NCBI GenBank assembly: GCA_016235775.1 | Contig: JACRIU010000008.1 | Location: 1 to 64,000 of the forward strand | Source: Hydrogenophilales bacterium | GTDB lineage: Bacteria; Pseudomonadota; Gammaproteobacteria; Burkholderiales; Thiobacteraceae | DNA length: 64,000 bases | Direction of reading: 5' to 3' | Shown: positions 1 through 64,000 of the stretch, in pieces | Position numbering within the stretch: position 1 is the stretch's first letter | Layout of the letters: every line of letters begins with the position of its first letter | Position numbers and translations under genes: made by a program | The notes under the pieces: generated by a model | The model's database searches: none | Told to the model about the DNA's origin: nothing | What the model saw: only the letters and a program-made list of their open reading frames with translations

Positions 1-14
1 AAGGGGTAAATAAC

Positions 15-548
15 ATGTCGCGCGTAGCTAAAAATCCGGTCGCCATCCCCGCAGGTGTGGAAGTCAGCCTGGGTGCTGGTGAGATTGTCGTCAAGGGTCC
101 ATTGGGTACCTTGAAGCAGAAACAAAACGGCAATATCAAAGTTGTCAAAGATGGCAATGAACTAAAAATCGAAAAAGTTGGCGGCGGTCTCGCTGCGCAA
201 GCCATGTCCGGCACGATGCGCGCTTTGCTTGCCAATATGGTGCATGGTGTGAGTAAAGGCTTCGAGAAGAAGCTTACCCTGGTGGGCGTGGGTTACCGCG
301 CGCAAGCCAAGGGGGATGTATTAAATCTCGCGCTCGGTTTTTCGCATCCGGTCGATCACGCGATGCCTGCTGGCGTCAAAGTCGAGACACCGAGCCAGAC
401 GGAAATCATTGTTAAAGGGGCCGACAAGCAACAAGTCGGTCAGGTCGCCGCCGAGATTCGCGCCTATCGTTCGCCAGAGCCTTATAAGGGCAAGGGTGTG
501 CGTTATGCCAATGAGGTGGTGGTCATCAAAGAAACCAAGAAGAAGTAA
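15..548 (+). CDS. rplF: 50S ribosomal protein L6
   Basis: Protein [17 protein letters not shown]...[23 protein letters not shown]; spc operon order. Confidence 0.98.
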
Positions 549-573
549 CTCGTAAAAGCGATTAGGGGCATTC

Positions 574-927
574 ATGAATCAGAAACAGGGTCGTCAGCGC
601 CGCGCACGTAAAACCCGTGCCAAGATCGCTGAGCTGAAAGCAGTGCGCTTGTTGGTGCATCGCACCAATTTGCACATCTACGCCCAGATAATTGATGCGA
701 GCGGCAGCAAGGTGCTGGCATCCGCGTCCACGCTGGACAAGGCGGTGCGCAAAGATTTGAGCAACGGCGGCACCACTGCGGCAGCCGCCGCAATCGGCAA
801 GCAAATTGCTGAAAAGGCGAAAGCGGCGGGCATTGAAACTGTGGCGTTCGACCGTTCAGGTTTTAAATATCATGGGCGCGTTAAAGCGCTGGCGGAGGCC
901 GCGCGTGAAGGCGGTCTCAAGTTTTAA
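574..927 (+). CDS. rplR: 50S ribosomal protein L18
   Basis: C-terminus [25 protein letters not shown]; synteny. Confidence 0.98.
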
Positions 928-939
928 TAGAGGTTGAAA

Positions 940-1449
940 ATGGCTAAACCCCAAGCAACAGAAGAACGCGGCGACGGTCTACGCGAAAAAATGATTTCCG
1001 TGAATCGCGTCACCAAAGTGGTGAAGGGCGGTCGCATCATGGGTTTCGCGGCACTCACCGTGGTCGGCGACGGCGATGGCGGTATCGGCATGGGCAAAGG
1101 CAAATCCAAGGAAGTGCCCGTTGCGGTGCAAAAAGCGATGGAAGAAGCGCGCCGTAACCTGGTCAAGGTTTCGCTCAAGAATGGCACGCTGCAGCATGCG
1201 GTGATCGGCCATCATGGCGCCTCTACGGTGATCATGCAGCCGGCTTCCGAAGGTACCGGCATTATTGCCGGCGGCGCGATGCGCGCTGTATTTGACGTGA
1301 TGGGCGTGCACAACGTGCTGGCTAAATGTATCGGCTCGACCAATCCCTACAATGTGGTGCGCGCCACGATTAATGGCTTGCAGGCGATGTCAACCCCGTC
1401 CGAGATTGCTGCTAAACGCGGCAAATCGGTTGAAGAGATCATGGAGTAA
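940..1449 (+). CDS. rpsE: 30S ribosomal protein S5
   Basis: [42 protein letters not shown]; synteny. Confidence 0.98.
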
Positions 1450-1452
1450 ATC

Positions 1453-1638
1453 ATGGCCGCTGATAAAAAAGTCAAAGTGACCTTGGTAAAAAGCACGATC
1501 GGCACGATCCAGTCGCATCGCGCTTGTGTGCGCGGTCTTGGCTTGCGCCGCTTGCATCACACCGTCGAACTGGTGGATACCCCATCGGTGCGCGGCATGA
1601 TCAACAAAGTATCGTATCTCGTGAAGTGCGAGGGATAA
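1453..1638 (+). CDS. rpmD: 50S ribosomal protein L30
   Basis: 61 aa L30 sequence; synteny. Confidence 0.97.
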
Positions 1639-1640
1639 AA

Positions 1641-2075
1641 ATGGAACTCAACACCTTACAGCCGGCGCCTGGCGCCAAGAAACCCAAACGTCGCGTCGGT
1701 CGCGGCATCGGAAGCGGTTTGGGCAAGACGGCAGGACGCGGGCACAAGGGGCAGAAATCCCGTTCCGGCGGTTTCCACAAAGTGGGCTTCGAGGGCGGTC
1801 AGATGCCTTTGCAACGTCGCTTACCGAAGCGTGGTTTTGTGTCGCTGACGCGGAACGATACGGCCGAAGTTATGTTGTACGCGCTGGAAAAATTAAGCGC
1901 GGACAAAATTGATTTGCTCACGCTGAAACAGGCAGGTTTGGTGCCGTCGCGTGCGTTGCATGCAAAAATCGTGCTGTCTGGCGGCGTCACTAAAGCCATC
2001 ACAGTACAGGGCTTGGGCGTGACCAAGGGTGCGCGCGCCGCGATCGAAGCGGCCGGCGGCACGATCGCCGAGTAA
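1641..2075 (+). CDS. rplO: 50S ribosomal protein L15
   Basis: [44 protein letters not shown]; start moved to the ATG at 1641. Confidence 0.97.
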
Positions 2076-2107
2076 GTAAGCGCCCAGTAAGCAAATATAG
2101 GATACGT

Positions 2108-3427
2108 GTGGCTTTAAACAACATTCTTGGTGCTGGCGCGAAGTTGGGTGATTTAAAAAAACGCCTGTTCTTTTTGCTTGGCGCGCTGATTGTTTATCGT
2201 ATCGGTACGCACATCCCGGTGCCGGGGATTGAGCCGGCTCAGCTTGCGCAGTTGTTTGGCGGTGGTAAAGGCGGCGGTATTTTGGACATGTTCAACATGT
2301 TCTCCGGCGGTGCATTGGGCCGGCTTTCCGTGCTGACGTTGGGGATCATGCCGTATATTTCTGCATCCATCATCATGCAGTTAATGACGGTGGTTGTGCC
2401 TTCGTTTGAAGCGCTAAAGAAAGAGGGCGAGTCTGGCCGCCGCAAGATTACCCAATACACGCGCTATGGCACCGTCGTGTTGGCTACATTCCAGTCGCTG
2501 GGTATCGCGATCGCGCTGGAGTCGCAGCAAGGCTTGGTGTTGGAGGCGGGTATCGCGTTCCGGATGACCACCGTGATCACGTTGACCACGGGCACGATGT
2601 TTTTGATGTGGTTGGGCGAACAGATTACCGAGCGTGGCCTCGGTAACGGTATTTCGTTGATTATTTTTGCCGGTATCGTGGCGGGCTTGCCCCAAGCGAT
2701 CGCCAACACGTTTCAGTTGGTGGGCACGGGCGCGATTTCGATCCCGGTGGTGTTGACGATTATCGTCGGCGTGGTGTTGGTGACTTACTTGGTTGTGTTT
2801 GTCGAACGTGGTCAGCGCAAGATTTTGGTGAATTACGCCAAGCGCCAAGTGGGCAACAAGATTTTTGGGGGGCAAACCAGTCATTTGCCGCTGAAGCTGA
2901 ACATGGCGGGGGTGATTCCGCCGATTTTCGCATCGAGCATCATTCTGTTCCCGGCAACGTTGGCTGGATGGTTTGGATCGCACGAAGGCATGACTTGGTT
3001 GAAAGATGTCTCTGGCGCGTTGTCCATGGGGCAGCCGCTATATGTAATGTTGTACACCGCAGCGATTATTTTCTTCTGTTTCTTCTATACGGCGTTGGTA
3101 TACAACCCGAAAGAAACGGCGGATAACTTGAAAAAGAGCGGCGCCTTCGTTCCCGGAATCCGGCCCGGCGAACAGACGGCACGCTACATCGAGAAGATCA
3201 TGTTGCGCTTGACGCTGGTAGGCGCGCTGTACATCACGCTGGTGTGTTTATTGCCGGAATTTTTGATTTTGAAATTTAATGTGCCGTTTTATTTTGGCGG
3301 CACCAGCTTGCTGATTATCGTGGTGGTCACCATGGATTTCATGACCCAGGTGCAAGCGTACCTGATGACGCACCAGTACGAGAGCTTGCTCAAGAAAGCG
3401 AATTTCAAGGGTGGTTTGGCGCGGTAG
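2108..3427 (+). CDS. secY: Preprotein translocase subunit SecY
   Basis: 439 aa multi-TM protein with SecY motifs; spc operon position. Confidence 0.98.
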
Positions 3428-3453
3428 CGGCCCACGGTAACGGTTAGCGCACG

Positions 3454-3672
3454 ATGGCAAAAGAAGACACGATCGAAATGCAGGGGGAGATATTGGAAAC
3501 GCTTCCCAACGCAACGTTTCGTGTAAAGCTGGAAAATGGGCACGTGGTTTTAGGTTACATCTCCGGGAAAATGCGCATGCATTACATCCGCATCCTGCCG
3601 GGGGACAAAGTCACGGTCGAAATGACGCCCTACGATTTAACGCGTGCCCGGATTACCTACCGGGCGAAGTGA
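3454..3672 (+). CDS. infA: Translation initiation factor IF-1
   Basis: [41 protein letters not shown]. Confidence 0.98.
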
Positions 3673-3730
3673 AGTTTATGGCTTGGCATGGCTGGCGGCT
3701 CGCTAGCGATGAGAGTTGAGGAGAGTGATT

Positions 3731-3844
3731 ATGCGAGTACAAGCATCGGTTAAGAAAATCTGCCGTAAGTGCAAAATCGTCCGCCGCAAAGGCGTGGTGC
3801 GCGTGATTTGCGCTGAACCGCGTCACAAGCAGCGCCAAGGGTAA
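3731..3844 (+). CDS. rpmJ: 50S ribosomal protein L36
   Basis: [37 protein letters not shown], 37 aa; too short for the supplied ORF track. Confidence 0.97.
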
Positions 3845-3929
3845 GCACTTAAGCTATTGATCATTAACGGATTGAATGTTAAAATTTCGGGTTTTCGATT
3901 TTCGGAAATCTTGAGCTAGGAGTAATGGC

Positions 3930-4286
3930 ATGGCCCGTATCGCCGGGGTGAATATCCCCAACCATCAGCATGCAGTAATCGCGTTGACCGCGATTTACGG
4001 CATTGGCCGCACGCGTTCGCAACTGATTTGCGAGTCTGCGGGCGTCAACACTGCTACCAAGATGAAAGATCTGACCGACAGCGAAATGGAAAAGCTGCGC
4101 GATGCTGTCGCCAAGTTCACCGTCGAAGGCGATCTACGCCGCGAAGTCACCATGAACATCAAGCGTTTGATGGACCTCGGTTGCTATCGTGGTCAGCGTC
4201 ATCGCAAAGGGCTGCCGGCACGCGGCCAACGTACCCGCACCAATGCGCGCACCCGCAAGGGCCCACGCAAGGCGATCCGCAAGTAA
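3930..4286 (+). CDS. rpsM: 30S ribosomal protein S13
   Basis: [26 protein letters not shown]; synteny. Confidence 0.98.
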
Positions 4287-4330
4287 TTCCGGCTTCTACG
4301 CTTTTAAGGCTTTAAGGAAAAGTAAAAAAC

Positions 4331-4726
4331 ATGGCAACTAAAACCCCAACTACCCGGGTTCGCAAGAAGGTTAAGAAAAATGTGGCCGAGGGCATCGCCC
4401 ACATCCACGCATCCTTCAACAACACTATCGTGACCATTACCGATCGCCAGGGCAATGCACTGTCGTGGGCAACCGCGGGCGGCGCCGGCTTTAAAGGCTC
4501 GCGTAAAAGCACCCCATTCGCAGCCCAGGTAGCGGCGGAAAATGCCGGCAAAATCGCGCAGGAATGTGGCGTCAAAAACCTCGAAGTACGCATCAAAGGT
4601 CCCGGCCCCGGCCGTGAATCCGCCGTGCGTGGCTTGAACGCCGCCGGCTTCAAGATTACCCAAATCGCAGATGTGACGCCGGTACCGCATAACGGTTGCC
4701 GTCCGTCCAAAAAGCGCCGCATCTAA
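4331..4726 (+). CDS. rpsK: 30S ribosomal protein S11
   Basis: [44 protein letters not shown]. Confidence 0.98.
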
Positions 4727-4741
4727 TTTAGGAGAGACATC

Positions 4742-5371
4742 GTGGCCCGCTATACCGATGCCAAATGCCGTTTATGCCGCCGGGAAGGTGAAAAACTCTT
4801 CCTGAAAGGCGAGAAGTGCTTTACTGACAAATGTTCGATCGAGCGCCGCGAATACGCGCCGGGCCAACACGGCCAGAAGAGCGGCATGCGCCTCTCCGAT
4901 TACGGCCATCAATTGCGCGAGAAGCAAAAAGTGCGTCGTATCTACGGCATATTAGAACGTCAATTTCGCGGCTACTACAAAGCCGCCGACCGCGCCAAGG
5001 GCGTGACCGGCGAGAGCCTGCTGCAATTGTTGGAATGCCGCCTTGACACCGTGGCCTACCGCATGGGCTTCGGTGCTTCGCGTTCTGAAGCACGGCAGCT
5101 GGTGCGTCACAACGGCATTCTGGTGAATGGCAAGCGCGTCAACATTCCTTCCTACCAAGTTCGCCCAGGCGATGTGGTGGAAGTAGCCGGACCAGCGAAA
5201 GCGCAGTTGCGCGTCAAAGGCGCGGCGACAGCAGCGGATGGCCGCGGCTTTCCCGAGTGGGTTGAAGTCGACATCACGGCGCTGAAAGGCACGTTTAAAG
5301 CCAAGCCGATCCGCAGCGAATTGCCTGCCACCATCAACGAGCATCTCGTGGTCGAGTTGTACTCCAAGTAA
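4742..5371 (+). CDS. rpsD: 30S ribosomal protein S4
   Basis: [24 protein letters not shown]4 sequence. Confidence 0.98.
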
Positions 5372-5399
5372 TCACCACCACTAGAACGGGGACACATCC

Positions 5400-6389
5400 A
5401 TGCAAAGCAGCGCTACCGAATTCCTGAAGCCGCGAGTCGTCGACGTGGAGCAAGTATCTCCCTTGCGCGCCCGTGTCGTTATGGAGCCGTTCGAGCGCGG
5501 TTACGGCCATACCTTGGGCAATGCGTTGCGCCGCATCCTGCTCTCGTCCATGCCCGGCTACGCCATTACGCAAGTCAAAATCGATGGCGTATTGCACGAA
5601 TACTCCGTGATCGAAGGCGTGCAAGAAGACGTCGTGGACATTCTGCTCAACTTAAAAGGGATTTCCCTCAAGTTGAACAATCGTTCCGAGACCACCTTGC
5701 GCCTGTCGAAGCAAGGCAAAGGCATGGTCACCGCAGGCGATATCGAAGCGAGCCACGATGTCGAAATCCTGAACCCGGATCATGTCATTGCGCACATGAC
5801 CGGCAACGGCGCGCTCAATATGGAAATCAAAATTGAGCAAGGCCGTGGTTATCAGCCCGTCGCCTCGCGCCGCGTGGACGAACAGGAGCACGCCATCGGC
5901 ACCATCATGATGGATGCATCCTTCAGCCCGGTGCGCCGCGTCAGCTATGCAGTGGAGAGCGCGCGCGTGGAACAGCGCACCGATCTCGACAAACTGGTGA
6001 TGGACATCGAAACCAATGGCGTGGTCGATCCCGAGGAAGCCGTGCGTTACGCAGCGCGCATCCTGATGGACCAGCTGGGCGTGTTCGCCGACCTGAAAGG
6101 CACGCCCGCACTGACCGAAGCGCCGCGCGCACCCATGATCGATCCGATCCTGTTGCGTCCGGTGGACGATCTGGAGTTGACGGTTCGCTCGGCCAACTGC
6201 CTCAAAGCGGAAAACATTTATTACATCGGCGATCTGATTCAACGCACCGAGAACGAGCTGTTAAAAACACCCAATCTCGGCCGTAAATCGCTGAACGAAA
6301 TTAAAGATGTACTCGCTTCCAAGAGTCTCACCTTGGGCATGCGCCTCGAAAACTGGCCGCCGGCCGGGCTCGAGCACCACAACAAATAA
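5400..6389 (+). CDS. rpoA: RNA polymerase alpha subunit
   Basis: [38 protein letters not shown]; alpha-CTD present. Confidence 0.98.
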
Positions 6390-6416
6390 GCGAGTTGAAG
6401 AAAAAAGGATAGCACC

Positions 6417-6803
6417 ATGCGTCACGGTAACGGTCTTCGCAAATTAAATCGCACCAGCAGCCATCGTTTGGCCATGCTGCGCAATATGGCTAACGCCCTG
6501 CTGCGCCACGAAGCGATCAAAACCACTCTGCCCAAAGCCAAAGAATTGCGCCGCGTGGCCGAGCCGCTGATCACTTTGGGCAAGAAGCCCTCGGTCGCCA
6601 ATCGCCGCTTGGCTTTCAACCGTCTGCGTGACCGCGATATCGTGGTAAAGCTGTTCGATGAGCTGGGTCCGCGCTATCAAAACCGCAATGGCGGCTATCT
6701 GCGCATCCTCAAGTGCGGCTTCCGTCAGGGCGACAACGCGCCCATGGCCTTTGTCGAACTGGTAGACCGCCCCGAGGCAGGCGAAGCTGTCGCGACCGAA
6801 TAA
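6417..6803 (+). CDS. rplQ: 50S ribosomal protein L17
   Basis: [46 protein letters not shown]. Confidence 0.98.
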
Positions 6804-6828
6804 ATAACCGATAACATCGCGTTTCTCT

Positions 6829-6858
6829 TAAAAGCCGGCCTAGTGCCGGCTTTTTTAT
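6829..6858 (+). terminator. Rho-independent terminator after rplQ
   Basis: AAAAGCCGGC-CTAG-TGCCGGCTTTTTTA hairpin followed by T-rich tract. Confidence 0.9.
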
Positions 6859-6908
6859 TTGCTAAGATTCTGGTAATTGAAAAATGCAAAATACCGGGAG
6901 TGGCTTTC

Positions 6909-7637
6909 ATGATAGTGCTGTTCACTGATTTTGGCGCAGATGATATCTACGTTGGCCAAGTAAAGGCCGTGTTGACTCAGACAGCACCGGCTGCGTCGGC
7001 AATCGATTTGCTGCATAGCGCACCGAATTTCGATATCGAATCCAGTGCGCATCTCCTGGCCGCGCTCTATCTGCGTTTTTCACCGGGCAGTGTTTTTATC
7101 GCAGTGGTCGATCCTGGCGTAGGTGGAGCACGCGATGCGGTGGTGATGGTGGCGGATGGTTATTGGTTCGTCGGACCGGACAACGGGCTATTGTCCGTGG
7201 TTGCCGCGCGCGCTCAAGCAGCACGGCTTTGGCGCATTACCTGGCGGCCGGAGCGTCTGTCGCCAAGCTTTCATGGCCGAGACTTGTTCGCGCCCATCGC
7301 GGCGTGGATCGCCGCCGGCCTATTCCCCGCGGACAAACTGGCCGAATCGAGTGCGCTGCAAGTGCAATCGAACGGGGCGGATAGTCAGCGCGTTATCTAC
7401 ATCGATCACTACGGCAATTGCATGACAGGCATGCGTGCGGCCGGGCTGGGAAGCGATGCGATGCTACAGGTGGCAGGGCGAGAATTGCGCCGAGCAAGCA
7501 CTTTTTCCGAGGCGATGCCAGATGAAGCTTTCTGGCATGAGAATAGCGTGGGGCTGGTGGAAATTGCCGTCAATCAGGGAAGCGCGGCGCACTCACTGGG
7601 ATTGCAAGTCGGCAGCGTTATAGCCAAGCCGAAATAA
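6909..7637 (+). CDS. SAM hydroxide adenosyltransferase family protein (DUF62-type)
   Basis: MIVLFTDFGADDIYVGQVKAVL...FHGRDLFAPIAAWIAAG; family motifs. Confidence 0.88.
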   Translation: MIVLFTDFGADDIYVGQVKAVLTQTAPAASAIDLLHSAPNFDIESSAHLLAALYLRFSPGSVFIAVVDPGVGGARDAVVMVADGYWFVGPDNGLLSVVAARAQAARLWRITWRPERLSPSFHGRDLFAPIAAWIAAGLFPADKLAESSALQVQSNGADSQRVIYIDHYGNCMTGMRAAGLGSDAMLQVAGRELRRASTFSEAMPDEAFWHENSVGLVEIAVNQGSAAHSLGLQVGSVIAKPK

Positions 7638-7673
7638 ATACCCTTCAGGCGTCGAAATAAAGCAGCTTGACCA

Positions 7674-9470
7674 TTACACTTCAAACGGCGGCGGAGTGAC
7701 TTTTAATATCTCATCCGGCGTGGTGATTCCGGCCGCGACTTTCGCCGCACCGGAAACACGCAGGGCTTTCATGCCCTCCCGAAATGCCGTCTCGCGCAGC
7801 TTGGACAGGTCGCACTGGGCGGTGATGAGCCGGGTCACGGTAGGCGTCATGGTCAGAATTTCATAGATGCCGCTGCGGCCGCGATAGCCGGTCATGCGGC
7901 ATTCCAGGCAACCGACAGGGCCGTACACCGTGGCGGGCTTGGGCGCTTTCCACGGGCGCACCAACTCGCTCCAAGTGCCGTCGTCCAGGGTGGTGGCTTG
8001 TTTGCAATGCGGGCAGAGCGTGCGCACCAGGCGTTGCGCCAACACACCCAGCACGGTGGATTGAATCAGATACGGCGGCACGCCCAGATCCATCAGGCGC
8101 GTAATGGCCGAGGGGGCGTCGTTCGTGTGCAGGGTGGAGAGCACCAAGTGTCCGGTGAGCGCGGCCTGAATCGCCATCTCCGCCGTTTCCAAATCGCGAA
8201 TCTCGCCCACCATGATGATGTCCGGATCCTGCCGCATCAGGGTGCGGATACCGCTGGCGAAATCCAGGCCGATGCCGGGCTGCACTTGCATCTGATTGAA
8301 CTGCGGCACCACCATTTCAATCGGGTCTTCCACCGTGCAGACATTCACCTCCGGCTCGGCCAGATGCTTGAGCGAGGTATAGAGCGTGGTGGTTTTGCCC
8401 GAGCCGGTGGGGCCGGTGACCAGCACGATCCCATTGGGGAGAGACACCATGCCCTCCCAGCGTTTGGCTTCATCGTCGCTAAAGCCCAGTTCGGTAAAAT
8501 TGCGCACCAGCACTTCGGGATCGAAAATTCGCATCACCAACTTTTCGCCGAAGGCGGTGGGCATGGTGGAGAGGCGCAACTCGATCTCATCGCCGCCCGG
8601 CGTGACCGTCTTGACGCGGCCATCTTGCGGCCGGCGCTTTTCCACCATATCCATGCGGCCCAATAGCTTGATGCGGCTGGTGATGGCGTTGTACACCGCG
8701 CTCGGGATTTGATACACCGGATGCAGCACGCCGTCGATGCGAAAGCGCACGTTGGCGAACTCGCGCCGCGGCTCGATATGAATATCGCTCGCGCGCTGCT
8801 CGAACGCATATTGCAGCAGCCAATCCACAATGCGCACCACGCTCTGATCGTTCGCATCGAGTTGACCCATGCGCCCGAGCGCGACCAATTGCTCGAAATT
8901 GGTGATGCCACTTTGCGCCGCGCCCTCTTGCGCGCGCACCGCCTGTTTCACCGAAAGCGCCAGGCTGTAAAACTCGGCGATGTAGCGATTCAGATCGAGC
9001 GGGCTTGCGATCACGCGCCGGATCGGCCGCCGCGCCACTTGTTGCACGCTCTCTTCCCAGTCGCGCACATACGGCTCGGCGGTGGCCACCACCACTTCAT
9101 TCGCGTTCACCTCCACCGGCAGAATACGGTAGCGCGAGGCATAGGCTTGCGACATCACTTCCGTCACCGCGGCCACGTCGATCTTCAGCGGATCGATGTG
9201 ATAAGCAGAAAGGCCGGTCTTGCCCGCCAGCCATTCGATAAGAAACTCCATATTGATCACCGCGTGCGGCGGCTGCAGGCTGCGCCATTTTTGCGCGTGG
9301 ATCAGCGCCAGCGGGTGCTGGTCGGCGCGCTCGCTGCGATGTGAAGCGAGTAAATCATTTCCCACATCCTTGGGGATATGGCCATCGGCCAGCAAATCCG
9401 CGAGCACGTCCTTGAGGCGCAAGGGGCCGGAAGGCTTTGTACCTTTGCCACTGGGGCGGGTGAGATCCAT
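7674..9470 (-). CDS. GspE/PulE/PilB-type secretion/pilus ATPase with N-terminal domain
   Basis: Walker A GPTGSGKTTTLY, GEIRDLETAEMAIQAALTGHLVLSTLHTNDAPSAITRL, CxxC zinc motifs. Confidence 0.93.
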   Translation of the reverse strand: MDLTRPSGKGTKPSGPLRLKDVLADLLADGHIPKDVGNDLLASHRSERADQHPLALIHAQKWRSLQPPHAVINMEFLIEWLAGKTGLSAYHIDPLKIDVAAVTEVMSQAYASRYRILPVEVNANEVVVATAEPYVRDWEESVQQVARRPIRRVIASPLDLNRYIAEFYSLALSVKQAVRAQEGAAQSGITNFEQLVALGRMGQLDANDQSVVRIVDWLLQYAFEQRASDIHIEPRREFANVRFRIDGVLHPVYQIPSAVYNAITSRIKLLGRMDMVEKRRPQDGRVKTVTPGGDEIELRLSTMPTAFGEKLVMRIFDPEVLVRNFTELGFSDDEAKRWEGMVSLPNGIVLVTGPTGSGKTTTLYTSLKHLAEPEVNVCTVEDPIEMVVPQFNQMQVQPGIGLDFASGIRTLMRQDPDIIMVGEIRDLETAEMAIQAALTGHLVLSTLHTNDAPSAITRLMDLGVPPYLIQSTVLGVLAQRLVRTLCPHCKQATTLDDGTWSELVRPWKAPKPATVYGPVGCLECRMTGYRGRSGIYEILTMTPTVTRLITAQCDLSKLRETAFREGMKALRVSGAAKVAAGITTPDEILKVTPPPFEV

Positions 9471-9551
9471 GCGATTGGTGACCTGGTATGGCTTGAATCA
9501 GCTAAAGCTACTCACCACAGAGGTGTCTGTCAACGGTGCCGCCCGCGGCAA

Positions 9552-10184
9552 TCAGGGCGCGATCCCGATGATGAGTAAAGGTACGGGCGGGCTGTTTCTC
9601 CCGTGGCGCAGGATATTGTAAACCTCGCCTTCGAAATAGGCGATGCCGGTGGACATTCGGCGCCCTCCGTTTTGGTCGGCTGACATTTCTTTCATGGGGA
9701 GGATTTCAATACCGACGTCAATCAAATCGCCGCTGTAGAAGAGCAGATGCTTGACGAAGAGATCAAAGGCAACAAACGCATATTTGCCGAATTGCACCTC
9801 GATTGCGACGCGATTTTTGACGAAGTCCGTTTGTTTGTAGGACTGAATGGGGTTGGCAATGCCTTGTGCGGCAAGGAAATCCCGTTGTTCCTTGAGTGGG
9901 CGGCCAACCAATTCGGGCAGGTATTTTCGATTGGTCGTGACATAGTATTTGTAGCGTGACTCGCTCCATCCTCGCGCGCGAAATTCCGCTTCGAAAGCTT
10001 TGTTGAGTGCTGGCGGACTGAACAGCTTTTTGCCGCGCATCGTTTTCTCTTTGCTGGTCTTGGTCATGCACTTGGCGGCGTCAAGGTTGGCTATGACGGC
10101 TTTTATCTCGTCGTAGATCGCGGGTTGATGCACCAGTAAGTATTCCTCGCCATTGAGGTGAGAGTAGGTCTCGACGATTCTCAT
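9552..10184 (-). CDS. BglII/BstYI-like type II restriction endonuclease
   Basis: DFVKNRVAIEVQFGKYAFVAFDLFVKHLLF fits the BglII catalytic spacing D-x8-E-x-Q; next to a DNA methyltransferase. Confidence 0.8.
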   Translation of the reverse strand: MRIVETYSHLNGEEYLLVHQPAIYDEIKAVIANLDAAKCMTKTSKEKTMRGKKLFSPPALNKAFEAEFRARGWSESRYKYYVTTNRKYLPELVGRPLKEQRDFLAAQGIANPIQSYKQTDFVKNRVAIEVQFGKYAFVAFDLFVKHLLFYSGDLIDVGIEILPMKEMSADQNGGRRMSTGIAYFEGEVYNILRHGRNSPPVPLLIIGIAP

Positions 10185-11122
10185 GTGGAGTAGGTTTTGC
10201 TTTTCTGGAATAAGCGTTGTTGTTTGGATGGGGGTTGATCCCAAGGCGCGGCTGTCAGGTATTGCCCGGCATCTTTCGGATCGAACACGGGCCGGCCCAT
10301 TGGGCGGGTGAGCAACTCGCCGTTCCTTGCCTTGGCGATACGCTCTTCGGCGATCTTTACGTACTCAGTGAGAATCTCGGCGCCCGCGCCGCGCCGCCCG
10401 TGCTTGATTGCCGCGATGATGCTTGAGCCGACACCCACAAAAGGGTCGAACACCCAATCGCCCGGCTGAGTCAGGGAAAGAACCAGCCGCTCAATCAACT
10501 CGACGGGGAATTGGCACGGATGGCTGGTTTTTTCGACGTGATTGCTTTTGACGTTGGGGATGACCCAAACATCACCGGGATTTTTCCCGAGCGGGTTGCA
10601 CGAGTACTGGCCGGCCTTCGGCCCTTTGAAGTGTTTCTTGCCGGGATATTTTTGCGGGACACGAATCGGGTCGAGGTTGAACTGGTATTCGTCGCTCTTG
10701 GTGAACCAAAGAACGGTTTCGTAGCGGCCTGACAACCTTTTAGAGCAATGCAAGCCGTGCTCGAAATGCCAGATGATTCTATTCCGAAGCTTTAGCCCCA
10801 AGTCACGGAAGAGTGGATAGAGGACGGCGTCCAATGGAACGATTTCACCATTGCTGACGTAATTCCCCACCTGCCAGCAAATACTGCCGGTGCCTGAAAG
10901 CGTTCGCGCGCATTCGGTGATGACGCGCTGCTGCTGTTGCAGGTAATCGTCCAGGTGAATCCGCTTTTCGTATTCCTTGCCCAGGTTATAGGGTGGCGAG
11001 GTAACGATGAGCTGAAATGCTTGATCGGGGATGGTACGAAGGAAATCCAGGCAGTCGCCCGCGTGTAAAACAACTTCGTCCCGTATGGAAATCGAGCCAG
11101 AAGGAATGGATAAATCAGTCAT
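10181..11122 (-). CDS. DNA methyltransferase (TSPPY motif, probably N4-cytosine)
   Basis: IVTSPPYNLGKEYEKR and FDPFVGVGSS motifs; 4-nt overlap with the endonuclease start. Confidence 0.9.
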   Translation of the reverse strand: MTDLSIPSGSISIRDEVVLHAGDCLDFLRTIPDQAFQLIVTSPPYNLGKEYEKRIHLDDYLQQQQRVITECARTLSGTGSICWQVGNYVSNGEIVPLDAVLYPLFRDLGLKLRNRIIWHFEHGLHCSKRLSGRYETVLWFTKSDEYQFNLDPIRVPQKYPGKKHFKGPKAGQYSCNPLGKNPGDVWVIPNVKSNHVEKTSHPCQFPVELIERLVLSLTQPGDWVFDPFVGVGSSIIAAIKHGRRGAGAEILTEYVKIAEERIAKARNGELLTRPMGRPVFDPKDAGQYLTAAPWDQPPSKQQRLFQKSKTYST

Positions 11123-11214
11123 TGGGAAATTATGCCACATGCGGCGGAATTGGGTATTCGCTTCGAACGGTCCAAGGCCAACCCGATAGAGGGAATTTTG
11201 CCCGAAGCAACAGG

Positions 11215-14037
11215 TCAGGGTTTCGCCAGCTTCTGCTTGAGAAAGTGCCCGGTATAACCCGCTTTGCTCTGTGCGATTTGTTCCGGCGTGCCTTGGGCGA
11301 TGATTTGCCCGCCGCCTTCGCCCCCCTCGGGGCCGAGGTCGATAATCCAATCCGCGGTTTTGATTACGTCCAAATTGTGCTCGATGACGACCACGGTGTT
11401 GCCGTGATCGCGCAGGCGGTGCACCACGGTCAGCAAGAGCTGAATGTCTTGGAAATGCAGGCCGGTGGTGGGCTCGTCCAGGATGTAGAGCGTGCGTCCG
11501 GTGTCGCGCTTGGAGAGTTCGAGCGCGAGCTTTACGCGCTGTGCTTCGCCGCCGGAGAGCGTGGTAGCGGATTGACCTAGCGTGATGTAGCCCAGGCCGA
11601 CGTCGAGCAGGGTGCTGAGTTTTTTCGCCACCGCCGGCACGGCTTTGAAGAATTCGAATGCCTGTTCCACGGTCATGCCCAGCACTTCGTGGATGGTCAT
11701 GCCCTTGTAGCGGATTTCCAAGGTCTCGCGGTTGTAGCGCTTGCTGTGGCATACGTCGCACGGCACGTAGATGTCGGGCAGAAAGTGCATCTCCACACGC
11801 AGCATGCCGTCGCCTTGGCACGCTTCACAGCGCCCGCCTTTGACGTTGAAAGAAAAGCGCCCCGGCTCATAACCGCGCTCGCGCGCTTCCGGCACGCCGG
11901 CAAACAACTCGCGAATCGGCGTGAACATGCCGGTATAAGTCGCGGGGTTGGAGCGTGGCGTGCGGCCGATCGGGCTCTGATCGACGTCGATCACTTTGTC
12001 GAAAAATTCCAGGCCCTCTATTTCCTCATGCGCGGCGGGCGCGGTGGAGGAGCCATACAAATGCTGCGCCACCGCCGGGTACAGCGTGTCGTTGATGAGC
12101 GTGGATTTGCCCGAGCCGGAGACCCCGGTGACGCACACCAGCAGGCCCACCGGCAGCTTGAGCGTCACGTTCTTCAGATTGTTGCCGGACGCCCCGGTGA
12201 GCGTGAGCCAGCGCTCGGGGTCGGGCTTGGCGCGTTGCTTGGGTATCTCGATGCGCTTTACGCCGGACAAGTACTGGCCGGTGAGCGAAGCGGGATTTTG
12301 TTTTATGGCCTGCGGCGTGCCTTCGGCCATGATTTGGCCGCCATGCACGCCCGCGCCGGGGCCGATATCGATCACATGATCGGCGATGGCGATGGCTTCT
12401 TCGTCGTGCTCGACCACGAGCACGCTATTGCCCAAGTCGCGCAGGTGCTTGAGCGTGTCGAGCAGGCGGCTGTTGTCGCGCTGATGCAAACCGATCGAAG
12501 GCTCGTCCAGCACATACATCACGCCGGTGAGGCCGGAGCCGATTTGGCTGGCTAAGCGAATGCGCTGCGCCTCGCCGCCGGAGAGGGTCTCCGCCGAGCG
12601 GTCGAGCGATAAATAATCCAGGCCGACATTGGTCAGAAAGCGCAGGCGGGAGGCGATTTCCTTCACGATCTTTTCCGCGATGGCTTGCTTGGAGCCGACG
12701 AGATGCAACGCTTCGAAGAAGGGCAGCGCCAGTTTCAAGGGCATGCGGCTGATTTCATAAATCGATTTATCGCCGACTTTGACATGGCGCGCTTCGATAC
12801 GCAGGCGCGTGCCTTCGCATTCCGGGCAGGGTTTGCTGTTGAGGTATTTCGCCAGTTCCTCGCGCACGGCCACGGAGTCGGTCTCGCGGTAGCGCCGCTC
12901 CAGATTGTGCACGATGCCCTCAAACGCATGCTTGCGCGTTTGCATCCCGCCGCGCTCGCCCGGATATTTGAACTCGATCTCAACTTTGCCGCTGCCATAA
13001 AGCAGGATGTCCTGAATATTCTGCGGCAGCTCCTCGAACGGCAGATCGAGATCGAAATCGTAATGCGCGGCCAGGCTTTGCAGCATGATGAAATAGAACT
13101 GGTTGCGCCGATCCCAGCCGCGGATGCAGCCCGCGCCGAGCGACAAATGCGGAAACGCCACCACCCGCTTCGGATCGAAAAAGCTGATCACACCCAAGCC
13201 GTCGCACTTCGGGCAGGCGCCCATCGGGTTGTTGAATGAGAATAAACGCGGCTCCAATTCCGAGAGCGAGTAGTTGCACACCGGGCACGCAAAGCGGGCG
13301 GAGAACAAGTGCTCTTTCTCGGTATCCATTTCCACCGCCAGGGCGCGGCCATCGGCGTGGCGCAGCGCGGTCTCGAATGATTCCGCTAGGCGCTGTTTTA
13401 CATCGGCGCGTGCTTTGAGCCGGTCGACCACGACTTCGATGGTGTGCTTCTTGTTTTTATCGAGCTTGGGCAGCTTATCCATCTCGTGTGTCTTGCCGTC
13501 GATGCGTACCCGGACAAATCCCTGCGCGCGCAGCTCGTCGAATAATTCATGCTGCTCGCCTTTGCGACCGGCGACGATCGGCGCCAGGATCATCAGCTTG
13601 GTGTCATCCCCCAGCGCCAGCACGTGATCCACCATTTGCGACACGGTCTGTGCCGAGAGTTCGATGCCATGCTCCGGGCAATAGGGGTCGCCGACGCGGG
13701 CGAACATCAGGCGCAGGTAATCGTGGATTTCCGTCACCGTGCCCACGGTAGAGCGCGGGTTGTGCGAGGTCGCCTTCTGCTCGATGGAAATGGCGGGGGA
13801 AAGACCTTCGATCAAATCCACGTCCGGCTTTTCCATCATTTGCAGGAACTGCCGCGCATACGCGGAGAGCGATTCGACATAGCGGCGCTGGCCTTCGGCA
13901 TACAAGGTGTCAAAGGCAAGCGACGATTTTCCCGAGCCGGACAAGCCGGTAATCACCACCAATTGATTGCGGGGGATGTCGAGATTGATGTTCTTCAGGT
14001 TGTGGGTGCGCGCACCGCGCACGCGAATAAAATCCAT
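11215..14037 (-). CDS. uvrA: Excinuclease ABC subunit A
   Basis: [65 protein letters not shown]; 940 aa. Confidence 0.98.
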
Positions 14038-14165
14038 AGGGCCTATAAGCTACTGAGTATTAAGTTGATTTGCGAACCCGCGAAACGCGAAACCCCGCTG
14101 CGGCAGCACGCGGGGAACCTGCTAATATACGCAAATTCCTCCGCTTCCCCAACCTGTTTCGTCGC

Positions 14166-15560
14166 ATGAAAAACATTGAGCGCATGTCGCCTTTCGAGCT
14201 GAAGGCGAGTATTAGCCTAGCCAGCATTTATGGCCTGCGCATGCTGGGCATGTTCCTGATCCTGCCGGTATTCGCGATCTATGCCGAGCAAACCTTGGGC
14301 GCCACGCATTTTCAGGCGGGCTTGGCATTGGGCATCTATGGGCTGACCCAAGCGCTGTTTCAATTGCCGTTCGGCATGGCTTCCGACCGCTATGGCCGCA
14401 AGCGCATGATCTATTTGGGCTTGCTCATGCTGGTGGTGGGCAGCTTTGTCGCCGCTTCTGCGCACGATATAAGCACCGTCATTATCGGGCGCGCGTTACA
14501 AGGCGCGGGGGCGATTTCGGCGGCCGTGATGGCGCTGCTCGCCGACCTGACGCGCGAGGAGCACCGCACCAAGGCCATGGCCCTGATCGGCACCACCATC
14601 GGCTTGACCTTTGCGGTGTCGCTGGTGATCTCCTCGCCGCTTAATCATTGGGTCGGCGTGCCGGGCATGTTCGCCTTGACCGGCGTGCTGGCCATTGTGG
14701 CCATCGCGTGGGTGCGCTTCGTGATCCCCGATCCGCGCGCCAGCCACTTTCACAGCGATACCGAGGCCACGCCGGCAAAGCTCAAGGATGTGCTGCGCAA
14801 CACCGAATTGCTGCGCCTCAATTTCGGGATATTCGCCCTGCACGCCGCGCAAATGGCGCTGTTTATCGTGGTCCCTTTCGCCTTGCTGAAGAACGCCGGC
14901 ATCGACCAAAACCAGCACTGGATGATTTATCTGCCGATCATGGCCGGGTCGTTCGTGTTCATGGCGCCCGCCATTATTTACGGCGAGAAGAAAATCAAGC
15001 TCAAGGAAGTGTTTGTCGCTTCGGTCGCCCTGATGTTCGTCGCGCAATTGCTGCTGGCGCAATTCATCAGCCAATTCTGGGGCATGGTCGCGGCGCTCGT
15101 TTGCTACTTCGCCGCCTTCAATGTGCTGGAAGCGAGCCTGCCTTCCCTCATCTCCAAGATCGCCCCGGCCTCGGCCAAAGGCACGGCCATGGGCGTGTAT
15201 AATACGAGCCAGTCGTTCGGCGCATTTGTGGGCGCCACGTTCGGTGGTTATCTATCGCAGCATTACGGCGCATCGGCGGTGTTCATCTTCTGTAGCCTGC
15301 TGATCGGTTTGTGGCTGGTCTTTGCCTTCAGCATGGAGCGCCCGCCCGCGGTACGCACGAAACTGTTTCATGTGCGCGAAATGCAGGCTACGCGCGCCAC
15401 CGGACTATCGAAACAACTCGCCAAGCTTGCCGGTGTATCCGAAGCGCTGGTAGTAGGTAATGAAGGCATCGCAATTCTTAAAGTGGATCTACGCGGCTGG
15501 GACGAAGCCGGCGTGACCAAACTCATCGAGGGGGAGCAAGACAATGGCGTCAGTCAATAA
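14166..15560 (+). CDS. MFS transporter, YajR-like with C-terminal soluble domain
   Basis: 12-TM MFS signature; C-terminal extension [36 protein letters not shown]. Confidence 0.88.
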
Positions 15561-16011
15561 AGTGATTCTGGTGGGCCGCCTGGGTAAAGACCCGGAAGTC
15601 CGTTACATGACGAATGGCGATGCGGTGGCGAATATCACCCTGGCCACCAGCGAAACCTGGAAAGATAAAAATGGCGAGAAGCAGGAAAAAACCGAGTGGC
15701 ATCGGGTCACCTTCTATCGCAAGCTGGCCGAAATCGTGGGCGAATACCTGAAAAAGGGCGGCATGATCTACGTCGAAGGCCGCTTGGAAACGCGCAAGTG
15801 GACCGACAAAGCGGGCGTCGAGAAATACACCACCGAGGTCATCGCCAACGAAATGGTCATGCTGGGCGGCAAGAGCAGTGGCAGCAACAGCTATGAAGTG
15901 CAGGACAAGCCCGCGAGCAGCGGCGCGCGTCCTGACAGCGGCGGCCAAGATAGGCCGGCGGCGAAAAAAGGCGGCGACTTCTCGGATTTCGAAGACGATA
16001 TTCCGTTTTGA
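15544..16011 (+). CDS. ssb: Single-stranded DNA-binding protein
   Basis: [41 protein letters not shown]; acidic tail DFEDDIPF. Confidence 0.98.
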
Positions 16012-16027
16012 CCGAATGGGTTGCGCA

Positions 16028-16060
16028 ATGAAAAAGGCCAGCGATGCTGGCCTTTTTCAT
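16028..16060 (+). terminator. Rho-independent terminator after ssb
   Basis: ATGAAAAAGGCCAGCGATGCTGGCCTTTTTCAT perfect hairpin. Confidence 0.85.
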
Positions 16061-16078
16061 GTGTGTTAATTTTTTTTG

Positions 16079-16142
16079 CCACGAATTGTTAAACCCATAT
16101 TCCTGCTTTTAATTCGTGGTAATTAGTGTAAATTCGTGGCCA
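16079..16142. repeat. Degenerate CACGAATT-type inverted intergenic element
   Basis: CCACGAATT...AATTCGTGGTAATTAGTGTAAATTCGTGGC. Confidence 0.65.
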
Positions 16143-16160
16143 AGGTTTAAAAAAGAGCAT

Positions 16161-17567
16161 ATGAAAATCACTTTCTTCGGCGCGGCGCATGAAGTCACCG
16201 GCTCCTGCTTTTTGGTGGAAACCGAGGGTGTCCGCTTTCTGGTGGATTGCGGCATGTTCCAGGGCGGGCGCGAGGCGGATGAGAAGAACCGGCGCTTTCC
16301 GCAATTCGATCCCGAGCGCATCGACTTCGCACTGCTTACGCATGCGCATATTGATCACTCCGGCTTGCTGCCGCGCCTGACGACACTGGGCTTTCGCGGG
16401 CCGATTTACTGCACGTCCGCCACGGCGGATTTGTTGCAGGTGATGCTGCTGGATTCGGCGCATATTCAGGAAAAAGAAGCCGAGTGGGTCAACTATGCCC
16501 GGCACAAGAAGCATAGCCGCAAGCGCACCGATCTGGCGCCGTTGTACACGGTGATCCAGGCGCAAGATTGTTTGAAGCACATCAAACCCATTGAGTACGA
16601 CGCGCCGGTTCACCCTCACCCGCAGATTCGAGTGTGCTTCCGCGATGCGGGGCATATCCTGGGATCGGCGATCCTGGAGGTGTGGATCGAGCATGAAGGC
16701 GTGACGCAGAAGTGGGTGTTTTCAGGCGATCTCGGCATGCCGGCGCGGCCGATCATGAATGACCCGGCCGTGATCGAGGCGGCGGATTATCTGCTGGTGG
16801 AATCGACTTACGGCAATCGCGCGCACAAGGATATGGCGGCGACGATCGAGGAGCTGGTGCACGCGGTGAATGACACCTTCGAGCGCAAAAAAGGCAATGT
16901 CATCATTCCCGCCTTTGCCGTTGGCCGCACGCAAGAGATTTTATATTTGCTGACCGACCTGATCCGCCAGGGCCGCATCCCCAAAACCACGGCGATCGTG
17001 GTGGATTCGCCGATGGCGACGCGAGCGACGGAGCTGACCCTGAAGCACCGGGCGATCCTCGACCCCGAATCGCAATCGCTATTGGCCTGGGGGCGCAACA
17101 ATGGCGGCCCGCCCCACATCCGGTTTACCGAGAGCGTGGAAGATTCGATGGCGCTGAATAATATTCACCGGGGGGCCATCATCATTTCCGCCTCCGGCAT
17201 GTGCGATGCGGGGAGAATCAAGCATCACTTGAAGCGTAATTTGCCGCGCGCGGAATGCACCGTGATCATCGTCGGATTCCAGGCATTTGGCACCTTGGGG
17301 CGCAAGCTGGTGGATGGCGCCGATGCGGTGCGTATATTCGGGGAAACGGTTCCGGTGCGCGCGGATATTTATACGGTGGGTGGTTTGTCCGCCCACGCGG
17401 ATCAGCGCGCGCTCATGGATTGGCTCAAGCATTTCAAGCATCCGCCACGCAAAACGTTTGTTGTCCACGGTGAGCAGGAAACCGCGCAGGGGTTCGGCGA
17501 ATTGATCCACCGGCAATTGGGTTGGGCGGTGGAGGCGCCGGCGGCGGGTGCGACGTTTGAGTTGTGA
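16161..17567 (+). CDS. MBL-fold / beta-CASP RNA-processing type metallo-hydrolase
   Basis: MKITFFGAAHEVTGSCFLVE...HAHIDHSGLLP...SASGMCDAGRIKHHL...VHGEQET. Confidence 0.92.
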   Translation: MKITFFGAAHEVTGSCFLVETEGVRFLVDCGMFQGGREADEKNRRFPQFDPERIDFALLTHAHIDHSGLLPRLTTLGFRGPIYCTSATADLLQVMLLDSAHIQEKEAEWVNYARHKKHSRKRTDLAPLYTVIQAQDCLKHIKPIEYDAPVHPHPQIRVCFRDAGHILGSAILEVWIEHEGVTQKWVFSGDLGMPARPIMNDPAVIEAADYLLVESTYGNRAHKDMAATIEELVHAVNDTFERKKGNVIIPAFAVGRTQEILYLLTDLIRQGRIPKTTAIVVDSPMATRATELTLKHRAILDPESQSLLAWGRNNGGPPHIRFTESVEDSMALNNIHRGAIIISASGMCDAGRIKHHLKRNLPRAECTVIIVGFQAFGTLGRKLVDGADAVRIFGETVPVRADIYTVGGLSAHADQRALMDWLKHFKHPPRKTFVVHGEQETAQGFGELIHRQLGWAVEAPAAGATFEL

Positions 17568-17624
17568 TTATTGATCTTTCCATAAATCATGACGGGCAAT
17601 ACTTTATTGTTCGCCCAGAATATT

Positions 17625-17684
17625 GTAGGGGCGAGGCATGCCTCGCCCGATGTAAGTAGCGGGTCGGGCATGCCCGACCCCTAC
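17625..17684. repeat. Compound palindromic element GTAGGGGC...GCCCCTAC-type
   Basis: Two perfect 20-nt palindromes, GGGCGAGGCATGCCTCGCCC and GGGTCGGGCATGCCCGACCC, bounded by GTAGGGG/CCCCTAC. Confidence 0.85.
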
Positions 17685-17700
17685 GATAGATTTATTAGGA

Positions 17701-18360
17701 TTAAGGCAAATACAAGCTAAAAACAGCGCCGCCATTATTGGCAAGCGCGATCTTGCCGGTGCGGCCTTTGTTTTGGTGCACTTTCGCCACGCTGCTGGCG
17801 AAATACAGGCCGAGGCCGGTGCCTTGCCGCGAGGCGCGCGGCGCATCGAAATTGCCATCGAGCAGGACTTGCGGGAACCCGGGGCCGTCGTCAGCCAAGC
17901 GAAACACCAGATACTCGCCGTCCTGGGCCGCGCTCAGCGTAATGCGCGTCCGGGCAAAACCCAGCGCATTGTGCAGCGCATTCATCAGGGCGCTGGCCGC
18001 CAATTCACGGTCAAAAAACCAGAACGGCGGCGCGCTGTCTGGTTGTACATCGATCGTGAGACGGCCTGCCGTCAGCGTTCGCGCCTCATGCATCAGGTCT
18101 TCCAAAAAATCCAGCGGAGAGTAAGCGTCGATGTTCGGCGTGAGGTGTCCGCCTTCCAGTTTATAAAGCGTGAGCATTTCGCTGAGCCGGTCCACGATGC
18201 GGCGGCAGGCAAAACGCGCGCCGGCTATTTGCTCCGTCGCACCCGGATAGCCGGCTTCGGCGATGCCGTCGAGCGAAAGCGTCAATTGACCGAGCAGATT
18301 CTTTACCTCGTGCATGCTTGCGGCGGCGAGCGTGTTCAGATCGAGCGTGGAGGCCATCAA
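17701..18360 (-). CDS. Histidine kinase lacking membrane or sensor domains
   Basis: ASMHEVKNLLGQLTLSLDG (H-box), LADDGPGF, GTGLGLYFASSVAKVH. Confidence 0.85.
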   Translation of the reverse strand: MMASTLDLNTLAAASMHEVKNLLGQLTLSLDGIAEAGYPGATEQIAGARFACRRIVDRLSEMLTLYKLEGGHLTPNIDAYSPLDFLEDLMHEARTLTAGRLTIDVQPDSAPPFWFFDRELAASALMNALHNALGFARTRITLSAAQDGEYLVFRLADDGPGFPQVLLDGNFDAPRASRQGTGLGLYFASSVAKVHQNKGRTGKIALANNGGAVFSLYLP

Positions 18361-19982
18361 GCAGCGACCCCGTATTTTTTCGCCACGTCCTGCGCCAGTT
18401 TGCTGATCGACAGCAGCTTGGGGTGGGTCGCGCCTTTTGCGCGCGCCACATCAAGATAGCGCCGGGCGGACATCATATAGCTGTCATTCCAGCCCAGCTT
18501 GTCGATATGCACCAGCAGGGCTTGCGCCGCGTTGAGCACGATTTGCATGTTCTCCGGCATCCTCGCCGCGGCTTCGGTAAGCAGCTTGACCGACCCCTCC
18601 AAATCGCCCTGCTGCGCCTTGAGCACGCCCTGGTTGTTGAGTTGAATAATGGTCTTCACGCTGTCGTCCACCAGCTCGCTGCCTTCCGCGCCCTTGCCGG
18701 CCTCCACAAATACCTGCTTCGCTTTTTGAATGAGCGCCTGGCTTTCATGGTTGTTCTGCACCAGGGTCTCGATCAGGCCCTTGGCTTCCTCTTCCTTGCC
18801 GTGGGCGAAGCAGGCCTTGGCAAGATCGAGCGTGAGATCCTCGCTGGACTTGAAATCGCCTTCCTGCTTGGCCTGCATGGCGGTGGCCAAGGCCACGGCC
18901 GACGCTTGATCGTTGCCGGCCTTCTTGTGCACCAGGCTTTCCATCACCGAGGCGGTGAAGTTAACCTCGGGCGAATTATTGAACGAGGTGCGTGCATCGC
19001 GCAGCGTACTCAGCGCCTCGTTCAGCTTGCCGCGCCCCATTTGCACGCGCGAGAGATTGGCAAAATCATCCGCCGCGCGGAAAAATGAGGTTTTGCCCCG
19101 TTCCACCACGTTGGAAAAAGCTTGTTCGGCGGCCTCCATGTCGCCGTTGCGCATCGCCAGTTGCCCCATCTCCTTTTGCCGGTGCATGGTGTAGGGCGAC
19201 GCGGCCACCGCACGCTGCAGCACTTGCTGCGCGCGTTCGGTTTTGGCCTGCGCTTCGCATACCTTGGACAGCAAATCGTAAGCCGCCATGTATTCGGGCG
19301 CTTCTTCAAGGACTTCCTCCAGCAATTCTTCCGCCTCGCGGTGATTGCCTCTGCAGTGGAACATGGTGGCCAGCCCCATGCGCGCCCACGGCACCGCGCG
19401 CAGATCGACCACTTGCTGATAAATCTTTTGCGCCTCCTCGACATTGCCTTGCGTGACAAACAACTCCGCCAGCAGCCGCAACACGTCGATGGTGTATTTG
19501 CTGTTTTGCTTGGAGAGCTCGGTACATACTTGCGTGGCCTCGGCCAGCCTGCCGTCTTCGATCAGGCGATAGATCGGCCCGAACGCCAGCTTCTTCAGCA
19601 TCACCCGCTCCAAGCGGTTTTTCAGCACCTCGGCGGTGAAAGGCTTGATCAGATAATCGTCAGGCGCCAGCTCCACCGCCGACACCACTTTTTCATACAC
19701 GCTCTCGGCGGTGACCATGATGAATACGGTGGATAAGTTGATGAGTTTGTTGTGGCGCAATTGTTCCAAAAGCTGCTGACCATCCGAGCCGTCGCCCAGG
19801 AAATAGTCACAAATAATGATGTCGTAAGGCTTGTTCTGCAGGCGCCGGATCGCATCGTTGGCCGTGCCCGCCATCTCCGAAGACACCACGCCGAAGTTGC
19901 TGAGAATGGTGCGCATCGACGAGCGCATGCCTGGGACATCGTCGACGATGAGCACCCGTTTTTCAGTGAAATTAATATCCAT
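18357..19982 (-). CDS. Response regulator receiver fused to TPR repeats
   Basis: REC domain KRVLIVDDVPGMRSSMRTIL...IICDYFLGDGSDG; long TPR-like C-terminus. Confidence 0.87.
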   Translation of the reverse strand: MDINFTEKRVLIVDDVPGMRSSMRTILSNFGVVSSEMAGTANDAIRRLQNKPYDIIICDYFLGDGSDGQQLLEQLRHNKLINLSTVFIMVTAESVYEKVVSAVELAPDDYLIKPFTAEVLKNRLERVMLKKLAFGPIYRLIEDGRLAEATQVCTELSKQNSKYTIDVLRLLAELFVTQGNVEEAQKIYQQVVDLRAVPWARMGLATMFHCRGNHREAEELLEEVLEEAPEYMAAYDLLSKVCEAQAKTERAQQVLQRAVAASPYTMHRQKEMGQLAMRNGDMEAAEQAFSNVVERGKTSFFRAADDFANLSRVQMGRGKLNEALSTLRDARTSFNNSPEVNFTASVMESLVHKKAGNDQASAVALATAMQAKQEGDFKSSEDLTLDLAKACFAHGKEEEAKGLIETLVQNNHESQALIQKAKQVFVEAGKGAEGSELVDDSVKTIIQLNNQGVLKAQQGDLEGSVKLLTEAAARMPENMQIVLNAAQALLVHIDKLGWNDSYMMSARRYLDVARAKGATHPKLLSISKLAQDVAKKYGVAA

Positions 19983-20105
19983 GATCCGTATCTGAATTGT
20001 TCTGCAACGCGCGACCCTTGTGGCCCTGCGTCAAATGCTATAACGGCACGAATGGGGAGAAGATTGAGGAGGTTTTGCCGTAGTTGGCTACGGCCAGGGC
20101 GCGAG

Positions 20106-20630
20106 CTATTTATGGCTACGCGCCAACGTGATGTAATGTTCCGCAGAGTAGTTGAAGTAAGCCAACTCTTCCTCGGTCAGCAGCCGCAATTGTTTGGCGG
20201 GGCGACCGAGATACAAGTAGCCGCTTTGCAGCGTTTTTCCTTCCGGCACCAGCGAGCCCGCGCCGAGCAGCACGCGCGGTTCGAGCACTGCTTTGTCCAT
20301 GACGATTGAGCCCATACCGATCAGGCATTCGTCGCCGATGGTGCAGCCGTGCAGGATCACGCTGTGGCCGACGGTGACGCGCTCACCGATGATGAGCGGT
20401 GCGCCGTTTGGGTCCACTAGGCTTTTGTGGGAGACATGCAGCACCGACAGATCTTGGATGTTGCTGCCGGCGCCGATGGTAATGCTGTTCACATCGCCGC
20501 GGATCACCGCGCCGCACCAGACAGAAGCGTTTTCGCCGAGCGTGACCTCGCCGATGATTTGTGCGCTGGGGTGAACGTAAATGCTGGCGTGAAGAGCAGG
20601 GTGAATGCCGTGATGGGGAGTGATGTTCAT
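20106..20630 (-). CDS. Gamma-carbonic anhydrase family protein
   Basis: Left-handed beta-helix hexapeptide pattern IGEVTLGENASVWCGAVIRGDVNSITIGAGSNIQD. Confidence 0.9.
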   Translation of the reverse strand: MNITPHHGIHPALHASIYVHPSAQIIGEVTLGENASVWCGAVIRGDVNSITIGAGSNIQDLSVLHVSHKSLVDPNGAPLIIGERVTVGHSVILHGCTIGDECLIGMGSIVMDKAVLEPRVLLGAGSLVPEGKTLQSGYLYLGRPAKQLRLLTEEELAYFNYSAEHYITLARSHK

Positions 20631-20737
20631 GGTGAAGAACCTTGAGTTTCGTGGCACTAACTGACGCCTGACTACTTGCGCCCGACGCCTCGATGAGGGC
20701 TAGTATAATGTCGCATTGATTTCCTCGAAAGATAACC

Positions 20738-22768
20738 ATGAACCCTTTACTGGATTTTTCCGGCTTGCCGCGCTTTGCCGAGATCAAGCCGGAGCACGTC
20801 AGCCCGGCGATCGAGCAATTGCTGGTAGGCAATCGCGCGCTGGTGTCGACCCTGACCGCCGATGCGAGCGCGCCGACTTGGAAAAGCTTCGTGCTGCCCT
20901 TGGAAGATTCGAACGAGCACCTATCGCGCGCCTGGTCGCAGGTGTCGCACATGAACTCGGTGGTGAATAGTCCCGAACTGCGCGAGGTCTATAACGCCAA
21001 TCTATCAAAGATCACCGAATACTATGCCGAGCTGTCGCAAAATCTAAAGCTCTACGATAAATTCAAGGCGATCAAGGCCTCCCCCGAATTCACGCAATTG
21101 ACCACGGCGCAGAAAAAAATCATCGAAAACGAGCTGCGTGATTTTCGTCTCGGCGGCGCGGAACTGCCGGAGGAACAAAAAGAGCGTTTCAAGGCGATTC
21201 AGGAAGAGTTAGCCACGCTCTCCGCCCGCTTCGAGGAAAACCTGCTCGACACCACCAACGCTTACGCAAAATATGTCGAGATCGAATCCGAAGTCGCCGG
21301 CCTGCCTGCCGATGTGCTGCAAACGGCGCAGGAAGCGGCTGCCGCCGACGGCAAGCCGGGTTGGAAATTCACGCTGCACGGGCCATCCTATATGCCGGTG
21401 ATGCAATACGCCGAGCATCGCCCCTTGCGCGAAGAGTTGTACCGCGCCTATGTGACGCGCGCCTCCGAATTCGGCAAAGCGGAGTGGGACAACACGCCCC
21501 TGATCGGACAGATTCTCGCGCTGCGCCAGGAAGCGGCGCATCTGCTAGGCTATAAGAGCTATGCCGAGGTATCGCTCGCCACCAAGATGGCGGCGACACC
21601 GGCCGAGGTGTTGGATTTCTTGAATTCCCTGGCTGCGCGCGCCAAACCCTTCGCGCAAAAAGACCTGGATGAAGTGCGCGCCTTCGCCGCGGAAAAATTC
21701 GGCATGCCCGGGTTGGTAGCATGGGACATCGGCTATTACTCGGAAAAATTGCGCGAGGCGCGCTATGGTTTCTCGGATGAAGAGGTGAAGCAATATTTCC
21801 CCGAGAGCACGGTGCTGCCCGGCATGTTCAAGCTGGTGGAGACAATTTACGGTCTGAAAATTCATGCAACCCACGCGCCGGCTTGGCATGCGGATGTGCG
21901 CTTCTTTTCCATCACCGATCATACCGGGCAACTGGTCGGCCAGTTTTATCTCGACCTCTATGCGCGCAAGAACAAGCGTGGCGGGGCCTGGATGGACGAT
22001 GCGATCACGCGTCGACGCAAGCAGGAGTCAATTCAAACACCGGTGGCTTATCTCACTTGCAACTTCTCCGCTCCGGTCGGCGGCAAGCCGGCGCTGTTCA
22101 CGCACGACGAAGTAATCACCTTGTTCCACGAATTCGGCCATGGCCTGCATCACCTGCTCACCAAGATCGAAGACCTGGGCGTATCCGGCATCAACGGCGT
22201 GGAGTGGGATGCGGTCGAGCTGCCCTCGCAGTTCATGGAAAATTTTTGCTGGGAATGGGATGTGGTGCGCCACATGACGCGCCATGTGGATACCGGCGAA
22301 GCCTTGCCGCGCGCGCTGTACGACAAAATGCTGCTGGCGAAAAATTTCCAAAGCGGCTTGTTCACCATGCGGCAAATCGAGTTCGCGCTGTTCGATATGC
22401 GGCTGCACGATGACTTCGACCCGCAGGGCGCGCAGAGCGTGTTGCAATTGCTCGACGAGGTGCGTGAGCAGGTGGCGGTGATCCGCCCACCGGCCTTCAA
22501 TCGCTTCCCCAACAACTTCTCCCACATCTTCGCCGGTGGCTATGCCGCGGGCTATTACAGCTACAAGTGGGCCGAGGTGCTGTCGGCCGATGCGTACAGC
22601 CTGTTCGAGGAAAACGGCGTGCTGAGCGCCGAGGTGGGGCATCGTTTCTGGAGCGAGATATTGGGGCAGGGCGGCAGCCGTCCGGCATTGGAATCCTTCG
22701 TCGCGTTTCGCGGACGCGAGCCGACCATCGATGCGCTGCTGCGCCATTCGGGTATGGTGGAGGCATAA
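20738..22768 (+). CDS. prlC: Oligopeptidase A (M3 family)
   Basis: HEFGHGLHHLLT zinc motif; 676 aa M3 peptidase sequence. Confidence 0.95.
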   Translation: MNPLLDFSGLPRFAEIKPEHVSPAIEQLLVGNRALVSTLTADASAPTWKSFVLPLEDSNEHLSRAWSQVSHMNSVVNSPELREVYNANLSKITEYYAELSQNLKLYDKFKAIKASPEFTQLTTAQKKIIENELRDFRLGGAELPEEQKERFKAIQEELATLSARFEENLLDTTNAYAKYVEIESEVAGLPADVLQTAQEAAAADGKPGWKFTLHGPSYMPVMQYAEHRPLREELYRAYVTRASEFGKAEWDNTPLIGQILALRQEAAHLLGYKSYAEVSLATKMAATPAEVLDFLNSLAARAKPFAQKDLDEVRAFAAEKFGMPGLVAWDIGYYSEKLREARYGFSDEEVKQYFPESTVLPGMFKLVETIYGLKIHATHAPAWHADVRFFSITDHTGQLVGQFYLDLYARKNKRGGAWMDDAITRRRKQESIQTPVAYLTCNFSAPVGGKPALFTHDEVITLFHEFGHGLHHLLTKIEDLGVSGINGVEWDAVELPSQFMENFCWEWDVVRHMTRHVDTGEALPRALYDKMLLAKNFQSGLFTMRQIEFALFDMRLHDDFDPQGAQSVLQLLDEVREQVAVIRPPAFNRFPNNFSHIFAGGYAAGYYSYKWAEVLSADAYSLFEENGVLSAEVGHRFWSEILGQGGSRPALESFVAFRGREPTIDALLRHSGMVEA

Positions 22769-22832
22769 AGCCCTTGATTTGGTCCGGCGCGTATGATATT
22801 ACATGAAGAAATTCACGTAACGGGCTGAGCTA

Positions 22833-23300
22833 ATGAGGGTTTTTTCGCTTATTGTATTGCTGGTATGGGCCTTGCCCGCGCTGGCGGATACCGCCACCGT
22901 GGTGGAGGGCACGCGCGTCAATCTGCGCAGCGGCAAGACCGATACCTACCGCGTAGTAAAGGCCTTGGAGCCCGGCGTTGAAGTCGAAGTGCTGCGTCAG
23001 GAACAAGCCTATGTCCAGGTTAAAACCAGTGAAGGCGATGTCGGTTGGCTGCCGTTGCGCTTCGTGAAGATTGTTCCCGCACCTTCCAAACAACCGGCGC
23101 CGAATTCCTCGATCGAAGAATTGAAAGCGGAAATAGCCAAAGCCCAAGCCGAGCTCAAGCAAAGCCGCTTTTCGGGAGATGGTGCTTCGGTCTGGATGTT
23201 TATTGGAGTGGGTCTCGGTGGATTGGTGCTGGGCATCCTGCTTGGCATGGTTGCCTTGCAGGCTTACTATCGAAAGAAGCTGAACGGACTAAGGATTTAA
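22833..23300 (+). CDS. SH3-domain protein with signal peptide and C-terminal TM
   Basis: TATVVEGTRVNLRSGKTDTYRVVKALEPGVEVEVL; VGLGGLVLGILLGMVALQAYY. Confidence 0.75.
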   Translation: MRVFSLIVLLVWALPALADTATVVEGTRVNLRSGKTDTYRVVKALEPGVEVEVLRQEQAYVQVKTSEGDVGWLPLRFVKIVPAPSKQPAPNSSIEELKAEIAKAQAELKQSRFSGDGASVWMFIGVGLGGLVLGILLGMVALQAYYRKKLNGLRI

Positions 23301-23301
23301 G

Positions 23302-23889
23302 ATGAAAACGCTCATTGTTTCCTTGCTAGGGTTTGCTTTTTTGCTAGGCGCGGCCGCGCAAGCGGAGATGTATCGCTGGGTGGATAAAGACGGCAAAGTG
23401 CATTACACCGATCAGCCGCCGCCGCCCAATGAAGCCAAGAAAGTGGAAGAAAAAAAATTCGGCGGCAACCTCATTCAAGGCGACCTGCCCTATGCGACGC
23501 AGCAAGCCGCAAAAAATTTCCCGGTAACGCTCTATACCGGCGATTGCGGTGAGTTTTGCACCCAGGCCAAAACGTATTTGTCCAAGCGCGGCATTCCGTA
23601 TAGCGAGCGCCTGCCCGGCAAGAACCCCGCCGACGCGGAACTGTTCAAAAAGATTTCGAAGGATAATTTTATTCCCTTGTTGCAGATCGGCGGCAGCACG
23701 CAACTTAGGGGCTTTGACGAATCGGCGTGGGCCGCCGCTCTGGATCAAGCCGGTTATCCCAAGAGCAATCCCTTCCCCCGGGGGCAGCAGCCGAAACCGG
23801 CCGAGCCGGGCAAAGCGGAAACACCGCCCGCCGCCAACACCCCGGCCAGCCCGAAGCCTGAAGACGGCGGCGGACGCAAAAGCTACTGA
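23302..23889 (+). CDS. DUF4124 domain fused to glutaredoxin-like domain
   Basis: EMYRWVDKDGKVHYTDQPPPP; VTLYTGDCGEFCTQAKTYLSKRGIPY. Confidence 0.85.
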   Translation: MKTLIVSLLGFAFLLGAAAQAEMYRWVDKDGKVHYTDQPPPPNEAKKVEEKKFGGNLIQGDLPYATQQAAKNFPVTLYTGDCGEFCTQAKTYLSKRGIPYSERLPGKNPADAELFKKISKDNFIPLLQIGGSTQLRGFDESAWAAALDQAGYPKSNPFPRGQQPKPAEPGKAETPPAANTPASPKPEDGGGRKSY

Positions 23890-23917
23890 ACCGGATCGAA
23901 GAAAAAACGGCAATTAG

Positions 23918-24043
23918 CCACAGAGAGCACAGAGGGCACAGAGAAAATACAGTGGCTTTATCCTCATGCCGCTTTCACCTAAAGGGTGGACTAAGACTAT
24001 GAGCCTGTCGAGCTTTTCTCTGTGCCCTCTGTGACCTCTGTGG
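23918..24043. repeat. CACAGAG inverted element, copy A
   Basis: Arm 23918-23943 (3x CACAGAG, 9-nt period), 74-nt interior, arm 24018-24043 (3x CTCTGTG). Confidence 0.95.
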
Positions 24044-24068
24044 CAAAATCTTTTTTTAGGTTGAAGCA

Positions 24069-24845
24069 ATGAAAATCGCCACCTGGAACGTCAACTCGCT
24101 CAAGGTGCGATTGCCGCAGGTGCTGGAATGGCTGGCGCAAAATCAGCCCGATGTGTTGTGTCTGCAAGAGACCAAGCAAGAGGATGTGAATTTTCCGCTT
24201 GCGGAATTGAACGCCGCCGGCTATCAGGCCAGCTTTTCCGGGCAAAAAACCTACAACGGCGTGGCGATCCTGAGCCGTGCGCAGCAGCAGGATGTGCAAA
24301 TGGGCATCCCCGGATTGGCGGACGAACAAAAGCGTGTCCTGGCCGCCACCGTGGATGGCGTGCGCATCGTGAATGTCTATATCCCCAATGGCCAAAGCGT
24401 CGATTCGGACAAATACCAATACAAGCTCGCTTGGCTCAAGGCGCTGGCGGCTTGGCTCGAAGCCGAGTTGAAAACCCACCCTCAACTCGCGCTGCTGGGC
24501 GATTACAACATCGCGCCGGAAGATCGCGATGTGCATGACCCGCAAGCCTGGGCGGGTCAAGTGCTCTGCTCCGAGCCGGAACGCGCGGCGTTTCAAGCGT
24601 TGATCAAGCTCGGCTTGCAGGACAGCTTCCGCTTGTTCGAGCAGCCGGAGAAATCGTTCTCGTGGTGGGATTACCGCATGAACGCCTTTCGCCGCAACAG
24701 GGGATTGCGCATCGACCATATCCTGGTTTCCGCAGCGCTGGCGCCGGCCTGCAAGGCGGCGCGAATCGACAAGGAAGCGCGCAAAGCGGAACGGCCTTCG
24801 GATCACGCGCCGGTGGCGCTGGAATTGGCGGTTATGAACGAGTAG
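24069..24845 (+). CDS. xth: Exodeoxyribonuclease III
   Basis: [22 protein letters not shown]...LRIDHILVS...SDHAPV. Confidence 0.95.
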
Positions 24846-25728
24846 GGAGTAGCGGCAGCCACGCCGCCACGGGCGCGACGCCATACCAGGTCCAACTTTT
24901 TGCGGCTTGCAGCGTGATGCGCTGAATGCGCTCATGCACTTCATCTTCGCTCAAATTCAAGAGCTGGCCGATTTCCTGGTAGTCGTCCGGCAGTCCGGCA
25001 TCGAACCAGTTGTTTGCGGCGTGGCGCGCCAGCCGGCAGGCGAGCGACACGTTTTTTGAGCGGGGCTGGTCGGCGTGCTCCTCATCCATCAACAACTGCA
25101 ACAGCTTCGGCAAGTGCCAGCGCTCGGCCAGGGCGAGTTGCAATTCCTGGCCTTGAAAACCCAACACACGCTGTTGTGCCTCGGCGCTGCGCAAGGCCGG
25201 ATCGGCGCGCATCATGCCGCGGATAGCGAGCATCAACTGCGGCGCGAAACACCATATCAGAATTTCCGCCAAGTCGTGCAGCAGCGCGGCAATGGTCACT
25301 TCATCCGATTCCATATCGTGGCGCAACATCGCCCAATCCTGTGCATACAGCGCGGCATGGCGCGCGCGGCTCATGCTGCGCATCACGCCGATCAGCGCGT
25401 CCGGATGATCCTTCAGCGTGGACTCGATGCTGGGTAAATGCGCGAAATGGCGGAAGAAGGGCGTGGTGCCGAGCATCATCAAGGCGTGCGCGATGGTGGT
25501 AATTTCCATCGCCTGACGCTTGCTGCGGTGGGTGTGCAGATAGCGCAGCACCTTCAGCGTCATCAAGGGATCATGCATGATCGCATCCGCCAATTCGCGC
25601 CCGTTCAGATTGTCTTCGTTGTCCTTGAATTGGACGAGTTCCGCCTGGGTGCGGGTAAGCACCGGGATATCCGCCTGGTCGAAATACTCGACCCAAGCGG
25701 CGACATCTTTGAGCGGGCGCGTAATCAT
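24832..25728 (-). CDS. HDOD domain protein
   Basis: HDOD-like pattern ([50 protein letters not shown]). Confidence 0.82.
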
Positions 25729-25779
25729 GGTTTCAGTTTAGATTAGCGGCGGATAACAGGCTGACTTTATGGCGATTTT

Positions 25780-25824
25780 GTAGCGCAGGCATCTTGCCGG
25801 CATGCCGGCTGGAAGCCGGCCCTA
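25780..25824. repeat. Palindromic intergenic repeat (TTGCCGGCATGCCGGC...GCCGGC)
   Basis: GTAGCGCAGGCATCTTGCCGGCATGCCGGCTGGAAGCCGGCCCTAT. Confidence 0.55.
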
Positions 25825-25835
25825 TCGAGAGGCGA

Positions 25836-27968
25836 TCAAACCACGGGCAACATTATCGTCACCACGACCCCGGCCCCATCCTTGCGATTCTCGGCGCGCA
25901 CGCCGCCGCCGTGGTATTCGGCGATCAGGCGCACGATGTAGAGGCCAAATCCCAAATGCGGCTCGTCGTCCGTCTGGCGCGGCCGCACCGAGACCATGGA
26001 TTGGAATAACTGCCCCGCCATCTCCGCCGGCAGGAGCGGGCCTTCGTTTGAAATGGTGAGTAGCGCCTGTTGCTTGTCGTGCGCGAGCGCCAAGTCGATC
26101 GAGCTGTCCGCGCGGTGAAAATCCACTGCATTCGAGATCAGCTTGTCCAACATCTGCGCGATCAAGTCGGGCCCGCCGGACAAGACAATCGGCTCCGACG
26201 GGATGCGCAAATTGAAATCCACGCCCGGATAAGCGCCGCGATAGCCCTCCACGCAACCTGCAATCACCGGGATCAGATCGAATGCTTCGCGCTCCGCGCT
26301 TTGCAGTGCGTGCTCCAGTTGACGTGCCTCGGTCATGCGCGTGAGCAGCGTGTTCAGGCGGCGGATGCCGTCCTGTGCGCGGTCCATATAAATCCGAGCC
26401 TCGTCCGGCACCGGCTGTTGCGCCAGGTTGTCGAGCGATGAGCGCACGACCGCGATCGGCGTGCGCAATTCATGCGACAGGCGCGAGGCCATATTCTCCA
26501 GATAGTGGTTGTACTGTCCGAGCCGTTCCAACACGCTGGAAAAGCCGCGCGACAAATCACCGATCTCATCCGTGGCGCGCGCGCTTTGCTTCAACCCGCC
26601 CACCACGCGTCCCTTGGCGTCGATCGCTGTCTCGGCCTCCAGGCTCAGTTTGCGGATGCGATAGGACAAGCGCGAAGCGAACAGCAGCATGCCCAGCGCG
26701 ACGATCAAGAACACCGCCAACACGCTGGTAAACAGCTTTTCCAGCGCTTGGTTGCGCAACGTGAGCACGCTATTGGTGGTTTCTTCCGACACGGCCGCGC
26801 CGATGATTTGATCCTGCACCCAAATCGGATGCGCGCTGGAGACGATCACCGCTTTTCCGTCCGCTGTTGCGCGCCGCCCGGTTTGCGCCACGCCGCGCAG
26901 TGCGCTCTCGATTTCTCTAGTCTCAAGTCGCGGCGCTTTCGCGGTGTCATCCGTAAATGCATCAGTCGGTTGCTGGAGCAGCCGCACATAGATCGGTCGC
27001 AGCGTGAGCGCCTTGATACGTTCGAGCAGCGATTGTTCGGTAGGCGCCAGGGCCTGCTGCGCCTGTTTCAAGCTGCCCATTTCCGCGATCACGCGCTGGC
27101 TTTTATCCACCACACGTATCCGGCTCGTCGCGCGCCCCAAGCCTTGCACCACTTGCTGAATCTCGGGCGAGGGCACGACCAAACGCCCCATGCCTTCGCG
27201 CTGTGCGACAGTCGAGGTGTTGATCCATGCGCTGATCCCGGCTTCCGGTGTGCTCACCTCCGCGCTGGCGAAAGCCAGTTTTTCGCCCAGCAGCGATTGC
27301 GGCAACGACAGCTCCACGTTGTAGCCGGTAGGGGTTTCGCGCCATACCGCTTTAATGCGGGGCTCGGGCTGCCCCAAGGCGAGCTTGCCGTCCTGAAATT
27401 GCACCGCATGCGCCGGGCCGGTGCCGGGCCGTAGGGGGCTTACGCTAAAACGCTTGAATTCCCCCTCGGGCGTGGTGAGCGCGAATTCGATATGGTCGGC
27501 TGACTCGAGTAACAGGCTGTTTGACGCGCGGTAATGCACTTGCGCATCGCTCACTTCGATCAGCGCATAAACATACGCGCCATGCTGGCCGAGGCGCAGC
27601 TTGAAAGCGGCGCTGCTGGCCGGCGTGTTTTCAGTAGCGGGAGGCGGGGCGTAAGCGTGCGCGGTCAAAGTGGCCGGCCAATCGGATGCAGCGCCATCCA
27701 CCTCCATGGCCGCGGGCAGGGCGAAGAGATACAAATCCCCCGGCTCATGCCAGGGCGAGGCGTGCCCCGGTTGCGGCTCGAACAGGCGTGGCCGGTCGTG
27801 CAAGGCGGTGGCCACCGCCTGCGCCGTTGCCGCGACGGATTGCTCATGGCCTAGGCGCAGCGCGCGTTCCACTTCTTGTACAAAGGACAGCCCAACCCAG
27901 GGCACGGCGAGCAGGGTAAGCGAGACGAGCAAGAGTTTGGCGCGGATGCTGAAGCGGGGCTTGATCAT
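25836..27968 (-). CDS. PdsS-like (proteobacterial dedicated sortase system) sensor histidine kinase with CBM9-like periplasmic region
   Basis: SRLSHELRTPIAVVRSSLDNL H-box; ATPase LGFGLYIVRLIAEYHGG; periplasmic MEVDGAASDWP...DHIEFALTTPEG. Confidence 0.75.
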   Translation of the reverse strand: MIKPRFSIRAKLLLVSLTLLAVPWVGLSFVQEVERALRLGHEQSVAATAQAVATALHDRPRLFEPQPGHASPWHEPGDLYLFALPAAMEVDGAASDWPATLTAHAYAPPPATENTPASSAAFKLRLGQHGAYVYALIEVSDAQVHYRASNSLLLESADHIEFALTTPEGEFKRFSVSPLRPGTGPAHAVQFQDGKLALGQPEPRIKAVWRETPTGYNVELSLPQSLLGEKLAFASAEVSTPEAGISAWINTSTVAQREGMGRLVVPSPEIQQVVQGLGRATSRIRVVDKSQRVIAEMGSLKQAQQALAPTEQSLLERIKALTLRPIYVRLLQQPTDAFTDDTAKAPRLETREIESALRGVAQTGRRATADGKAVIVSSAHPIWVQDQIIGAAVSEETTNSVLTLRNQALEKLFTSVLAVFLIVALGMLLFASRLSYRIRKLSLEAETAIDAKGRVVGGLKQSARATDEIGDLSRGFSSVLERLGQYNHYLENMASRLSHELRTPIAVVRSSLDNLAQQPVPDEARIYMDRAQDGIRRLNTLLTRMTEARQLEHALQSAEREAFDLIPVIAGCVEGYRGAYPGVDFNLRIPSEPIVLSGGPDLIAQMLDKLISNAVDFHRADSSIDLALAHDKQQALLTISNEGPLLPAEMAGQLFQSMVSVRPRQTDDEPHLGFGLYIVRLIAEYHGGGVRAENRKDGAGVVVTIMLPVV

Positions 27969-28654
27969 TCCTTCCACCGATACCCCATGCCGTACAAGGT
28001 TTCGATCGCATCGAATGTACTATCCAACGCGGCAAACTTTTTGCGAATGCGTTTGATGTGCGAGGTGATCGTGGCGTCGTCCACCGTGAGCTTGGCTTCG
28101 CTCATGAGGTGGTCGCGGTCTTTCAAGTGGCCGGGGAATTTTGCCAGCGCATGCACCATCCAAAATTCGGTGAGCGTGAGCGGCACGGTTTGACCATCCC
28201 AGCTCGCCGCCATGCGCTTCAAATCCAGCACCAATTTGCCGCGCGTCAGAATCTCGTCCGCGTCGGCGTGCGTGGCCACGGCATCCATGCGCCGGAACAG
28301 CGCGCTGATGCGCGCCAGCAAATGCGGCAGGCTCACGTCCTTGGTCAGATAGTCGTCGGCCCCCATGCGCAAGCCGGCCACCGTGTCGAAATCGCTGTCG
28401 CGCGCTGTCAGAAAAATGATCGCCAATTTCTCCGACTTGGCGCGCAAATCGCGGCATAAGGTAAAACCGCCATCGATTTCATCTTCCAGGCCGATGTCGA
28501 TGATCGCCAGATCCGGCAGCCGCGTTTGCATGCCGGCCGTCGCCTCGCGCCGGTTGGCATAGGCGGCGACCTCGTAACCCTGGCGGCGCAGCGCGTCGGC
28601 GTAGTTGGCCCGAATCGCGGGCTCGTCTTCCACAATCGCAATCGTTCTTCCCAT
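27965..28654 (-). CDS. PdsR-like response regulator (OmpR/PhoB type)
   Basis: MGRTIAIVEDEPAIRANYADALRRQGYEVAAY; winged-helix C-terminus; 4-nt overlap with the kinase. Confidence 0.8.
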   Translation of the reverse strand: MGRTIAIVEDEPAIRANYADALRRQGYEVAAYANRREATAGMQTRLPDLAIIDIGLEDEIDGGFTLCRDLRAKSEKLAIIFLTARDSDFDTVAGLRMGADDYLTKDVSLPHLLARISALFRRMDAVATHADADEILTRGKLVLDLKRMAASWDGQTVPLTLTEFWMVHALAKFPGHLKDRDHLMSEAKLTVDDATITSHIKRIRKKFAALDSTFDAIETLYGMGYRWKE

Positions 28655-28812
28655 GGCGGCGACTATACCCGATCTTGTTCGCGTGTGAAGCGGGCCGAAT
28701 CCGCTGCCACGATTTCGCCACAATTCATCCCCGGCATGCCTGGATTGCCCCTGCCCACGCCCGATTTGAGGGCTTAAATGGGCAGCGTCAACCACACGCA
28801 AGGAGTGCCGCC

Positions 28813-29046
28813 ATGAACACAAAACCCGCCACCGTTTTCACCCGCACCGTTTACACCGATTTTTTACGCTTCATGCTGGCGAGCCTGGCCACCGGCATGG
28901 TCGCCGCCATGTTGCTGAGTTCGGCGGTGATTTTGTTATCGGGGCCGAAGCCGACCTCAACTGACGAGGCATCGGTTACGACTAGCGACAGCAGTAAGCG
29001 CGTCCGCACTACTTGGGCTTCACTTCCCGGCGCCGATGCTGCGTGA
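28813..29046 (+). CDS. Small single-TM hypothetical protein
   Basis: 77 aa with TM FLRFMLASLATGMVAAMLLSSAVILL; AAGGAG ribosome-binding site upstream. Confidence 0.5.
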   Translation: MNTKPATVFTRTVYTDFLRFMLASLATGMVAAMLLSSAVILLSGPKPTSTDEASVTTSDSSKRVRTTWASLPGADAA

Positions 29047-29120
29047 TGACAAAAGTGAATTGGAAGCAAGTGTTTGAGCAGAAGCAGTGCTAATTTGAAA
29101 CTCGCATAGCGAGCCTGCGT

Positions 29121-29165
29121 CCCTCTCGCCCGCTTGCGGGAGAGAGCTAGGAGAGAGGGCGCGAG
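29121..29165. repeat. CCCTCTC/GAGAGGG-type intergenic repeat
   Basis: CCCTCTCGCCCGCTTGCGGGAGAGAGCTAGGAGAGAGGGCGCGAG. Confidence 0.6.
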
Positions 29166-29223
29166 TTAGCGCATGTCACCGCCCAAGCCATGGGGCTTGG
29201 CGGTCTTTTCAAAGGAGAGATTC

Positions 29224-29349
29224 ATGTTGCTAGGCTATTTGATTTACCGGTTTGCGATGCCACGCTATTTCGCCAAGAAGCGTGATGAGGATGAGTCTTG
29301 GATGCTTGGGGCGGAAGCGTGGGTGCCGGTGGGTTTGGTTCGGCGGTAG
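29224..29349 (+). CDS. Possible 41-aa small protein
   Basis: AGGAGA upstream; MLLGYLIYRFAMPRYFAKKRDEDESWMLGAEAWVPVGLVRR. Confidence 0.35.
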   Translation: MLLGYLIYRFAMPRYFAKKRDEDESWMLGAEAWVPVGLVRR

Positions 29350-29411
29350 ATGTCGATTGAGTCCTGCTCCGATGGCGCTGTTGCAGCCGCAAAGTGGCCA
29401 TGCTAAGCTAG

Positions 29412-29429
29412 TTCCGTATATTTTCCGTA
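29412..29429. promoter_or_regulatory. Candidate operator: two TTCCGTA direct repeats 11 bp apart
   Basis: GTTCCGTATATTTTCCGTAC ending 14 bp upstream of the antitoxin ATG. Confidence 0.5.
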
Positions 29430-29443
29430 CAAAAGGCCCTGCC

Positions 29444-29728
29444 ATGCCAACTACGCTACCCAATGAACGCATCGACTTGCGCACCTCGCCCGAGATCAAG
29501 GAGCTGATCGTTCGGGCAGCCTCGACCGCCGGTTTATCGGTCAGCGCTTTTTTGTTGGGCGCGGCGCAGGAGCGCGCCCGGCAAATTTTGACCGAAAACG
29601 AATCGATCACACTGACCTCCCGCGATTGGCGCGCCTTCGTCAAGGCCTTGGACAACACCGAGAAGCCTAGACCGAAACTGGCTGCCGCCATGAAGCGTCA
29701 CCGCAACTGGCAGCAAAGCAAACCTTGA
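29444..29728 (+). CDS. DUF1778 family antitoxin (TacA-like)
   Basis: ERIDLRTSPEIKELIVRAASTAGLSVSAFLLGAAQERARQIL. Confidence 0.88.
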   Translation: MPTTLPNERIDLRTSPEIKELIVRAASTAGLSVSAFLLGAAQERARQILTENESITLTSRDWRAFVKALDNTEKPRPKLAAAMKRHRNWQQSKP

Positions 29729-30225
29729 GTTTGCGTTTCCAGGGACGGATAGAACCACTAACGTCCTTTCACGACCGGCGAAATTTTTCTTGCGGGGTAG
29801 AAGCGCTCGATGCCTACCTGCGCCGCTTCGCGCGTCAGCATGCCGAGGCAAACGTCAGTCGCAGCTATGTGGCAGCCGAAGGCGCCGCGATTCATGGTTT
29901 CTACAGTCTGGCCATGTCGGCCATCCGCAAAGAAAACCTGCCGGTGAAACATCTAAGCCGATTCCCCAACTTCCCGCTCCCGGTCGCGCGGCTGGCGCGT
30001 TTGGCGGTGGATACGCGCCACCAGCGCCAAGGGCTGGGCGAATTGCTGCTGGCCGACGCCTTGCAACGCTGCCTACGGCTTTCCGAAGAAATCGGAATGA
30101 TCGGCGTGGTCGTGGACGCCAAAGATGAAAAGGCGCGCGGCTGGTATGAGCGCTTTGAGTTCGAGCGCTTGCCGGATTCGCCTTTGACTTTGTGGTTGCC
30201 GACAGATGCGATTGGCAGGCTGTAG
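29725..30225 (+). CDS. GNAT-family toxin (TacT-like)
   Basis: FSCGVEALDAYLRRFARQHAEANVSRSYVA...RLAVDTRHQRQGLGELLLADAL; TTG start overlapping the antitoxin stop (TTGA). Confidence 0.88.
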   Translation: MSLRFQGRIEPLTSFHDRRNFSCGVEALDAYLRRFARQHAEANVSRSYVAAEGAAIHGFYSLAMSAIRKENLPVKHLSRFPNFPLPVARLARLAVDTRHQRQGLGELLLADALQRCLRLSEEIGMIGVVVDAKDEKARGWYERFEFERLPDSPLTLWLPTDAIGRL

Positions 30226-30332
30226 GCTACTAAAAATAATCCAATAACCAAAGCCTGACACTTTCGCATATGCTGTGTGTGAGCAAACTTGGGACAGATC
30301 AATGTGATCCCCTTGATGTTAGGAAGATAAGC

Positions 30333-31595
30333 ATGCAAATTCATCGACTAATTCTCGCTTTCATATTTCAGACATTTATCTGTCAGTTTGCTTGGTCTAG
30401 CGAAAGCGAGATTGGCCTCGTGATTCTCAGCGCCCCTGGCGAACCAATAAGTAGTGCAGATGGAAAGGCGCTTACTCGTAAGGCACTGAAAAAACAAGCG
30501 TGGCATTCTATTCTGCTCGACGGTTCAGACTTGGTTGTCGATCGGGCTCTGGAGACTAGAGCCCCTGACTGGTTAATTGCCACAGGAAAGTTATTCGAAG
30601 ACTTGGCTCGTCTTAAAGGCAATTCCTTTAAATCGGATGGGCTTACCCTCGCGTTACCCAAGAATGCCCTTTTCGCTTTGCGCATAACAAACGACAACGA
30701 TGAGCCACTTCATTTCAAACCGGGGAGATATCCGTCGCTAGTAACCACAGGACAATTTTTGCTTGAAGGGTGGGAAACTGCAGTTTCCATTAATGGAGCG
30801 ACTTGGACCGTTTCGGCGAAGTATGAAAAGCGGCCTGATGGTGTCTTGCTCGCGGGCTCAATGTCCCTGCTTGCCATTGATTCAAGTGGCCAAGGAACTG
30901 TACTTGTCCCGTCCGCGAGTGGTATGGCTTTTTTGCGTCAAGAGATATTATGGCTCGGCGATCTAAATAGTGACTCAAAACCCGATTTAATTTTGAGGCG
31001 CTTATGGGTCACTGGTGAAATCGAATACGTCCTAGTGGTTGGCTCCACACTGAGTTCTGTATATGTGGACACAGATAACCCCTATCGAGCATTCTCTTCG
31101 GGGGTGGAAGAATCGTTCAGCATATCGCGGCACATAAATCAGCAAGTTCCACTACCCAAGGGGCGCTTCGGAAAGAGCGCTTTCGCAATTTCTGAGGAGG
31201 TTTGGAATAGGGCTCTTGGTAGTGCCGATCAGAAGCTACCAAGATTGATTGCTGACCGCCAACTAAAGATTGGCGATGAAAACATTCGCTTCACCTTCGA
31301 ATATTTGCCACGCTCAGACTCTCAGGAAATATCTTCTTTGAGCAACGCTTTTGTTTGGGGTGGGCCGGTGCTGGTTAAGGTTCACTTTCGGAACAAGACC
31401 CAAGTCCTAATGCAGGCACCAAGTCTTGATGGCGGACCGTTTAGAGTCCAGGTTGACAAAATTAACGGGGAGCCTGCGATTGAGATTTCCTTTTCGCCAC
31501 ATTACAACAATAGTTTTACCAACTACTGGATATGGGCCCCATCTCAAGATGGACGATTTTTTCGACTTTTTATACTTCATTCTCAAGGTTGCTGA
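30333..31595 (+). CDS. Secreted hypothetical protein with FG-GAP-like DxNxDxxxD motif
   Basis: Signal peptide MQIHRLILAFIFQTFICQFAWSSES; LGDLNSDSKPDLILRR. Confidence 0.7.
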   Translation: MQIHRLILAFIFQTFICQFAWSSESEIGLVILSAPGEPISSADGKALTRKALKKQAWHSILLDGSDLVVDRALETRAPDWLIATGKLFEDLARLKGNSFKSDGLTLALPKNALFALRITNDNDEPLHFKPGRYPSLVTTGQFLLEGWETAVSINGATWTVSAKYEKRPDGVLLAGSMSLLAIDSSGQGTVLVPSASGMAFLRQEILWLGDLNSDSKPDLILRRLWVTGEIEYVLVVGSTLSSVYVDTDNPYRAFSSGVEESFSISRHINQQVPLPKGRFGKSAFAISEEVWNRALGSADQKLPRLIADRQLKIGDENIRFTFEYLPRSDSQEISSLSNAFVWGGPVLVKVHFRNKTQVLMQAPSLDGGPFRVQVDKINGEPAIEISFSPHYNNSFTNYWIWAPSQDGRFFRLFILHSQGC

Positions 31596-31671
31596 GGTCA
31601 GACACGATTTTCGTACGCTGAATCGCAGGTCGCCGATTTTGCCGAAGAAGGGCCGGGCGTAAGCAGCAGCG

Positions 31672-32097
31672 TTAAGCGGTAGCCAATTCTTTTTTCTTTT
31701 TCGGTCGGACGCCAAGCTTGCCGTTCTCGCGAGCTGCGGCCGTCTTGGCTTCGCTCTTGGTTGCGCCGCCTATCTTTCCGATCTGTGCGGCGATCCAGCG
31801 TTTAGATCCGAGGAAGCCTTCGAGCAAAGCCGGGATATAGATGTCTGCATCGAGGCGCGGGAAATGGATGCCCAAGCCAGAAGGGCTAATTTCAGCATCC
31901 GCGAGATCGGCTGGATGCGCGTGTTCCAGCCCCTGTGCATGTTTCGGCGAGAACGCGAGCTCTAGGCCGGTAGCCAGAGTGATGACGACGCGCGATACGC
32001 GCCGGTCGTAGCGAACCGAAACTGCGGTTGGGAATGCCGCTTTCTTCTCCGCACCGCGACGGTTCGCGGCTTTGATTTCTTTATCAGTAACCGTCAT
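31672..32097 (-). CDS. DUF2442-like protein
   Basis: VSRVVITLATGLELAFSPKHAQGLEHAHPADLADAEISPSGLGIHFPRLDADIYIPALLEGFLGSKRW. Confidence 0.75.
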   Translation of the reverse strand: MTVTDKEIKAANRRGAEKKAAFPTAVSVRYDRRVSRVVITLATGLELAFSPKHAQGLEHAHPADLADAEISPSGLGIHFPRLDADIYIPALLEGFLGSKRWIAAQIGKIGGATKSEAKTAAARENGKLGVRPKKKKELATA

Positions 32098-32128
32098 CGC
32101 GGGTGCCAGGATTTGGTTGTTGAGGTAT

Positions 32129-32764
32129 TCATTTGCTCTGCCGAATCAGTCTTTTGGCCTTAGCTGCTTTCGGCTTGGCTGGTTTCTCCTCCTGCGTCAC
32201 AAATCCGATGGGGCGTTTAGCAGGTGCAGCTGGTGGCGTCATCAACTCTCGAATCGCATCGAACACCTGCTTCAACTGTGCGCGGGTATTGCGCGCGAAA
32301 GTATCGTGCTGCAAGGCCAGCCCCTCGGTCGTTTGCTCAAGATCATCCAGGCGCTTGGCCAGCTCCTTGTGCGAGGCAAGTACCTCGCGCAGACGGACAA
32401 AGGCGCGCACCACATAGACCGACGCCTCGGTTGCTTGTGGGCTATTTAGAATCGTCGCCGCCATGATCGCGCCATGCTCGGTAAAAACGTAGGGGAGATA
32501 TTTGCGGTGTTGTCCACGCCCATGCTTTAAGGTCGCAAATTGCGACCTTAAAGCGGCGAACTCTTCTTCCGTAAGCTGGAACATGAAATCGGATGGGAAC
32601 CGCTCCAGGTTGCGTTTGACCTGCTCATTGAAACGCTTGGTGGTCACGCCATAGAGCTCGGCTAGATCGGTGTCGATCATCACCTTCATTCCACGCATCA
32701 TCAGAATGCGCGAGGTAATGGTTTCGGTGGGCTGCGATGCTAATGGTCGTTTAGTGCTGGTCAC
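32129..32764 (-). CDS. ORF6N domain protein
   Basis: ITSRILMMRGMKVMIDTDLAELYGVTTKRFNEQVKRNLERFPSDFMFQLTEEEF...KYLPYVFTEHG; GTG start assumed at 32764. Confidence 0.85.
   Translation of the reverse strand: MTSTKRPLASQPTETITSRILMMRGMKVMIDTDLAELYGVTTKRFNEQVKRNLERFPSDFMFQLTEEEFAALRSQFATLKHGRGQHRKYLPYVFTEHGAIMAATILNSPQATEASVYVVRAFVRLREVLASHKELAKRLDDLEQTTEGLALQHDTFARNTRAQLKQVFDAIRELMTPPAAPAKRPIGFVTQEEKPAKPKAAKAKRLIRQSK
32524..32554. repeat. Near-perfect 31-nt palindrome inside the ORF6N gene
   Basis: GCTTTAAGGTCGCAA-A-TTGCGACCTTAAAGC: 15-bp arms, 1-nt centre. Confidence 0.95.
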
Positions 32765-32833
32765 GGTGAAGTCCTTGCCGATGGTTGCGGCTTGCTCAGT
32801 GCCTTGAATATGATTGCAGCGCAGAGCCCCCAA

Positions 32834-34114
32834 CTACCCCTCATACACCCCATGTCCCGCCATCAAGGTGTAGCGCACCTTGCCCAGCATTTCGTAACCC
32901 AGGAAGGGGGTGTTCTTGCCTTGGCTTTTCAGCGCCTTTGCTTCGACGCGCCAAGGTGCGGCGGGATCGAAGATGCAGACATCGGCGGTCTGGCCTAAGC
33001 CTAAGTGACCGTTGTTCAAACCTAAGATGCGCGCCGGTTCGCTGGTGATTTTGGCGAGGGCGTCGAGCAGCGGCACTTTTTGTTCGGTGGCCCATTTCAG
33101 GGTGAGTGGCAGCAGGAGTTCCAAGCCGGTCGCACCGGTTTCCGCTTCGGCGAAGGGGACTTGTTTCGCGTCTTCATCCACTGGGGTGTGGTCGGAGCAC
33201 AGGGCATCGATGGCGCCGTCACTCAGTGCGGCGCGTAGGGCATCGCGGTCGCGCTGATCGCGCAGCGGGGGCATCAGGTTGGCATTGGCGTCGAAATAGC
33301 CGATGTCCCGGTCGCACAAATGCGCGTGGTTGATCGAGATGTCGCAGGTGACGGGCAACCCTTCCGCTTTGGCCTGACGGATGAGTGCCACGCCATCGCG
33401 GCTGGAGAGGCGGCAGATGTGCACGCGCGCACCGGTTTCTCGCATGAGATACAAAATGGTGGAGAGCGCGATAGTTTCGGCGCAGGCGGGAATCGCCGCC
33501 AACCCTAAGCGGGTTGCGACTTCGCCGTCGTGCGCGACGCCGCCTTCGGCCAAGAAGGTGTCTTGCGGCCGCAGCCACACGGTGAAGCCGAAAGTCGCGG
33601 CGTATTCCATGGCGCGCATCAAGAGCGTGGTGTCGATCAGCGGCGCATCGGCGTGCGAGAAGCCGATGCAGCCTGCGTCGTGCAGCTCCGCCATTTCGGT
33701 GAGCACTTTGCCGGCCAAGCCTTGGGTGAGTGCGCCGAGCGGATAGACGTGCGCCTGATTCAAACTCTTGGCGCGGTGTTTGAGCATTTCCACCAAGCCC
33801 GGTTCGTCCAGCACCGGGTCGGTGTCGGGCGGGCAGACGAGGCTGGTGACGCCGCCCGCGACCGCTGCGTCCATTTCCGATTCGAGCGTGGCGCGGTACT
33901 CAAAGCCCGGTTCACGTAGCCGTGCGGCGAGATCGATCAAGCCGGGGCAGACGATTAGATTCTTCGCATCGATTTCGCGGTTGGCGTGAAAGGCATCCGG
34001 CGCTTTGCTGATACTCACCACTTTGCCAGCGGCAATATAGAGATCGGCAACCCGGTCGATTTTGTTTTTCGGGTCGATCAGTCGGCCATTTTTGATATGT
34101 ATTTTCATGTTCAA
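32834..34114 (-). CDS. pyrC': Dihydroorotase-like protein lacking the HxH metal motif (PyrC'/PyrX type)
   Basis: [14 protein letters not shown] where catalytic enzymes have D-x-H-x-H-x-R; downstream of and overlapping pyrB. Confidence 0.85.
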
Positions 34115-35061
34115 GCCCCCGCCAACATGCTCATCACCGCCATGCGCACCGCGATGCCGAAAGTGACTTGCGGCAGGATCACGGCTTGGCCGCCATCCGC
34201 CACCGAGGAATCGATCTCCACCCCGCGGTTCATCGGGCCGGGGTGCATCACGATGGCGTCGGGCTTGGCGAGTTTGAGCTTGTCGGCAGTCAGCCCGTAG
34301 TATTTGAAATATTCCTGCGCGCTGGGCAGGAATGGCCCGCTCATGCGCTCGTTTTGCAGGCGCAGCATCATCACCACGTCCACGTCTTTCAGCCCCGCCT
34401 GCATGTCATTGAACACATGCACGCCAAGGGATTCGACGCCTTTTGGCAGCAGGGTGCGCGGTGCGATCACGCGTACTTCCGGCACGCCGAGCGTGGTCAG
34501 TGCGTGGATTTCGGAGCGGGCGACACGCGAGTGCATCACGTCGCCGACCACCGCCACGCGCAGTTGGGTGAAGTCCTTTTTGAAGCGGCGGATGGTGAAC
34601 ATGTCCAACAAGCCTTGCGTCGGGTGCGCGTGCCGCCCATCGCCGGCATTCACGACATGGATGTGCGGTGCGACATGGCGCGCGATGAAATGCGCCGCGC
34701 CGGACTGCGCATGGCGCACCACGAACATGTCGGCGCCCATGGCCGAGAGGTTGTCCACCGTGTCGAGCAGGGTCTCGCCCTTGGATTGGGAGGAGGCGCT
34801 GACGTTGAGATTCACCACGTCGGCCGAGAGGCGCTTGGCGGCGATCTCGAACGTGGTGCGGGTGCGGGTCGAGGCTTCGAAGAACAGGTTGAATATCGAT
34901 TTGCCGCGCAGCAGCGGGACTTTTTTCACTTCGCGCTCGCCCACGCTGACAAAGGATTCGGCGGTGTCGAGAATGGAATGAATGAGCTTGGCGGATAAGC
35001 CTTCGATGGTGAGCAGGTGGCGCAGTGCGCCGGTGTCGGTGAGTTGCGGGTTCGGGGTCAT
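34111..35061 (-). CDS. pyrB: Aspartate carbamoyltransferase catalytic subunit
   Basis: [49 protein letters not shown]. Confidence 0.97.
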
Positions 35062-35564
35062 CAACGTTGGTGCAGGCTCAAGGTCAGTTTGTTGTTCGGG
35101 TCCAGCGTGAGTTGGATATTTTGCTTCTCGGTCAGATCGAGGCGCGCGCCCACCATGTCCGCCGCGATCGGCAGCTCGCGCCCGCCGCGATCGATCAGCA
35201 CCGCGAGTTCGATCGACGCCGGGCGGCCGTAGTCATACAGCTCGTTCATCGCCGCGCGGATGGTGCGCCCGGTGTGCAGCACATCGTCGATCAGGATTAC
35301 GTGCGCGTCTTCAATTTCGAAGGGGATATCCGATGGCGCAACCTGCGGGTGCAGGCCGATACGGCTGAAATCGTCGCGATAGAACGAAATATCCAGCGTG
35401 CCCAGCGGCAGCTTGCCGCCAAGTTGTTGCTGTATTTTTTCCGCGATCCAGGCGCCGCCGGTGTGGATGCCGACCAAGACGCTGTTCGCGCGCAGCCGCG
35501 GCTTGATCGCAAGGGCGAGTTCCTGTGTCAGTTGTTCGGGGTCAGGGAGTGTCATATTGGTCAA
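35061..35564 (-). CDS. pyrR: PyrR bifunctional regulator / uracil phosphoribosyltransferase
   Basis: [40 protein letters not shown]; operon with pyrB. Confidence 0.95.
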
Positions 35565-36021
35565 AGTAAGCTTGCAGAATGCGCTGCGCCGCGAGTTGAT
35601 CGATCAGGTGTTTGTCCTCTTGCCCGCCCCGGCCCATGCCGGCGAGCATCGATTCTGCTTCTGCTGACGTGAGGCGCTCATCCACCAATTCGGTTTCGAG
35701 ATTAAAGCGGCCTTGCAGTTGGCGCGCGAAGCGGCGGCATTGTTCGGTCATTTCATGTTCGGCGCCGTCCAGGTGCAGGGGCAGGCCCACGATCAGGCGC
35801 ACCGGTTGCCATTCCTGGATCAGTTTCGCAATGGCTTGAAACCGGGCGTCGGCTTGCCCGCTGATCGTGGTGAGCGGGTGCGCCATTTTCAGTTCCAGCT
35901 CGCCCATCGCGACGCCGATGCGCTTTTTGCCGAAGTCGAAAGCGAGGATGGTGCCGTGCGAGGTGTGGGGGGAGTGGCGAGGAGAACGGGGCGTCATGGT
36001 CATCTCACGCATGCCCCACAT
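35542..36021 (-). CDS. ruvX: Holliday junction resolvase-like YqgF/RuvX
   Basis: [39 protein letters not shown]; start uncertain. Confidence 0.93.
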
Positions 36022-36565
36022 CCTCCGACAGATTCATGGTGTCGATGCCGAGCAGGTGCAGCGCCGCGTCGAAGCGCGCCTCGACCGGGATATCAAAAAT
36101 CAGGCTGGTGTCGGCCGCCACGCTGAGCCAGGCATTGAGCGAGATCTCGTGCTCCAGTTGCCCCGGCGCCCAGCCGGCATAGCCCAGGGTCAGGAAAAAT
36201 TGATTCGGCCCGGCGCCTTCCGCCACGGCTTGCAGGATGTCTTTCGATGTCGTGAGGCCGATCTCGTCGCTGACTCGCAGCGTCGATTGCCATTCGCCCA
36301 GGGGCCGGTGCAGTACGAAACCGCGATCCATTTGCACCGGGCCGCCAAAGTGCACGGGCATATTGCCGATCTCGGGGTGGCCGAGCGGGACGTCGATTTG
36401 GTCGAGCAGGGTGGACAGGGTGAGGTCGATCGGGCGGTTGATCACAATGCCGAGCGCCCCTTGCTCGTTATGCTCACAGATGTAGGTGAGCGACTTGGAA
36501 AAATAGGGGTCCGCCATGTTGGGCATGGCAATCAGAAACTGATTCGTGAGGTTTACATTCTCCAT
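36005..36565 (-). CDS. YqgE/AlgH family protein (DUF179)
   Basis: [40 protein letters not shown]. Confidence 0.95.
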
Positions 36566-36659
36566 GGCGCGGCCATTTGTGGCATATTGTACCGGCCCGC
36601 CCGCCTCGGCACAAATCCCTGTTTTAGAAAGGGCTTGCGCGGCGCGTCATATACATTCA

Positions 36660-36896
36660 ATGGAGAGATCGATCGTGCAAAACGCACCGTATGAAGTTCA
36701 AGTAGAAGCCGGCAAGGAATATTGGTACTGCGCTTGCGGCAAGAGCAAAAATCAGCCCTGGTGCGATGGCTCGCATGAAGGCGGCGGCGTCGAGCCGATA
36801 TCGTTTGTGGCCGAGAAGACCGGCAGCGCCTGGCTGTGCGGCTGCCGCATGAGCGAGACCTTGCCGTTTTGCGACGGCACGCATAAGGAGCTGTAA
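36660..36896 (+). CDS. Tandem CDGSH-type iron-sulfur protein
   Basis: CACGKSKNQPWCDGSHEGG and CGCRMSETLPFCDGTHKEL. Confidence 0.93.
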   Translation: MERSIVQNAPYEVQVEAGKEYWYCACGKSKNQPWCDGSHEGGGVEPISFVAEKTGSAWLCGCRMSETLPFCDGTHKEL

Positions 36897-37069
36897 ACCG
36901 GGTGTTGAGCGCAGCGCGGGGGGCGATACGGGGTGAAATATCGCAGGATTAATTTGGGAAATATGCCTTTAGGTTTTAGAATGCTAGCCGTAATAACCCT
37001 GTACTGGCTCTTTACAGGGCAGAGCGATGGATTTATTACCTTGGCCCCAATCGATATTTAGGAGACAAA

Positions 37070-37501
37070 ATGAAATACTTACGACTGATGATTCTCGGCG
37101 CGGTTGCCGCATCCGCTTTATTCATGACCGGCTGTGCCCAGCAGCCCGCCAAGGAAGCAAAGCAGAAAGTCATTTTCCAAGTCAGCGATGCTGACCCGAA
37201 AAAATGGAATCTCGCGCTGAATAACGCGAAAAATGTGCAGGCCGACTTAGGCAAGGGAAATGCGGAAATCGAAATCGTTGCCTATGGCCCCGGTATTGGC
37301 ATGCTCAAGCTGGAATCCGAGGTGGGCACCCGCATCACGGAAGCGGCTGGTTCGGGGGTCAAAATCGTGGCTTGCGAGAATACGATGAAGGGCCAGAAGC
37401 TCACCAAGGACGATATGTTGGCCAACATCGGCTATGTCAAAGCCGGCGTGGTGGAATTGATGCAGAAACAGCAGGAAGGTTATTCCTACATTCGTCCCTG
37501 A
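37070..37501 (+). CDS. DsrE-family lipoprotein
   Basis: Lipobox FMTGCAQQ; KVIFQVSDADPKKWNLALNNAKNVQADLGKGNAEIEIVAYGPGI. Confidence 0.85.
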   Translation: MKYLRLMILGAVAASALFMTGCAQQPAKEAKQKVIFQVSDADPKKWNLALNNAKNVQADLGKGNAEIEIVAYGPGIGMLKLESEVGTRITEAAGSGVKIVACENTMKGQKLTKDDMLANIGYVKAGVVELMQKQQEGYSYIRP

Positions 37502-37522
37502 GTAACGCTGATTTTCATCCCG

Positions 37523-37556
37523 AATGGCGGCCCCATTTACATTTGGGGCCGCCATT
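37523..37556. terminator. Strong hairpin between convergent genes (possible bidirectional terminator)
   Basis: AATGGCGGCCCCA-8 nt-TGGGGCCGCCATT, 13-bp perfect stem; no clear U tract. Confidence 0.6.
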
Positions 37557-37557
37557 G

Positions 37558-39009
37558 TCATTTCACCGCCGCGAGAATTTCCGCCACGCAGCAGGTCAGC
37601 TTTTGCGCGTAATCGAGGTGCAAGAATTCATTCGGCCCATGCGCATTGGAATGCGGCCCCAGCACGCCGGTGATGACAAATTGCGCTTGCGGATAGTGCC
37701 GTCCCAGCAGGCTCATGAAGGGAATCGTTACTCCCTCGCCCAAGAATGCGGCGGCGCGATCAAAGTGGTGATGCGAGGCGCGCTCCAGGGCCGCGGCCAG
37801 CCAGGGTGCGAGTTCCGGCGCGCTCCAGCCGCTGGCGGCTTGCTCGATCTCGAATTTGACCGTCGCGCCATGCGGCGGGTCGCGCTCCAGGATTTGCTTG
37901 AGGGTGGCGGCGGCAGCGGGCGCATCCACCGTCGGCGGCAGGCGCAGCGAAAGCTTCAAGCCGGTATGCGGCCGCAGCACATTGCCCGCGCTCTTCAAGG
38001 GCGGCAGGCCATCGGCGCCGGTGACCGACAGCGTCGGGCGGCAGGCGCGGTTCAACACCAGTTGGGTGAGGTCGTCCTCGATCGGTCGCGTCGCGCCGTG
38101 AAAGGGGAATTTTTCATGCAGCATGCGGCCGAGAATTTGCGCCGCTTGCGCCGCCTGGCGCTCACGCTCTTCGGGAATGTCCGCGTGAAATTCCGGCGGC
38201 AGAATGTGCCCGCTGGTTTCGTCCTCGATGCGCGACAACAGTTGGCGTGCGATGCGGAAGGAAGAGGGCACGACGCCGCTGGCATCGCCCGAATGCACGC
38301 CTTCGGTGAGCACGTTCACGCTCAGCGCGCCGCCCACCATGCCGCGCAACGAAGCGGTGCTCCACAGCCGCGCATAATCGCCGCAGCCGGAATCGAGCGC
38401 GACCACCAAATCCGGCGTGCCGATGCGCGGGGACAGGGCTTGCATGTAGGCCGGCAAATCCGGGCTGCCCGATTCCTCGCTGGTTTCGATCAACACTACA
38501 CAGCGCGGGTGCGCCACATTTTGTGCTTGCAGCGCGGCAATGGCCGACAGCGCGGAAAAAATCGCATAGCCGTCATCCGCTCCGCCGCGCCCATACAGCT
38601 TGCCGTCCTCGATCACCGGCTGCCACGGGCCCAAGCCCTCGCGCCAACCGGTCATCTCCGGCTGCTTATCCAGGTGGCCATAAATCAGCACGGTTTTCGG
38701 CGCGGGGGTTTTGATATCGCGCTCCAGCAGCGGTGTAGGCAGCGGGGCGCCCGCAAAGGCGGGGATGTCGATCAAGATCGCCGGCGTCAGCCTGGGCAGC
38801 CGCACGACATCCAGCGCCATGCCCGCAATCGGCTGCCTGCGCGCCCAATCCACCGCCAACTCCACCGCGCGGTCGATATGGCCATGCGCATCCCAGTCCG
38901 GATCGAACAGCGGGGACTTGGCGGGAATGGCGATGTATTCGACGAGACGGGGGATGATGCTGTCGCGCCAGGCGGCGGCGATGTGCTGCGTGAGTTGTCG
39001 GGAATCCAT
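37558..39009 (-). CDS. M20 family dipeptidase
   Basis: VLIYGHLDKQPEMTGW; GRGGADDGYAIFSALSAIAALQ. Confidence 0.94.
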   Translation of the reverse strand: MDSRQLTQHIAAAWRDSIIPRLVEYIAIPAKSPLFDPDWDAHGHIDRAVELAVDWARRQPIAGMALDVVRLPRLTPAILIDIPAFAGAPLPTPLLERDIKTPAPKTVLIYGHLDKQPEMTGWREGLGPWQPVIEDGKLYGRGGADDGYAIFSALSAIAALQAQNVAHPRCVVLIETSEESGSPDLPAYMQALSPRIGTPDLVVALDSGCGDYARLWSTASLRGMVGGALSVNVLTEGVHSGDASGVVPSSFRIARQLLSRIEDETSGHILPPEFHADIPEERERQAAQAAQILGRMLHEKFPFHGATRPIEDDLTQLVLNRACRPTLSVTGADGLPPLKSAGNVLRPHTGLKLSLRLPPTVDAPAAAATLKQILERDPPHGATVKFEIEQAASGWSAPELAPWLAAALERASHHHFDRAAAFLGEGVTIPFMSLLGRHYPQAQFVITGVLGPHSNAHGPNEFLHLDYAQKLTCCVAEILAAVK

Positions 39010-39039
39010 GGGGGTTTAGTCTAAAAACCCCTAAAAAAA

Positions 39040-39249
39040 TCAGGCAGCAACAGGGTGGTAATGCAAGGCCAAGAGTTGATCGGTGCGCAGCGCGAGGCTG
39101 GCATAGGTACGGCCATCCTCATCGGTGAATTCCACTTCATAAACTTCAGGTGCGAGTAGTTCCACGACCGTGCCGACTTGGCCGCGAATCAGCTTATGCT
39201 CGGGCAGGTCATTGACTAAAGCCACTACATCCAAGAGTTGAATCGCCAT
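39040..39249 (-). CDS. DUF4926-like small protein
   Basis: LLDVVALVNDLPEHKLIRGQVGTVVELLAPEVYEVEFTDEDGRTYASLALRTDQLL. Confidence 0.75.
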   Translation of the reverse strand: MAIQLLDVVALVNDLPEHKLIRGQVGTVVELLAPEVYEVEFTDEDGRTYASLALRTDQLLALHYHPVAA

Positions 39250-39268
39250 AATTTTTCCAATACTACGC

Positions 39269-40863
<1,595 letters not shown>

Positions 40864-40874
40864 TTATTTTTCCA

Positions 40875-40942
40875 CCACGGAGTACACGGAGGGCACAGAG
40901 TTTTTGGGTATTAAAACTCCGCGTTTTCCGTGTACTCCATGG
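40875..40942. repeat. CACGGAG/CACAGAG inverted element, short-loop copy F
   Basis: Arm 40875-40900 (CACGGAG,CACGGAG,CACAGAG; 9-nt period), 16-nt interior, diverged arm 40917-40942. Confidence 0.85.
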
Positions 40943-40958
40943 TTCAAAAGTGATTTTC

Positions 40959-41195
40959 CTAACGCTTCGCCCAATCCTCGGGCGAAAAGGTTTTCATCGA
41001 CAGCGCATGGATTTCCTCGCGCATGCGGTCGCCCAGGACGCGGTAAACGATTTGATGCTGCTGCACCATGTTTTTGCCGCTGAATTCGGGGCTGACGATC
41101 ACCGCGTCGAAATGGCGGCCATCGCCGCTCACTTCGATGTGCTCGCATTTCAGGCCGGTGGTGATGTAGTGCTGAACTTGCTCGGGGGTAAGCAT
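40959..41195 (-). CDS. ibaG: BolA/IbaG family protein
   Basis: LKCEHIEVSGDGRHFDAVIVSPEFSGKNMVQQHQIVYRVLGDRMREEIHALSMKTFSPEDW; next to murA. Confidence 0.93.
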   Translation of the reverse strand: MLTPEQVQHYITTGLKCEHIEVSGDGRHFDAVIVSPEFSGKNMVQQHQIVYRVLGDRMREEIHALSMKTFSPEDWAKR

Positions 41196-41203
41196 GGGGC
41201 GCC

Positions 41204-41959
41204 TCAATAACGTAATTTGTAGCCGGATTTAAGAAGTTGCAGCGTGGCCCATGATAAGACCAAACCGCAAGCCAGGACAACGCCGAGGCTCACACTGGGC
41301 GCAACATCGGACACACCGAAAAATCCGTAGCGGAAGCCATCGATCATGTAGAAGAAGGGGTTGAAGTGCGAGATCGTCTGCCAGAATTCCGGCAGGGAAT
41401 GAATGGAGTAGAACACACCGGACAGAAAAGTCAGCGGCACGATGATGAAATTCTGAAACCCCGCCAGTTGATCGAATTGGTTGGCCCAAATGCCGGCGAT
41501 CACGCCCAGGATGCCGAGGATGGCGCTGCCGAAAAACGCAAAAGCGAAGGCCCACAGGGGATGCTGCAACGGCACTTCGGTAAACCACATCGCCACCAGA
41601 AACACGCCTGCGCCCACTACCATGCCGCGCACCATCGCCGCCGCCACGTAAGCCAGAAAAAATTCCCAGTACGCTATCGGCGGCAGCAGCACGAACACGA
41701 TGTTGTCCGTCACTTTGGATTGAATCAGGCTGGACGAGCTGTTGGCAAAGGCGTTTTGCAGCACCGACATCATCACCAGCCCGGGAATCAAGAACGCGGT
41801 ATAGGACACGCCGGGATAGACCTGCACGTGCTCGGACAAGACATGAGAAAAGATCAGCAGATACAACAGCGCCGTAATGATCGGCGCCATCACGGTTTGC
41901 AGGATGACCTTATGGAAGCGCAGGACTTCTTTGTAGAACAGGGTGGCTAAGCTGGTCAT
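41204..41959 (-). CDS. ABC-2 type transporter permease
   Basis: MTSLATLFYKEVLRFHKVILQTVMAPIITALLYLLIF...VPLTFLSGVFYSIHSLPEFWQTISHFNPFFYMIDGFRYGFFG. Confidence 0.93.
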   Translation of the reverse strand: MTSLATLFYKEVLRFHKVILQTVMAPIITALLYLLIFSHVLSEHVQVYPGVSYTAFLIPGLVMMSVLQNAFANSSSSLIQSKVTDNIVFVLLPPIAYWEFFLAYVAAAMVRGMVVGAGVFLVAMWFTEVPLQHPLWAFAFAFFGSAILGILGVIAGIWANQFDQLAGFQNFIIVPLTFLSGVFYSIHSLPEFWQTISHFNPFFYMIDGFRYGFFGVSDVAPSVSLGVVLACGLVLSWATLQLLKSGYKLRY

Positions 41960-41978
41960 GATGAATATAAAAAATTTG

Positions 41979-42104
41979 CCACAGAGCACACAGAGCACAC
42001 AGAGAAAAACATAAGGGGTTCTGGACTTGGCGCACTCCCCCACGGTGCTATCGAGCGCAACGCGCTAAGAACCGGCGTCTCTGTGTGCTCTGTGATCTCT
42101 GTGG
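41979..42104. repeat. CACAGAG inverted element, copy B
   Basis: Arm 41979-42004, 74-nt interior, arm 42079-42104. Confidence 0.95.
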
Positions 42105-42127
42105 CTCGCATTTAAGTTTTACCGCCT

Positions 42128-43027
42128 TTAATGCCGGTGCATGACCTGGACAAACACTTCTTCCAAGTCCGGTTTGATCAGTTCGATTTCCTCGACCATC
42201 GCACCGCCTTCGCGCAGATCGCGCAGCATCCCTTCCAGCTCCGTGTAGTCGGTCAGCGGCAGCACAAAGCAGTCTGCCTCCATCGGGCGCGCTTTGGCTT
42301 GCAGGCTGGGCGGCAATGCCCCGGTTTTTAATTTAAGCCGCACGTATTTATCGGTGATCAGGTTAAGCAGGTTTTGTTTGGTGTCGAGCGCGACGATGCG
42401 GCCTTGCTTCAACATGGCGATGCGGCTGCACAGCATTTCCGCCTCCTCCAGGTAATGCGTGGTGAGCATAATCGTATGCCCCTCGGTGTTGAGCTTGCGG
42501 ATGAATTGCCACAGGTTTTGACGCAACTCCACATCCACGCCGGCAGTCGGTTCGTCCAGCACGATTACCGGCGGCTTGTGCACCAGGGCTTGCGCCACCA
42601 GCACGCGCCGCTTCATGCCGCCGGACAGTTTGCGCGTATAAGTATCGGCTTTGGAGGCCAGATCCAAGCCCGCCAGCAATTCATCGATCCACGCCGCGTT
42701 GCCGCGCACGCCGTAATAGCCGGATTGAAACTTGAGCGTTTCGCGCACGGTAAAAAAGGGGTCGTACACCAGTTCCTGCGGCACCATGCCGAGGCTGCGC
42801 CGCGCCGCGCGGTAATCGTTGCGCACATCATGCCCCATCACCAACGCCGTCCCGCTGGAGGCGCGCACCAAACCGGCGAGCACGTGGATCAACGTGGATT
42901 TGCCCGCGCCATTGGGGCCCAGCAAGCCGAAAAATTCGCCCGGCTCGACGCGCAGATCCACGCCTTTCAATGCTTCCAGCGCGCCGAATTGCTTGTGCAC
43001 GCCGCAAAATTCAATCGCTGAGGTCAT
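42128..43027 (-). CDS. ABC transporter ATP-binding protein
   Basis: LLGPNGAGKSTLIHVLAGL; LSGGMKRRVLVAQALVHKPPVIVLDEPTAGVD. Confidence 0.95.
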   Translation of the reverse strand: MTSAIEFCGVHKQFGALEALKGVDLRVEPGEFFGLLGPNGAGKSTLIHVLAGLVRASSGTALVMGHDVRNDYRAARRSLGMVPQELVYDPFFTVRETLKFQSGYYGVRGNAAWIDELLAGLDLASKADTYTRKLSGGMKRRVLVAQALVHKPPVIVLDEPTAGVDVELRQNLWQFIRKLNTEGHTIMLTTHYLEEAEMLCSRIAMLKQGRIVALDTKQNLLNLITDKYVRLKLKTGALPPSLQAKARPMEADCFVLPLTDYTELEGMLRDLREGGAMVEEIELIKPDLEEVFVQVMHRH

Positions 43028-43065
43028 GGCAAAGGCAGTTAAAATTCGGGAAGAAAAAAATCTTG

Positions 43066-43191
43066 CCACAGAGATCACAGAGTACACAGAGGAAAGCACA
43101 GATGCATCACGATTCTTGGCCTACCCCTTGGGTGATTGATACATCACAGTGTAACCACGGGTTTTCTCTGTGGCCTCTGTGATCTCTGTGG
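43066..43191. repeat. CACAGAG inverted element, copy C
   Basis: Arm 43066-43091, 74-nt interior, arm 43166-43191. Confidence 0.95.
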
Positions 43192-43203
43192 CAAATAGGT
43201 TTT

Positions 43204-43473
43204 TTATTGAGGAATCAAATTCGCCACGCCATAAAGATCGGCGAGGCTTTTCAGCGCGGGCGGCAGGTTGGCGAAGCGCAAAGCATCGCCCTTGGCTTGA
43301 CGCCGCCATTCCAGCAGCAAGCTCACGGCGGACGAGTCGGCTTCGGTCACGCCGGCCAGATCGACCAGGGTCACCCCTTCCAGCATGCCGGCGCTCTGCG
43401 CGAGCAGCGAGGACACGCTGTCGATATTCATGGGGCCGGCGACTTTGAGCGCATCGCCTTCGCGGGTCAGCAT
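43204..43473 (-). CDS. mlaB: STAS-domain protein MlaB
   Basis: VTLVDLAGVTEADSSAVSLLLEW; position after mlaC. Confidence 0.88.
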   Translation of the reverse strand: MLTREGDALKVAGPMNIDSVSSLLAQSAGMLEGVTLVDLAGVTEADSSAVSLLLEWRRQAKGDALRFANLPPALKSLADLYGVANLIPQ

Positions 43474-43478
43474 GTTGA

Positions 43479-44105
43479 TTAGTTCTTCTTGGTGTCCGGG
43501 ATGAGACCGTTGTTTTTCGCCTGCAGGGTTTTGATCAGTTGATCCATGCCGCCCTGCTGAATTTCCTGCGCGAACGAGGAGCGGTAGTTCACCACCAGGC
43601 TCACGCCATCGACCGAGATGTCATAGGCCTTCCAGCCGGCGGGGGTTTTGATCATGCTGTAGTCGAGCGGGATCGGCTGGCCGCCGGGTTGAATGATCAG
43701 GGTTTTGACCACGACATCGGTATCGGCCGGCATCAATTTGAGCGGCTTGTAGTCGATTCTTTGATCCTTGTAAGAGATGAGCGAGGTCGAGTAGGTGCGC
43801 ACGAGCAGGGTTTTAAATTCGCTCACCAGCGATTGCTGCTGTGCCGGTGTTGCCTGGCTCCAGAACCGGCCCACGGCCAGGCGCGTCATGCGCGTGAAAT
43901 CGAAATGCGGCAGCACTTTGACTTCGATCACTTCCTTGATCTTCTTCTTGTTGCCGGCTTGAATTTCCTTGTCCTGCTTAATGATCGTCAATACCTCGTT
44001 CGCGGTTTTCTTGATCAGTTCATCCGGGTCGCTTTCGGCCGCCAACAGCAGTGGGCTCACCAGCAACATCACCAGGGCAATCCAAATTCGTTTTGTGCTC
44101 ATCAT
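43479..44105 (-). CDS. mlaC: Phospholipid-binding protein MlaC
   Basis: VEVKVLPHFDFTRMTRLAVGRFWSQATPAQQQSLVSEFKTLLVRTYSTSL. Confidence 0.95.
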   Translation of the reverse strand: MMSTKRIWIALVMLLVSPLLLAAESDPDELIKKTANEVLTIIKQDKEIQAGNKKKIKEVIEVKVLPHFDFTRMTRLAVGRFWSQATPAQQQSLVSEFKTLLVRTYSTSLISYKDQRIDYKPLKLMPADTDVVVKTLIIQPGGQPIPLDYSMIKTPAGWKAYDISVDGVSLVVNYRSSFAQEIQQGGMDQLIKTLQAKNNGLIPDTKKN

Positions 44106-44133
44106 ATGGGCTCTCTAGGTTAAGTTTTGCGTG

Positions 44134-44604
44134 CTATTTCTTGGCGCCGCCGTCGGCGGCCTTGTCGAACATAAAACTGCTGATCAAGCTCTCCAGCACC
44201 ACGGCGGGCTGGGTCTTGGCGATTTTGTCGCCGGACTTGAGGTTCACTTCGTCGCCGCCCGGATCGAGGCCGATGTATTGCTCGCCGAGCAAGCCCGCGG
44301 TGAGAATCTTGGCGAAGGTGTCTTTCGGAAACTGGTAGCGCTTATCCACCACCATCGACACCCGCGCGCGATAACTGGCGTTGTCGAAGCTGATGTGGGT
44401 GACCCGGCCCACCACCACACCGGCGCTTTTCACCGGGGCGCGCGCCTTGAGGCCGCCGATATTGTCGAAGTCGGCCTGCAGCTCATAGGATTCCGACATG
44501 TTGAAGGTGCTCAAATTTCCCACCTTCATCGCCAGCACCAGCACGGCCGCCAGGCCCGCCACCACGAATAATCCCACCCATAAATCCAGCGTTGTACGTT
44601 CCAT
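44134..44604 (-). CDS. mlaD: Outer membrane lipid asymmetry protein MlaD (MCE domain)
   Basis: TLDLWVGLFVVAGLAAVLVLAMKVGNL; ADFDNIGGLKARAPVKSAGVVVGRV. Confidence 0.95.
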   Translation of the reverse strand: MERTTLDLWVGLFVVAGLAAVLVLAMKVGNLSTFNMSESYELQADFDNIGGLKARAPVKSAGVVVGRVTHISFDNASYRARVSMVVDKRYQFPKDTFAKILTAGLLGEQYIGLDPGGDEVNLKSGDKIAKTQPAVVLESLISSFMFDKAADGGAKK

Positions 44605-44609
44605 AAGGT

Positions 44610-45404
44610 TTACAGCCCCCTAAACATGAAAGCGGTCAAAATAAAATCCAAGGCCAGCACCGCCAGCGCGGAGGTGACCACCGTGCGCGTGGTTGCGTGC
44701 GATACGCCCTCCGCCGTGGGCGGCGCGTCATAGCCTTCGAACAGGGCGATGGCGGTGATCGCGACGCCAAACACGCAGCTCTTGATCACGCCATTCATCA
44801 CGTCCTGGCGAAAATCCACCGCCGACTGCATCTGCGACCAGAATTGGCCCTCGTCCACGCCGATCAGCACCACGCCGACCAGATAGCCGCCAAATACGCC
44901 GATGGCGGAGAACATGGCCGCCAACAATGGCATCGAAATCACCCCGGCCCAGAAGCGCGGTGCAATCACGCGTGAGATCGGGTCCACCGCCATCATCTCC
45001 ATCGCGCTGATCTGCTCGGTGGCTTTCATCAAGCCGATCTCGGCGGTGATGGCGGAACCGGCGCGGCTGGCGAACAACAGCGCCGCCAGCACCGGCCCCA
45101 ACTCGCGCACCAGGGATAACGCAACCAGCGTGCCCAAGGCCGACTCGGAGCCATATTTTTGCAGCGTCTCATAGCCTTGCAGGCCCAACACCATGCCCAC
45201 GAACAGGCCCGACACCAAAATAATAATCAGCGACAACACGCCACTGAAATAGATCTCTTTGATCGTCAGCTGAAAGCGGCGAAAGCTCATGCCGGAATGC
45301 AGCAAGGTCGCTAAAAAGAAGCGGCTGGCGAAGCCGAAACGCCACACGCCGTTCACTACGCGATGGCCGGTGCCGCGTATGCCCGTAATTGCGCGCTCAA
45401 GCAT
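44610..45404 (-). CDS. mlaE: MlaE permease
   Basis: FSGVLSLIIILVSGLFVGMVLGLQGYETLQKYGSESALGTLVALSLVRELGPVLAALLFASRAGSAITAEIG. Confidence 0.96.
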   Translation of the reverse strand: MLERAITGIRGTGHRVVNGVWRFGFASRFFLATLLHSGMSFRRFQLTIKEIYFSGVLSLIIILVSGLFVGMVLGLQGYETLQKYGSESALGTLVALSLVRELGPVLAALLFASRAGSAITAEIGLMKATEQISAMEMMAVDPISRVIAPRFWAGVISMPLLAAMFSAIGVFGGYLVGVVLIGVDEGQFWSQMQSAVDFRQDVMNGVIKSCVFGVAITAIALFEGYDAPPTAEGVSHATTRTVVTSALAVLALDFILTAFMFRGL

Positions 45405-46209
45405 GCGCGGCCTCCAAGGCGAGGTCATCGGCATAACTGGCGCCGGGGTAGTGGAAGGGCATCGGGCCGTCGATCTCGCCGTGCACGAATTGATGCACGA
45501 AACCGGTATCCGCCGCGCGCAATTCATCCGGCGTGCCTTCGGCGATCACGCGCCCGCCGGACATGAAATAAATATAATCCACGATCTTCAAAGACTCCTG
45601 CACGTCGTGTGTCACCACGATCGAGGTCGCGCCCAGCGCATCGTTCAAGTGGCGGATCAAGTTGCCGATCACGCCCAGCGAAATCGTATCCAGGCCGGCG
45701 AACGGCTCGTCGTACAGCATCAACATCGGGTCCAGCGCAATGGCGCGCGCCAAGGCCACGCGCCGCGCCATGCCGCCGGACAATTCGGCCGGCATCAAAT
45801 TGTGCGCGCCGCGCAAGCCCACCGCTTCGAGTTTCAACAGCACCAGATCGCGGATCAAGGGCTCCGGTAAATCGGTGTGCTCGCGCATCTGAAACGCCAC
45901 GTTTTCGAATACCGACATATCGGTATACAGCGCGCCAAACTGAAACAGCATGCCCATGCGCCGCCGCATGCGGAATAAACCCTCACGGTCCAGCTCATGG
46001 ATCGTTTGGCCGGCGACCTGCACCTGCCCGCTGCTCGGCTTGAGCTGGCCCCCGATCAGGCGCAGCAATGTGGTCTTGCCGCAGCCGGATAGCCCCATGA
46101 TCGCCACCACCTTGCCGCGCGGAAAATGCATATTGATGCCCTGCAGCACCGGGCGCACGTCATAGGTGAAGTTGAGTTCCTGGATTTCGACCAGGTTGTC
46201 GGAGGGCAT
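45397..46209 (-). CDS. mlaF: MlaF ATP-binding protein
   Basis: MGLSGCGKTTLLRLIGGQ; LSGGMARRVALARAIALDPMLMLYDEPFAGLD. Confidence 0.96.
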   Translation of the reverse strand: MPSDNLVEIQELNFTYDVRPVLQGINMHFPRGKVVAIMGLSGCGKTTLLRLIGGQLKPSSGQVQVAGQTIHELDREGLFRMRRRMGMLFQFGALYTDMSVFENVAFQMREHTDLPEPLIRDLVLLKLEAVGLRGAHNLMPAELSGGMARRVALARAIALDPMLMLYDEPFAGLDTISLGVIGNLIRHLNDALGATSIVVTHDVQESLKIVDYIYFMSGGRVIAEGTPDELRAADTGFVHQFVHGEIDGPMPFHYPGASYADDLALEAAHA

Positions 46210-46278
46210 GGGCTGGCTATATATGTTTGCGAACGGGGCATTCTAACCTGAAGCGGGCGCCTTTAAAACCTTGCCCAA

Positions 46279-46755
46279 CTAGTACCCAAGTACTTCCAAC
46301 AGCGTCCGGGCCTGCTCCAATTGTGGATAATCGGCGCTGACCGACACGATATAAACCGGGGATTTTTGTGCTTGTTCTTGAATGGTTTGCGCCAGTTGCT
46401 TCAAGTCGGCACCCGGTTCCAGCCAAACGATGGCGGGACCGTCGTGTGCCACGGCGAGAACAGCCTTTTCGCTCAAGGCGGCAAGGCGCGCGCCATCCTC
46501 GGGTGATGCCGGGCCGTGCGCCGGTTCGAGCAGGAAACGAAAGCGTTCCAGCGTATCCTCGCGCCATTGCGCCAAGGTCTCCGGCGATGTGCGGCCCCAC
46601 ACCGCATAGGGCAGATAGACGCATTCGAATTCGGTGTTATAGAACGCCAGCCGCCACTCCGGCGGCAGGTCTTCCGGGTAGAACGCGCCGCACCAGGCGT
46701 CGTGTTCCCAGCCGATCGCGCCCAGGTTGCAACGGTAAGTTGGCGGGGTGTGCAT
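46279..46755 (-). CDS. DUF72-like hypothetical protein
   Basis: NLGAIGWEHDAWCGAFYPEDLPPEWRLAFYNTEFECVYLPY. Confidence 0.6.
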   Translation of the reverse strand: MHTPPTYRCNLGAIGWEHDAWCGAFYPEDLPPEWRLAFYNTEFECVYLPYAVWGRTSPETLAQWREDTLERFRFLLEPAHGPASPEDGARLAALSEKAVLAVAHDGPAIVWLEPGADLKQLAQTIQEQAQKSPVYIVSVSADYPQLEQARTLLEVLGY

Positions 46756-46794
46756 GGGCTGGCATTATAGCTGCGCTAGGAAAACCTGTTTTAA

Positions 46795-46940
46795 CCACGA
46801 ATGAACACGAATAGACACGAATGTTAAAAACATACTACCCAAGTCATGCTGCTATTGGCCGGTACGCCAGGAAAGTGGAAGCACTCGCGTTACAGAATGC
46901 CCTTTGCTTTTTATTCGTGTCCATTCGTGTTCATTCGTGG
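46795..46940. repeat. CACGAAT inverted element, copy H
   Basis: Arm 46795-46822 (3x CACGAAT, 10-nt period), 90-nt interior, arm 46913-46940 (3x ATTCGTG). Confidence 0.92.
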
Positions 46941-46966
46941 TTCCCAAGCTTTTCTCCAAATCGCTA

Positions 46967-48013
46967 ATGCGCTTCGATCTCTTTCATGAGCTTTCCATGC
47001 CGCCGCAGCTCGCGCGCACCGAGTCGCAGGCGGTTGCCGATTGGCTGGACGAAATGGCGCTGGCCGACCGGCTCGGTTTTGGCTGCGGCTGGTTGGTGGA
47101 ACATCACTTCATGCGCGGCTACTCGCATTCCTCCAAACCGGAAATCCTGCTCGCTGCGGCAGCGGCGCGCACGCAGCGCTTGAGGCTCGGCCTGGGGGTG
47201 ATCCCCGCGCCCTATCATCATCCGGTGCATATCGCGGAAAAAGTGGCGATGCTGGATGTGCTGTCCAATGGCCGCTTGGAAGTGGGAATTGGGCGCGGTT
47301 TTTCACCCAAGGAATTTCAAGTTTTCGGCGCCGACATGGCGGCGAGCCGGGCGCTGACCCAGGAGGCGCTCGATGTGCTGCGCCTGTCCTTTACGCGTAG
47401 CCCGATGAATTTTCGCGGCGCGCAAATTGAAATTCTGCCGCATGTAGTACAGCAGCCGCATCCGCCCCTGTGGAGTGCTGCGGTCAGCCCGGCAGGCTTC
47501 GAGTGGAGCGCGCGCAATGGCTTGGGCGTATTGGCCGGGCCGTTCAAGCCGTGGTTCATGACCCAGGCCGATATCCGGCGTTACCAAGCAAGCTGGACTG
47601 ACGCTGCGCCGTTGCGCATCGGCATGACGCTGGGAATAGTGTGCCTGCCCGACGCCAAGCGCGCCCAGGCATTGGCCAAGCCGGCATTCGAGTGGTTTTA
47701 TCGCGCGCTCTATCAAAGTACTTTGCCGGTGCTGGAAAAGCTCTACCCCAGCTACGAAGCGTTCGCCGAGCTGGGCAAATTTCGCCAACTACTGGCGCTG
47801 GGGATCAATGCCAAACTGCTGCAAACCTTCGGCATGGCGGTAGCGGGCTCCCCCGAGCAATGCATCGAAGCGCTCTCGAAATATCGCGCGGCGGGCGTGA
47901 CCCATATATTGCTCGCAGCCGGGGCCGGTGCGCTGCCGACCGAAGTGGTGCGCGAATCCATGCAATGCATTGCGCAGGATGTGATGCCGGCGTTTCAGGA
48001 TTCAAAGGCGTAG
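46967..48013 (+). CDS. Luciferase-like (LLM class) flavin-dependent oxidoreductase
   Basis: GWLVEHHFMRGYSHSSKPEILLAAAAARTQRLRLGLGVIPAPYHHPVHIAEKVAMLDVLSNGRLEVGIGRGF. Confidence 0.92.
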   Translation: MRFDLFHELSMPPQLARTESQAVADWLDEMALADRLGFGCGWLVEHHFMRGYSHSSKPEILLAAAAARTQRLRLGLGVIPAPYHHPVHIAEKVAMLDVLSNGRLEVGIGRGFSPKEFQVFGADMAASRALTQEALDVLRLSFTRSPMNFRGAQIEILPHVVQQPHPPLWSAAVSPAGFEWSARNGLGVLAGPFKPWFMTQADIRRYQASWTDAAPLRIGMTLGIVCLPDAKRAQALAKPAFEWFYRALYQSTLPVLEKLYPSYEAFAELGKFRQLLALGINAKLLQTFGMAVAGSPEQCIEALSKYRAAGVTHILLAAGAGALPTEVVRESMQCIAQDVMPAFQDSKA

Positions 48014-48035
48014 GGGCGAGGCATGCCTCGCCCGA
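48010..48035. repeat. Half-copy of the GTAGGGGC palindromic element
   Basis: GTAGGGGCGAGGCATGCCTCGCCCGA, identical to 17625-17650. Confidence 0.9.
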
Positions 48036-48040
48036 ACACC

Positions 48041-48931
48041 ATGCGCATCTTCGTCACCGGCTCATCTTCACATCTCGCTCGGGCATGGCTGCCCAAGCTA
48101 TGCGCCGATCAGCGTATCGAGCGCGTCATCGGCGTCGATTTAGCCCCCGCGATTTTCACCCATGCCAAATTCACGCATCACATCCTCGATATTCGCAGCC
48201 CGGATATCGGCGCGCTCGTGCCGGGTTGCGATGCGCTAGTGCATCTAGCCTGGGTAGTGCTGCGCGGCAAAATGAATGCGGCGGCCATGCATGATGTCAA
48301 TGTGCGTGGTACACAGCTTGTATTCGAAGCGGCGCGCGCAGCAGGCATCGCGCACCTGATTCATTTATCCAGCGCCGCAGTCTATGGCAGCGGCGACAAG
48401 CTGACCGAGGCCGCGCCATTCAACCCGCTACCTGGATTTTTATACGCGCAACATAAAGCTGAAGTGGAAAACTACTTAGCGCGCGAATTTCCCGAAACAC
48501 TCTGTCTGCGCCCGCACATCATTCTCGGCCCGCATTGCCAGCCGCTGCTTAAACAACTGCTGCACCAACCGTGCTATCCACGTCTGCCGGACCCGCAGCC
48601 ACGCCTACAATGCGTGCATGAAGACGACGTGGCGGATGCGATCAACGCAGGCCTGTTCAATGCAATAAGCGGCCCGATCAACCTGGCAGCGGCGGGCGAG
48701 TACAGCTTCAAACACGCGATCGCGGCCCGCTATCGGCACCCCATTGCATTGCCCTTCGGCATGATAAAAACCGCGTTGAGTCTTGCCTGGCGTGTTACCG
48801 GATATGGCGGCGAACCGGCTTGGCTCGACGGCATGCGCCAAACGCTCACGCTGGATTGCGCGCGGGCGCAAAGCACATTGGATTGGCGGCCGAAATTCGA
48901 TGCCGATGCAGTCTTGGCTGCGGTGAATTAA
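48041..48931 (+). CDS. NAD-dependent epimerase/dehydratase (SDR)
   Basis: MRIFVTGSSSHLARAWLPKL...HLSSAAVYGSG...YAQHKAEVE. Confidence 0.9.
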   Translation: MRIFVTGSSSHLARAWLPKLCADQRIERVIGVDLAPAIFTHAKFTHHILDIRSPDIGALVPGCDALVHLAWVVLRGKMNAAAMHDVNVRGTQLVFEAARAAGIAHLIHLSSAAVYGSGDKLTEAAPFNPLPGFLYAQHKAEVENYLAREFPETLCLRPHIILGPHCQPLLKQLLHQPCYPRLPDPQPRLQCVHEDDVADAINAGLFNAISGPINLAAAGEYSFKHAIAARYRHPIALPFGMIKTALSLAWRVTGYGGEPAWLDGMRQTLTLDCARAQSTLDWRPKFDADAVLAAVN

Positions 48932-49227
48932 AGCCTGCTGATATGATCCAAATAACGGCTGTCGAAGGCTCGCTGCTATCGAGACGAAAGCACACGTGCC
49001 ACTGGTCATTGATGGCAGTATGGGAAACGACTAACTGGGTGGGGGCAAGGGCGGCGATGGGGATGACGCTGCCGCCTGACCTGGATGGCAAAGACATCGC
49101 CGCCCCAGGTGTTCGACAGCAAAAAGTGGCTTAGCCAAAACGACGCTGCTAACCAACGTGGTGGCCAACGCGTCAAACGAGCGATCCTAAATATCCTTTC
49201 GGTAAACCACCCAAAAGGCCGTAAAGA

Positions 49228-49250
49228 AAAACCCGCTCACCTTAGCGGGG
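49228..49250 (-). terminator. Rho-independent terminator overlapping the vapC-like stop codon
   Basis: Minus strand CCCCGCTAAGGTGAGCGGGTTTTTC; the TAA stop lies at the stem/loop. Confidence 0.7.
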
Positions 49251-49658
49251 AACGACAATCGCAGGGGCCAAGCCCAAGCCCTGCGCACGTTTTCTGAACT
49301 TTTTATCGTCGAAACTCGCTACGGATTCACACTGCCGATAGGCCGCGTGATGCAGCGCATCGGCAAAATCCAGGCCGGAAGCATAATTAGCCAGCGCCTG
49401 CTCTGCTGCCATCCGATCTTCGATCGTCACATGAGGGAGGGCAAACAGATGGCGGAAGACCTTGAGAATGGCCGCACGTTCAAATTCATAATAGCCGCGC
49501 ATCACCCACTCGAACTCAAGCAGCACCGTTTTGCACACCACGAGCGGGGTGCCGGCTTCAATCAAACGACGCGCGGCTTCCCGCTGCTTTACACTTTCGG
49601 CATCACCCTGATCCGCGACGTAATATCGCGCCAGAACATTGGTATCCAGCCCGATCAT
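49242..49658 (-). CDS. PIN-domain toxin (VapC-like)
   Basis: MIGLDTNVLARYYVADQ...ALPHVTIEDRMAAEQALANYASGLDFADALHHA. Confidence 0.92.
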   Translation of the reverse strand: MIGLDTNVLARYYVADQGDAESVKQREAARRLIEAGTPLVVCKTVLLEFEWVMRGYYEFERAAILKVFRHLFALPHVTIEDRMAAEQALANYASGLDFADALHHAAYRQCESVASFDDKKFRKRAQGLGLAPAIVVPR

Positions 49659-49909
49659 CGCGGCGCTTTGCGCTTACCTTGCTTCATCAGGATCGCCGCA
49701 TCGAAATCAGCGGGCACTGCCTTGCGCCGCGCCTTGAGCAAACCAAACCCGGTGCTGGGCACATCAACCCGCTGGCTGACCAAGCGCAATTCAACGTGGT
49801 CGCCAACAACCGAAAAAGCAATCTTGGTTCCCTGGCGAATGCCCAGTTTCTGGCGAAATTCCTGCGGAATCGTGACCTGGCCTTTGCTGGTGACAGAAGT
49901 GATGCCCAT
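49655..49909 (-). CDS. AbrB/SpoVT-type antitoxin (VapB-like)
   Basis: MGITSVTSKGQVTIPQEFRQKLGIRQGTKIAF; overlaps the toxin start. Confidence 0.92.
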   Translation of the reverse strand: MGITSVTSKGQVTIPQEFRQKLGIRQGTKIAFSVVGDHVELRLVSQRVDVPSTGFGLLKARRKAVPADFDAAILMKQGKRKAPR

Positions 49910-49962
49910 AACTCTCTCCTTAAGTATTACCAAGTAAGAATTATAGCAGGGGCGGAACTAAA

Positions 49963-50015
49963 CAACCACCGACTAAAGCTGGTGGGTTTGAGTTACGGGT
50001 TGAAAGTCCGGATAC
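49963..50015. mobile_element. Possible right-end remnant of an IS200/IS605-type element
   Basis: CAACCACCGACTAAAGCTGGTGGGTTTGAGTTACGGGTTGAAAGTCCGG resembles tnpB-type right ends from memory; no transposase nearby. Confidence 0.35.
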
Positions 50016-50297
50016 GCGTCGCCTGAACGAAAAAAAGCGGAAAAAAGGGTCACGGAAAAAAGCACAACAAAAGCAAGCAAAAGCGAAAAAAAGGGTCTTG
50101 CCTTTTGCCCTCTTCCGTCCGCCAATGATGCGGCTCACCCGGGAATAGTCTAACCCGAAGAAACCCTAAAAGGGTCAGCTTCGAATATTTTTTGGAAGCC
50201 TTGAAAGAGGGGGGTATGGCGATCAACAGAAAAAACAAAGCAAAGCGAAGGTGAGCTAGGATGACGCATGTCAGCTATGGATAGCCCAAAATAAACC

Positions 50298-51014
50298 ATG
50301 ACCACCCCCGCCCTCGAAATCGACCGCCTCGCCAAACGCTACGGCAAGCTGCCCGTGCTGGAATCGCTCACGCTCACCGTTACGCGCGGCGAATGCTTTG
50401 GCTTGGTCGGCATGAATGGCGCGGGCAAGACCACGCTCATCAAATGCCTGCTCGATTTCTGCGATATCGATGGCGGCCAGATTCGCATCATGGGTACACC
50501 ACACCGCGAAACCCGCGCGCGCAAGCCGCTGGCGTATTTGCCGGAGAGTTTCTTGCCGCCGCACTCGCTCACCGGCCGCGATTTCGTGAAATACATGCTG
50601 GCGCTGCGCGAGCAGCCCTATGACGAGCCGGCCGCGCGCGCGATGTGCGCCGCGCTGGATTTGGATGCGCAAGCCCTGGATCGCCAAGCACGCAGCTACT
50701 CCAAGGGTATGACGCAGAAGCTCGGCTTGGCGGCGGGCTTTCTCAGCCAGGCCGAACTTTTCATCCTGGATGAGCCGATGAGCGGCCTCGACCCCAAAGC
50801 GCGCGCACTGCTGAAACGCCAATTCGCCGCGTTTAAGCAATCCGGCAAGACCCTGTTTTTTAGCTCGCATGTGCTGGCTGACGTAGAAGAAATTTGTGAC
50901 CGCATGGCGATCTTGCATGCGGGCCAATTGCGCTTTATTGGCACGCCGGACGAGTGCCGGGGACAGTATCAGACCGACACGCTTGAAGCGGCTTACCTCA
51001 CCTGCATCGCTTAG
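50298..51014 (+). CDS. ABC transporter ATP-binding protein without adjacent permease
   Basis: LVGMNGAGKTTLIKCLLDFC; YSKGMTQKLGLAAGFLSQAELFILDEPMSGLD. Confidence 0.93.
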   Translation: MTTPALEIDRLAKRYGKLPVLESLTLTVTRGECFGLVGMNGAGKTTLIKCLLDFCDIDGGQIRIMGTPHRETRARKPLAYLPESFLPPHSLTGRDFVKYMLALREQPYDEPAARAMCAALDLDAQALDRQARSYSKGMTQKLGLAAGFLSQAELFILDEPMSGLDPKARALLKRQFAAFKQSGKTLFFSSHVLADVEEICDRMAILHAGQLRFIGTPDECRGQYQTDTLEAAYLTCIA

Positions 51015-51077
51015 AACGCTTACTAAGCACACGTCCCGGCAACGCGCGCTGGCCCAAGTTAAACACGGCTGTTGAAT

Positions 51078-51158
51078 CGCCAAGTGCGCCAAGCAAAAGG
51101 TGAAAAGAATGATTTCCGCTGCCGCTCGATTTCCTTGGCGTCTTGGTGGTGCTTGGGT
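51078..51158. repeat. CGCCAAG-type inverted element
   Basis: CGCCAAGtgCGCCAAG ... CTTGGCGtCTTGGTGgtgCTTGGGTG. Confidence 0.65.
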
Positions 51159-51307
51159 GTTTTCTTAAGCTCAAGCATAGCGTTTCCCGCCCCCACGCTA
51201 ACAAACACATCCTTGCAAACTTAAGCCCAGGCCTTCCAATTGCAAGGGTAATGAAACGTCTAATCGAAGCAGATTTGGTCGAGGTGCGCTCATGAATTTT
51301 CCAAGCT

Positions 51308-51366
51308 TTTCTCTGTGCGCCCTGTGGCCTCTGTACCCCGGAGGGCGCGCTGCGCGCTCGCAAAAG
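51308..51366. repeat. Right-arm-only remnant of a CACAGAG element (copy G)
   Basis: TTTTCTCTGTGCGCCCTGTGGCCTCTGTACCCCGGAGGGCGCGCTGCGCGCTCGCAAAA. Confidence 0.75.
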
Positions 51367-51471
51367 AAGTTTTTAGGATCCTATGCCTCCTACTATCGAT
51401 AGCATGCCAGCGCCATCTCTGGCACAATGTCGATTCTTCGACACCGGCTCGTATTCAGGGGTAAACAAGAT

Positions 51472-52914
51472 ATGGCGACATCCGTAGACAAGCCCAGCCT
51501 GTTGATCGTCGATGACGATCCGCTTATCACCGACACCTTGAGTTTCGTCCTCGATAAATTTTTCGAGGTGCACGTTGCCGACTCTCGCGCCAAAGCGCAA
51601 ACCGTGCTTGCCAGCCTCGATGCCCCGCCGCAACTCGCCCTGGTCGATCTGGGGCTGCCGCCGCTGCAGCATCTGCCGGACGAAGGCTTCCGCCTCATTT
51701 CCGAGTTGCTGGCTTATTCCACCACCATCAAGATTTTGGTGCTGTCGGGCCAAAACGACGAAACCAATGCGCGCCATGCGCGCACCCTGGGGGCGATTGA
51801 TTTCATCGCCAAGCCGTGCGACCCGGATACGCTGCGCAAACATCTGACCAGTGCGCTGCAAGCGCGCAACGCGGAGGTGGCGGCCTCGACCGAAGCCGCG
51901 GCCGATACGAGCTGCGGCATCGTGGGCGATAGCCCGGCGGTGTTGAAGCTGCGCCAGCAGATCGCGCAATTCGCCGATTCGCCGTTCCCGGTATTGATCG
52001 AAGGCGAGTCGGGCAGCGGCAAGGAGCTGGTGTCGAGCTGTTTTCACCGCATGGGCAGCCGCGCCAAGAAGCCATTTCTCGCGCTCAACTGTGCTGCGAT
52101 TTCGCCCACCTTGGTCGAGCCGACGCTGTTCGGCTACAGTAAGGGCGCGTTCACCGGCGCCAATACCGCGCGCTCCGGCTATTTTGAAGATGCGAACGAC
52201 GGCACGTTGTTTTTGGATGAGATCGGCGAGTTGCCGTTCGAGCTGCAAGCGAAACTGTTGCGCGTATTGGAGAACGGCGAATTCCAGCGCGTGGGCGAAA
52301 CCCAAACCCGCCACAGCAATGCGCGCATCGTCGCCGCGACCAATCGCGATTTGCGCGCGGAGATTCGCGCCGGACGCTTCCGCGCCGATCTGTACCATCG
52401 TTTGAGCGTATTCACCGTGAATGTACCGCCCCTGCGCGAGTTGAACGACGACAAGAGCGGGCTGTTGCAACACTTCCGCGCCTTCTACGCCAAGCAGGCC
52501 AATGTAAAGCCATTCGATCTGGACAAGAACGCCCTGGCGCGCTGGATGGCCTATCACTTCCCCGGCAATGTGCGCGAGCTGCGCAATATCGTGATTCGCC
52601 TCACCACCAAATACGCCGGGCAGGCCGTCACTCAAACGCAATTGGAAGACGAGCTCGATACCGATGTCTATACACCGGCCGGATTCGACATCCCCAGCGA
52701 TCAAAAATCACTGGAGGAAATGGCCAAGAAGCATCTGCAAAGCCAGACCAATTTCAATCTGGATCAAACGCTCAAGCAATGGGAGCAGGGCTATGTCGAG
52801 GCCGCGCTCAAAATCACCCATGGCAATCTGAGCCAAGCGGCCAAGCTCTTGGGCGTGAATCGCACCACCTTGTATAGCCGTATGCAGGCGTATCAAATCA
52901 CTACGGATGAATGA
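51472..52914 (+). CDS. Sigma-54-dependent response regulator (PrsR-like)
   Basis: REC LLIVDDDPLITDTLSF; AAA+ GESGSGKELVSSCFHRMGSRAKKPFLALNCAAI, GAFTGA; Fis-type HTH. Confidence 0.92.
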   Translation: MATSVDKPSLLIVDDDPLITDTLSFVLDKFFEVHVADSRAKAQTVLASLDAPPQLALVDLGLPPLQHLPDEGFRLISELLAYSTTIKILVLSGQNDETNARHARTLGAIDFIAKPCDPDTLRKHLTSALQARNAEVAASTEAAADTSCGIVGDSPAVLKLRQQIAQFADSPFPVLIEGESGSGKELVSSCFHRMGSRAKKPFLALNCAAISPTLVEPTLFGYSKGAFTGANTARSGYFEDANDGTLFLDEIGELPFELQAKLLRVLENGEFQRVGETQTRHSNARIVAATNRDLRAEIRAGRFRADLYHRLSVFTVNVPPLRELNDDKSGLLQHFRAFYAKQANVKPFDLDKNALARWMAYHFPGNVRELRNIVIRLTTKYAGQAVTQTQLEDELDTDVYTPAGFDIPSDQKSLEEMAKKHLQSQTNFNLDQTLKQWEQGYVEAALKITHGNLSQAAKLLGVNRTTLYSRMQAYQITTDE

Positions 52915-52933
52915 CCTAAGACCGCAATGCTTG

Positions 52934-53059
52934 CCACAGAGGTCACAGAGATCACAGAGAAATGCGTGGAATGCGCATGGCTTCTGGCTCGTCCTTTTGA
53001 TAAGAGTGGTCTACCGGGAAAACCACGGTTTTACTCTGTGGCCTCTGTGTTCTCTGTAC
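52934..53059. repeat. CACAGAG inverted element, copy D
   Basis: Arm 52934-52959, 74-nt interior, arm 53034-53059, then the variant tail ACCCCGGCGGGTAGGCTGCGCGCTGGCAAA. Confidence 0.94.
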
Positions 53060-53111
53060 CCCGGCGGGTAGGCTGCGCGCTGGCAAATTGTTTTTTCTAG
53101 GATAGCGCCCC

Positions 53112-54443
53112 GTGTATTACGAGCACTTCGGCCTTACCCAACCGCCGTTCAAAATCACGCCCAACACCGCGTTCTTTTTCCCCGGCGGTAATCGCGGCCC
53201 CATCCTCGATGCGCTGGTTTACGCCATCACCCAAGGCGAAGGCATCATCAAGGTCACGGGTGAAGTCGGCAGCGGAAAGACCATGCTGTGCCGCATGCTG
53301 GAGGCGAGCCTGCCGGATACGGTGGAGACGATCTACCTCGCCAACCCAAGTGTTGCGCCGGGCGAAATTCTGCACGCCATCGCCTTCGATATGCATTTGG
53401 ATATACCGAAAGACGCCAGCCGCCAGCAAGTGATGCAGTTGCTGCAAGCGTATTTGGTGCAGCGCCACGCCGAAGGCAAACAAGTCGTGATTTTCGTCGA
53501 GGAAGCGCAGGCCACGCCGATTGCGACGCTGGAAGAAATTCGCCTGCTCTCCAATCTGGAGACGCAGCACCACAAGCTATTGCAGATCGTTTTATTCGGG
53601 CAGCCGGAGTTGGATGAAATCCTCGCCGACCCCGCGATCCGGCAATTGAAAGAACGCATCACCCACAGCTTTCGCCTCGATCCGCTCAACACCACCGACA
53701 TCCGCGCCTATCTCGATTTCCGCATGCGCCAAGCCGGTTACAAAGGCCCGGATGTGTTCAGCGTGGGCGCGGTGCGCGAAATTGCACGCGCCTCGATCGG
53801 CCTCACGCGCCGCGTCAACATCATCGCCGACAAGGCGCTGCTCGCCGCCTACACCGAGCAAAAGCACGACATCTCCGCGCGCCATGTATTCGCGGCGGCG
53901 CAGGATTCCGAATTCACCGACATCGTGCCGCGCAAGCTCTGGGGCATCGGTCTGGGTGCTGCCGGGCTGCTCTTGCTGGGCATCGGCATCGGCATGGCCT
54001 TGCCGCCCTTGTTTAAATCGCCGGCGGTTTCCACGCCGCCCGCGCCGGCCCCAGCCGTTGCGCTGCCGGCTACACCCGCGCCTCCCGCCCTTGCTGTGCA
54101 AGCTAAAGATATCGTCGAAGCGCGGTTGGCCGCGACCGAACAATGGCTGGCCAACACCCCGCCGGAGACGGTGGGCATCCATGTCCAACTGCTGGGCGCG
54201 GGAGATGCGAAGCGGCTCGAAAACTATCTCGCCGAGTTGGGCAAAAGCGTTGATATCGCGCAGGTTTTTGTGTACCGTACCAAGGCTGGTGGCAAGCCTG
54301 CGTATAGCGTGATTTACGGTAGCTACCCGAGTCGCGCCGCAGCCAATGCCGCGCTCGCGCAACTGCCGGCCAAGCTGCAAGCGCAGCGCCCCTACTTGCG
54401 CACCGTGCAAGGCATGCGCGCCGAAATCGGTGCGGCGCGCTAA
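53112..54443 (+). CDS. MshM/ExeA-like AAA ATPase with SPOR-like C-terminus
   Basis: GTG start; MYYEHFGLTQPPFKITPNTAFFFPGGNRGPILDALVYAITQGEGIIKVTGEVGSGKTMLCRML. Confidence 0.9.
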   Translation: MYYEHFGLTQPPFKITPNTAFFFPGGNRGPILDALVYAITQGEGIIKVTGEVGSGKTMLCRMLEASLPDTVETIYLANPSVAPGEILHAIAFDMHLDIPKDASRQQVMQLLQAYLVQRHAEGKQVVIFVEEAQATPIATLEEIRLLSNLETQHHKLLQIVLFGQPELDEILADPAIRQLKERITHSFRLDPLNTTDIRAYLDFRMRQAGYKGPDVFSVGAVREIARASIGLTRRVNIIADKALLAAYTEQKHDISARHVFAAAQDSEFTDIVPRKLWGIGLGAAGLLLLGIGIGMALPPLFKSPAVSTPPAPAPAVALPATPAPPALAVQAKDIVEARLAATEQWLANTPPETVGIHVQLLGAGDAKRLENYLAELGKSVDIAQVFVYRTKAGGKPAYSVIYGSYPSRAAANAALAQLPAKLQAQRPYLRTVQGMRAEIGAAR

Positions 54444-54467
54444 GTGTCAAGGATAGCGCCAAGGATA

Positions 54468-56219
54468 ATGTTGAACGCAGCCTCTTCTACTTTGTTTCGT
54501 TATGCGTCGCTAGGCGCGCTGATAGCGCTTGGCGGCTGTGCGCAGGAACCCCGCATCGCACAATCGCAAGGACATATTTCCCAAACGCCCCCCGCCCAAG
54601 CGGCGAGCGCCATCCCCGCCCCGGTGCAAGTGCCCACGCAATTGCCGCCGCCCAAAGTGCAAGCCAAGCCGCTCACCTATAACGTGGTGGTGACCGAAGT
54701 GCCGGCGAAGGAACTGCTGTTTTCCCTCGCGCGCGACACCAAGCTCAACATCGACGTGCACCCCAACATCCAGGGCGTGGTCACGCTCAACGCGATCAAC
54801 GAAACCCTGCCCGCGATTCTGGATCGCATCGCGAATCAAGTGAATCTGCGCTACAAGCTGGAAGGCAATACGCTGATCGTGACGCCGGATTCGCCATTTT
54901 TGAAATCGTATCAGGTCAACTACGTAAACTTGTCGCGTAAAACCACCTCCAGCATCGGCGTAGCGACTCAAGTTGCTACTACGGGCGTAGCGACCGGCGG
55001 TTCCGGCGGAGGCGCTTCCGGGGCGGGCAATAACAGTTCAAGCACCACTGTGGCCAGCACGTCTAACAATGAATTTTGGGAAGTTCTGACTGCCAATATT
55101 CGCGATATTTTGAAATCCACACGTTCGGTTAGCCAGACGGCCGAAGATAAAAACGCTCGTGTCGAGTCTGCGCGCGCTTCGCGCGAAGAGCGCTTGCAGC
55201 AAGCCAGTGCAGTTGCCCGCGCGGGCCAATCGGCCCCGCAGTTGTTTAACTCCATCTTCGGCAAGCAGGGGGACGTCTTCGCCGAGGCGAAAGATGAAGT
55301 GATTGTTAATCCAAGCGCCGGCGCGGTGCTGGTGATGGCAACAGAAGTGCAGCACAAGATTATCAATCAGTATATTGACAGCGTAATGCTTTCGGCTAAC
55401 CGGCAAGTGCTGATCGAAGCCACGATTGTTGAAGTCACCCTAAAAGATCAATTCCGCGCAGGCATCGATTGGACACGCTTAGTGGCTTTGGGCGCTGGCG
55501 CCACTGGTTTCAGCTTCACGCCCGCCACCAATTTGGCCGGAAGTCTGACCGCGTTCCAAACCCTTACCTATCAGAACGCGAACGACAATTTCAAAGCCGC
55601 TATCAAATTGCTGGATTCTTTCGGCGAGGCACGCGTGCTCTCCAGCCCGAAGTTGTTGGTGTTGAACAATCAAACTTCCATGCTCAAAGTGGTGGATAAC
55701 TTAGTTTATTTTTCAGTCGAAGTGACCCCCGGCTCGACCACGGGCACCACCATTACGGCAGCCACCTATTCAACCACGGCGCACACTGTGCCAGTGGGCG
55801 TCATCATGGCGGTGACGCCACAGATCAACGAGAGCGGCCGTGTGACGCTGGTCGTACGTCCAACTATTTCACGCAAGAATGGGGAAGTGAGCGACCCTAA
55901 TCCCGCGCTTACCACCGTGACCAACAAAGTGCCGATCATTCAAGTGCGCGAAATGGAATCTGTTTTGCAAGTACCCAGTGGCGAAACCATCGTGCTCGGT
56001 GGATTGATGCAGGACGACTCTTCCAAAAACCGCGATGGCTTGCCGGGCTTGACCGACAATCCCGTCACCAATGTTCTGTTTGGTACGCGCGACAGGAATG
56101 TAACGCAAACCGAACTCGTCATCTTTCTCCGCCCCACCGTCATCACCAATCCCAGTTTGTCGAGCGACGAACTCTCGTTTTACAAACGCTACCTACCTAA
56201 AGCCGACGCCAAGCCATGA
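54468..56219 (+). CDS. MSHA-type pilus secretin, MshL-like
   Basis: Lipobox GGCAQ; secretin core VEATIVEVTLKDQFRAGIDW...VPSGETIVLGGLMQDDSSKNRDGLPGL. Confidence 0.92.
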   Translation: MLNAASSTLFRYASLGALIALGGCAQEPRIAQSQGHISQTPPAQAASAIPAPVQVPTQLPPPKVQAKPLTYNVVVTEVPAKELLFSLARDTKLNIDVHPNIQGVVTLNAINETLPAILDRIANQVNLRYKLEGNTLIVTPDSPFLKSYQVNYVNLSRKTTSSIGVATQVATTGVATGGSGGGASGAGNNSSSTTVASTSNNEFWEVLTANIRDILKSTRSVSQTAEDKNARVESARASREERLQQASAVARAGQSAPQLFNSIFGKQGDVFAEAKDEVIVNPSAGAVLVMATEVQHKIINQYIDSVMLSANRQVLIEATIVEVTLKDQFRAGIDWTRLVALGAGATGFSFTPATNLAGSLTAFQTLTYQNANDNFKAAIKLLDSFGEARVLSSPKLLVLNNQTSMLKVVDNLVYFSVEVTPGSTTGTTITAATYSTTAHTVPVGVIMAVTPQINESGRVTLVVRPTISRKNGEVSDPNPALTTVTNKVPIIQVREMESVLQVPSGETIVLGGLMQDDSSKNRDGLPGLTDNPVTNVLFGTRDRNVTQTELVIFLRPTVITNPSLSSDELSFYKRYLPKADAKP

Positions 56220-57295
56220 GCCTGTTGTTGAAGGCGCTCAAGCATGCGGATCGTGGCTCGGCGTTGTCGCTGGAGCCGATGGCCGCGCGCGCATCTGATG
56301 CGCACACGCCGCCCCCCACCGCTCAAGCGGCAGCGGAGTTGATGTTCGAAAAACATGCTGCGTCTGAAAAGCGGCGTCTGCTGATTTTGCTTGGTTCCCT
56401 GGGTGCAGTAGTAGTGGTCATGGGCGTGTATTTTTATGTCGCGATCTTTATGCCCTGGGTGTTTTTGCCAAAACCTCCCTCGCCGCCAGCGCAGCCGGTG
56501 ATCACGACCCAAGCACAACGCCCGATTGAAACGCTGCCGCCGCTCACACAAACTATTCCCGCGCCGCCACCCGCTATGAAGCCGCTTGAGCCGGCGCGTT
56601 CCACCACGCAAGCACCCAGTGCAGACACACCAAAGCCGCGCGCCAATAGCGCCCTGCGCAAGGAGGGGGCCAGCGTGGCGCCGGCAACGCCGGACACCGG
56701 CATCAAAGTGGTTGGCGGTAGCGCGCAATCCAGCGGCGGGATTTCGAACGCCTATCAGTTGCTGCAGGACGGACGCTTGGAGGATGCACGGCGCGCGTAT
56801 GAAAAACTGCGCGCCTTGGAGCCGCGCAATCCGGATGTACTGCTTGGCCTGGCGCTGATCGCACAGCGTCAGGGTCGCGCTGACGACGCGGTGCAGCACT
56901 ATCTCAAGGCGCTGGAAGCCGACCCCAAAAACACTTTCGCGCAAGCCAGTCTGACCGGCATGGTGGCGCGCGCTGATCCGCAAGCGGCGGAAACAAAGTT
57001 CAAATCGCTCATCGCGCAACAGCCCGCCGCCTATTTGTATTTCGGTTTGGGCAATGTGTATGCGGCGCAAGGCCGCTGGAATGAAGCGCAAAATGCGTAT
57101 TTCGACGCGCAGCGGCTGGAGCCGGATTCACCCGACTATGCTTTCAATCTCGCAGTGAGCCTGGAGCACATCAATCAGCCGCGCGCCGCGCTCGATTATT
57201 ATCAGCGCGCGCTCAAACTCATACAAACCAGGAGCGCGTCGTTTGATGTGGCGCAGGTGAAGTCACGCATCCAGCAGTTGGGTAGTGCGAAATAA
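56216..57295 (+). CDS. TPR protein, MshN-like
   Basis: One TM; TPR LEDARRAYEKLRALEPRNPDVLLGLALIAQRQGRADDAVQHYLKALEADPKN; 4-nt overlap with the secretin. Confidence 0.85.
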   Translation: MSLLLKALKHADRGSALSLEPMAARASDAHTPPPTAQAAAELMFEKHAASEKRRLLILLGSLGAVVVVMGVYFYVAIFMPWVFLPKPPSPPAQPVITTQAQRPIETLPPLTQTIPAPPPAMKPLEPARSTTQAPSADTPKPRANSALRKEGASVAPATPDTGIKVVGGSAQSSGGISNAYQLLQDGRLEDARRAYEKLRALEPRNPDVLLGLALIAQRQGRADDAVQHYLKALEADPKNTFAQASLTGMVARADPQAAETKFKSLIAQQPAAYLYFGLGNVYAAQGRWNEAQNAYFDAQRLEPDSPDYAFNLAVSLEHINQPRAALDYYQRALKLIQTRSASFDVAQVKSRIQQLGSAK

Positions 57296-57350
57296 TATTC
57301 TGTTGCATCGGTGTCCACACAGGTGCGCGAGCATCTGTCGAGTAAGTGTC

Positions 57351-57440
57351 TCCCCCTTTGAAAAAGGGGGAACAAGGGGGATTTGTAAGTTGCCTCAACG
57401 TGTTAAATCCCCCCTAACCCCCCTTTTGCAAAGGGGGGAA
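57351..57440. repeat. CCCCCTTT/AAAGGGGG inverted intergenic element
   Basis: TCCCCCTTTGAAAAAGGGGGAACAAGGGGGATTT...AAATCCCCCCTAACCCCCCTTTTGCAAAGGGGGGAA. Confidence 0.9.
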
Positions 57441-57487
57441 GAAATATCGTTTTGGTATTTATCCGTGGTTTACAAGGCCTGTCCTTA

Positions 57488-59197
57488 ATGAACGAACAAC
57501 GTAAAAAACCCCGCTTGGGCGATCTGCTGGTGCAGCAGGGGCTGATCACGCAGGATCAGTTGCGCATCGCGCTGATCGAGCAGGAACAAAACAAGCTGCC
57601 ACTGGGCCAGCAGTTGGTGTTGTTGGGCTTCGTGACGGAAGCGGTGATCCGCGACATCGTGGCGCAGACCATCGGCCAGGAAAGCGTGGATCTGGCCGCG
57701 GTCGCGGCCGATGTGGAGGCGATGAGGCTGGTGCCGGAGGATTTCGCGCGCCGCCATAATCTGCTGCCGATCGCTTTCGATCCCGAGAAGCAGCGGCTGG
57801 TGATCGCGATGTCGGACATGTTCAACGTGGTGGCGCTGGATCAGCTGCGCGCCATGATCGACCCGCAAACCGAGATCAAGGCCGTGCTAGCGGGGCTGGC
57901 GCAGTTGCAGGAGCACATCGATCGCTTTTACGGTTATGAGTTGTCGGTGGATGGCATTCTGCGCGAAATCGAAACCGGCGAAATCGATTATCAGAGCCTG
58001 CAAACCGCCGGCGGCGAAACGGAATACACGCAGCCGGTGGTGCGGCTGGTGAATTCCCTGCTGGTGGATGCGGTGAAGCACGGCTCGTCCGATATCCACT
58101 TCGAGCCGGAATTCGCTTTTCTGCGCATCCGCTACCGCATCGACGGCGTGCTGGAGCAAGTGCGCAGCCTGCACAAAACCTATTGGCCGAGCATCGCGGT
58201 GCGGCTCAAGGTGATGAGCGGCATCAACATCGCGGAGACCCGCGCCGCGCAGGACGGGCGCTTCTCGCTCAATCTTTCCGGGCGTCCGATCGACTTTCGC
58301 GTCTCCACCCAGCCGACGGTGTACGGCGAGAATATCGTGCTGCGGATTCTGGATCGCGAGCGTTCGATCATCCCGCTCGAACGCATGGATCTGACGGACG
58401 ACACGCTCGCCACCTTGCGTTTGATGATGGCGCGGCCGGAGGGCATTCTGATCGTGACCGGCCCCACCGGCTCCGGCAAAACCACCACGCTGTATTCGCT
58501 GCTGACGCATCTCAATAACGAAACCATCAACATCATGACGCTGGAAGACCCGGTGGAATACCCGGTGACGCTGATGCGCCAGACCTCGGTCAACGAGACC
58601 GTGAAAATGGATTTCGTGAACGGCATCCGCTCCATCATGCGCCAAGACCCGGATGTGATTCTGGTGGGCGAGGTGCGCGACAAGGATACGGCGGAGATGG
58701 CGTTTCGCGCCGCGATGACCGGGCATCAAGTCTTCACTACGCTGCACACCAACTCCGCGCTCGGCACGTTTCCGCGCTTGCTGGATATCGGCATCTCAAC
58801 CGAGATCATGGCCGGCAATATCATCGGCGTCATCGCGCAACGCCTGGTGCGGGTGCTGTGCCCGCATTGCAAGGAAGCCTATGCCCCGAGTATGGAGGAA
58901 TGCCAGTTATTGGGCATGGGGACGCAATGCGTCACGACCATCTACCGCGCGGTGGGTTGCAAGCTTTGCCACCATAAGGGCTATCGCGGGCGCATGGCCT
59001 TGATGGAGCTGCTGTTCATGGATGGCGACTTGGATGATCTCGTCGCGCGCCACGCCACCTTGCGTGAATTGCGCGAAGCCGCGCTCACCAAAGGCTTCAA
59101 GCCCTTGGCGGAAGACGGCATCCGGCGCGTGATGGAGGGGCGCACCAGCCTGGCGGAAGTGTCGCGCGTGGTGGATCTGACCGGCCGCCTGCGCTAA
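57488..59197 (+). CDS. MshE-like GspE/PilB family ATPase
   Basis: MNEQRKKPRLGDLLVQQGLITQDQLRIALIEQ; GPTGSGKTTTLYSLLTHLNNETINIMTLEDPVEYPV. Confidence 0.94.
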   Translation: MNEQRKKPRLGDLLVQQGLITQDQLRIALIEQEQNKLPLGQQLVLLGFVTEAVIRDIVAQTIGQESVDLAAVAADVEAMRLVPEDFARRHNLLPIAFDPEKQRLVIAMSDMFNVVALDQLRAMIDPQTEIKAVLAGLAQLQEHIDRFYGYELSVDGILREIETGEIDYQSLQTAGGETEYTQPVVRLVNSLLVDAVKHGSSDIHFEPEFAFLRIRYRIDGVLEQVRSLHKTYWPSIAVRLKVMSGINIAETRAAQDGRFSLNLSGRPIDFRVSTQPTVYGENIVLRILDRERSIIPLERMDLTDDTLATLRLMMARPEGILIVTGPTGSGKTTTLYSLLTHLNNETINIMTLEDPVEYPVTLMRQTSVNETVKMDFVNGIRSIMRQDPDVILVGEVRDKDTAEMAFRAAMTGHQVFTTLHTNSALGTFPRLLDIGISTEIMAGNIIGVIAQRLVRVLCPHCKEAYAPSMEECQLLGMGTQCVTTIYRAVGCKLCHHKGYRGRMALMELLFMDGDLDDLVARHATLRELREAALTKGFKPLAEDGIRRVMEGRTSLAEVSRVVDLTGRLR

Positions 59198-59255
59198 TCG
59201 CCATGCCCGCTTTTGACTATCCAGCTTCCCGCTCACCGCTTCCCGCTCACGCATA

Positions 59256-60461
59256 ATGGCCGCCTTCCAATATTTCGCCGTCGATCGCACCGGGCGCCAC
59301 GTGCGCGGCCGCATGGATGCCGCGAACGAAAGCGATCTGGAGCAGCGCTTGCGCCGCATGGGCTTGGATTTGGTCACCAGCCGCCTCAAATCGCCGATGG
59401 CGTCACTGGCCTTCAAAAAAACCATATCGCGCCAAGACCTGATCAACTTTTGCTTTCACCTGGAGCAAATTTCCAAGAGCGGCATTCCCTTGCTGGAGGG
59501 CTTGGCCGATCTCGGGGTGAGCACCGACAACCGGCGCTTTCGCGAAGTGATTTCCGCCATGCACGAGGACATGCAAGGCGGCAAACTTTTATCCGAAGCG
59601 ATGGCGCGGCACCCGGCGGTATTCGACCGCTTGTTCGTGAGCCTGATCCGCACCGGCGAGCAAACCGGCAATATGCCGGAAGTGCTAAACGATTTGGCCG
59701 CGACGCTGAATTGGCAAGATGCCTTGGTGTCTAAAACCAAACTGCTATTGCTCTACCCGGCAATCGTCTTCATCGTGGTGACGGCGGTGGTATTTTTTCT
59801 CATGCTGTATTTGGTGCCGAAGCTGGTGACTTTTCTCACCACCATGCAACAGACCTTGCCCTTGCAGACGCGCCTATTGATCTGGCTTTCCGAAGTCTTT
59901 GGCAGTTATTGGGCGCTGTTGTTGGGCTTGCCGGTCACGCTGTTCGTGATCGGCGTCACGGCGGTGCGCACCAATACTAACGCGCGCCTGCTGTGGGATT
60001 ATTTGAAACTCAATCTGCCGCTGGTGGGGCCGATCTTGCAGCAGATTTTGCTGGCCCGCTTCGCCAATTATTTCGCACTGCTGTATCGCTCCGGCATTAC
60101 GATTCTCGATGCCTTGGCCGCGTGCGAAGGGGTGGTGGCCAACCGCTACGTGGCTGACGGTTTGCGTCGCGCCGGGCAGCAAATCAACGCGGGTGACAGC
60201 CTGACTGAAAGCCTGCGCAACCTGGGCTTGTTTCCGCCGCTGGTGATCCGCATGATCCGCATCGGCGAGACGACCGGCGCGCTGGATGAAGCGCTGATGA
60301 ATGTCGGCGCCTTTTACCAGCGCAGTGTGGAAAATTGGGTAGAGCGCGCGCTCAAGTTGCTGCAGGTGGGGCTGACGATGTTTTTGGGTTTGATCCTGGC
60401 CTTCATCATGTATGCCGTGCTGTCGCCGATTTATGATATTTTCGGCAAATTGTCTTTTTAG
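59256..60461 (+). CDS. MshG/PilC-like inner-membrane pilus assembly protein
   Basis: Two T2SF domains; 401 aa; cluster position. Confidence 0.93.
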   Translation: MAAFQYFAVDRTGRHVRGRMDAANESDLEQRLRRMGLDLVTSRLKSPMASLAFKKTISRQDLINFCFHLEQISKSGIPLLEGLADLGVSTDNRRFREVISAMHEDMQGGKLLSEAMARHPAVFDRLFVSLIRTGEQTGNMPEVLNDLAATLNWQDALVSKTKLLLLYPAIVFIVVTAVVFFLMLYLVPKLVTFLTTMQQTLPLQTRLLIWLSEVFGSYWALLLGLPVTLFVIGVTAVRTNTNARLLWDYLKLNLPLVGPILQQILLARFANYFALLYRSGITILDALAACEGVVANRYVADGLRRAGQQINAGDSLTESLRNLGLFPPLVIRMIRIGETTGALDEALMNVGAFYQRSVENWVERALKLLQVGLTMFLGLILAFIMYAVLSPIYDIFGKLSF

Positions 60462-60471
60462 CCCGAGTTTT

Positions 60472-62013
60472 ATGTCCACCAAAATTCTCGCCAGCCTGTC
60501 CGCGCGCAAAGCCTGCTTTGCCTTGTTTAAGCATGGCGGTCTGACCGGTTTCACCGCTTACGACAACGACGACCGCGCCTTGCGCGCCTTCGGCGAGTTG
60601 ATCGCGCGCCACCCGGATGCGCCGGTGTATCTGATGGTGGACACGGTGGAGGAAGAATACCGCACCGAGCTCATGCCGCATGTATGGGGCGGCGCGCGGC
60701 GCGAGATGTCCAAGCGCAAGCTCGCGCAACTGTTTCGCACCGTGCCTTATCGCGCGGCCTGGCTGCAGGGCCGCGACAGCGCCGCGGGCAAGCGGCGCGA
60801 TGATGTGTATTTGTTTCTCGCGCTGAATTCCGGCGACTTGCTGCGGCCCTATCTCGAATACATTCATTCACGCCGCGCGCCACTGGCCGGTATTTTCCTT
60901 TTGCCGCAAGTGACGCAGGCGCTGGCGTCGCGCCTCAAGTGCGACACCGCGGGCGTGCTGCTGGTTTCGCGCCAGCAGGGCGGCCTGCGCCAAAGTTTCT
61001 TTTTGCAGGGCCGCCTGCGCATCAGCCGCTTGACCCCGCTCGACCCGCTGGGCGAGCCGGCCACGGCCGAATCCTATGCGGCGGAAGTTGAAAAGAGCCG
61101 GCTATTTCTCTACAACAGCCGGCTGCTGCCGCGTGAAGCGCGCTTGACCGTGCTCATCCTCGACATCGACGACGGCTTGGCGCAAGTGCCGGGTTTGTTG
61201 AGTCAAGACGCGTCCTTTCACTGCCAGCGCCTCGGGTTTGAACAATTGCGTGCGGCATTGAGCTTAGGGCCGGCCGATCTGCCGCGCGACCCGGAAGCGC
61301 TGCATCTATTATTGCTGGGTAAATATCCGCCGCAAGCAAGCCTGGCCGAGCCGCGTCTCACCGGCGATTTCACCTCGCACCAGTTGCGCACCGGTTTGTA
61401 TGCCATCAGTCTGGCCATCGCCGTCACGGCGCTCGCTTGGAGCGGGTACAACTTGTATCGCGGCTATGCCAATCAATCCGCGACGCAAAGCGCCATCGCC
61501 GATACCGCGCGCTACCGCACTCAATATGCGGAAGCAGCCAAGCAGTTTCCGGCGGCGCCGGTGGCCGCCGAACATTTGCGCCAAGCGGTAGAAGTCGCGG
61601 ATCAGATCAAGAAATTTGCGCGCACGCCCGAACCTTTCATGCAGTTGCTGGGCCTTGTGTTGAGCGAGTTCCCGCAAATCGAACTCAGCCGCCTCGACTG
61701 GCGCTATGCCTCGACCACCGCCGCGCCGCAATCATCCGCCGGCGGCGTCAGCCCGAGCGCGTGGCAACAGCAGGGCGAGATCGAGGCGGAGATACGCCCC
61801 TTCAACGGCGATTACCGCGCCGCCTTGCTGTTGATCGAGCGCTTCGCGGCACGCTTGCGCGCGCAGCCCAATGTGGCGGGCGTCAGTATCGTCAAGCTGC
61901 CGCTCAATCTGGATCCGGCCAGCACGCTCAGCGGCAGCACGCAAGATAGCTCGGACGCCAAGCCGGGCGCGGCGCAATTCAAGCTCGGCATCGTGATCAG
62001 GCGCGAGTCATGA
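60472..62013 (+). CDS. MshI/PilMN-like pilus biogenesis protein
   Basis: Position between MshG- and MshJ-like genes; single TM at GLYAISLAIAVTALAWSGYNLY. Confidence 0.75.
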   Translation: MSTKILASLSARKACFALFKHGGLTGFTAYDNDDRALRAFGELIARHPDAPVYLMVDTVEEEYRTELMPHVWGGARREMSKRKLAQLFRTVPYRAAWLQGRDSAAGKRRDDVYLFLALNSGDLLRPYLEYIHSRRAPLAGIFLLPQVTQALASRLKCDTAGVLLVSRQQGGLRQSFFLQGRLRISRLTPLDPLGEPATAESYAAEVEKSRLFLYNSRLLPREARLTVLILDIDDGLAQVPGLLSQDASFHCQRLGFEQLRAALSLGPADLPRDPEALHLLLLGKYPPQASLAEPRLTGDFTSHQLRTGLYAISLAIAVTALAWSGYNLYRGYANQSATQSAIADTARYRTQYAEAAKQFPAAPVAAEHLRQAVEVADQIKKFARTPEPFMQLLGLVLSEFPQIELSRLDWRYASTTAAPQSSAGGVSPSAWQQQGEIEAEIRPFNGDYRAALLLIERFAARLRAQPNVAGVSIVKLPLNLDPASTLSGSTQDSSDAKPGAAQFKLGIVIRRES

Positions 62014-62627
62014 AGCTCAAAGAATTCAACTGGCGTATCCTGCGCACACCCTTGTTGGTGCTGTTGGGCAGCCTGGCCGCCTCTTCCGCCTGGGTTTATT
62101 TCTCCCACCAATGGACCAACAGCACACGGCAAACACTCGAACGCGAACGCGTAGTGCTCAACGGTATCCGTCAAAAATCCACCCAAGCGGATCAGGAAAA
62201 ACTGCTCATCCAACGCTATCGCGACGCCTATGAGGATTTGCAAAAAAGCGGCGCGGTTGGGCCGGAGCAGCGCGTCAATTGGCTCGATGCCCTGCGCAGC
62301 GCAAGCCAAACCGTGCGCAGCCTGGGGGTGGATTATCAGCTCAGCCAGCAAACGGCTTCGCCCATCAAGCTCGATACCGGCGCGTATAAATTGCAGCAAT
62401 CGACTATGAAGCTGCGCATCAAATTGCTGCACGAGGGGGATTTGCCGAGCTTTTTAAGCGCCTTGGATGCGGAGCGGCCTGGACTCTATTTACTCCAAAG
62501 CTGTAGTTTGACGCGCAGTTCGGGCGGCGCTTTCAGCGTGCGCTATGAGCCAAAATTGGCCGCGGAATGCGAGTTGCTCTGGCTGTCCCTGATCGAAGCC
62601 GGTGCTGCGGAGGCGACGAAAAAATGA
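62010..62627 (+). CDS. MshJ/PilO-like protein
   Basis: TM near the N-terminus and coiled coil; 4-nt overlaps on both sides. Confidence 0.75.
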   Translation: MKLKEFNWRILRTPLLVLLGSLAASSAWVYFSHQWTNSTRQTLERERVVLNGIRQKSTQADQEKLLIQRYRDAYEDLQKSGAVGPEQRVNWLDALRSASQTVRSLGVDYQLSQQTASPIKLDTGAYKLQQSTMKLRIKLLHEGDLPSFLSALDAERPGLYLLQSCSLTRSSGGAFSVRYEPKLAAECELLWLSLIEAGAAEATKK

Positions 62628-63322
62628 AAATCAAAAAAACCATTTGCCACAGAGAGCACAGAGGTCACAGAGAAAACCCGCGGGCAATCTCTCCCTTTGC
62701 AAAAGGGAGGCTAGGAGGGATTTTTAGAAGAAGCAAAATGTGCTATGCATTGACAATTTCAATACAAAACCATGCGTGCACTGTGATTTTCTCTGTGATC
62801 TCTGTGTCCTCTGCGGCAAGAATTTTTGTTCCTAGAAAGCGGCACCTAGCATTGCTGTTTATTTGCGCATTCCCGCTCTTAGCCCAAGCCGAAACGCTCG
62901 GCCGCTTGTTCCATACCCCGGAACAGCGCGCCCTGCTCGACCTCGCGCGCAAATCCACCCCCTTGAATGCGAGCGGCGAACCGGATGCGGCCAGCGGGCA
63001 AGGCCTGTCGGTTAGCGGCATCGTCACCCGCAGCGACGGCAAACGCAGCACTTGGGTTAACGGCCGCTTGGAACACGATGCCGCCATCACCGGAAAACAA
63101 GATCGCACCCAAGTGTGGGTCAAGCTCCCCGGTGGCGAAGTCAAACTGAAAGTCGGCCAAAGCCTCGATCCGGCCACCGGCCAAGTGGCCGAGGGTTATC
63201 GCCGCGCGCCGCCGCCCGAGCCTGCCGCCGCCAAACCCGCACCCCCCAAAGCCCCCACCAAAGCGCCTGTTCCGGCCACCCGCGATGACAACGCCGAGCC
63301 AGATCAACCCGCCACGCAGTAG
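62624..63322 (+). CDS. MshK/PilP-like periplasmic protein with repeat-derived N-terminus
   Basis: C-terminal IVTRSDGKRSTWVNGRLEHD...VKLKVGQSLDPATGQV; ATG at 62624 overlaps the upstream TGA. Confidence 0.75.
   Translation: MKIKKTICHREHRGHRENPRAISPFAKGRLGGIFRRSKMCYALTISIQNHACTVIFSVISVSSAARIFVPRKRHLALLFICAFPLLAQAETLGRLFHTPEQRALLDLARKSTPLNASGEPDAASGQGLSVSGIVTRSDGKRSTWVNGRLEHDAAITGKQDRTQVWVKLPGGEVKLKVGQSLDPATGQVAEGYRRAPPPEPAAAKPAPPKAPTKAPVPATRDDNAEPDQPATQ
62647..62816. repeat. CACAGAG inverted element, copy E, with nested AGGGAGG-type half repeat
   Basis: Arm 62647-62672, 118-nt interior (including CTCCCTTTGCAAAAGGGAGGCTAGGAGGGATTTTT), arm 62791-62816. Confidence 0.94.
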
Positions 63323-64000
63323 CCGGCAGCAGCGCGGCGCAGCCATCATCATCATGGTCTTGATCTTGATGCTGGGCCTGATCACGCTTTTTACTTTTCG
63401 CTTGGATCGGAGGGGGCCGGAGTTGGAGGCCGATCGGAAAACGGCGCTGGCGTTGGCGCAGGCGAAGGAGGCGTTGTTGGGGCGGGCCTCAAGCGATAAC
63501 CATCCAGGAAGTTTGCCTTGCCCGGATACCGACGATGACGGTGCCACTCAGGCTTTCGTCGGAATCAATTGCCCGAGTTATATTGGTCGGTTGCCGTGGC
63601 GCGATCTCGGGCTGCCCGATCTGCGTGATGGCCAGGGTGAGCGCCTATGGTACAAGTTGTCCAGAAATTTCCGTGATCATGCCAACCCCATCAACGCGAC
63701 GACAACGGGTACGCTTTCTATTTCCGGAACCGGCGCCATGAATGGGCTCACGGCTATTGTTTTCTCCCCTGGGGCGCCTCTTGCCAATCAGGTACGCGAT
63801 CTAGCTCACATGAACGACTTAACCGCTTATCTCGAAGGCTACGCGACTGTAGCGGATTTGAATTTCAATGCCTCCCCAGGCGGCCCCATCAATGATCATT
63901 CGATCTCTATCAGTCCAATCGAGATCGTAAATAAAGCGGTTCCACGCGTGGCAGCGGAAATACGCGATGCATTGTCGTCCATCCCCTATCCAATGATGCA
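63285..64000 (+). CDS. Prepilin/PilX-like protein of the MSHA cluster, truncated by window edge
   Basis: Manual translation MTTPSQINPPRSSRQQRGAAIIIMVLILMLGLITLFTFRLDRRGPELEADRKTALALAQAKEALLGRA, open to the window end; absent from the ORF track. Confidence 0.75.
   Translation, partial: MTTPSQINPPRSSRQQRGAAIIIMVLILMLGLITLFTFRLDRRGPELEADRKTALALAQAKEALLGRASSDNHPGSLPCPDTDDDGATQAFVGINCPSYIGRLPWRDLGLPDLRDGQGERLWYKLSRNFRDHANPINATTTGTLSISGTGAMNGLTAIVFSPGAPLANQVRDLAHMNDLTAYLEGYATVADLNFNASPGGPINDHSISISPIEIVNKAVPRVAAEIRDALSSIPYPMM

Follow-up and report, generated by a model that had tools for sequence, protein, structure and literature searches.

Copy E, a palindromic repeat at the start of an mshK-like gene, is probably a gene-less mobile palindrome of a class that includes GxxExxY genes (TIGR04256/PF13366, PDDEXK_3); it has inserted behind the mshK start codon and is likely read through from the ATG at 62624. 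Positions refer to the window, the whole 64,000-nucleotide stretch analyzed from a Hydrogenophilales genome (G000). The ATG at 62624-62626 overlaps the MshJ stop codon (TGA, 62625-62627), as the first-pass annotation of this DNA had stated, and the frame is open as far as 63322. Its claim that this frame runs without a stop through copy E into a signal-peptide-like segment was also borne out, the translation being exactly the peptide it quoted. The MshK-like protein matched no Pfam or NCBIfam model and is identified by synteny only. The features of the locus are as follows.

62010..62627, + strand: mshJ-like gene (from the ORF list and synteny with mshL/mshE), with its stop TGA overlapping the mshK ATG
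62609..62613, + strand: Shine-Dalgarno sequence GGAGG for ATG 62624, likewise upstream of mshK in G003, G005, and G007
62624..63322, + strand: mshK-like ORF, including the element-encoded N-terminal stretch
62627..62833 (approximate limits), no strand assigned: inserted element, copy E, delimited by the empty sites of G005 and G007, with an A-rich left end and a T-rich right end
62643..62676, + strand: left arm, TTTGC followed by CACAGAG at 62648, 62657, and 62666 and by AAAA, read as HREHRGHREN
62690..62727 (approximate), no strand assigned: nested second palindromic repeat, TCTCCCTTTGCAAAAGGGAGGCTAGGAGGGATTTTTAG; ISPFAKGRLGGIF, which forms a separate interspersed family
62738..62740, + strand: alternative in-frame ATG inside the element
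62787..62819, − strand: right arm, with inverted CTCTGTG, CTCTGTG, and CTCTGCG (one mutated) at about 62791, 62800, and 62809
62834..62890, + strand: original MshK signal peptide, RKRHLALLFICAFPLLAQA, which lies directly behind the start codon in G005 and G007

Copy E was confirmed as a repeat with an arm and an inverted arm, and it is one of five copies within the window. The other four are listed here (no strand assigned).

23905..24057: sister copy with the canonical 74-nt core
41965..42118: sister copy whose site is cleanly empty in G005 and G002
43052..43205: sister copy whose orthologous site holds a CACGGGG-type element in G005 and G007 and a decayed element in G003
52920..53063: diverged sister copy

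About 40 element copies were retrieved from the G000 genome, and a pattern scan returned 147 CACRGAG triplet arms. The copy number together with the empty sites rules out copy E as a chance repeat. A canonical copy comprises an A-rich end, TTTGC, three CACAGAG heptamers with two variable spacer bases, AAAA, a core of ∼74 nt, and then the mirror image of this arrangement; across the 37 paired copies in G000, the heptamers are almost invariant and the spacers variable. Within one copy, the left and right arms have different two-base spacers, as seen in all five window copies (23905-62833) and in G000 copies L134 to L163. No match to the element was found in Rfam. A second interspersed palindrome lengthens the core of copy E to 118 nt. 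Copy E is a composite element, the second palindrome being nested inside the heptamer arms, and this corrects the first-pass annotation. The inner palindrome is also present in several copies in G003, G004, and G007. At the 43052-43205 site, the CACAGAG type in G000 and the CACGGGG type in G005 and G007 suggest that the heptamers were replaced or that the insertion site was used more than once. A contig end in G000 (L162:2502-2589, end of C105) carries some ten CACAGAGAT units in tandem, representing either array growth or an assembly artifact.

Copy E is short and noncoding, has terminal inverted repeats, and belongs to a family with many dispersed copies, as is the case for MITEs. Insertion polymorphism was found both for copy E (in G005 and G007) and for copy 41965, the latter providing a second clean empty site. 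No target site duplication was consistent across copies. Direct repeats in the flanks were not longer than in permuted pairs (mean, 4.89 versus 4.88), and three copies had direct repeats of 6 to 8 nt at 17 to 23 nt from the arms.

G005 and G007, both close relatives of G000, lack the insert at mshK and read ATGAAGCGCATAGTG; the same ATG overlaps the mshJ stop, and the signal peptide follows straight after. A comparison with orthologues lacking the element had been proposed by the first-pass annotation. These two genomes provide it, and their empty site, together with the frame retained in G003, supports the earlier claim that the element lies just behind the start codon with coupling and frame kept. 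G003, a third relative, shares the mshK insertion with the same inner palindrome but lacks one 9-nt unit and the right arm and has extra core DNA. The distance from the ATG to the signal peptide is 222 nt in G000 and 159 nt in G003, a net difference of 63 nt, and both frames are open. Alignment by hand resolved the 63 nt into changes of about −9, +54, and −108 nt, all multiples of three; automatic alignment placed the gaps differently, and therefore only the net figure was relied on. A tree built from the mshI/J flank had the topology (G003,(G000,(G005,G007))), with support of 0.90 for each inner split (sequences of the downstream flank aligned poorly, and the tree from them was unusable). The simplest history is a single insertion in the common ancestor followed by a single clean loss on the G005/G007 side, with recombination or two independent insertions as possible alternatives.

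Across these four species, mature MshK is under purifying selection whether the element is present or absent (dN/dS, 0.07 to 0.13), with values of 0.096 for G000 and G003 and 0.074 to 0.129 in comparisons with G005 and G007. Since the frame was kept and the mature part is under purifying selection, mshK works despite the insertion. The G000 assembly is a draft of 140 contigs with 5.6% estimated contamination, which could raise the suspicion that the insertion is an assembly artifact or that mshK is dead in this lineage. This is very improbable: the same insertion in the separate assembly of G003 largely refutes an artifact, and an intact ORF with a dN/dS of about 0.1 rules out a dead gene.

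The mRNA hairpin formed by the element is very stable (−103 kcal/mol; z, −6.4), several copies adjoin start codons, and one orthologous site holds different heptamer types. These features would suit arms that act as regulatory or structural hairpins (terminators, mRNA stabilizers, or protein-binding sites) and are selected at gene borders without being mobile. Such an explanation is improbable, however, given the clean presence/absence polymorphism at two sites, the many copies with variable cores, and the existence of an autonomous-looking version with a nuclease gene.

The open frame across copy E was assessed against the other copies. Of 222 frames in the 37 paired copies of G000, 60 (27%) cross the entire element without a stop; such frames are common because the CACAGAGNN unit forms no stop on the forward strand. 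Given this base rate, an open frame alone is weak evidence, and it was rejected as proof of selection. What goes beyond chance is the empty site in G005/G007 and the frame retained in G003. Translation of mshK likely initiates at 62624, judging from the sequence around the candidate starts: this ATG is the only one in G000 with a Shine-Dalgarno sequence, and none was found for ATG 62738 or for the in-frame GTG and TTG codons. The retained frame of G003 also favors the 62624 start, but G003 has, in addition, an ATG directly before the signal peptide. Initiation at 62624 would lengthen the predicted product by about 70 residues, among them a second hydrophobic stretch, FSVISVSSAA, which is the right arm read in the mshK frame. 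The choice posed by the first-pass annotation, between some 60 repeat-encoded residues and a later start such as 62738, therefore stands in form, with the extension revised to about 70 residues and 62738 found to lack a Shine-Dalgarno sequence.

A start within or beyond the element (ATG 62738 or GTG 62783, 62795, or 62804), used by reinitiation after mshJ and leaving the repeat as an untranslated leader, is the less probable arrangement, though it has evidence in its favor. Signal peptides normally have a short N-region, the signal peptide of G003 is immediately preceded by ATGCGTTTAGCC with GGAGAG upstream, and other element copies lie shortly before the ATG that belongs to a gene itself. Weighing against an internal start are the lack of a Shine-Dalgarno sequence at any internal candidate in G000, the preservation of the 62624 frame in G000 and G003 despite their 63-nt net difference, and the intact state of both the Shine-Dalgarno sequence and the ATG at 62624. 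The very stable mRNA hairpin might hinder translation.

Copy E is the only clear host gene fusion among about 37 paired copies; in the other copies examined, the long open frames either are those of genes whose own ATG lies a short way downstream or look antisense. An element inside a gene at L141 was considered as a second fusion and rejected, as its frame looks antisense. Another element, at L139 (2300-2560), lies where a gene begins and is bordered on both outer sides by ATGAAAC; it shares its frame with a periplasmic-binding-protein-like gene, which has an ATG of its own behind the element as well.

The first-pass annotation had missed that the element class encodes GxxExxY nucleases, genes for which are flanked by the same kind of arms. 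A PF13366 search of 31 genomes located GxxExxY genes in six of the eight that belong to this genus; the 23 others had none. Wherever their flanks in this genus could be read, inverted tandem-heptamer arms were present, the heptamer differing from locus to locus (CGCAAAG/CGCGAAG, CACGGGG, CACGAAT, and CGCCAAG, and CACAGAG in G002). The G002 locus, L051, has a TIGR04256 gene (E value, 8.5e−41) between three CACAGAG and three CTCTGTG heptamers and is a gene-bearing copy that shares its heptamer arms with copy E; loci L043 to L050 and L052 have the same flank type with other heptamers, where readable. The GxxExxY gene of G000 itself has CACGAAT rather than CACAGAG arms. In G005, elements are present and the PF13366 search gave no GxxExxY match; its assembly, like that of G000, is incomplete. 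A full heptamer element comprises two inverted arms of three tandem heptamers at 8- to 10-nt spacing with a GxxExxY gene between them. Copy E has the arms, but its 118-nt core contains no gene, and it can therefore only be a gene-less derivative. Since GxxExxY genes share its arm architecture, we place copy E as a gene-less, MITE-like member of the GxxExxY-nuclease element class.

A wider test covered 80 named GxxExxY loci from many phyla. A flank-inversion score of ≥15 was reached by 47 of 77 loci, compared with 0 of 62 displaced controls and 43 of 760 cross-locus pairs. A strict six-heptamer test was passed by 33/76 loci and 0/64 controls; it fails in more than half of the loci partly because arms have decayed or lie outside the interval searched. 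With heptamer types assigned by hand from the arms, heptamer type correlated with the protein tree (Mantel r, 0.356; P = 0.0002, without correction for shared ancestry), and the nearest neighbor in the tree had the same heptamer in 16 of 49 cases (5.4 expected). Residue T4 covaried with heptamer position 5 and T91 with position 2, and these individual covariations, for which ancestry was partly checked, are suggestive. In 19 of 32 loci the reading frame of the GxxExxY gene continues open across the arm, in some cases with no ATG following it, which may be why arms lack stops. CACRGAG triplet arms were identified in 14 of 15 scanned genomes with GxxExxY loci (1 to 189 each, with zero control matches), many of them as close inverted pairs too near to hold a gene. 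Arms and GxxExxY genes co-occur across genomes, and for the richest family the comparison of arms with gene by genome (16/22 versus 32/52) was not significant; this association is confounded by lineage, and therefore the flank test was relied on instead.

The AlphaFold model of a GxxExxY protein had a pLDDT of 96, and no solved relative was found in the PDB by sequence. The best solved fold matches were Cas4 SSO0001, LHK-Exo, and lambda exonuclease, all weak (E values, 0.009 to 0.08). Across 39 sequences, D64, E74, K76, and Q88 are invariant and Y92 is present in at least 90%, placing the RecB/Cas4-type motif residues (D64, E74xK76, and Q88xxxY92) on a matching fold. By these residues and weak fold matches, GxxExxY is a predicted small RecB/Cas4-type PD-(D/E)XK nuclease. 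The family is named, and a search of open, CC-licensed PMC literature yielded no known function for it and no link to flanking repeats.

From these data we infer that GxxExxY could be the mobilizing enzyme. The protein would recognize the heptamers of the arms, whose 9- to 10-nt period would place successive heptamers on about the same helix face for binding, and would cut the element, probably as a folded-out hairpin, at the hairpin or its base. Cutting would let the element move or be copied, with gene-less copies served in trans. At mshK, a copy with the second palindrome in its core would have entered directly behind the start codon in the ancestor of G000, G003, G005, and G007. Ribosomes starting at the intact Shine-Dalgarno sequence and ATG 62624 could then read through into the signal peptide, which is possible because heptamer arms hardly ever contain stops. 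The mshK gene would have kept its function, the indels that later arose between the G000 and G003 lineages preserving the frame, and the G005/G007 lineage would have shed the element cleanly. More broadly, and with somewhat more reserve, we lean toward GxxExxY proteins being the dedicated enzymes of unrecognized, phylum-crossing mobile palindromes, each variant reading its own heptamer and amplifying gene-less copies in trans. The arms would stay translatable, so that a copy arriving just after a start codon, as at mshK, could be tolerated by forming an extension of the protein.

Alternatively, the arms may be an ordinary transposase-driven MITE family, with GxxExxY riding between them as a passenger or defense gene. 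MITEs normally borrow a DDE or HUH transposase, PD-(D/E)XK nucleases are common in defense, PADLOC Cas4 models match GxxExxY weakly (E value, about 1e−4), and neither a target site duplication nor cleavage ties GxxExxY to movement. We consider this unlikely, as GxxExxY recurs between arms across many phyla with various heptamers (in a survey that began from GxxExxY genes), the arm is often open in its frame, and arm type tracks the protein.

In-frame palindromes (Rickettsia and enterobacteria) and repeats with a dedicated nuclease (REP/RAYT) are already known. REP/REPIN sequences are nonautonomous palindromes served by a single dedicated nuclease gene (RAYT), which those repeats flank. The RAYT enzymes are HUH (Y1) transposases, and their REPs are short. 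The elements described here have triplet heptamer arms and a PD-(D/E)XK nuclease instead; the gene observed between their repeats is GxxExxY, of the TIGR04256/PF13366 family, and not an HUH (Y1) transposase. Rpn proteins also have the PD-(D/E)XK fold but belong to another family than GxxExxY, and we know of no flanking heptamer arms for them. Rpn (Transposase_31) proteins are reported as DNA mobility proteins (PMC5350276) and later as phage defense toxin-antitoxins (PMC10327210).

Rickettsia palindromic elements (RPEs) are palindromic repeats of 100 to 200 nt lying in frame within protein-coding genes, and nearly half of those in R. conorii lie inside ORFs (PMC10969869). Copy E is likewise a palindromic repeat inserted in frame in a protein-coding gene. 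The RPEs are set apart, by description, by frequent in-frame insertion in unrelated ORFs; here in-frame fusion is the exception, because the frames of other copies belong to genes with their own ATG or look antisense. The comparison with Rickettsia drawn by the first-pass annotation thus holds as an analogy but not for how often fusion occurs. To our knowledge, the version with a nuclease gene has no RPE counterpart. The ERIC/RU repeats of enterobacteria appear to differ from heptamer elements in sequence and architecture. As far as the consulted part of one report describes them, they are MITE-like repeats whose ORFs join those of the host in frame, N termini included, and it gives no cognate enzyme for them (PMC2759123); in that account they resemble copy E as small mobile repeats in frame at the N terminus of a host protein.

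Neither a heptamer-arm element encoding a PD-(D/E)XK nuclease nor the arm sequence was found in the open literature searched (CC-licensed PMC papers), and the element class is apparently both widespread and undescribed. GxxExxY is a widespread family named in databases by its motif only, and the link to heptamer arms gives it a testable function. The CCACAGAG/CCACGGAG repeats of many genomes likewise gain a candidate engine. With occupied and empty sites in sister species, mshK offers a natural experiment in which a palindrome entered a secreted protein without destroying it. Elsewhere in the window, long inverted similarities were observed between 7995-8450 and 58424-58879. The right-hand segment lies inside an mshE-like ATPase gene, and the similarity probably reflects a paralogous ATPase gene on the opposite strand, not a repeat element.

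Follow-up and report, generated by a model that had tools for sequence, protein, structure and literature searches.

The nesting of one repeat within another is already known from other bacteria. The BOX, RUP and SPRITE repeats of pneumococci are short, intergenic and palindromic, occur in clusters and are probably mobilised in trans; they are found inserted into one another, and some of them provide open reading frames (PMC3049150). Rickettsia palindromic elements (RPE) are palindromes of ∼150 bp that are inserted in frame in protein-coding genes (PMC10969869), and the Correia elements of Neisseria have 26-bp inverted repeats around an interior of up to 156 bp (PMC3049150). At the locus described here, an element of one palindromic family (F1) carries an arm of a second family (F2) at the start of a gene. 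A literature search with the F1 arm and the F2 blocks found no paper describing either family: the F2-block matches were unrelated oligonucleotides only and the F1-arm match was unrelated by its title. The genome (G000; 3.0 Mb in 140 contigs) has Burkholderiales/Betaproteobacteria metagenome-assembled genomes as its closest named relatives, and the window, i.e. the whole stretch of 64,000 nt that was analysed, is contig C50. The features are listed below, where G003, G005 and G007 are congeners, copy E is the F1 element under study and R1 is a subfamily of F1 interiors.

62010-62627, + strand: upstream gene in a PilO-like position of a pilus / type II secretion-like operon; an open frame with orthologues in congeners
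62624-63322, + strand: secreted-protein frame downstream; from the original ATG it runs through the whole of copy E without a stop
62629-62836: insertion, with approximate limits taken from the empty site between ATGAA and GCG in G005 and G007
62647-62816: copy E
62647-62672, + strand: F1 left arm of copy E, CCACAGAGAGCACAGAGGTCACAGAG, three exact CACAGAG iterons; the G003 orthologue has two
62673-62790: interior of copy E, 118 nt
62682-62690, + strand: possible F2 loop remnant, GGGCAATCT, of which an 8-mer recurs in one F2 unit (L034)
62691-62723, + strand: solo F2 arm of the GGGAGG type, 33 nt, CTCCCTTTGCAAAAGGGAGGCTAGGAGGGATTT; orthologous arm in G003
62761-62790, - strand: interior segment resembling the inverted start of the R1 interior (P ∼0.014, marginal)
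62791-62816, - strand: F1 right arm of copy E, CTCTGTGATCTCTGTGTCCTCTGCGG, three iterons with one mismatch; missing in G003
57351-57440: reference F2 unit, two inverted arms with their ATTT ends toward the loop; at the same place in G003 and G007

The F1 arm consists of three CACAGAG 7-mers at a 9-nt period, inverted around an interior, and its pattern has 220 matches genome-wide, against none for a control pattern. An earlier note on this DNA had set the 118-nt interior of copy E against 74 nt in the other copies, and this is borne out: the four other full copies in the window (starting at 23918, 41979, 43066 and 52934) all have interiors of exactly 74 nt. The fixed length that it proposed for the family stands only in part. 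The copy statistics come from about a quarter of the genome, supplemented by pattern and model searches of the whole of it; among the 65 copies examined, the interior is 72-76 nt long in 35, 45 nt or less in 20, 46-71 nt in six and more than 76 nt in four. Most of the 72-76 nt interiors belong to a real homologous subfamily, R1 (consensus AAAAGCACGGCAGACTCATGGTTCTTGGTTCACCCTTTGGGTGAG...; 28-29 copies aligned over 75 positions). This length is thus inherited by descent in R1 and is not a rule for F1 as a whole. A sequence-only model of R1, run with a heuristic first stage, found 39 copies in G000 and a single copy in each of G005 and G007, with no match in G001, G002, G003, G004 or G006. The R1 interior was also considered as a structured RNA and rejected: there is no consensus fold and covariation is no greater than in shuffles. 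A central CACCC-TTT-GGGTG hairpin with compensatory changes, read by hand in R1, likewise failed the covariation test against shuffles.

Arms and interiors of R1 are conserved very differently, with identities to the consensus of 98.9% for the 7-mers, 63% for the 2-nt linkers and 69% for the interior. Pairwise identity between R1 interiors has a median of 56% and a maximum of 78%, while G000 differs from its closest sisters at 19-26% of fourfold sites and has F1 about ten times more commonly than they do. All 36 R1 interior matches found without requiring an arm (E < 0.05) have at least one nearly perfect arm, in sequence stretches that had been chosen around arms; the loci from the genome-wide R1 model search likewise have one or more nearly perfect arms. 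The 7-mers could be maintained or homogenised in an element whose interior changes more quickly than the host genome, and this would imply error-prone interior copying or iteron-specific conversion, but we regard it as rather improbable. Plainer explanations of the contrast are that several old, diverged source copies exist, that F1 has been lost in the sisters, or that the copies were selected by their arms, which is partly controlled for by the above searches.

Several further arrangements of F1 and similar repeats were observed. In at least five copies (51311-51364, 53034-53087, L011, L083 and L086) the last iteron of the F1 right arm continues into CTCTGTACCCCGGAGGGTAGGCTGCGCGC, a third repeat that is joined to the arm at the same point each time. 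One F1 copy (L025, G000:C15:41174), preceded by a truncated F2-like piece, lies between apparent groES and groEL genes (recognised by eye), and a locus near a contig end (L004, G000:C1:48625-48694) has eight CACAGAGGT iterons, a tandem iteron expansion. A separate palindromic repeat at 46793-46942 has three ACACGAAT-type iterons at a 10-nt period and a 90-nt interior; its junction is a remnant or an empty site in G003 and G005.

The claim that copy E holds a half-unit motif of the second family is upheld, since the motif agrees with each of the two arms of the F2 unit at 57351-57440. The motif quoted in the note lies at 62691-62725, of which 62691-62723 make up the arm that the family shares. 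A pattern for the F2 arm has 32 matches in the genome and a second pattern, fitted to the arm of copy E, has 22, whereas the same patterns read backwards have none; the presence of an F2 arm in copy E is thus not due to chance, and this arm does not belong to the usual F1 interior. The GGGAGG-type units of F2 are inverted pairs of ∼34-nt arms around a loop of 26-33 nt, from which a half-unit comes to ∼49 nt. Of 28 sampled arms of this type, 21 are paired in this way; the other seven include L269, which is paired in the opposite orientation, L100, which proves to be paired on inspection, and three that are cut or masked. Among ∼25 decidable cases, only copy E and L277 have a truly solo arm. As pairs are usually intact and solo arms exceptional, the F2 arm in copy E is most likely to be the remnant of a full inverted-pair unit that has lost one arm. 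As a separate observation, the ATTT-inward F2 units (57290-57480, L033, L099 and L100) are enclosed by longer elements bounded by GGTATCTACACA...TGTGTAGATACC, apparently the true terminal repeats of this type.

The earlier note explained the length of copy E by a nested insertion of about 44 nt, the removal of which would restore a 74-nt interior. The R1 model does not detect copy E. Cuts of 36, 40, 44, 48 and 52 nt were scanned at every position and none restores R1, so a clean 44-nt excision was rejected: cuts covering the whole F2 arm give at most 3 bits, compared with 27-82 bits for true members, and the best-fitting cuts (52 nt, 62716-62768) do not match the position of the F2 arm. Nor does the proposed check on the genome-wide length of F2 half-units favour 44 nt, given the ∼49 nt above. 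A search with nhmmer of R1 against copy E matched 25 nt at the right end, inverted, with 2.2 bits, a score that 1.4% of shuffles equal. In a global alignment with one free insertion, copy E scored above all 60 shuffles, with the insertion placed away from the F2 arm. The 8-mer GGCAATCT lies directly before the arm in copy E and at the same place in the one F2 loop that shares it (P ∼0.015), so that the F2-derived DNA amounts to 33 nt with certainty and to ∼41-49 nt counting this possible loop sequence. The latter figure leaves 69-77 nt of interior, a remainder that brackets 74; the sum 118 = 74 + 44 is therefore possible but unproven.

A clean and recent insertion of a 44-nt F2 half-unit into a standard 74-nt F1 copy would account for the F2 arm, for the arithmetic of the interior, for an F2-derived part of up to 49 nt and for the marginal likeness of the right end to R1. 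We nevertheless find it quite unlikely, as no 44-nt cut gives an R1-like interior, F2 half-units are longer than this and almost never solo, and the insertion is shared with G003 and so is old. The 44-nt excess is more probably F2 sequence together with ordinary small indels than a clean unit-length insertion, and the coincidence of length is not evidence of recent transposition.

The age of the nesting comes from the same junction in six congeners (G001, G003, G004, G005, G006 and G007). In G005 and G007, the upstream proteins of which are 91-92% identical to that of G000, it is empty and reads ...GCGACGAAAAAATGAAGCGC... or closely similar: the upstream stop overlaps the downstream start, and the orthologues begin at the ATG of this ATGA overlap. 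The junctions of G004, G006 and G001 are also empty, with the overlap intact. G003 (88% in the same comparison) carries the insertion at this junction: an F1 left arm of two iterons (AAAACCCACGGGCAATTC) together with the same F2 arm, which is split in its hairpin loop by a 53-nt block; no F1 right arm is found there. The core of the 53-nt block occurs at two to three sites each in G000, G003 and G007 and at one in G005. In the adjoining gene, in which the alleles of G000 and G003 share 88% identity (12% nucleotide divergence), informative sites favour G000 with G003 over the other two groupings by 18:4:4, so that one insertion on the local G000 + G003 branch suffices; as some neighbouring genes favour other groupings, the region looks like a recombination mosaic. 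With the junction filled in G003 and empty in G005 and G007, both the F1 insertion and the gain of F2 are older than the divergence between the alleles of G000 and G003. Recent mobility of F2, which the earlier note took the nesting to support, is thus refuted at this site, where the left arm and the F2 arm are common to G003 and missing from G005 and G007. Relatives with a 74-nt interior here, which it suggested looking for, were not found: the six congeners show an empty junction or the partial element of G003, and no known copy among them shows copy E before the arrival of F2.

At many other junctions, such repeats have been gained or replaced in individual lineages. The junction at 41979-42104 has an F1 copy in G000, an F2 inverted pair in G003 (L207) and is empty in G005. 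At 40875-40938 there is a CACGGAG-type element in G000 and G003, a CGCGAATTAACGCTAATTAACGCGAAT-type element in G007 and an empty site in G005. The short intergenic gap at 43066-43191 holds a CACAGAG triple-iteron element in G000; in G005 (L210) and G007 (L212) the triple iterons are CACGGGG and the interiors are unrelated.

The missing right arm of G003 admits another history, in which the left F1 arm and the F2 arm are an old relic and the right F1 end of G000 was supplied by a separate, later F1 insertion or by ectopic recombination, with 118 nt unrelated to 74 nt. The restriction of R1 likeness to the right end of copy E and the expansion of R1 in G000 (39 copies, against 0-1 elsewhere) agree with such a chimera. 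It needs two events and the loss of a second left arm, however, whereas a single-step deletion of the right half in G003 accounts for the difference, and we consider it unlikely. The right arm of G003 would then have been lost rather than originally missing. Since the right end of copy E is only weakly R1-like and is missing from G003, a standard F1 copy need not have inserted here in a single step.

We judge it probable that copy E is an old F1 insertion at the ATGA junction that later gained a piece of F2, which survives as one arm. An F1 triple-iteron palindrome would have inserted at this junction of the pilus / type II secretion-like operon and a piece of an F2 unit would then have been acquired within it, with one arm now left. 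Copy E is thus a real and old nested repeat relic.

The TGA of the upstream gene overlaps the ATG at 62624 (this gene has no Pfam match, so its PilO-like label reflects operon position only), and copy E is an in-frame repeat insertion at this overlapping gene start. Read from this ATG, the G000 frame is open through copy E and gains 210 nt (70 codons, between the ATG and the AAG codon of the empty site of G005 and G007) before a signal-peptide-like KRHLALLFICAFPLLAQAE. As the insertion is in frame, the downstream gene of G000 may be read through the element or may start within it. In G003, as read from the sequence, the F2 arm contains a TAG that closes the original frame, and the signal peptide is immediately preceded by an ATG located after the arm. 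Folded as RNA, copy E gives a single long hairpin (-82 kcal/mol, z -6) in an operon transcript region, as might be expected if the F1/F2 composite had been kept by selection as a hairpin that tunes the downstream gene. Such stability is unremarkable, since any palindrome of this length folds likewise; Rfam has no match above the gathering score in the window, G003 lacks half of the composite and the sister species lack all of it, which makes a selected regulatory element highly improbable.

The closest comparisons place F1 and F2 among small non-coding repeats of known kinds. F2 resembles the GTAG-tagged REPs (PMC3733652) in its GC-rich hairpin arms, inverted dimers and the frequent TAG beside the stem, but in place of a conserved GTAG tetranucleotide it has a variable 4-5-mer (AACAA, TTAG, GTAG, CTAG, CGAG and others). 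No F1 or F2 arm lies in the 3.3-kb loci around the three PF01797 (Y1) genes of the genome. A RAYT-linked (IS200/IS605-type) REP was therefore rejected for F2, given its variable tag and Y1 genes that are not flanked by F1 or F2. The check for a partner transposase covered these three genes and found none. With MITEs and the Correia elements, F1 and F2 share size, inverted ends, intergenic placement and the lack of transposase coding capacity. The F1 arms are inverted and near perfect, and the F2 units are inverted pairs; the elements are small (∼130 nt) and multicopy, as the F1 arm matches show, and F1 interiors of 10-142 nt are too short to encode a transposase. Mobility is indicated by empty sites in relatives: G005 lacks the repeats at copy E, 41979 and 40875, and G007 lacks the one at copy E. 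The differences from MITEs and Correia elements are that F1 arms are iterated 7-mers and that no partner transposase or target-site duplication was found; no clear duplication is seen at copy E or at the other junctions compared, where the flanks have diverged. F1 and F2 are thus probably MITE-like: palindromic, non-coding and dispersed into intergenic gaps, presumably by transposases acting in trans, with nesting and partial loss taking place later. Copy E is like the RPE in being an in-frame insertion of a palindromic repeat, but it is a single case and lies at the start of a gene beside the ATGA overlap, not within a protein. The likeness to BOX, RUP and SPRITE is in short intergenic palindromic repeats with nesting, some of which supply open reading frames; the sequences are unrelated, and the modular design of BOX differs from the inverted arms of three 7-mers in F1. 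To these systems copy E adds one dated repeat-in-repeat nesting with empty sites in sister species.
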